Shown: positions 1 through 22,133 of the stretch, piece by piece
Position numbering within the stretch: position 1 is the first letter of the stretch
Layout of the letters: each line of letters begins with the position of its first letter
Source of the DNA: a virus
Reading direction: 5' to 3' (one strand)
Length of the DNA stretch: 22,133 bases
Virus record (IMG/VR): IMGVR_UViG_3300021963_003756
Span: 1-22,133 of that record
Notes under the pieces: model-generated
Seen by the model: only the letters and a program-made list of their open reading frames with translations
Database searches by the model: none
Told to the model about the DNA's origin: nothing
Made by a program: the position numbers and the translations under genes

Positions 1-129
1 GGGAAATGATTCTGCAAGATTGTAACGTTGTTGCATACCAAACAAGCTAATGGTGCCTGTGCCTGTTCGGTCATCTTTGATTGTACCTTGATTAAGTACT
101 TGTGCTAGAGCGTCTAAATAAGTTTTCAT
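1..129 (-). CDS. thyA: Thymidylate synthase, N-terminal part (cut by window edge)
   Basis: Thymidylate synthase makes dTMP from dUMP using methylene-tetrahydrofolate. Only the first 43 codons are in the window, reading [15 protein letters not shown] then [12 protein letters not shown] and LAESFP. This matches the start of ThyA proteins (YLDLL..VL..G....DRTGTGT.S.FG...RF.L...FP), including the phosphate-binding DRTGTGT loop. The rest lies beyond base 1. The ATG at 129-127 lies inside the 3' end of the dihydrofolate reductase gene, so the genes overlap by 38 nt in different frames. No good Shine-Dalgarno (SD) sequence precedes it, which suggests translational coupling. The frd-td order is that of T4. 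A dUMP or dCMP hydroxymethylase is the alternative, but this N-terminus looks like a true ThyA. Confidence 0.88.
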
Positions 130-598
130 ATCTGATTAAAGTAAAAGAAAAATCTGGGGCAACTTCTGCACGTACAGGTTGCCAACCTGTGAGCATGGTC
201 TTTAAGTTTATCTTAGTATCTACTTTATACGAACCCTTGAAGTGTGTCAAGTATAAGTTGTCAAATATGTCCGAGCATTGTTCCAATAAATTAGCACCAC
301 CTATAACCCAAATAATTTTATCTGGATGTTGCTTTTCAATTTTTAGGATAGCGTCGTTGATGTCTCCGTTGATGGTAGACGCATACATAGTGCTACGGTT
401 AGTGGCAACATATACTGTACGTCCGGGCAATGGTTTAGGCATTTTAGGATCGTCCCAGGTATTGCGTCCCATAACAACCACATGACCATCTGTGAGTCGT
501 TTAAAGTTAGCCATGTCAGCGGAGTTATGGGGCCATGGTAAAGTACCATTGACACCCATCCCGCCGTAGTAGTCTACGGCGAATAGGGCATTTATCAT
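92..598 (-). CDS. frd: Dihydrofolate reductase
   Basis: This 168-aa protein should reduce dihydrofolate to tetrahydrofolate with NADPH, regenerating the folate oxidised by the adjacent thymidylate synthase. Family motifs occur in order: the [12 protein letters not shown] loop (near residues 12-23), DMANFKRLT (about 28-36), [10 protein letters not shown] (about 41-50), [12 protein letters not shown], and [10 protein letters not shown], the nucleotide-binding GG segment. The length is normal for bacterial or phage DHFR. The start ATG at 598 overlaps the stop of the gene upstream as ATGA. The last ten or so residues ([11 protein letters not shown]) extend past the usual final strand and are encoded in the 38-nt overlap with thyA, so they may be a by-product of the overlap. 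Confidence 0.95.
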
Positions 599-939
599 AA
601 ATTTTTAAGTAGTTTATCTGTGAAAGGTTGAACTACATCAGCTACGCTATCAACACTGATATGAAAGTCCACATCATCAATGTACATATCTAATGCAGTT
701 AACCTTTCGTTAATTCGTTGTTCAACGAATTCTGGGTCTTCACCTTCTGCAAGCATCTCAGCAACATTAACATCAACTGATGTTCCGTCTTTGAGGTTAA
801 CAGTAATAGAAAGTAATACTCCAACGGGAACCTGTTCTTTGTGGACTTCTTTTAACAGTTTTTCCCATTGTTCTTTTTTATTAAGATTAAGTCGCTTGCT
901 TTTTGGGCGCCGTGGCTTTTTTGGTTTTTCTTGTGCCAT
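595..939 (-). CDS. Conserved-looking phage protein, unknown function (114 aa)
   Basis: I cannot assign a function. The first 25 or so residues are strongly basic (KPKKPRRPKSKRLNLNKK). The remainder is acidic and mixed, with the segments GVLLSITVNLKDGTSVDVNVAEML and [27 protein letters not shown], the latter predicted to end in a helix. From memory, similar proteins ending in a 'TDxLLKNL'-like tail occur in T4-like marine phages, but this needs a search. The gene starts inside the end of the preceding gene (53-nt overlap) and its stop overlaps the DHFR start as ATGA, so it belongs to the same transcript. Its ATG has no strong SD. The basic N-terminus could bind nucleic acid; that is inference only. 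Confidence 0.72.
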   Translation of the reverse strand: MAQEKPKKPRRPKSKRLNLNKKEQWEKLLKEVHKEQVPVGVLLSITVNLKDGTSVDVNVAEMLAEGEDPEFVEQRINERLTALDMYIDDVDFHISVDSVADVVQPFTDKLLKNL

Positions 940-1585
940 TTTTTACTGGTGAAAGTTGTTGTGCTTCTTCGGTTAAGCGTTTTGCTTCTGCAAGTAATTG
1001 CTCGGCTTGTTTCTGCATTTGTTGAGCCTGTGATAAACGTTGCTCTATTAAATCAGAATCACTGAACGTACCTTTCAAGTAAGCAGCGGCACTATCCGTT
1101 GCTTCAACATCAATGTTAGTACGACTAACACTGGAGTTGTTTGGTGGCATACCAACTTCACGACCTTCTCGGACACGCTTTTTAGTTTGTAGTCCAGAAT
1201 TTGAATCAAGGTCGGCCATTTTCTTAATAGCCTCTTCACCTTTGTCCATTTGGTCAAGAATGTTATTTAATTCGTCAAGTCGCACACTTGACTTTGCAGT
1301 AGGTGTAATCAAGACTTGACTTGTTGGAACTTTCTTGATCATGCCTTCTTTGTGTAATACTTCTAATGCGTTACGTCCGTCGCCCATCACTGTGCGGAAC
1401 AATACATCACTAAAGTCTTTGGCGTTCTGTCCAATGGCACTTTCTAATGCTCGCATTACCTCGTCATGGATCATGCGTGGCAATGTATCGCTATAGCATA
1501 GCAAAGCCATATGATCTTCGCCAGGCACCTTGCGCCATAGTACTACAATCTTTTTGTTGTTGTGTTTTCCAACGTGTTTAATCAT
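887..1585 (-). CDS. Unknown phage protein with basic, lysine-rich tail (232 aa)
   Basis: The N-terminal 110 or so residues look like a compact globular domain (IVVLWRKVPGEDHMALLCYSD, LPRMIHDEVMRALES, FSDVLFRTVMGDGRNALEVLH). Residues from about 110 are acidic helix and low-complexity sequence. Residues 180-212 form a likely coiled coil rich in Gln, Ala, Leu and Glu (RLSQAQQMQKQAEQLL). The C-terminus is a lysine/threonine-rich basic tail. I do not recognise the family. The last 53 nt overlap the next gene in another frame, and both frames encode lysine-rich peptides from the same A-rich DNA. The size, coiled coil and basic tail suggest a DNA- or protein-binding role, but nothing catalytic is visible. 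Confidence 0.75.
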   Translation of the reverse strand: MIKHVGKHNNKKIVVLWRKVPGEDHMALLCYSDTLPRMIHDEVMRALESAIGQNAKDFSDVLFRTVMGDGRNALEVLHKEGMIKKVPTSQVLITPTAKSSVRLDELNNILDQMDKGEEAIKKMADLDSNSGLQTKKRVREGREVGMPPNNSSVSRTNIDVEATDSAAAYLKGTFSDSDLIEQRLSQAQQMQKQAEQLLAEAKRLTEEAQQLSPVKNGTRKTKKATAPKKQAT

Positions 1586-1599
1586 TTGATTTTCCTTAA

Positions 1600-1857
1600 T
1601 TATTCAGCTGGCTGTTGTTCAGCTGTGGCTGGTTCACCCGGCGGCTTGATTGCACCACTGTCACGCAGAAATGCGTAAACGCGATCATACATACCACCAA
1701 CTTGTGTGAATTCTTCTGCTGGAAAAGCACCACGGCTTGCGGCTACTTGTATAACCTTTAACGCCATTACAATATCACCAAGCTGTAATTGTGCTGTAGT
1801 AGCTGCGGGCTCTACCGGTGATTGTGCTTCTTCAGTAGTAATTGTTTGGTCTGACAT
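1600..1857 (-). CDS. Small unknown protein (85 aa)
   Basis: The ends are low-complexity: the first 25 residues are rich in Thr, Glu and Ala, and the last 15 are rich in Pro, Ala and Glu. Between them is a short predicted-helical core (LGDIVMALKVIQVAASRGAFPAEEFTQVGGMYDRVYAFLRDSG). That core layout is one I associate from memory with small phage proteins, but no function is known to me. A strong SD (GGAGGAAG) sits just before the ATG at 1857. The 62 bp between this gene and the next one upstream hold no promoter I would defend. Confidence 0.72.
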   Translation of the reverse strand: MSDQTITTEEAQSPVEPAATTAQLQLGDIVMALKVIQVAASRGAFPAEEFTQVGGMYDRVYAFLRDSGAIKPPGEPATAEQQPAE

Positions 1858-1920
1858 AGTCTTCCTCCATTAATAAACTATGCATATATTTACGACCAAA
1901 CTACCAACCGGAAAAAATTT

Positions 1921-2208
1921 TTACCATTCTGGATAGCGATTAATAGTATCCAAAATTAAACTAAAATAACTTGCTTCGCCGGGTAACTCAAACCCAACAA
2001 TTTTTTGCATAAAAATGGAATTACCTGGAGTTTCTACATAGTCATCGCCCATATAAAAGCGACCATCTAAATTCTCCCAGATCCAATCAGTGATTGCTTT
2101 ATCATTATTGTGCCCGTCAAATTTAATCGTAGTGAAATGCGGAGGACAGTGATCTATCTTCCGCAATCCAAAGACAGCCAATGGGTTAACTTCTTTGTGC
2201 TTTAACAT
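1921..2208 (-). CDS. Unknown phage protein (95 aa)
   Basis: I do not recognise the family. It starts MLKHKEVNPLAVFGLRKIDHCPPHF and has a DAVI-like stretch (AITDWIWENLDGRFY) and an aromatic-rich end. A longer reading frame runs up to 2271, but the ATG at 2208 is preferred. The upstream gene stops with TAG at 2213-2215 and the sequence TAGGAAG directly before this ATG supplies an SD that overlaps that stop. Starting at 2208 removes a needless 60-nt overlap. The layout implies translation coupled to the upstream gene. Confidence 0.7.
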   Translation of the reverse strand: MLKHKEVNPLAVFGLRKIDHCPPHFTTIKFDGHNNDKAITDWIWENLDGRFYMGDDYVETPGNSIFMQKIVGFELPGEASYFSLILDTINRYPEW

Positions 2209-2212
2209 CTTC

Positions 2213-2488
2213 CTATTTGTCTGTGATAACAGTAAGTTGAAGGTTCTCTGCACTGGGCTGTTGTCTAACAATCTTTGTAACTAGTGTTTCATTGGCAGCA
2301 GTACGGAAGCCCTCAAACAACTCAAACTGTCGGGTAATCTCAACAATCTCTGCGGCTCGAGCAAGATCCTCTAACCGCATTTCAAGTTCAAAGATACGTT
2401 CAATGGCTTCTTCAAGAGTTTCTGGTGCGTTAAGTAGCACCATTTCTTCTTGTGGGAGATCTTTTTCTTCTACAGATGTAGTGCTCAT
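2213..2488 (-). CDS. Small acidic helical protein, unknown function (91 aa)
   Basis: An acidic protein with a long predicted helix or coiled coil (LEEAIERIFELEMRLEDLARAAEIVEITRQFELFEGF, about residues 25-62). The C-terminal third is more polar. No enzyme motif is visible. The ATG at 2488 comes one base after the TAA of the upstream 59-aa gene, so the two are probably coupled. It is likely a structural or partner-binding small phage protein, and the family is unrecognised. Confidence 0.7.
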   Translation of the reverse strand: MSTTSVEEKDLPQEEMVLLNAPETLEEAIERIFELEMRLEDLARAAEIVEITRQFELFEGFRTAANETLVTKIVRQQPSAENLQLTVITDK

Positions 2489-2489
2489 T

Positions 2490-2669
2490 TTATACCTTCA
2501 TTTTAAAATTAACTAAGAAATAATTAAGTGCGGCAATTCCGAAGTTTACTGCCGCTGTGGTGTAGTCACCGTTTATAAAAGCATTAATGCCTTGTGCAGT
2601 TAGCACACCGATAAGGAACCATGTAATTGCATCTTGATTTGTAATATACCAAAGTCTAAATTTACTCAT
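2490..2669 (-). CDS. Small putative membrane protein (59 aa)
   Basis: Reads MSKFRLWYITNQDAITWFLIG, then VLTAQGINAFINGDYTTAAVNFG and IAALNYFLVNF, and ends KMKV. Residues about 14-30 and 41-54 are hydrophobic, so it is probably a small membrane protein or a two-helix hairpin. Evidence for coding: it starts in the ATGA overlap with the 24-codon gene upstream, stops one base before the next ATG, and fills an otherwise 240-bp gap. From memory, similar short proteins beginning with an xLWYxxNQDAITWF-like sequence occur in aquatic phages. Function unknown. Confidence 0.65.
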   Translation of the reverse strand: MSKFRLWYITNQDAITWFLIGVLTAQGINAFINGDYTTAAVNFGIAALNYFLVNFKMKV

Positions 2670-2740
2670 TTTTTACCTTTAAAAAGTTTTTTAATACGCC
2701 ATACCACATAGTGTGGCCACTCTTTCCAATGAATGGTCAT
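2666..2740 (-). CDS. Mini-protein, 24 aa, basic and aromatic
   Basis: A very short gene encoding MTIHWKEWPHYVVWRIKKLF followed by KGKK. The evidence is positional. The ATG overlaps the stop of the VWA gene as ATGA, an AGGAGG-type SD lies 7 nt upstream inside that gene's end, and its own TGA overlaps the start of the next gene as ATGA. The peptide is amphipathic (three Trp, six Lys), which could suit membrane association or binding to a host protein. It may instead be only a translational link between its neighbours. No function is claimed. Confidence 0.5.
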   Translation of the reverse strand: MTIHWKEWPHYVVWRIKKLFKGKK

Positions 2741-3999
2741 TTACGACCCTCCTCTTCATAATGTGCCCAGATACCAAACTCGGGTTCGGCTTCTGGATTG
2801 CCTTTAATAATCCAAACTGTGTCGCAATAACTTTCTACTTTGTTTGGCTCCCAACCAAAGAAACAAAAGTCTGTAAACATAATTAACTTCTTGGGTTCGA
2901 TGCCATTTTCGATTAAGTAGTCCCAAACACAATGTGGGTCTGTGCCACCACCGCCCATTGGGTCAAAGGTAGTAATATCTTCCATGTTCTCACTGGTAAA
3001 TGTACCTACGCCACCAATCTCGGTGTCCCATCCTAGTACAGTAATTTTATATTCCTCATAGGTATCCATAATGCCTTTAATCTCACTAAAGAACACTTTA
3101 AGTTCTTCTGGGCCAATGGATCCAGATGTGTCAATGCCAACTACAATGTCGATGGTCTCACCGGGCTTAGTAGCAGGCAAGATGGCATCCATGTGCCAGC
3201 TCTTACGACCAGGGCGAGCAAACGTATAGTCGTTTTTAATTGTACTTTGGATTTGTTGCTCCAACAATTCCTTCCAGCTAATTTGTGGTTCTGTCAAATC
3301 TTTGATCATACGCTTAACACCGCCGGGCAAGTTACCTGCACCTGCGGCCTGTGCAGCCTGGATCATTGCCTCCTTAACCTCGTCTCGGATTTCTTTGCGT
3401 TCTTCTGCGGTCAACCGTGGTCGGCCATTGCCTGGCTTGTCGCCTTTGCCATCTTTGTCGCCTTTGCCGTCCTCGTCACCATCCTCATCATCTAGGTGTT
3501 GGTCCAACAGCATTTTCTCGAGATCACCAAAGTTGATCTTTTTAGCATTTTTCATTAAGTCGTCATATACTTCTTCCGCACTCATACCTTTGTATTTGGG
3601 ATCATACAACAACCCCACCACAGTAATCTTCTCGCCAACACATTGGTCAATTAAGTCTGCGTTGACACAAAAGTCGTCAGCAATATTCCACACCTTAGGA
3701 TCTCGGTTGCCTCGACGTCCCATGTGGTCATAGACAGCATGTAGCACCTCGTGTCCAAACAAGAACTCTACTTGCTTTAACGGCATCTTGTTTACAAACT
3801 CGGAATTGTAATAGAAGCGACGTCCATCTGTGGCCGCTGTTGGGCACCAACTGTCTGCATTAATTAGTGTCATGCGGGTTGCCAGGTTACCAAAAAATGG
3901 TGCCTTGAGCAAGAGTCCAATGCGAGCTGTAATAAGCTTCTCTCTAGCCGCCGCATCCACTTTAGGATTTGTAACGGGCTTCTCTGCTACTGTGGTCAT
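2737..3999 (-). CDS. VWA-domain protein with HExxH metallopeptidase-like domain (MoxR partner)
   Basis: A 420-aa protein of the VWA-like metallopeptidase type (DUF2201-like). The N-terminal domain holds HEVLH (residues 83-87), a zinc-protease HExxH, followed by WNIADDFCVN (104-113), the usual partner segment. Residues 168-192 are an acidic Asp/Gly/Lys linker. The C-terminal VWA domain has a complete MIDAS metal site: DTSGS (290-294), the Thr of GGGGTD (353) and the Asp of FTDF (377). Such proteins typically pair with MoxR AAA+ ATPases, and one lies just upstream. The ATG at 3999 follows an AAGGAG SD, and the gene has its own promoter at 4026-4054. Whether the HExxH domain still cuts protein is unknown; the substrate is likely a host or phage protein complex. 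Confidence 0.88.
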   Translation of the reverse strand: MTTVAEKPVTNPKVDAAAREKLITARIGLLLKAPFFGNLATRMTLINADSWCPTAATDGRRFYYNSEFVNKMPLKQVEFLFGHEVLHAVYDHMGRRGNRDPKVWNIADDFCVNADLIDQCVGEKITVVGLLYDPKYKGMSAEEVYDDLMKNAKKINFGDLEKMLLDQHLDDEDGDEDGKGDKDGKGDKPGNGRPRLTAEERKEIRDEVKEAMIQAAQAAGAGNLPGGVKRMIKDLTEPQISWKELLEQQIQSTIKNDYTFARPGRKSWHMDAILPATKPGETIDIVVGIDTSGSIGPEELKVFFSEIKGIMDTYEEYKITVLGWDTEIGGVGTFTSENMEDITTFDPMGGGGTDPHCVWDYLIENGIEPKKLIMFTDFCFFGWEPNKVESYCDTVWIIKGNPEAEPEFGIWAHYEEEGRK

Positions 4000-4025
4000 A
4001 TGTCTAACTCCTTGTTAATGTATAT

Positions 4026-4054
4026 ATTGTAACACTACACGAATTACCGGTCAA
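4026..4054 (-). promoter_or_regulatory. Sigma70-type promoter for the VWA gene
   Basis: TTGACC at 4054-4049, a 17-bp spacer and TACAAT at 4031-4026. The spacer carries TAATTC two bases after the -35 box, as in three other promoters of this region. The TGA stop of the lipoprotein gene lies inside the -35 hexamer. Confidence 0.72.
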
Positions 4055-4275
4055 TGTCTTTGTCTAAATACTTCTTCTTGCCGGTCTACGCCACTTTGGC
4101 ACACTTTGTTATTTGTCACAATACGCAGGGTTTTACAATCTCTATCTGTGACATAACTCAATGTATGGTCTGTGGCACTTTTGCCTGTTACACCCCACAG
4201 TCCTGTGCTGGCAACTGTTATTGCAGTACATCCGCTGAGGGCAAATGTAGAAACTATAGCAAAAATTTTAATCAT
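4051..4275 (-). CDS. Small lipoprotein (74 aa)
   Basis: The protein starts MIKIFAIVSTFALSGC. This is a short basic start, a hydrophobic stretch and a lipobox (LSGC) with the lipidation Cys at 16, so it should be processed by signal peptidase II and anchored in a membrane. The mature part has DHTLSYVTDRDCKTLRI and VCQ, a 'DH...DC...VCQ' pattern I recall from small proteobacterial lipoproteins; it could therefore be host-derived. Possible roles are envelope modification or superinfection exclusion, neither shown. The ATG has no SD, and a hairpin lies directly upstream. The stop codon sits in the -35 box of the next promoter. Confidence 0.75.
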   Translation of the reverse strand: MIKIFAIVSTFALSGCTAITVASTGLWGVTGKSATDHTLSYVTDRDCKTLRIVTNNKVCQSGVDRQEEVFRQRH

Positions 4276-4280
4276 AAAAT

Positions 4281-4304
4281 TGGGGACTTATTGACATTGC
4301 CCCA
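4281..4304 (-). terminator. Weak hairpin between the MoxR and lipoprotein genes
   Basis: TGGGG and CCCCA can pair across a 14-nt loop and are followed on the minus strand by AATTTT. The stem is short and the U-run has only four bases, so it would act as a weak or partial terminator, or as a structure near the lipoprotein start codon. Confidence 0.3.
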
Positions 4305-4320
4305 GACCGTGACTAGCGGA

Positions 4321-5421
4321 TTACTTGCCTGACGCCGCGATAATGTACTTACCGAAACGTTGGTGGAACTCGTCAAAGCTCTTCATCTTGCCTGGTACCA
4401 TTGGCAAGTTGTAGGTTGTCAATGCAACACGGGCACCCATTACCACTAACTCTGTGGTAAAATTATCCATCATAAAGCGCAGGAAGTTATCTGCCTGGGC
4501 ATGCCACTCCGGAATCTTATCTTTGCCTAACTTCTTAAACTGCTCCTGAAGCTCGTAACACATAGAAATTGTCAAAGAGTACATTGCAGATATTTCTTTG
4601 ACTTTCAACTCTTTAACTTTACCCGACAGCACATCCTCGGGCTTGGGCATCTTGCCTGCTACCTTGCGGTGAGCCATGAACTTGACAGCAAGGCCTTCTC
4701 CCACAGTACCCGAAATAAGGTCTGTTAGTTCTGCGTCTGTGGCATCCTCGTCTTCCAAGAACTGGCTCACAAAGAACCAAGAGCGCGGAGTGGCAAATGC
4801 ACGTGACGCAGACTTGGGATCAAATTCCATCAAGTCTTGTTTGGCAAAGCCAATATAACCAACCACGTCTTTGTGGATTTTGTGTGCAATAGCCCACTGG
4901 AACCAGCTTTCGTAATCTGAGCGCACTTCCAAGTGAACAAAACGGTTTGCCAGTGGACTAGGCATACGATAGGTAACGCCTTTGTCACTTTCTCTGTTAC
5001 CTGCGGCAACAATAACTACGTTGTCTGGCAGTTTATATTTGCCAATACGTCGATTCAAAATAAGTTGATAACCTGCCGCTTGCACAGCCGGCGCCGCAGA
5101 GTTCATCTCGTCGAGAAACAATGTGATGATAGGATATTGACTGGCCAATTCCTCATCTGGCAAGTCGATTGGGGGAGCCCAATCCATAACTTCTTTGTTC
5201 TTATTAAAGAACGGGATGCCTCGAATGTCAGTGGGCTCCATCTGACCCAGGCGCAGGTCGATCATATGACCACCAAGCTCTTCTGTTAGTCCAGCAACAA
5301 GCTCGGACTTGCCGATGCCTGGAGGACCCCAGAGGAATACTGGGCGTTTGGATTTGAAACAACGAAGTACTCGACTACGGGCTTCGTTGGGGGTAACACT
5401 ACGGTTCTCAGTCACAGCCAT
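4321..5421 (-). CDS. MoxR-type AAA+ ATPase
   Basis: A 366-aa AAA+ ATPase of the MoxR group, which remodels protein complexes together with VWA partners. Visible motifs: Walker A GPPGIGKS (32-39), the DIRGIPFF segment typical of MoxR (65-72), Walker B LFLDEMN (101-107), sensor 1 AAGN (139-142), arginine finger LANRF (157-161) and a sensor 2-like ATPRSW (210-215). The C-terminal part (about 230-366) is a helical region whose last 60 residues (HAQAD...SFDEFH) are clearly related to a separate gene at 6780-7142. The SD AAAGGAG precedes the ATG at 5421. The partner VWA gene follows after the lipoprotein gene. The role in phage infection is not established. Confidence 0.93.
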   Translation of the reverse strand: MAVTENRSVTPNEARSRVLRCFKSKRPVFLWGPPGIGKSELVAGLTEELGGHMIDLRLGQMEPTDIRGIPFFNKNKEVMDWAPPIDLPDEELASQYPIITLFLDEMNSAAPAVQAAGYQLILNRRIGKYKLPDNVVIVAAGNRESDKGVTYRMPSPLANRFVHLEVRSDYESWFQWAIAHKIHKDVVGYIGFAKQDLMEFDPKSASRAFATPRSWFFVSQFLEDEDATDAELTDLISGTVGEGLAVKFMAHRKVAGKMPKPEDVLSGKVKELKVKEISAMYSLTISMCYELQEQFKKLGKDKIPEWHAQADNFLRFMMDNFTTELVVMGARVALTTYNLPMVPGKMKSFDEFHQRFGKYIIAASGK

Positions 5422-5463
5422 TTAAATGCTCCTTTAAAAAATGTCTTACTTAACACAAAAACA

Positions 5464-5493
5464 AGTATACAACAGACCGCCTTTATTGGTCTA
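5464..5493 (-). promoter_or_regulatory. Probable promoter for the MoxR gene, with inverted repeat
   Basis: TAGACC at 5493-5488, an 18-bp spacer and TATACT at 5469-5464. It is a weaker relative of the TTGACC-N2-TAATTC promoters (here TAGACC-AA-TAAAGG). AGACC and GGTCT form an inverted repeat across the -35 region (5474-5494), which could be an operator. Confidence 0.45.
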
Positions 5494-5508
5494 TTGTATT
5501 TTTACAAA

Positions 5509-5802
5509 TTAATCTCTTTTATCCATGTATTCAAACAAGACCCATTTTGCACGATTAAGCAATTGACGTTGGGCTTCAATGGTGGGGAAGTCGGGTTGCT
5601 CATAGGCCATCATTTCTTGTGCGTCACTCATCATGCTGGCCACAACCATTGCAGGACCCGAGTACTTAAAAGAAAAGCTCGACTCAACACTTTGACGCAA
5701 AGCATCTTCAGTGATACCATACATGCCAATTTCACGTTCACGTTGCATATTGTTGCGAACTGTGGTGCGGATTGATGCTAAGATTGCGGTTGATGCTGTC
5801 AT
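5509..5802 (-). CDS. Small unknown protein (97 aa)
   Basis: The product (MTASTAILASIRTTVRNNMQ...) looks helical, with a Met-rich middle (GPAMVVASMMSDAQEMMAY) and a C-terminal RQLLNRAKWVLFEYMDKRD. No family recognised. A frame with a TTG two codons upstream exists, but the ATG at 5802 is preferred: AAGGAA lies 8 nt before it, and the next gene upstream has the same leader and begins with the same ATGACAGC. It has its own promoter at 5834-5862. Its placement next to MoxR with a related promoter suggests co-expression, and perhaps a function in the same process. Confidence 0.72.
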   Translation of the reverse strand: MTASTAILASIRTTVRNNMQREREIGMYGITEDALRQSVESSFSFKYSGPAMVVASMMSDAQEMMAYEQPDFPTIEAQRQLLNRAKWVLFEYMDKRD

Positions 5803-5833
5803 TTTCAAGTTCCTTTTTAATTACTATACAAAT

Positions 5834-5862
5834 ATTATAACAGATTGGGAATTATTGGTCAA
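5834..5862 (-). promoter_or_regulatory. Strong sigma70-type promoter
   Basis: TTGACC (5862-5857), a 17-bp spacer beginning AATAATTC, and a perfect TATAAT (5839-5834). It drives the 97-aa gene. The TGA stop of the preceding gene lies inside the -35 box. The following leader is nearly identical to that of the next promoter copy upstream. Confidence 0.82.
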
Positions 5863-6212
5863 TCCAACCGTGAACCTGCGTAAACACGATCCAGACCCAA
5901 CTTTTCTTTCAGTACCTGGACATAGGCTTCTGCGCCGGCTTCCAAGATGCTGATGCTCTGTGTAGGGAAACCGCTGGGGTTCCACAGGCTCAATGCACCT
6001 GTGTAGTCTTTGCGGAAGCCTGCGGCCTGGAGGAACTTGCCAACCTTGCTGTTGGAGCGAACACCCCACACATTTACCCAAGCAAAGCCGCAGGCATCGT
6101 TTTCGCCATGCTTTTCAAAAAAGTCTCTGGCCGCCATACGAGCTTCAAATTGAGCTTCTTGACAAGCTAATTGAACTGCTTCTGCGGTTATCACGGTTGC
6201 GATTGCTGTCAT
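5859..6212 (-). CDS. Conserved-looking phage protein, unknown function (117 aa)
   Basis: Starts MTAIATVITAEAVQLACQEA with a long helix, then CGFAWVNVWGVRSN, GKFLQAAGFRKDYTGALSLW and NPSG, and ends VYAGSRLD. The blocks 'CGFAWV', 'GFRKDYTGALSLWNPSG' and a final 'GSRLD' match a small protein family I recall from large aquatic phages; no function is known to me. The ATG at 6212 follows AAGGAG with good spacing. It has its own promoter (6243-6271), and its stop codon is embedded in the next promoter. It is one of three consecutive single-gene units with related promoters. Confidence 0.78.
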   Translation of the reverse strand: MTAIATVITAEAVQLACQEAQFEARMAARDFFEKHGENDACGFAWVNVWGVRSNSKVGKFLQAAGFRKDYTGALSLWNPSGFPTQSISILEAGAEAYVQVLKEKLGLDRVYAGSRLD

Positions 6213-6242
6213 TTCTGACTCCTTTTTAATTACTATACAAGT

Positions 6243-6271
6243 ATTATAGCAAACATCGAATTATGGGTCAA
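6243..6271 (-). promoter_or_regulatory. Strong sigma70-type promoter with extended -10
   Basis: TTGACC (6271-6266), a 17-bp spacer starting CATAATTC, and TATAAT (6248-6243) preceded by TGC, an extended -10. It drives the 117-aa gene. The TGA stop of the gene before lies inside the -35 box. Confidence 0.85.
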
Positions 6272-6666
6272 CTAAAATTTGCTTGAATAAACTGTTTTCT
6301 AGCTTCTGCTGGAGTACGTGGCTTTTTACCCACAGTTTTTGTGGTCTTTGCTACAAAAGCAATGGCCTTTTCCTGTGGCTTTTTAACAACAACTGTCTTT
6401 TTTACGGGTTTTTTAAAGGGATTCTCATCTTTTATTAAGTTAGTAAGCACTAACTCTGCTTCTTTGACATTGACGTTGAAATCCTCAACTTTGATGAGCA
6501 CATACTTGGCGGCATCATTTTTGCTCATTGCACTACCCAGTGGGCGTAAAAATACGTTGGTATCTCCCAACTTTGCAAGTTGGTCAATGCGTTTTGTATC
6601 ATTGGCTGTACGGAATTTGAGTACGCCGTTTACACGGCTAAACCCTGCGTAAGTAACTGTGGACAT
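6268..6666 (-). CDS. Unknown protein with basic C-terminal half (132 aa)
   Basis: The N-terminal 75 residues form a mixed alpha/beta-looking domain (VTYAGFSRVNGVLKFRTANDTKRIDQL, KYVLIKVEDFNVNVKEAELVL). The rest is Lys/Pro/Thr-rich (KKPVKKTVVVKKPQEK, KTVGKKPRTPAEARKQF), consistent with a flexible basic tail that could bind nucleic acid. No known family recognised. An AAAGGGTTAACG leader with a moderate SD precedes the ATG at 6666, and the gene has its own promoter at 6697-6725 with three short repeats just upstream of it. Confidence 0.72.
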   Translation of the reverse strand: MSTVTYAGFSRVNGVLKFRTANDTKRIDQLAKLGDTNVFLRPLGSAMSKNDAAKYVLIKVEDFNVNVKEAELVLTNLIKDENPFKKPVKKTVVVKKPQEKAIAFVAKTTKTVGKKPRTPAEARKQFIQANFS

Positions 6667-6696
6667 CGTTAACCCTTTCTTAGTGTCAATACATGT

Positions 6697-6725
6697 ATTG
6701 TACGCAAGAATGAATTATGAGTCAA
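6697..6725 (-). promoter_or_regulatory. Sigma70-type promoter of the TAATTC group
   Basis: TTGACT (6725-6720), a 17-bp spacer beginning CATAATTC and TACAAT (6702-6697). It drives the 132-aa gene. Tandem short repeats adjoin its upstream side. Confidence 0.78.
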
Positions 6726-6730
6726 CCAAA

Positions 6731-6762
6731 ATAATCCAGTTTAATCCAGTGTCTATTCCAGT
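6731..6762 (-). repeat. Three short tandem repeats upstream of a promoter
   Basis: On the minus strand ACTGGATTA occurs at 6740-6732 and again at 6750-6742, and a diverged copy ACTGGAATAG at 6762-6753, spaced 10 and 12 bases apart. They end about 6 bases upstream of the -35 box. They resemble binding sites for an activator or repressor, but chance repetition is possible. Confidence 0.5.
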
Positions 6763-6779
6763 GTGTTAGTGTTGCGTTT

Positions 6780-7142
6780 TTACAACACCGGAATATCCCT
6801 GGCGTTTGCATGTGTTACTAGAGAACCATAATTATGGTGGAATCTATCAAACGATGGAATCTCTCTGGGCACCAATGGAATATGATAGTGAGATAACCAA
6901 CACTTGGCCACAGCAACAACCATCACAGGGTCGGCAACGTTGTTCATAACTAGGGTCAACAATTCATCAGCTCTAGCGTGAAATTTCCTCTGGTTTCGTT
7001 TTTTAGAAAGAGCCAACAACTCTTGGCCATACTGATGTGCGAGGGCAACTGGGTTGGCAGTGAGTATGCCCCACATCAATTCCTTATCGTCGTCTAAAGA
7101 CATAGATACCTTCGCTTTTGTATGCGTTTTCTGCTCGGCCAT
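6780..7142 (-). CDS. Free-standing paralogue of the MoxR C-terminal domain (120 aa)
   Basis: Residues 55-109 align with residues 307-360 of the MoxR ATPase encoded at 4321-5421. The shared pattern is HA.AD..L...M.N....V followed by Y..P.VP....SFD.FH...G, with one single-residue gap and roughly one third identity by eye. There is no Walker motif, so this protein is only the accessory helical domain with a different N-terminus (MAEQKTHTKAKVSMSLDDDK). It may bind the same partner as the ATPase tail, as an adaptor or competitor. The ATG at 7142 has an AGGAG SD 6 nt upstream but lies 59 nt inside the methyltransferase gene. A second ATG at 7103 would reduce the overlap to 20 nt. Confidence 0.8.
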   Translation of the reverse strand: MAEQKTHTKAKVSMSLDDDKELMWGILTANPVALAHQYGQELLALSKKRNQRKFHARADELLTLVMNNVADPVMVVAVAKCWLSHYHIPLVPREIPSFDRFHHNYGSLVTHANARDIPVL

Positions 7143-8232
7143 TTCCCACTCCTGGTCTAACGTTTAGCATCATGTTCACAGTTTCAACATACTCGAAACC
7201 CAACTGTTCACTGATCTGTTTCCAACGGTCCACAATCTTGAATTCTTCTTTGTTGTTTTTATAGTCTGCAATGTTGACAGCATAGATACCATCCTGTGCT
7301 AGTCCGTGATGTATCATTTTGATCGTGGGCACAACATATCCATCAAACCATCGATCCAAGTTATTGTAACGATTCATACATTGTGTTGGCTCATCTGTGT
7401 ATGTTTCTAAATTAAAGTAAGGCGGGCTTGAAAAAGCCGCATCATATCGTCCTGGCTCGGGATTGAATTCCTCACTGGGGACATTGTGCATATTATACCC
7501 CGATCCCAAACTCGATTCATTGAGTAATTCTCCTAGGGCAGTTAGTCCTTCAAATGTTTGTGTGTTTGGATCAATGCCAGTATAGTTGTAACGCATACGA
7601 CTGGTCATTGCACCCATCATGCGACCACCGTAGCCCGCACTAAAATCAAGCAGGTTGCCTCCCCAGGTTGGACAAATGTATTCCCATACAGCACGGGCGT
7701 TCATTGGTTTGAAGTTTTGGATTGTGCCGCCGTTGACTAACTCCAATGCACGCCTGATGTTTTTGGGCAATACAGTATTCTCACCTTCGTCCCTGTGTAC
7801 ATAACACAGTTTGATTGCACGTTTTAACTTGTTGTCATTAAGAAACCTAGCACGTATGCTCACGCTGTCATTGTCGTTCCACTTAGCATCTTGCATGTTA
7901 GGAAACCAAAAACGACTAAAGGCCAAGCCTTCGTTGTTGCCTACGCCAAGTGTGCGATGGTCCACAGATTTCTTTTTAGAACCGAGATTGACAAGTTGTT
8001 GGCGACAACCATCTAAACTGTAGTATGTAATTGGCACAACACCTTGCGCTCGGTACATTTCAAACACAGCATCTTGCATGTCTTGTTTATCTGTGTCTGA
8101 TGCACGATCCCACCGTTCTTTACTCAGAGCTCGGAACGCAGGTTCTAGATTTTCGTAGCCTGTGGCAATGTCATAGCCTGGTGTAAACCCCCAGGCGTGA
8201 CATATTTTGATATAATACTCTTCAATGGTCAT
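7084..8232 (-). CDS. SAM-dependent DNA methyltransferase-like protein
   Basis: A 382-aa protein with an N-terminal region of about 190 residues that I do not recognise, then a class I methyltransferase core. Motif I is LLDFSAGYGGRMMGA (about 194-208), the acidic residue of motif II is in YTGIDPN (D221), and motif IV is SSPPY (268-272). SPPY is the catalytic motif of amino-methyltransferases acting on DNA (N4-cytosine or N6-adenine). The end (YKSEGIYVFRRR) looks like a natural last strand. It follows an HNH-like gene and a ParB-like gene in one apparent operon, so methylation or another DNA base modification is the likely job. The target base and site cannot be read from the sequence. Confidence 0.82.
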   Translation of the reverse strand: MTIEEYYIKICHAWGFTPGYDIATGYENLEPAFRALSKERWDRASDTDKQDMQDAVFEMYRAQGVVPITYYSLDGCRQQLVNLGSKKKSVDHRTLGVGNNEGLAFSRFWFPNMQDAKWNDNDSVSIRARFLNDNKLKRAIKLCYVHRDEGENTVLPKNIRRALELVNGGTIQNFKPMNARAVWEYICPTWGGNLLDFSAGYGGRMMGAMTSRMRYNYTGIDPNTQTFEGLTALGELLNESSLGSGYNMHNVPSEEFNPEPGRYDAAFSSPPYFNLETYTDEPTQCMNRYNNLDRWFDGYVVPTIKMIHHGLAQDGIYAVNIADYKNNKEEFKIVDRWKQISEQLGFEYVETVNMMLNVRPGVGNGRAENAYKSEGIYVFRRR

Positions 8233-8233
8233 A

Positions 8234-8791
8234 TTAAATTACTAGATGTTTAAAGTAATTATAATGTTTTTCTAATGTCCATGTCAATGGATCAATGTTG
8301 GTACCGTCGTGAGTTTGGAATTCAGCCGCAAATACATTTGTATAACGTGTGAACGGTAACCACATATCGGGAGTCTTAGCGGCCCACCCTGCTTCTTTAA
8401 GAAGATGGTGTTTTGTACGACTCAACTTTACTGTAGGAGTATTTAATGCTTGTTCCACAGTAATAGCGTTGGCTAACAACAAATCACGAATACGACTTGC
8501 AGGGATTAAGTGTTCAAAGTCACATTCTTCGTCTGCCCCAACTTCGTGATAGTGTGCTTTCATGCCATCACGTTGTTGGATACAGTACTCGTGGTATCGT
8601 CGTAGATAATAATCTATGTCGTTACGAATTTCTCGTAACAGTTGTTGGTCATTTTGCACAGCATGATACTCATCAACTAGACGATCTATATTCTTAGTAC
8701 AATGCCGTGACACGGTTTGGTAAGTTTCGACAGTACGTTTAGTCTTACCATACACAGGAGCAACAAATTGTTCAAGAGATTCTTTTAACAT
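8234..8791 (-). CDS. Unknown protein with possible HNH-like motif (185 aa)
   Basis: The N-terminal 90 residues are helical and charged. The middle carries CDFEHLIP (90-97), followed by SRIRDLLLANAITVEQALN, PTVKLSRTKHHLL and a final W..FTRYTNVF segment. The EHLIP...LSRTKHH arrangement resembles the EH..P...H layout of HNH nucleases, but the central Asn and metal-binding cysteines are not clear, so I treat nuclease activity as a hypothesis. An AGAGG SD precedes the ATG at 8791, the gene sits between the ParB-like and methyltransferase genes with almost no spacing, and it probably works with them. Confidence 0.65.
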   Translation of the reverse strand: MLKESLEQFVAPVYGKTKRTVETYQTVSRHCTKNIDRLVDEYHAVQNDQQLLREIRNDIDYYLRRYHEYCIQQRDGMKAHYHEVGADEECDFEHLIPASRIRDLLLANAITVEQALNTPTVKLSRTKHHLLKEAGWAAKTPDMWLPFTRYTNVFAAEFQTHDGTNIDPLTWTLEKHYNYFKHLVI

Positions 8792-8792
8792 A

Positions 8793-9845
8793 TTAAGCCT
8801 CTGTGGGAATTAAACCTGGAGCCACATTGCCATCTAAAATACCCATTGTAGCACCTTCTCCGTGATATGGCAGTTTTAACGTGCCACCACCAAGGAGATG
8901 CAATTCCCGCATAAAATTACTCATTGCACTAGGAGCACTCCAAGTACTACCTGGATTTTTGTGTTCCCATTGTACTTTGGCCTTAGCATGAATTAATGAG
9001 CTTGATTTAAATGTAGGCTTGATGCTCAACAACAAAGTTTTCATCCAACCTGCTGGCAATTTTTCGTTGACATTGGTACTAGAGATTCGATGTAGTTCAT
9101 ACAATCCAATGTAAACACCTTGATCAATTTCTTCTTGCATCGGAAACACAAATTTAATGGCGTCAAGTATATTAAACAAGGTTGTACCACGGTCATCGAT
9201 TTCGATACCTTTGTAGGCATATTTAAAGTGACTAAAAAAGTAGTCGTTGTCGCCACGCAGGTTGTCACTGTTACGACTACCTTTGTCTTGTAAGTCAATG
9301 CCGCACTTATCAAATTGGTCTTGCATTGTGCGAGCACGAACAACCTTAACGTCTCGGCTACCATTTTTGTAACGCACAATAGAATTACGGTGAAGGTCGC
9401 CGGGAGTCAAGCGACGAACACCTGTGTCGTTGAGCATTTCAAATGCGTAACTTGCAAAATTAGTATCATCCGTTTCTACTACGGCACAAGGAATTTCTGT
9501 AAACCCCAATAACCCTGCGGCAATGGTACGGTGTTGAGCATCGTACAAATATATAGGCGGTGTGCCAAGTAAACGACAAGCAGATCCGGGACTACAAATA
9601 CGTGGATCCCATTTTTTCATAATATTAATAATGTGCTTGTGGATTACATCACGTTGCACCTCATAGTCAATCCAAAGATCTTCAATGTCTAACATTGCAC
9701 TGACAGGGAATTTGTGACTCATTGCCTTTGCACGGTTCCGCCATGCAGTAAGGTCTTTTTCTGTGACACCGTAGTGTGCTTTGAGTTGGGTTTCAACTTC
9801 AGCGATAACGTCAGTCAGTTTACGTGTGAGGCGCTTTACGGCCAT
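8793..9845 (-). CDS. ParB/sulfiredoxin-fold protein (ParB-like)
   Basis: A 350-aa protein with a ParB-like N-terminal domain. The segment PPIYLYDAQHRTIAAGLLGFTEIPCAVVE (about 96-124) matches the signature 'v.DGqHR..Aa...G...ip..v' of the ParB/Srx fold, with DAQHR at 102-106. The remaining 200 or more residues are helical and not recognised; it is not a standard chromosome-partition ParB, as no helix-turn-helix is obvious. Proteins of this fold can be CTPases, nucleases or kinases in DNA modification systems. The AAGGAG SD precedes the ATG at 9845. The gene has its own promoter and a long 5' leader with two hairpins, so it may regulate itself. Confidence 0.75.
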   Translation of the reverse strand: MAVKRLTRKLTDVIAEVETQLKAHYGVTEKDLTAWRNRAKAMSHKFPVSAMLDIEDLWIDYEVQRDVIHKHIINIMKKWDPRICSPGSACRLLGTPPIYLYDAQHRTIAAGLLGFTEIPCAVVETDDTNFASYAFEMLNDTGVRRLTPGDLHRNSIVRYKNGSRDVKVVRARTMQDQFDKCGIDLQDKGSRNSDNLRGDNDYFFSHFKYAYKGIEIDDRGTTLFNILDAIKFVFPMQEEIDQGVYIGLYELHRISSTNVNEKLPAGWMKTLLLSIKPTFKSSSLIHAKAKVQWEHKNPGSTWSAPSAMSNFMRELHLLGGGTLKLPYHGEGATMGILDGNVAPGLIPTEA

Positions 9846-9871
9846 AATAGTTCTCCTTGGGGTTAAAAATA

Positions 9872-9918
9872 GAGCACCATGCTCCTACCACTATTCAAAC
9901 GATGTTGCACCATGCAAC
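9872..9918 (-). promoter_or_regulatory. Two related hairpins in the leader of the ParB-like gene
   Basis: On the minus strand GTTGCA-TGG-TGCAAC (9918-9904) and GAGCA-TGG-TGCTC (9884-9872) are perfect inverted repeats with the same TGG centre, 33 bp apart centre to centre. They lie between the predicted transcription start near 9937 and the ATG at 9845. They could be RNA hairpins or operator sites for a dimeric protein. An AGGAG at 9930-9926 could also serve a short leader peptide starting at 9913, which I do not annotate as a gene. Confidence 0.55.
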
Positions 9919-9943
9919 CGGTGTTCTCCTAGCAAGTTCAACT

Positions 9944-9972
9944 AGTATAACACTAAAGTCCTATAGTGTCAA
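9944..9972 (-). promoter_or_regulatory. Strong sigma70-type promoter of the ParB-like operon
   Basis: A consensus TTGACA (9972-9967), a 17-bp spacer and TATACT (9949-9944). It overlaps the last codons and stop of the endolysin gene. GTAATTC lies upstream of the -35 box rather than downstream as in the MoxR-region promoters. Confidence 0.82.
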
Positions 9973-10491
9973 CCAGGAATTACGGGCTTTGTTATAAAAA
10001 ATATGTTGACCTATTTGTGTAATACGCTCGTTTGTATCTGCCCAGTTTGGGGGTTTGATATAATCGGCATGATAAAATAAACTGCGATGAAGTCCACGTA
10101 CACGATGACCATTTAATGAATCCTCTGCTACACGGCGACTTTCTGCCCATAATGTTTTATTGGGCTTAGGTAATTTCTTATTAAGAGTCCAAGAGAATTG
10201 CGCTTTCGAATAAACTACTTTGCATATATCCTTGCCCCAGTATCCTGTTTTAAGTCTATTAATAGTGACATGGGCCACAGCATATTTTCCTGCACGATCT
10301 TCTACGCCAGCTTCGTAATATATATTCTTAGTTAGACAGTCAACGTCTTTTTCTGTATACGCCACAGTTTCTCGAGTTTGTATAATATCATCAAGTTTCT
10401 CTTCGATTCTATCCATACGTTGTTCGCTACGGAATAATAGAAATCCCAATACTCCAAATCCGATAATGGCCAAAGCCCTATTAGATATCAT
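9961..10491 (-). CDS. SleB-like cell wall hydrolase (membrane-anchored endolysin)
   Basis: This 176-aa protein should cleave peptidoglycan at lysis. An N-terminal hydrophobic segment (about 4-20) is followed by a charged stretch, so it is probably membrane-inserted, either as a signal-anchor-release type or as a fixed anchor. The Hydrolase_2/SleB domain follows: DCLTKNIYYEAGVEDRAGKYAVAH (about 51-74) contains the catalytic Glu of the IYxEA motif at 60, then INRL, ICKVV and QFSWT (98-102). The length fits single-domain phage SleB endolysins. No holin is recognisable next to it. It has its own promoter (10525-10553), and its start region forms a small hairpin over the weak SD. Confidence 0.9.
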   Translation of the reverse strand: MISNRALAIIGFGVLGFLLFRSEQRMDRIEEKLDDIIQTRETVAYTEKDVDCLTKNIYYEAGVEDRAGKYAVAHVTINRLKTGYWGKDICKVVYSKAQFSWTLNKKLPKPNKTLWAESRRVAEDSLNGHRVRGLHRSLFYHADYIKPPNWADTNERITQIGQHIFYNKARNSWLTL

Positions 10492-10524
10492 AATAACCTA
10501 CTTTGGGTAGTTAATAATATCTTT

Positions 10525-10553
10525 ATTATACAGTCTTTTGGATTTCTTGTCTA
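10525..10553 (-). promoter_or_regulatory. Promoter of the endolysin gene
   Basis: TAGACA (10553-10548), a 17-bp spacer and a perfect TATAAT (10530-10525). The leader is about 30 nt long. The 9-mer CCAAAGTAG occurs at 10559-10551 (touching the -35 box) and again at 10506-10498 just before the gene, a possible operator pair. Confidence 0.7.
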
Positions 10554-10567
10554 CTTTGGATGTTGTA

Positions 10568-10597
10568 CAAAAACAACACAAGTTAGTGCGTACTAAC
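10568..10597 (-). terminator. Candidate intrinsic terminator after the 116-aa gene
   Basis: Immediately after the TAG at 10600-10598, GTTAGT-ACGC-ACTAAC forms a perfect 6-bp stem with a 4-nt loop (10597-10582). It is followed by the U-rich TTGTGTTGTTTTTG. The stem is AT-rich and the U-run interrupted, so efficiency is uncertain, but the position fits the end of a transcription unit. Confidence 0.45.
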
Positions 10598-10948
10598 CTA
10601 TTGATTTTGTTGCAGATTGTCTAAATATTGTACAAGATTCCCGCCATGTAACTGCAACATAACGGCATCTTGGTCGCTGATTACAAGGATAAACTTGTCG
10701 GAAAAGTAATATGGTTCAGTTAGCAATCGTTCCAACTGTAACATCTGCTTGGGCATGATCCTTGCCTGTATGTCTACTCTATGAAGTACCAACTTGGTAT
10801 GTTTCTTAATCCACGTTGATCCGGTATGTGTTAATCTTAGACTACGTTTGTTTATGGGATTCCACCACCAAGTATTTTCTACACCCGGAAACTCTGCACC
10901 AGGTGCAACTTGATCAATTAAATGTCTAGTCCATTTAACTTGGTTCAT
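10598..10948 (-). CDS. Small unknown protein (116 aa)
   Basis: I do not recognise the family. The protein begins MNQVKWTRHLIDQVAPGAEF and contains ENTWWWNPINKRSLRLTHTG, then STWIKKHTKL and a C-terminal FSDKFILVISDQDAVMLQLHG. The frame is open to 11017, but the ATG at 10948 is preferred: it overlaps the radical SAM gene by only 14 nt and the sequence before it lies inside that gene. The SD is weak, so coupling is likely. A hairpin terminator follows the stop. Co-transcription with the radical SAM gene could mean a shared role; nothing more can be said. Confidence 0.68.
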   Translation of the reverse strand: MNQVKWTRHLIDQVAPGAEFPGVENTWWWNPINKRSLRLTHTGSTWIKKHTKLVLHRVDIQARIMPKQMLQLERLLTEPYYFSDKFILVISDQDAVMLQLHGGNLVQYLDNLQQNQ

Positions 10949-12146
10949 TTGGGATGTAAGGCAACATCGCCTGATAGTATTCTGGGAATGTTTCAGCAAA
11001 AGATTGGTCCCTGACACGATCTAGTATATGCAATTCTTCCCAAAATCTTGGCCACCATATATCGCAGCCCGGTATTTGATGATTTAATAAAGAAATAAAT
11101 TTTTCACATTTTTTGTTATTTTTAAATTTCTCAATAAGTTGATGTTTAATCTCGGGGGGCAGGTGTCTAAAGTCATATTGGTCTGGTCCATATACAACAT
11201 TAGAGAAGACGGGAACACCATATTTTTCTAATCCATCAAGTATTGCATCCGCATACCAAATATTATAAATGCTAACAGTAAAACATATATTAACAGATAT
11301 GTTTTTATATTTGTTTGATAATTCAATATATTTTTCTATATTTTCTTGCAGAGCAACAACATCTACTTTGTGTCGAATATATTCGAGTTGATTGGTATCA
11401 TTTGAATCTATACTAATTGCAATTTGTACATGTTTAAATTTTGGCAAGATATCAATGTAAGATTGATTCCATATAACTCCATTAGTATGAAATTGTATTG
11501 CAGTATCTGCAACTTTATCATTGTTTGCAGCGTCAATCATTTTATCCCACATTGCCGGCGCCAGCATAGGTTCGCCGCCGTAGATATCTAGGAATATAAA
11601 GCCAGGTAACCACTGTTTAAATGTTTCCCAAATGTCGATATTTTGTTTACCTAATCCCAAGCGAATAGTTTCAAATTTTTTAGTATACTCTTTAAACGTT
11701 CCTGTAAATGATTTTAATTCTGTATCAAGTTTGTAGAAATCTTGATACAATGTAGTACTAGTACTAGGTTGGCACATCCTGCACCCTAAATTACAAACAT
11801 TAGTGGGCTTTAAAATTAATATCTGCGGTTGGGTGTCAGATTGATCTACATCTTTTAATTTTTTATTAAAAATTTGTCTAAAAGATTCCACCCCAGCATC
11901 CTCGTCGTTCCAACAAGATTGACAACTAGGAATACGTTTGCCATGATCTAGGGCAGCACGTATTAATTTTCTAGTAGGACTACGCCACATGCGTTCAAGA
12001 CCCACTTCATGAAGATATAATTTATTTTTCTTACCATCCTCGAAGCTTTGTGTATTTTTGTTACATACACAGACATCACCTTCGTTTTGCACAGCCAATG
12101 AAACGTGTGCTAATTTACAATATGTGGTAGAGTCTTGTGCAAACAT
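10935..12146 (-). CDS. Radical SAM protein with N-terminal twitch/SPASM-like Cys domain
   Basis: A 403-aa radical SAM enzyme. The [4Fe-4S] cluster motif is VCNLGCRMC (C118, C122, C125), followed by DIYGGEPML (GGEP, SAM binding) and FHTNG. Ahead of the core, residues 1-95 hold further cysteines (C10, C26, C28, C75, C78) in the order C...G.VC.C...C..CW..E..G..S.R, which looks like a twitch/SPASM auxiliary-cluster domain placed at the N-terminus. I recall this architecture from aquatic phages. SPASM-type enzymes usually modify peptides or proteins, but the substrate is unknown here. The ATG overlaps the upstream stop as TAATG and lacks an SD. The region around this gene looks more AT-rich than its neighbours. 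Confidence 0.85.
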   Translation of the reverse strand: MFAQDSTTYCKLAHVSLAVQNEGDVCVCNKNTQSFEDGKKNKLYLHEVGLERMWRSPTRKLIRAALDHGKRIPSCQSCWNDEDAGVESFRQIFNKKLKDVDQSDTQPQILILKPTNVCNLGCRMCQPSTSTTLYQDFYKLDTELKSFTGTFKEYTKKFETIRLGLGKQNIDIWETFKQWLPGFIFLDIYGGEPMLAPAMWDKMIDAANNDKVADTAIQFHTNGVIWNQSYIDILPKFKHVQIAISIDSNDTNQLEYIRHKVDVVALQENIEKYIELSNKYKNISVNICFTVSIYNIWYADAILDGLEKYGVPVFSNVVYGPDQYDFRHLPPEIKHQLIEKFKNNKKCEKFISLLNHQIPGCDIWWPRFWEELHILDRVRDQSFAETFPEYYQAMLPYIPNEPS

Positions 12147-12436
12147 TATGCACGATAGATAGTATCACCCTGTTTGAGTAATACCACAGTGAACTTGTCT
12201 GTTTTAAATAGTGTGTTTAATTTCTTGGCCAAATTAATTGCATGGCCGGGATTAGAAAAGCTAACCTTCTTGTACTTGGGTCCGGGGTAGCTAACTAAGA
12301 TATTGTGTGTTTTTAAATTAATAGGCATATTGTCGTAGAAGACCGCCCAGATACCTTCAGAGCTTAACACTTGCTCGCTTTTGTATGTGTTCTTGTTAAC
12401 GTGATCTAGCAACACATTTGGCTTAGGTCGACTCAT
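12146..12436 (-). CDS. Small conserved-looking phage protein (96 aa)
   Basis: Contains PNVLLDHVNKNTYKSEQVLS, then GIWAVFYDNMPINLKTHN, ILVSYPGPKYKKVSFSNPGH and a final FTVVLLKQGDTIYRA. From memory, the 'YPGPKYKKVSFSNPGHA...LA..LN' pattern recurs in T4-like phages from water, without a known function. An AAGGA SD precedes the ATG at 12436, and a T4-late-like GATAAATA element lies 24-31 nt upstream. Its stop overlaps the radical SAM start, so it is co-expressed with it. It is too well ordered to be a typical RiPP precursor. Confidence 0.75.
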   Translation of the reverse strand: MSRPKPNVLLDHVNKNTYKSEQVLSSEGIWAVFYDNMPINLKTHNILVSYPGPKYKKVSFSNPGHAINLAKKLNTLFKTDKFTVVLLKQGDTIYRA

Positions 12437-12459
12437 TTCAATATCCTTGATTTACTGTT

Positions 12460-12467
12460 TATTTATC
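12460..12467 (-). promoter_or_regulatory. Possible T4-like late promoter element
   Basis: GATAAATA on the minus strand matches the NATAAATA late-promoter pattern known from T4-like phages and sits upstream of the 96-aa gene in a 47-bp gap. With only eight bases matched in AT-rich DNA, chance occurrence is quite possible. Confidence 0.4.
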
Positions 12468-12483
12468 TCAATATATACGTAGT

Positions 12484-12699
12484 TTATTTAAATTTACCAC
12501 CGTCCATTGAGACATTGATATCTGTGGTACTAGTATTATCTTTGACTAACCCTGCAATTGTGGCCATCAATTCGTAGATTTCTGCATGCAGACTACGTGC
12601 TTCTTGTGCGTTTAGTGTAAGAATCTTACCACTACTTTGATTCATTGCCCGCACTCTGTCATTGAACATTTTAATGTGCAAAGAAACATTATTGTCCAT
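12484..12699 (-). CDS. Small unknown protein (71 aa)
   Basis: The protein (MDNNVSLHIKMFNDRVRAMN...) is mainly helical, with LTLNAQEARSLHAEIYELMATIAGLV as its central helix and a polar tail ending DINVSMDGGKFK. The 'NDRV..MN.S.gk.LtL.a.eAR.LhaeIyeLl' layout is one I associate from memory with small phage proteins, but it has no known function to me. AAGGA precedes the ATG at 12699, which overlaps the upstream gene's end by 11 nt. Confidence 0.72.
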   Translation of the reverse strand: MDNNVSLHIKMFNDRVRAMNQSSGKILTLNAQEARSLHAEIYELMATIAGLVKDNTSTTDINVSMDGGKFK

Positions 12700-13171
12700 T
12701 TGCTTCCTTCATTGCGTCTAACATACTATCTTGTGTCTTAAATGGTCCTTGGTATTCATATCGATTAAGAGTAATCAGCTTGGGACAGACTGCTCGCACC
12801 CATGTGCTAGAAAACTTAATAATATAGTAACCAGCACAAAAGAAACTTTTACTCTTGGGTGTCTTGGTGTATATAGGCAAATACCTTTGCACATCTAATA
12901 CTTGATTGTGTGGCAATCCCGGCGTGGGGAATCCGTATACATCGTAGGTATCTTCTCGGCTACGCACAGGCTTGTCGGCTTTGACAAATTCAATATTATA
13001 TTTTTTACTAAGAAGTTTGATACTGGGAAAGTGTTCTCGGTGGTTGTCATTGTGTACATAAACTACACCGCCATCTTCTTCAATGGTCTGAATAGTTCCA
13101 ACTTTGTTGCCACCCTTTTCGACAATCCAAAATTTATTTTTTACTACGGGCTTTGCGATAATTTCAGTCAT
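12689..13171 (-). CDS. Unknown phage protein (160 aa)
   Basis: The first 60 residues suggest a small beta-rich domain (NKFWIVEKGGNKVGTIQTIE, GGVVYVHNDNHREHFPSI). A linker with GFPTPGLPHN leads to SKSFFCAGYYIIKFSSTWVR and VCPKLITLNRYEYQGPFKTQ, then a short helix. The family is not recognised, though the 'FpTpg.P.N...D......PIYTK...SKSf.cAGyYi.kF' block looks strongly constrained and I believe it recurs in related phages. AAGGAA precedes the ATG at 13171, which shares bases with the upstream stop (TAATG). Confidence 0.74.
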   Translation of the reverse strand: MTEIIAKPVVKNKFWIVEKGGNKVGTIQTIEEDGGVVYVHNDNHREHFPSIKLLSKKYNIEFVKADKPVRSREDTYDVYGFPTPGLPHNQVLDVQRYLPIYTKTPKSKSFFCAGYYIIKFSSTWVRAVCPKLITLNRYEYQGPFKTQDSMLDAMKEANGQ

Positions 13172-13440
13172 TATGTTTCCTTTGTTAAGCAGGTCATTGT
13201 TATAATTTTGCCTACTTCTGTGCCAAGGTCTTGTTCCTCGCCTACTACGTATAAAGTAGGACTGTTACCGGGACCTTGGGCTACGCTAACAATTGTTCCT
13301 CCGTGTGCAGGAGTAATTCTAATATCTAATCCACTAAACATGTGTTCCTCTTGAAATCTAAATGATTTACCTATATCTTGTGCGATGATGCCCGGCATTG
13401 CACCACCTAGTCCAGTTGGACCAAAACTAAAGTTACTCAT
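13171..13440 (-). CDS. Small unknown protein, paralogue of the adjacent upstream gene (89 aa)
   Basis: The N-terminus is Gly-rich (FSFGPTGLGGAMPGI), followed by a domain with FSGLDIRITPAHGGTIVSVA, then TLYVVGEEQDLGTEVGKII. The second half aligns with the neighbour at 13437-13712: I..TPA.GG..V, a polar loop, .I.V...ED...(V)GKI/GDI. This points to a tandem duplication followed by divergence. No catalytic residues can be named. The start codon overlaps the upstream stop as ATGA and no SD is visible, so it is probably translated by coupling. Confidence 0.72.
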   Translation of the reverse strand: MSNFSFGPTGLGGAMPGIIAQDIGKSFRFQEEHMFSGLDIRITPAHGGTIVSVAQGPGNSPTLYVVGEEQDLGTEVGKIITMTCLTKET

Positions 13441-13712
13441 GATTTCATTAGTTCCATGGCCACGATGTCACCAACTTTACGGGCAACATCTTCATCATCG
13501 TGAATAACATGAATGATTTCGTCACTGCGATCCTTTTGACGATCATACGTCCTGCTAGTAACAACAATGCCACCACGTGCCGGGGTCACTGAGAATCGGA
13601 TCGGAGTTCCATATTCTTCTCTGTCGGTTGACGCAGATATTTTATTGGAATAAACTGTTTCTCGATGATCGTCTTTAATCAACCACTGTGCTAACCAATG
13701 TCTGAATTTCAT
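13437..13712 (-). CDS. Small unknown protein, paralogue of the adjacent downstream gene (91 aa)
   Basis: Starts MKFRHWLAQWLIKDDHRETV, with the shared domain IRFSVTPARGGIVVTSRTYD, then DEIIHVIHDDEDVARKVGDIV. It matches the next gene along the ITPAxGG block and the terminal GxI helix, but has an aromatic and basic N-terminus in place of the Gly-rich one. Function unknown. The start and stop both overlap neighbouring genes as ATGA, in a run of five genes connected in this way. Confidence 0.72.
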   Translation of the reverse strand: MKFRHWLAQWLIKDDHRETVYSNKISASTDREEYGTPIRFSVTPARGGIVVTSRTYDRQKDRSDEIIHVIHDDEDVARKVGDIVAMELMKS

Positions 13713-14071
13713 AATTTATTTTTCTCTGTTAATGCTACCACTACTTTAAGTTCTTCTTCAACTGAGTTTAATTTCGCCACAACATCTGCTACTGCGGGAT
13801 GAGATTGGGCCAGTGCTTGCAGTCTCATTTCCTCATTGCGTTTTTCCCTAACCCATTTAAGTGATTCCTGCGCTTCATAACTTAGATTAATTGATGTGTA
13901 ACTAGTACCAATTTCTTTCCATGTAACACCATCCCACACTTCTATGTTATTATTATTTGTGTTATATCTAAGTTGCCCTGCACCCTGCGAACCTGGGCTA
14001 ATATATGGCATCATTGGGCTACCTCCGTCCACAGTTAAATATGGACTACTACTATTAATGCTTTTAATCAT
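13709..14071 (-). CDS. Small phage protein with fibre-type motif and coiled coil (120 aa)
   Basis: Residues 1-55 contain VDGGSPMMPYISPG and then GQLRYNTNNNNIEVWDGVTW, the 'G.lRYNt.t...EvwdG..W' motif often found in phage fibre or other virion proteins. Residues 62-118 look helical and charged (SYEAQESLKWVREKRNEEMR, VEEELKVVVALTEKNK), likely a coiled coil. It could be a small virion-associated protein, although most neighbours are non-structural. Its start and stop overlap the flanking genes as ATGA. Confidence 0.74.
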   Translation of the reverse strand: MIKSINSSSPYLTVDGGSPMMPYISPGSQGAGQLRYNTNNNNIEVWDGVTWKEIGTSYTSINLSYEAQESLKWVREKRNEEMRLQALAQSHPAVADVVAKLNSVEEELKVVVALTEKNKL

Positions 14072-14283
14072 TTAATATTTTCCTGGCGTAGTTTACGACA
14101 TTCTTCCTTGGCCATTGGAGGAATATCAGGGTGCCATTCGGCCATGCCACAATCGTATTTTACAGTTCTTTCGGTGGGCCAATTGGTTACCAATCCATAA
14201 ACGAAGATACCAATACCCACAAAAAAGAACAACGGTTGTATTATGAAAAACCAAAGAAAACCAATGATGTCTTTATGTCTCAT
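14068..14283 (-). CDS. Small membrane protein (71 aa)
   Basis: One strong hydrophobic segment (residues 7-31, FLWFFIIQPLFFFVGIGIFV...) is followed by a polar 40-residue tail with two cysteines (YDCGMAEW and EECRKLRQ). The basic start (MRHKD) suggests the N-terminus stays inside and the tail lies in the periplasm, where the cysteines could form a disulfide. It could be a holin or an envelope-modifying protein, but it is not near the endolysin and nothing specific supports that. Start and stop overlap neighbours as ATGA. Confidence 0.72.
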   Translation of the reverse strand: MRHKDIIGFLWFFIIQPLFFFVGIGIFVYGLVTNWPTERTVKYDCGMAEWHPDIPPMAKEECRKLRQENIK

Positions 14284-14582
14284 TCTTCATCCTCAATTCC
14301 AAAATGACGTTTGACAGCTCTGCTGGTATTCCAGCCGATGTTTTTATAGAGATTTTTCTCAATCACAGTGGCACATTCCTGCACAATCAACTCAGCATAC
14401 TTTTCTAGTGCAGCTTCCCATATATGTCGTTTTGCACCCAGGCCAAATATTTCGAGCTTAGATTCTTTTTCAAATTGTCTTAATCGTGGATTCATACTAG
14501 TTTTCTTTACTGTTACAGAACCACACACATGAGCCCAGTCGCCTGAACCATTGTTGCTGTACCCACATTTATTGCACTTCAT
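14280..14582 (-). CDS. Small protein with N-terminal Cys pairs and ELIVQEC motif (100 aa)
   Basis: The N-terminus MKCNKCGYSNNGSGDWAHVC holds CxxC and a later HxC, a possible zinc knuckle. The C-terminal half has YAELIVQECATVIEKN and a final VKRHFGIEDEE, a pattern shared by many short phage proteins of unknown role and by the adjacent upstream gene. The two may be a duplicated pair, with the zinc-like part unique to this one. It overlaps the upstream gene by 14 nt. Confidence 0.72.
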   Translation of the reverse strand: MKCNKCGYSNNGSGDWAHVCGSVTVKKTSMNPRLRQFEKESKLEIFGLGAKRHIWEAALEKYAELIVQECATVIEKNLYKNIGWNTSRAVKRHFGIEDEE

Positions 14583-14763
14583 TCTTCAATCCGAAATGTT
14601 TAATTATTTGATCTGCAGCATCATCATATCCGTATAGGAATAAGTTATCAACACATTCCTGGATTAGTAACTCAGCAAACCTGGCCTGCATTGCAGGATT
14701 AATGTCGGGATAGTGACTACCACCTGCTTGTAATTGAAATTCTCGTAATAGTTCTTTGTTCAT
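14569..14763 (-). CDS. Small phage protein with ELLIQEC motif (64 aa)
   Basis: Contains LQAGGSHYPDINPAMQARFA, then ELLIQECVDNL and IIKHFGLKNE. The FAELLIQEC...HFG pattern is the common short phage module also present in the next gene downstream, so the two are partial paralogues. No function is known to me. The ATG overlaps the stop of the exonuclease gene as ATGA, so translation is coupled. Confidence 0.74.
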   Translation of the reverse strand: MNKELLREFQLQAGGSHYPDINPAMQARFAELLIQECVDNLFLYGYDDAADQIIKHFGLKNEVQ

Positions 14764-15749
14764 TCTGGATAACTCGCTGTTAAAAAGTCTACGTAGTTTT
14801 GTAGATTATCGCTGATTCGCTTTAGTTCATACTTGCCGCAGAACTTAAGAAACTTGGCACCTACCATTGGCACCTCTTTAGGCACACTATTAGTGGCAAT
14901 AGTTTCTGCAATCCAAGTTTTAACATGGTCGGGCTGTGCTGTAAGATCTACCAATGTAACATTACGCAGATAATCATCTAAGACTTTGTGCTCGACGCCA
15001 TTATGGTCGGTCCAACGTTGCAGCATTAAATTGTTCCACGAGAAGCCTTTTTTGTCTTTGTCGGCAAAGGCTTCATGGAGGCCAATTTTATTCTTACTGC
15101 CTTTAGTGCGTACCCCAGGGTATGCGCTAAAGACATTGTCTGAAACGTCGCCCCGCATGCACTTCTCGAAAAGGATCCACTTTGGGTCCGGAATTGTTTT
15201 GGGTTCTTTAGTTTTTTTATCTTTGACTGGGGCACCCTTTTTGTCAAAGATGCCTTCAATCGTGTGAAGCTCATCTGATATTCCATTATATTGTTTTACG
15301 TTTGCGGCCAGCAATTGGTGAAAGTCGCTGTCACTGCTGACTACCATGTGTTCATCGTCTGGGTGTGCTTGAATCCATCCTGCCACCAAGTCATCTGCTT
15401 CCAACGACTCGTGCCGGAGAACAGTACAATTGGACTTTTCTGTGACAAACGTTTTGAGTTCGTCAAAAGCCTCCCAAAAGAGTTTATCTTCTTCGGCTTC
15501 TTTTTCTGTAAGTGCGGCTCTTGCAACTGCACGATTTTTCTTGTACGGCTCATAATAGTCCTTGCGCCACGAACGGCCCTCTAAACAGAATACAACATGG
15601 TCTGCCTTCTGATCACGAAAGCATTTGGCTACACTGGCCAATGTTACATGAATGGCAAAACCTAGTTTGTCCCATGTATCACTTTGACGATGTGCCGCAT
15701 GTCGAGCACGGAAGAAGGTGTTAGCTGTGTCTACAATTAGATATTTCAT
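14760..15749 (-). CDS. 5'-3' exonuclease (T4 RNase H / FEN family)
   Basis: A 329-aa structure-specific nuclease that in T4-like phages removes RNA primers from lagging-strand fragments. Metal-binding motifs are in order: MKYLIVDTANTFF (D7), FCLEGRSWRKDYYEPYKKNR, LEADDLVAGW (E117, D119, D120), SSDSDFHQLL (D140, D142) and MRGDVSDNVFSAYPGVRTKG (D201, D204), which leads into the helical DNA-binding arch. The length is close to that of T4 RNase H. The start Met is certain, because VDTAN must sit at the N-terminus. No SD precedes it, and the best promoter (15756-15784) predicts transcription starting at or next to the ATG, hence a leaderless message. Confidence 0.93.
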   Translation of the reverse strand: MKYLIVDTANTFFRARHAAHRQSDTWDKLGFAIHVTLASVAKCFRDQKADHVVFCLEGRSWRKDYYEPYKKNRAVARAALTEKEAEEDKLFWEAFDELKTFVTEKSNCTVLRHESLEADDLVAGWIQAHPDDEHMVVSSDSDFHQLLAANVKQYNGISDELHTIEGIFDKKGAPVKDKKTKEPKTIPDPKWILFEKCMRGDVSDNVFSAYPGVRTKGSKNKIGLHEAFADKDKKGFSWNNLMLQRWTDHNGVEHKVLDDYLRNVTLVDLTAQPDHVKTWIAETIATNSVPKEVPMVGAKFLKFCGKYELKRISDNLQNYVDFLTASYPE

Positions 15750-15755
15750 GTCATT

Positions 15756-15784
15756 ATAATAGCATATAATTAGTTCTTAGTCAA
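15756..15784 (-). promoter_or_regulatory. Promoter of the exonuclease gene, predicting a leaderless mRNA
   Basis: TTGACT (15784-15779), a 17-bp spacer ending TGC (extended -10) and TATTAT (15761-15756). The ATG begins 7 bases after the -10 box, where transcription would be expected to start. The -35 box lies in the last codons of the SGNH-like gene. Confidence 0.65.
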
Positions 15785-16471
15785 GCACGATTCCACAATT
15801 TTTGGATATATAAACTCAGACCAGGCACGATGTGCATCTGCACCAAAATGGTAACTATCAGGCTTTACAGTCTTAAAACCATTATTCCTACACCAATTGA
15901 AATAGGTATGGTCTTTATTGTACGGATCTAAGTACTGTCCGTTCCAATCAAACTGTTCCACATTGGTCCAAGGTTGGTATGCTGTAAAGAAAAAATGGTT
16001 AATACCATCTGCTTCTAAACGCTTATGAAAATTATAAATGTACAGGTGTGATTTATTAATTATTGGTTGCCACTGCAAATCAGCAATCCAATTTTTATAC
16101 TTTTCTTTAATAGCGTTTGGCCAATCATCACCTATGCCGCCGGCATTTACTTGCCAGTATATATCGTCATGTATCCATTCTTCTCGTTCCCATGTACTCC
16201 AACCTATAACAATTAAATCTGGCGTTGGGTTATATTTTAGATATTGTTCTGTGGTACGTATAATGCGTCTATTACTACTGGCAGATTCTGCGTCACAATG
16301 TAATATAGCACCCAGGGTGTTTGCTAGCTCACAGCCATAACTAGCACGTTCATTGTCTGGGTGAGGCTTGCGTCCTAGCCCCCAATACAACAGATCATCA
16401 TTGGCAAAGCAGTAGTTGTTAACTGCTTCCGCACCTGCACTATGACTGTCACCATTTACATACAGTATCAT
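15770..16471 (-). CDS. SGNH/GDSL-like hydrolase domain protein (233 aa)
   Basis: The N-terminus MILYVNGDSHSAG carries the block I GDS(H)S motif with the nucleophile Ser at about 9. A conserved-looking Asn lies in SASSNRRIIRT, LIVIGWSTWEREEW resembles block III, and DSYHFGADAHRAW near residues 205-217 gives the DxxH catalytic pair. This is the layout of SGNH hydrolases, which remove acyl or other ester groups. I recall such phage proteins in marine T4-like genomes with no known substrate. No signal peptide is present, so it acts in the cytoplasm or on the virion. The ATG overlaps the upstream stop as ATGA. Confidence 0.78.
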   Translation of the reverse strand: MILYVNGDSHSAGAEAVNNYCFANDDLLYWGLGRKPHPDNERASYGCELANTLGAILHCDAESASSNRRIIRTTEQYLKYNPTPDLIVIGWSTWEREEWIHDDIYWQVNAGGIGDDWPNAIKEKYKNWIADLQWQPIINKSHLYIYNFHKRLEADGINHFFFTAYQPWTNVEQFDWNGQYLDPYNKDHTYFNWCRNNGFKTVKPDSYHFGADAHRAWSEFIYPKIVESCLTKN

Positions 16472-16887
16472 GATACCTCTGTACGACCACCACCCAAGTC
16501 TTTCTTATCAATTACTCTAGGACGAGAATCGTATGGTTGATTGGCTTCCCATTGCTCAAAGTTTTCTGCTACGACATTTTTGCAAATGTCCTGGAACCAG
16601 CGGTCAACAATAACAGCATCTTCTTCTCCTGGTTTAAGTTGATATCCTGCACGTACAAGATTGGTAACAAACTTGTCATTCCAATCAAGTTCAAATGCAC
16701 CGTTACCGATATTCTCGGGATCTAGTTCCACACTTAGGATAGACACATAAGGTTCGCCTTTTTCATCGGCAATCTCTTTTGCAGTCTTTTTACTAGTTTT
16801 AGCTTTTGTTTCTTTGGCCTTTGGTGCTTCCGGTGCAGGTGCCGTCACCTCTTCTTTCTTGCCAAATAATCGATCGAGTAATCCCAT
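16468..16887 (-). CDS. Unknown phage protein (139 aa)
   Basis: A short N-terminus (MGLLDRLFGKK) resembles an amphipathic membrane-associating helix and is followed by an Ala/Pro/Lys-rich linker (residues 12-40). A folded domain follows, with YVSILSVELDPENIGNGAFE, then LDWNDKFVTNLVRAGYQLKP and VDRWFQDICKNVVAENFEQW. The family is not recognised by name. AAGGA precedes the ATG at 16887. It is in one operon with QueE upstream and the SGNH-like gene downstream, but no functional tie to 7-deazaguanine is visible. Confidence 0.76.
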   Translation of the reverse strand: MGLLDRLFGKKEEVTAPAPEAPKAKETKAKTSKKTAKEIADEKGEPYVSILSVELDPENIGNGAFELDWNDKFVTNLVRAGYQLKPGEEDAVIVDRWFQDICKNVVAENFEQWEANQPYDSRPRVIDKKDLGGGRTEVS

Positions 16888-16888
16888 A

Positions 16889-17140
16889 TTAGTATCCTTT
16901 TAATTTCCACACAAGGTGTTCGTCTAAGTCATGCCAGCGAAACTCAACGATGTCTTCACCAGGCCCTGTTAGTATTGCCATTCCTTTATACCCACGCTTC
17001 AACCAAATAAGATTATTAGTTAAGTCGCAACGTCTAGGCCATAGCGTAAACTTTACTTGCCATCCAACACATCGGCGATAGAACCAATCGTCACGTTTAA
17101 ACGCCATGGCCATTTTACCTTTGTAACCTATACCCATCAT
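16889..17140 (-). CDS. Small basic protein, unknown function (83 aa)
   Basis: Rich in Trp, Arg and Lys: DDWFYRRCVGWQVKFTLWPRR, LIWLKRGYKGMAILTGPGED, IVEFRWHDLDEHLVWKLKGY. It is probably a compact beta-rich domain. No family recognised. Two Met codons in a row open the gene, and the first overlaps the QueE stop as ATGA, so it is coupled to QueE. Confidence 0.7.
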   Translation of the reverse strand: MMGIGYKGKMAMAFKRDDWFYRRCVGWQVKFTLWPRRCDLTNNLIWLKRGYKGMAILTGPGEDIVEFRWHDLDEHLVWKLKGY

Positions 17141-18012
17141 GCAAGACTTGCGTACAAATGCATTTGTAGATTTAGTTTAAAACCATTGTCAATACAGAAC
17201 TGTCCTGTGTGTTCGTGATTTGCTTGATTGGCTTTTAAGTCCAACAAGCCTGGCTCCCAAAAGCTAATAACTTCATCTACAGTACTACGCTCTGCCATGG
17301 TAATAGTGCCTTTTTCTGCACGTAACAGTTTAATCTTTTGCGGAAAACTGTTGTACACATTCATCGGACTACAATAAACTTCCTTGTCAGGATTATTACG
17401 TTTCCATTCAAATGCCCACTCGGGTACAGTATAGTAAGGGCTATCAGGATCTGAGCTCATAACAAACTTTAAACAGTCTGCACGTTTTAGAATAGTCGCA
17501 CTGGGTGCATAGTATTTAACCGCATGTCCTTCTTTTTCCATGCACTTGGGACTGCATACAAGGGTAACACCTTCGGGCACATCAGTAACCGGAATACCGT
17601 TGCTTTCAACTTGTACAGCCTTAAAATGTGCAAGTTGTTGTGCCATAAATTCACTGATGTTATCTTGTAACAAGGGCTCACCTCCGGTCATCACAAGTAC
17701 AACACCTGGGTAATTGTTTAAGCCATTGGCTGCCCACGGGGGTGTTTCTTTACCTTGTTTGTTCCAATGATCATTGATAGCCGCATGCATCTTAGATTCA
17801 ATCTCATCAAAGGTTAGCCAATCGCCATCATCAAAGAATGTGTCGCAAAAACTACAATCTAAATTACACTTAGCAAGACGAATAAACAATGCAGGTTGTC
17901 CTGCATAAGGACCTTCGCCTTGTAGGGTAAAGAACATGCTGGTTACAAACAAGCTGTCTGCGGGAGCATCTTTAAAATACTTCTTACCAATAATTTCATT
18001 TGTTCCAAACAT
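17137..18012 (-). CDS. queE: 7-carboxy-7-deazaguanine synthase (radical SAM)
   Basis: QueE converts 6-carboxy-tetrahydropterin to 7-carboxy-7-deazaguanine (CDG), the ring-contraction step of preQ0 synthesis. The 291-aa product has FFTLQGEGPYAGQPALFIRL (about 27-46), the cluster motif AKCNLDCSFCDT (C49, C53, C56) and VLVMTGGEPLLQ, all typical of QueE. The frame stays open to 18087, but the ATG at 18012 is preferred: AAGGA lies just upstream, it follows the MazG stop by one base, and QueE proteins begin close to this point. Together with FolE and QueD upstream it forms the GTP-to-CDG route, feeding either tRNA queuosine or 7-deazaguanine in phage DNA. Confidence 0.92.
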   Translation of the reverse strand: MFGTNEIIGKKYFKDAPADSLFVTSMFFTLQGEGPYAGQPALFIRLAKCNLDCSFCDTFFDDGDWLTFDEIESKMHAAINDHWNKQGKETPPWAANGLNNYPGVVLVMTGGEPLLQDNISEFMAQQLAHFKAVQVESNGIPVTDVPEGVTLVCSPKCMEKEGHAVKYYAPSATILKRADCLKFVMSSDPDSPYYTVPEWAFEWKRNNPDKEVYCSPMNVYNSFPQKIKLLRAEKGTITMAERSTVDEVISFWEPGLLDLKANQANHEHTGQFCIDNGFKLNLQMHLYASLA

Positions 18013-18013
18013 G

Positions 18014-18289
18014 TCAATCCTTAAAAATATCTGACCAAATTTTAAGTTTGGCAATTTTGTTATCTGCGGCAATGCTAATTTGTTCACTGCCTACTAGGTT
18101 AAATTTGATGCACAAGTCAATCATTGCTTGTAAGTCGCCTAGTTCTTCTGCTAGATGTTCTCTATTTGTCTTGGGCGTTCCTGGTTTAACGTTGTCTAGG
18201 CCAAATCGATAACACTTAGAGATAGCTTGTGTCACTTCTGCACATTCTTCTTGGGTAATGAGCAATATTTCATTTTCTTTTGAGTTCAT
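18014..18289 (-). CDS. mazG: MazG-like nucleotide pyrophosphohydrolase
   Basis: A 91-aa all-helical MazG-type protein that should hydrolyse NTPs or dNTPs, or possibly ppGpp, to monophosphates. The metal-binding pairs are visible: QEECAEVTQA (E14/E15, E18) and HLAEELGDLQAMID (E48/E49, D52), i.e. the EExxE...ExxD motif. The size is that of the minimal phage MazG. Here it sits between the transporter and QueE genes; supplying nucleotides for DNA synthesis or cleaning non-canonical nucleotides would both fit. The SD is weak. Confidence 0.87.
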   Translation of the reverse strand: MNSKENEILLITQEECAEVTQAISKCYRFGLDNVKPGTPKTNREHLAEELGDLQAMIDLCIKFNLVGSEQISIAADNKIAKLKIWSDIFKD

Positions 18290-18292
18290 AAT

Positions 18293-18463
18293 TTACCAAT
18301 GTCGAATAACACCTGCTATGATAAAGCAGTTAGTTATGATATATGTTAACACAATTACAGTACGAATGCAAGCAATACGGTCAGCTTCTGTATCCGTATT
18401 GCCTGCCTTCTCTCCTAGGGCCTTGGCCCATATTCTCCAAATGTTAATTGCTACTTTTAACAA
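18293..18463 (-). CDS. Small membrane protein, 56 aa, TTG start
   Basis: Reads MLKVAINIWRIWAKALGEKA, then GNTDTEADRIACIRT, a hydrophobic VIVLTYIITNCFIIAGVI and a final RHW. One C-terminal membrane segment and a charged amphipathic N-terminus are clear. I recall a family of similar phage proteins with 'WAKALGEK...EAD..A.IRT...(LTY..TNCFI.AG..RHW)', which supports it as a real gene. No ATG is available; the TTG at 18463 has GGAAGAAG-like purines upstream and overlaps the transporter gene by 20 nt. It fills what would be a 154-bp gap. Function unknown; it could assist the adjacent transporter. Confidence 0.72.
   Translation of the reverse strand: MLKVAINIWRIWAKALGEKAGNTDTEADRIACIRTVIVLTYIITNCFIIAGVIRHW
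18372..18402. repeat. Inverted repeat inside the small membrane-protein gene
   Basis: GCAATACGG (18372-18380) and CCGTATTGC (18394-18402) are perfect 9-bp complements with a 13-bp loop. It could form an mRNA hairpin that tunes expression between the transporter and MazG genes. It lies in coding sequence, so it may also be incidental. Confidence 0.4.
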
Positions 18464-19085
18464 TGTTCTCTTCTTCTTCCGTTACCAATTTCTTTTGCAG
18501 ATGATTCAACAGTAACCCGTAAGCAGGAAGAATAACTACCAGGCTCACAATGATTTTACTAATCGAATTGTTGGTTGCAACAATGTGCCAGTTAGCAGCC
18601 ATGAACTCATTGGCGCCGCCAGCAAATGCTGTAAAGAAGAACACATAGGTATCAAAGAATGTGCTAACAATTGAACTTAGCGCAGGTGCAATCCACCAAG
18701 TGGCATACTTCTCACGAATGTATTGGAATACATAAACATCCAACAAGTTGCTGATAAAGTAGGCACATCCACTGCCAAGGCCAATACGGAAGGCAACTGA
18801 ATCAGGAGCTCCGCCTAGCTTAACCACTGCCATACTTACTAGAATAGCAGGAATGAATGCCAGGGCAATCACAGCACGACCAGTTTGTTTGCCTAACAGT
18901 CGCACAGTCAAGTCGGTCAACACAACCACTAGTGGAAATGTAAACGCGGCTGCTGCTAATGGTGCACCAAACACTGAAAACTTGTACTGCACAATGTAGT
19001 TGCTAATGGCAATAATAATGACGTGAGCCAGCATTAACTTGTATGCTAATGCTCGGTCTACACCGTTTAAAATTTTGTCTAACAT
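18444..19085 (-). CDS. yhhQ: Queuosine precursor transporter (YhhQ / VUT family)
   Basis: A 213-aa integral membrane protein with about six hydrophobic segments. Family signatures: ISNYIVQYKF near the start, AAAFTFPLVVVLTDLTVRLLG (about 45-65), AFRIGLGSGCAYFISNLLDVYVF (about 98-120), WWIAPALSSIVSTFFDTYVF and FFTAFAG. These match the YhhQ/QueT-like group that imports preQ0 or preQ1. Its position between QueD and QueE supports that role: the phage could both make and import 7-deazaguanine precursors. AGGAG precedes the ATG at 19085. Confidence 0.92.
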   Translation of the reverse strand: MLDKILNGVDRALAYKLMLAHVIIIAISNYIVQYKFSVFGAPLAAAAFTFPLVVVLTDLTVRLLGKQTGRAVIALAFIPAILVSMAVVKLGGAPDSVAFRIGLGSGCAYFISNLLDVYVFQYIREKYATWWIAPALSSIVSTFFDTYVFFFTAFAGGANEFMAANWHIVATNNSISKIIVSLVVILPAYGLLLNHLQKKLVTEEEENIVKSSN

Positions 19086-19107
19086 GGTTTCTCCTTAAAT
19101 TGACAAA

Positions 19108-19605
19108 TTACACAAATAGGTCTTCATTCCACTCACGGTGCCCCTCACGGAACGCCATGTTGCTTTGTGTTTCGCGGACCTCAACACGATAACACCAAAG
19201 TCTAGCTGCCTCACCTGGTCCCCACATTTCTGGAATGTAAACACCGTTAACATATTTGTAGAGCATGTCGCTGAGTCCTTCGCATCCTAACTTGGGCAGA
19301 ACTACTATTTTAGCCATTTTCTTTTCTTGTAGCAATTGATATGTTGCCATTTCTGGATCATCTGCGGCCACAATAAGTGTATGGTCAAATTGGTCTTCTA
19401 GTGTTCGCTTTAGTTCTTTTAACCCACCATAGTCTGCCGCCCAATTGCGGACATCTAGATCGTCGGTTCCAAAATAGAACTTCATTGAAAAACTATATCC
19501 GTGAATTAAATTACAATGACTGTCGGCTCGCCACTGACGATAAGCGCAAGGAAATGCGTCGTGGTATTCTTTCGTACTTGTGTACTTGTAAACTACTGGT
19601 GTCAT
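19108..19605 (-). CDS. queD: 6-carboxy-tetrahydropterin synthase (QueD-like), altered metal site
   Basis: QueD makes 6-carboxy-tetrahydropterin from dihydroneopterin triphosphate. The 165-aa protein has SHCNLIHGYSF (C31, H35, Y37), ADYGGLKELK, QFDHTLIV and EVRETQ, matching the catalytic Cys, the Asp-His pair and the substrate-binding Glu of the family. Of the three zinc-binding His in E. coli-type QueD (the AAH and HGH motifs), two are Tyr here: CAYRQW (Y22) and HGY (Y37). HGY may be normal for this longer subfamily, but the Tyr at 22 looks unusual. A strong AGGAG SD precedes the ATG at 19605, and an extended -10 promoter lies upstream. Activity is therefore likely but not certain. Confidence 0.85.
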   Translation of the reverse strand: MTPVVYKYTSTKEYHDAFPCAYRQWRADSHCNLIHGYSFSMKFYFGTDDLDVRNWAADYGGLKELKRTLEDQFDHTLIVAADDPEMATYQLLQEKKMAKIVVLPKLGCEGLSDMLYKYVNGVYIPEMWGPGEAARLWCYRVEVRETQSNMAFREGHREWNEDLFV

Positions 19606-19623
19606 GCTTTTTCTCCTATGTTA

Positions 19624-19632
19624 ATTATAGCA
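19624..19632 (-). promoter_or_regulatory. Extended -10 promoter upstream of queD
   Basis: TGC-TATAAT on the minus strand is a perfect extended -10 element. No good -35 box is found 17 bp upstream (ATACAA), as is usual for this promoter class. It gives queD a short leader with the SD TAGGAG. Confidence 0.65.
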
Positions 19633-19690
19633 TAGGCTTGCAGAATTTGTATAGCGGGATGAATGCCAGAAAGGCCGCTTGCTGAATATG

Positions 19691-19698
19691 TATTTATT
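19691..19698 (-). promoter_or_regulatory. Possible T4-like late promoter element before queD
   Basis: AATAAATA matches the NATAAATA late-promoter pattern and overlaps the stop codon of the phosphoribosyltransferase gene. It may be chance in AT-rich DNA. Confidence 0.25.
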
Positions 19699-20188
19699 CC
19701 CACCAATTTTCCCAGGGAAAAACACACCATTCATTGTTTTCATTTTTGTTAATTTCTCGACCTACATAATTAACTTCAGTAAAGTTACTAGCACCATTAT
19801 TAATCATAACAGCAACTCTAACATTGTATCCCCATACAGTATCCCATTTGGGGTTGTTTGGCATACAACTACTACGCCAGTCGTCACGTATCCATTGTAA
19901 AGTATTACCTTCATCGTTGATATCATCAACAATCAAAATATTTGTGCCTTCGTAGGCATCCTCGGACATACCACAGTTACTAACTTTACTACCACCATCT
20001 CTCAAGCTAACATCTAGTGTCTGCATAGGTACGCCGGTGTAGTGGCTAAGCATCACAGCAGGAACAAGCCCGCCCCTACCAAGCCCAACAATGTAATCTG
20101 GACGCCATGCATCTTTGGACATATCTCGCATAATGTTATGCACCCAGGCTTTTACATCCCGATCTGTGTAATATTTTTTAATAGACAT
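19694..20188 (-). CDS. Purine phosphoribosyltransferase (Gpt/HPRT-like)
   Basis: A 164-aa type I phosphoribosyltransferase that joins a base to PRPP. Signatures: YIVGLGRGGLVPAVMLSHYTG (about 32-52), with the RGGLVP loop, and the PRPP-binding ILIVDDINDEGNTL (84-97). The C-terminal CVFPWENWW resembles the terminal 'PW' motif of xanthine-guanine phosphoribosyltransferase (Gpt). The substrate is likely guanine, xanthine or hypoxanthine. Given its place between FolE and QueD, use of a 7-deazaguanine base to make a nucleotide is worth considering, but that is inference. The ATG at 20188 overlaps the upstream gene by 11 nt. Confidence 0.85.
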   Translation of the reverse strand: MSIKKYYTDRDVKAWVHNIMRDMSKDAWRPDYIVGLGRGGLVPAVMLSHYTGVPMQTLDVSLRDGGSKVSNCGMSEDAYEGTNILIVDDINDEGNTLQWIRDDWRSSCMPNNPKWDTVWGYNVRVAVMINNGASNFTEVNYVGREINKNENNEWCVFPWENWWE

Positions 20189-20501
20189 AATCTTTATATT
20201 CGTTAAAGTTGTGGTTTGCTATATTATCTAAAAATTTAATTAAAAAGACACTGGCAGTACTGGCATCATCGCCATGGAATCTAATTAGATATTGATTGGT
20301 GCCATCTTGCATTTTATAGCTAGCCTTGGCACGACCATATTGTACGTGTGGAATAAGTTTATAATCTCTGCGTCCCGGAACTGCAATGGAATATGCTTTC
20401 CCGCCAATTAATTCAAACCATTCGCCCATTTCGTTGGTTAGTTCATTGACTACAAATCTTATTTCATACCCAACTTTACATCCCGCAGGCAACGATATCA
20501 T
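20178..20501 (-). CDS. Unknown protein (107 aa)
   Basis: I do not recognise it. The N-terminal half is beta-rich (GCKVGYEIRFVVNELTNEMG, EWFELIGGKAYSIAVPG) and the C-terminus has FHGDDASTASVFLIKFLDNI. The start overlaps the 59-aa gene upstream as ATGA and the end overlaps the phosphoribosyltransferase start, so it is in the FolE operon. A partner or regulator role in nucleotide metabolism is possible but unsupported. Confidence 0.7.
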   Translation of the reverse strand: MISLPAGCKVGYEIRFVVNELTNEMGEWFELIGGKAYSIAVPGRRDYKLIPHVQYGRAKASYKMQDGTNQYLIRFHGDDASTASVFLIKFLDNIANHNFNEYKDYVY

Positions 20502-20677
20502 ACCATATCTTTAAACATTAGTCGTCGACCATCTTCGCCCAATTCTTTGTCAAAGATACTTTTAACTGTGACTAGCATTGCACTTGCCAACATTAGTAGA
20601 TCTTCTCTGTTATCACACATCATAATTTGTCGATCAATTGGCTCCATTAATTCAGCCATACGTTGTTGTATGTTCAT
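20498..20677 (-). CDS. Small unknown protein (59 aa)
   Basis: Reads MNIQQRMAELMEPIDRQIMM, CDNREDLLMLASAMLVTVKS, then IFDKELGEDGRRLMFKDMV. It is all-helical and Met-rich. It begins in an ATGA overlap with the FolE stop and ends in an ATGA overlap with the next gene, exactly filling a 170-bp interval; this is good evidence that it is translated. The 'M..CDNREDLLMLA..ML' pattern looks like small phage proteins I have seen, with no known function. Confidence 0.68.
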   Translation of the reverse strand: MNIQQRMAELMEPIDRQIMMCDNREDLLMLASAMLVTVKSIFDKELGEDGRRLMFKDMV

Positions 20678-21510
20678 CTTGGGGCAAACTCCTGTTGTAG
20701 TTTAATGTTGTCAAAGAATTCTTTCTTTGTATTGCCATCATCTTTAAACGCACCCTTGAGAACGGTAGTCTGCGTCAATGAACTATGTGCCATAATACCA
20801 CGATTTTCACAGCATCCGTGTACAGCTTGAATATATACACCTAGGTCTGTTGCTCCAGTTGCTTTGGCAATTTCCCTAGCAATGTCATTTGCAAGTTCTT
20901 CCTGTAGTGTGCCACGACGAGCACACCACTGAGCAATACGAGTGTACTTGCTAAGGCCAATGAGCTTTTGAGCGGCAATAATCCCGATATAAGCAACGCC
21001 ACTGACAGGTTGGTGGTGATGACTGCACATACTGCGAAGCTCACTACGTACCACAAGCATTCCTTCGTAGCGGTCCTCGGAATCGTTTGGAAATGCTGTT
21101 GCGTCTGGTGCTGGTTCATATCTTCCTGCCATTACTTCGTTGAAATACATTTTAGCCAATCGCTTGGCTGTGCCTTTTGAGTTAGGATCGTTTTCACGAT
21201 CAATGAGTAAACGATCTAATACTGTTTCAAATGCTTCTGCAGCTTCATCAATTAATTGATCTTTAAATTCTTCTGTGACATACTCACTGATGTTATCTCC
21301 GGCCCAAAAACGTTTGCCTTCACGTTTCATTTTAAAGCGAAGGTGATCGCCTAAGTACGCTTCTTCATAGCCCTTGTCGCTCATGTCGTCTCCGGCTTTA
21401 ACGTACACTTCTTTCTTTAACGGTACATATTTGTCTGATATAACGTCTGCTACAAATTTAGTGTTAGTGTCTGAATGAAATACTGGATCTGGTGTAAATT
21501 CTTTTGTCAA
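20674..21510 (-). CDS. folE: GTP cyclohydrolase I
   Basis: FolE opens GTP to dihydroneopterin triphosphate, the first step of folate and 7-deazaguanine synthesis. The 278-aa protein has the zinc-binding SMCSHHHQP (C162, H165), YIGIIAAQKLIGLSKYTRIA (174-193), RRGTLQEELANDIA (198-211) and AVHGCCENRG (C233 as the third ligand); all active-site blocks are intact. About 75 residues of extra N-terminus precede the usual FolE start. The only upstream start codon is TTG at 21510 with GGAG 8 nt before it; an ATG at residue 43 is an alternative. The gene heads the operon running to QueE and has a consensus promoter. Confidence 0.93.
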   Translation of the reverse strand: MTKEFTPDPVFHSDTNTKFVADVISDKYVPLKKEVYVKAGDDMSDKGYEEAYLGDHLRFKMKREGKRFWAGDNISEYVTEEFKDQLIDEAAEAFETVLDRLLIDRENDPNSKGTAKRLAKMYFNEVMAGRYEPAPDATAFPNDSEDRYEGMLVVRSELRSMCSHHHQPVSGVAYIGIIAAQKLIGLSKYTRIAQWCARRGTLQEELANDIAREIAKATGATDLGVYIQAVHGCCENRGIMAHSSLTQTTVLKGAFKDDGNTKKEFFDNIKLQQEFAPR

Positions 21511-21552
21511 GTTTTGTTCTCCGAGTTATAAGTCGTGGATGACTTTTTGTTA

Positions 21553-21581
21553 ATTGTATAGTATTTAGACTTTGATGTCAA
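21553..21581 (-). promoter_or_regulatory. Sigma70-type promoter of the folE-queE operon
   Basis: A consensus TTGACA (21581-21576), a 17-bp spacer and TACAAT (21558-21553), 43 bp before the TTG start of folE. The -35 box lies in the last codons of the aminotransferase-like gene. Confidence 0.78.
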
Positions 21582-22133
21582 TAGACCTCAAGTCCGGATA
21601 CTGATGATATTTAGGTTCTGGGTTAATTGAACCTAATTTTTCTATGCCAAGCTGGCAAGTTTCGAGTGTAGGACAGTAGTGATATCCCACCTTGAATTCT
21701 TTTTGGTCCTGCCAAGGACTGATACGTAAGTCTCTGCCATCGCTACGCATCTTACTTAATGATAGATATGCATCCCGATCATCAGTTAGAATGGCACCAC
21801 CTTTGCCTAGTTCAAGTGGTTTACCATTTCCAAAACTCAGGCATTGTATCTGACCTTCACGATACATACCACGCTCGAGCCTACGTGCTGAATCCCATAT
21901 ACGAGTTTTTCTAAACTTGTATTCTCCGATCCATTCAGGGGGATTGCCTAGTTCGTAGTAAAATGTAACTCCCAACTGTTTTAACATCATTGGAATGCTT
22001 AGGTAAGTGAAAGGGGTAAATGCACAAAACTCAACCCGATCGTATCTCATTGACAATTCAATTGCGTGAGTGCAACCGTCGGTGGCTACAACATACGGAG
22101 CACCGGTATAGTCAGCTAGCGCAGACTCAAATT
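21565..22133 (-). CDS. Compact DegT/DnrJ/EryC1-like aminotransferase (5' end outside window)
   Basis: The reading frame stays open to the right edge, so the first codons are missing; 188 residues are visible. FESALADYTGAPYVVATDGC at the left matches the 'F...fa.y.g..yavat.sgT.Al.la' block of sugar aminotransferases. IWDSARRLERG corresponds to the 'EDaAqa.G' Asp that contacts PLP nitrogen, and SFGNGKPLELGKGGAILTDD carries the Schiff-base Lys (visible residue 104). The stretch between the cofactor blocks is shortened, and the protein ends about 85 residues after the Lys, so much of the usual C-terminal domain is absent. It may act on a nucleotide sugar, or be a reduced PLP protein with another role. 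Confidence 0.82.
   Translation of the reverse strand, partial: FESALADYTGAPYVVATDGCTHAIELSMRYDRVEFCAFTPFTYLSIPMMLKQLGVTFYYELGNPPEWIGEYKFRKTRIWDSARRLERGMYREGQIQCLSFGNGKPLELGKGGAILTDDRDAYLSLSKMRSDGRDLRISPWQDQKEFKVGYHYCPTLETCQLGIEKLGSINPEPKYHQYPDLRSIDIKV

Follow-up and report, generated by a model that had tools for sequence, protein, structure and literature searches.

T4 early promoters are used right after infection by the host polymerase without phage factors, T4 late promoters have the form TATAAATA and are read by gp55, and the MotA box of T4 middle promoters is centred at -30. At middle promoters this box replaces the -35 element, and AsiA acts alongside (PMC2988021). Early promoters, of the UP/-35/TGn/-10 type, are near-consensus host sigma70 elements with TGn that occur many times per genome, mostly in one orientation (Hinton review, PMC2988021). 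In Cluster A mycobacteriophages, drift of the repressor's specificity leaves related phages with different operator and stoperator consensus sequences (PMC6550527). For uncultured jumbo phages that use the host polymerase, the order of gene expression is a largely unknown field. Here we describe a promoter class of such phages, which we call class I, that shares some features with several of these systems and differs from all of them.

The stretch of DNA analyzed (the window) is a viral record of 22,133 nt. An earlier note on it had described four promoters with a common hexamer in the spacer. Scanning the window for TTGACY-N2-TAATTC-N9-TAYAAT recovered all four as exact copies, every one on the minus strand, with a 17-bp spacer and with TAATTC placed 2 bases past the -35 hexamer (Table 1). 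When up to 3 mismatches were allowed, the 29-mer matched 5 times, against 0.10 expected, and none of 100 shuffles reached 5; the fifth match (21553-21581) is a weak TTGACA site. The degenerate relative that the note had placed before the MoxR gene is indeed present, with a spacer of 18 bp, and CAGACC or TAGACC variants of the -35 box occur at the MoxR or vWA genes of related phages. The sites fit sigma70-type promoters, in which the two hexamers lie 16 to 18 bp apart ahead of a gene. The exact sites are each followed by a Shine-Dalgarno-like sequence and then by a start codon approximately 26 to 31 nt downstream (for example, leader ATACTTGTATAGTAATTAAAAAGGAG); the shared leader is short and A-rich and ends in AAGGAG. 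An extended -10 TGn is present at three of the four sites. Two further near-consensus promoters in the window, at 8258-8287 (TTGACA/TATAAT, 12/12) and 9944-9972, do not have the block.

Table 1. Class I promoters, their spacer blocks and the associated genes in the 22,133-nt window
Feature	Position	Strand	Observation
Promoter 1, class I, of vWA/metallopeptidase gene	4026..4054	-	TTGACC-GG-TAATTC-GTGTAGTGT-TACAAT, exact match; conserved in near-identical relative G001
Promoter 1 spacer block TAATTC	4041..4046	-	Sequence
Promoter 2, class I	5834..5862	-	TTGACC-AA-TAATTC-CCAATCTGT-TATAAT, exact match; block is TAAATC in relative G001
Promoter 2 spacer block TAATTC	5849..5854	-	Sequence
Promoter 3, class I	6243..6271	-	TTGACC-CA-TAATTC-GATGTTTGC-TATAAT, exact match
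Promoter 3 spacer block TAATTC	6258..6263	-	Sequence
Promoter 4, class I	6697..6725	-	TTGACT-CA-TAATTC-ATTCTTGCG-TACAAT, exact match
Promoter 4 spacer block TAATTC	6712..6717	-	Sequence
Degenerate class I promoter before MoxR	5464..5493	-	TAGACC-AA-TAAAGG, 18-bp spacer, TATACT
Metallopeptidase and vWA-like protein (DUF2201_N/DUF2201), 420 aa, downstream gene	2737..3999	-	Pfam 4.8e-41 and 4.5e-15
MoxR-type AAA ATPase, 366 aa, downstream gene	4321..5421	-	PHROG 1297 8.8e-99; Pfam AAA 5.6e-07
Small protein, gene downstream of promoter 5834-5862	5509..5802	-	
117-aa protein, gene downstream of promoter 6243-6271	5859..6212	-	PHROG 22149 1.4e-12; stop TGA within next -35 box
132-aa protein, gene downstream of promoter 6697-6725	6268..6666	-	Stop TGA within next -35 box

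At three of the four window sites, the TGA of the -35 box is also the stop codon of the preceding open frame. The block might be conserved because it supplies stop codons, with the TGA of the -35 box and the TAA of TAATTC ending the preceding gene. In six fetched phage records, 37% of class I sites have a -35 TGA that closes an open frame 60 codons or longer. For all TTGAC in three of those records, a comparison set not matched for gene ends, the share is 5 to 6%. Offset +8, where the block has its TAA, ranks among the stop positions that come next in frequency. Many block variants, however, contain no TAA, this stop goes unused at most sites, and nothing in this account explains the TC part of the block. 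Stop-codon supply is a far-fetched account of the block, much less likely than a regulatory one, and the overlap of the -35 TGA with stop codons is tight packing.

Because the window itself is a 22-kb viral record, the scan of whole genomes proposed in the earlier note had to use relatives, which we found via MoxR and which extend up to 355 kb. A T4-type major capsid protein was detected in 7 of the 10 records searched. Five fetched records encode a DNA polymerase of T4 type and four a clamp loader, and five records have a gp55-like late sigma factor. T4-type relatives of gp23, gp43, gp44, and gp55 are thus found in the phage group, and the class is carried by a T4-like group of uncultured jumbo phages. 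The pair of a MoxR-type ATPase and a metallopeptidase-vWA protein has been described in group 2.2 jumbo phages, with a proposed role in virion assembly (PMC7824862). A Blast search with the promoter consensus against cultured phages gave no convincing match, and the class was not seen in the 25 kb read of PA5oct, whose MoxR (51% identity) places it with the closest cultured relatives. We also considered Agrobacterium phage Atu_ph07 and Sinorhizobium phage Phosso; in the latter, a candidate spacer word, TTCCTG, had only 2 exact sites and was dropped.

The pattern recurred in the relatives. With up to 2 mismatches, 20 records had between 0 and 25 matches each, always on a single strand, and the reversed pattern had 0; the highest counts (up to 25 per record) came from relatives of 300 to 355 kb. 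When sites were selected with TNGNCC-N17-TATAAT, four large records yielded 20 to 22 apiece, almost all of them with TTGACC and an A/T-rich block, while the control gave at most 1 match per record in these four (a second scan was similar). The 17-bp spacer was strongly preferred in relative G002, with 54 sense sites against 1 antisense site. In the viral collection, at least 120 stretches contained the pattern, compared with 25 for a reversed hexamer in the same frame, and a stricter pattern was likewise present in at least 120. Two close versions of the strict pattern had 0 matches in 84,980 prokaryote genomes, so no bacterium in that collection shows the composite promoter. The promoter class is real and phage-specific, and it is best placed in a known kind, that of phage-regulated host-type promoters. 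The earlier note had assigned its promoters to one regulon of the MoxR/vWA region. A single regulon fits our results; its restriction to that region does not, as most relatives of 300 to 350 kb have approximately 20 to 25 such promoters. The regulon is phage-wide and much larger. Since the class can be read from sequence alone, it defines a regulon in more than 100 contigs, apart from other promoter types.

The class also emerged when the spacer played no part in its definition. Selection by the -10 box and ribosome site only gave GGTTG, TTGAC, GACCA, AATAA/ATATT, TTCCC, CCCAA, and ATTTG as the standout positional words, and selection by TTGAC and TATAAT (with the ribosome site) recovered the consensus GG-TTGACC-NN-WAAWTC-CC-N2-TTTGC-TATAATA. 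The same TTGAC and TATAAT selection returned a second group, consisting of TTGACA promoters of the same phages, mostly without the block. TTGACC is coupled to the block (odds ratio 7.4, P 7e-9); both also tend to be accompanied by GG, TGn, and the C-rich pair. Moreover, the promoter class is kept at orthologous genes of G002 and G006, at 9/12 compared with 5/240 (odds ratio 141, P 4e-11). A 91-aa G002 protein similar to the product of window gene 5509..5802 has a class I promoter, and so do its orthologs in G006 and G011.

We compared 58 class I sites with 17 early-like sites from approximately 107 kb of T4 in four stretches. Like T4 early promoters, class I promoters are near-consensus sigma70 elements, numerous and oriented. 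Their sequences are nevertheless distinct: T4 early promoters have a GTTTAC -35 box, a TGTGG-like element before the -10 box and little spacer consensus, whereas class I promoters have GG-TTGACC, TTTGC, the form GGTTGACC, and a conserved spacer block. Information in the spacer from -29 to -20 was approximately 7.9 bits for class I and 1.8 bits for the T4 early-like sites. Class I promoters resemble T4 middle promoters in having an extra phage-specific, variation-tolerant block upstream of a sigma70 -10 box, and some relatives have lost the TT of the -35 box (CAGACC). Unlike the MotA box, however, the class I block lies downstream of an intact -35 box at most sites, at -27 to -22, and the MotA and AsiA families were not detected. 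Nor are these T4 late promoters, as the sites carry TATAAT and a -35 box, although a gp55-like factor is encoded. The TATAAATA late promoters were too rare to serve as a time marker.

The main rival to regulation by a protein that reads the block is that class I promoters are simply strong in cis, with alternating A/T-rich and C-rich spacer segments that tune DNA shape for binding or escape of the host sigma70 polymerase. The promoters do match known sigma70 elements, often with TGn, and the extra consensus regions of T4 early promoters may optimize contact with the host polymerase (review, PMC2988021). On the other hand, the corresponding positions are barely conserved in the T4 early-like sites, and class I retains a nonconsensus C in its -35 box (TTGACC). 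The block itself, as the earlier note had recognized, lies outside the sigma70 consensus.

The letters of the block were found to depend on the phage lineage. Among the MoxR relatives, the block is TAATTC (L131), TAAATC (L138 and L150), AAATGG (L163 and L127), AAAGGC (L146), TAATGC (L156), or AAATAC (L193), among others, and these letters are common to promoters of different genes within one phage. The block described in the earlier note is thus real, but TAATTC as such is weakened as the signal; in its general form, the block is A/T-rich with lineage-specific letters. In 50 phages, it was mainly at the block that the promoters of the MoxR and vWA genes agreed more than under shuffled pairing (z up to 6.2). 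After near-duplicate sites were removed and each record was given equal weight, within-record block identity was 0.67, compared with 0.44 for shuffled labels (z 11.1); all of these z values ignore relatedness between phages and overstate significance, because related phages are not independent. The contrast with neighboring positions is safer evidence: z was 4.8 for the 3' spacer, 1.5 for upstream DNA, and 1.7 for the leader, and per-position agreement peaked at approximately -28 to -23, on the block. An all-pairs agreement count, which is dominated by the three largest genomes, gave an effect that was uneven across the block, whereas weighting by record gave an even one, and the largest phages have a looser block (TAATTC, TAAATC, ATATTC, AAATTG, and TAATTA).

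A purely cis effect would also produce this looseness of the A/T-rich block in the largest phages, and most lineages share an AA core. Sigma70, however, has a deeply conserved specificity, and for this reason block letters that vary by lineage, including the G-rich AAATGG and AAAGGC, yet agree within a phage count against the cis-only explanation. We regard it as unlikely on the whole, though a serious competitor.

Agreement within a genome could also be the trace of recent copying, if promoter-leader cassettes had been duplicated or converted, rather than of selection on a binding site. A single genome can repeat a leader such as ACTTGTATAGTAATTAAAAAGGAG many times, class I promoters resemble the PeSL cassettes of T4-type phages in being repeated early-promoter units between genes, and PeSLs (promoter early stem-loops) are mentioned, through work cited in PMC4503421, as mediating gene shuffling. 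A PeSL cassette joins an early promoter to a stem-loop terminator. Local promoter duplication may contribute to the agreement. As a full explanation, mobile cassettes are improbable and less likely than selection on a binding site: agreement is focused on the block rather than on the leader, the DNA upstream, or the 3' spacer; it remains when only pairs whose 3' spacers are unlike are compared (z 7.0 and 5.2 at two positions of the block); and the class is kept at orthologous genes across phages while the block changes. There is also no consistent upstream stem-loop. In the larger records we saw no clear stem-loop enrichment beside or upstream of the promoters, and a PeSL-type cassette was rejected; the stem fraction was higher in the window, G001, and G012, on four sites each.

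Lineage-specific letters could be explained without a phage regulator if a host DNA-binding protein read the block and the lineages mirrored different hosts. The absence of the two strict patterns from the prokaryote genome collection speaks against this, although such a search would pass over host sites that lack the phage -35/-10 context. We consider a host factor very unlikely, and less likely than one encoded by the phage.

The reading that we prefer, at a probability of roughly 0.45, is that class I promoters are sigma70-type, probably early promoters used by the host polymerase and that the block is most likely bound by a phage-encoded factor coordinating the whole set. Judging from the consensus match, GG-TTGACC, the 17-bp spacer, and the extended -10 TGC-TATAATA would give strong initiation by the host polymerase. 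The block, at approximately -27 to -22, would present the AA core, then a lineage-specific triplet, often with CC next, to a putative phage transcription factor that switches the promoter set on or off together. The preference of the factor, and the block alongside it, would have drifted from lineage to lineage. Cluster A operators and stoperators offer a parallel, with many oriented sites per phage and a consensus that is lineage-specific yet shared within a phage; those sites, however, belong to temperate phages, serve repressors, and lie for the most part outside promoters, whereas class I sites are parts of promoters. What would be novel is a spacer-binding regulator that diversifies together with its sites, a plausible proposal. 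More tentatively still, and with more doubt than confidence, we suggest that a transcription factor encoded by these phages binds within the spacer of complete sigma70 promoters, that its specificity and the dozens of sites in each genome have diversified jointly from lineage to lineage, and that the resulting regulon code could separate co-infecting relatives, the phages being of lytic type. Should the block prove to be a binding site, the letters of the different lineages would amount to a natural experiment in how a regulator changes along with dozens of sites. As a side observation on timing, the G002 stretch with the major capsid gene has no class I sites, which is only suggestive with respect to early expression.

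The earlier note had offered a phage transcription factor or a modified RNA polymerase as readers of the block. We infer the former from the within-phage agreement of the block. A polymerase encoded by the phage found no support: no RNA polymerase beta subunit was matched in ten relatives, so the host polymerase is likely the enzyme and a multisubunit phage polymerase was discarded as a reader. MotA and AsiA were also set aside, as neither family was found in searches of the relatives, which very divergent forms could escape. Sigma region 4 was not found apart from one weak match in G012, ten small conserved proteins scanned against Pfam showed no helix-turn-helix, and limited scans found no cognate DNA-binding repressor. 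An ultraconserved 96-aa protein (12146-12436) had no PDB match and a low-confidence model, and its G002 ortholog had no Pfam or PHROG match. The block provides a concrete bait for the missing regulator. The presence of the 132-aa protein encoded at 6268-6666 goes with TC-type blocks (P 0.0017, uncorrected for relatedness), and this protein was rejected as the reader, being missing from many TC-type phages. Its structural model has a weak match to the RNA polymerase epsilon subunit YkzG (E 0.37, probability 0.63).

In three of the four class I promoters of the window (the sigma70-type promoters with a six-base block in the spacer), the open frame that lies upstream ends on a TGA stop codon within the -35 box, an overlap that is also frequent among the relatives. 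A promoter subclass with the -35 box CAGACC or CAGACA, which retains the GAC and has lost the TT, is found by the MoxR and vWA genes of the related phage records L126, L156, L162, L184, L201, and others. It has a similar A-rich stretch 5' of the -35 box and a block of the same kind.

Features of the window
Feature	Position	Remark
TGA-containing -35 boxes	4049-4054, 5857-5862, 6266-6271	upstream frame's stop
132-aa protein	6268-6666	downstream of class I promoter
120-aa protein	6780-7142	similarity to MoxR C-terminal region
96-aa protein	12146-12436	conserved across relatives
Radical SAM proteins, Vut_1 (YhhQ-like) transporter, GTP cyclohydrolase I	within 10935-12146, 17137-18087, 18444-19085, 20674-21510	

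The presence of the 132-aa protein is loosely correlated with TC-type blocks (such as TAATTC). This protein has a basic tail and a predicted strand-strand-helix-strand fold, and its model bears a weak, nonsignificant structural likeness to the RNA polymerase epsilon subunit YkzG (E 0.37). In most MoxR relatives, the 120-aa protein aligns to a site in MoxR that is at its C-terminal end or close to it, and it looks as if it were a free-standing copy of the domain there. Most relatives carry the 96-aa protein, and the copies of 20 aligned relatives are 73 to 91% identical to the window copy; a PDB search with this protein returned no match, nor did Pfam and PHROG searches with its ortholog in the relative record G002. 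Together, the radical SAM, Vut_1, and GTP cyclohydrolase I genes are suggestive of a 7-deazaguanine (queuosine-type) pathway, which perhaps serves DNA modification.
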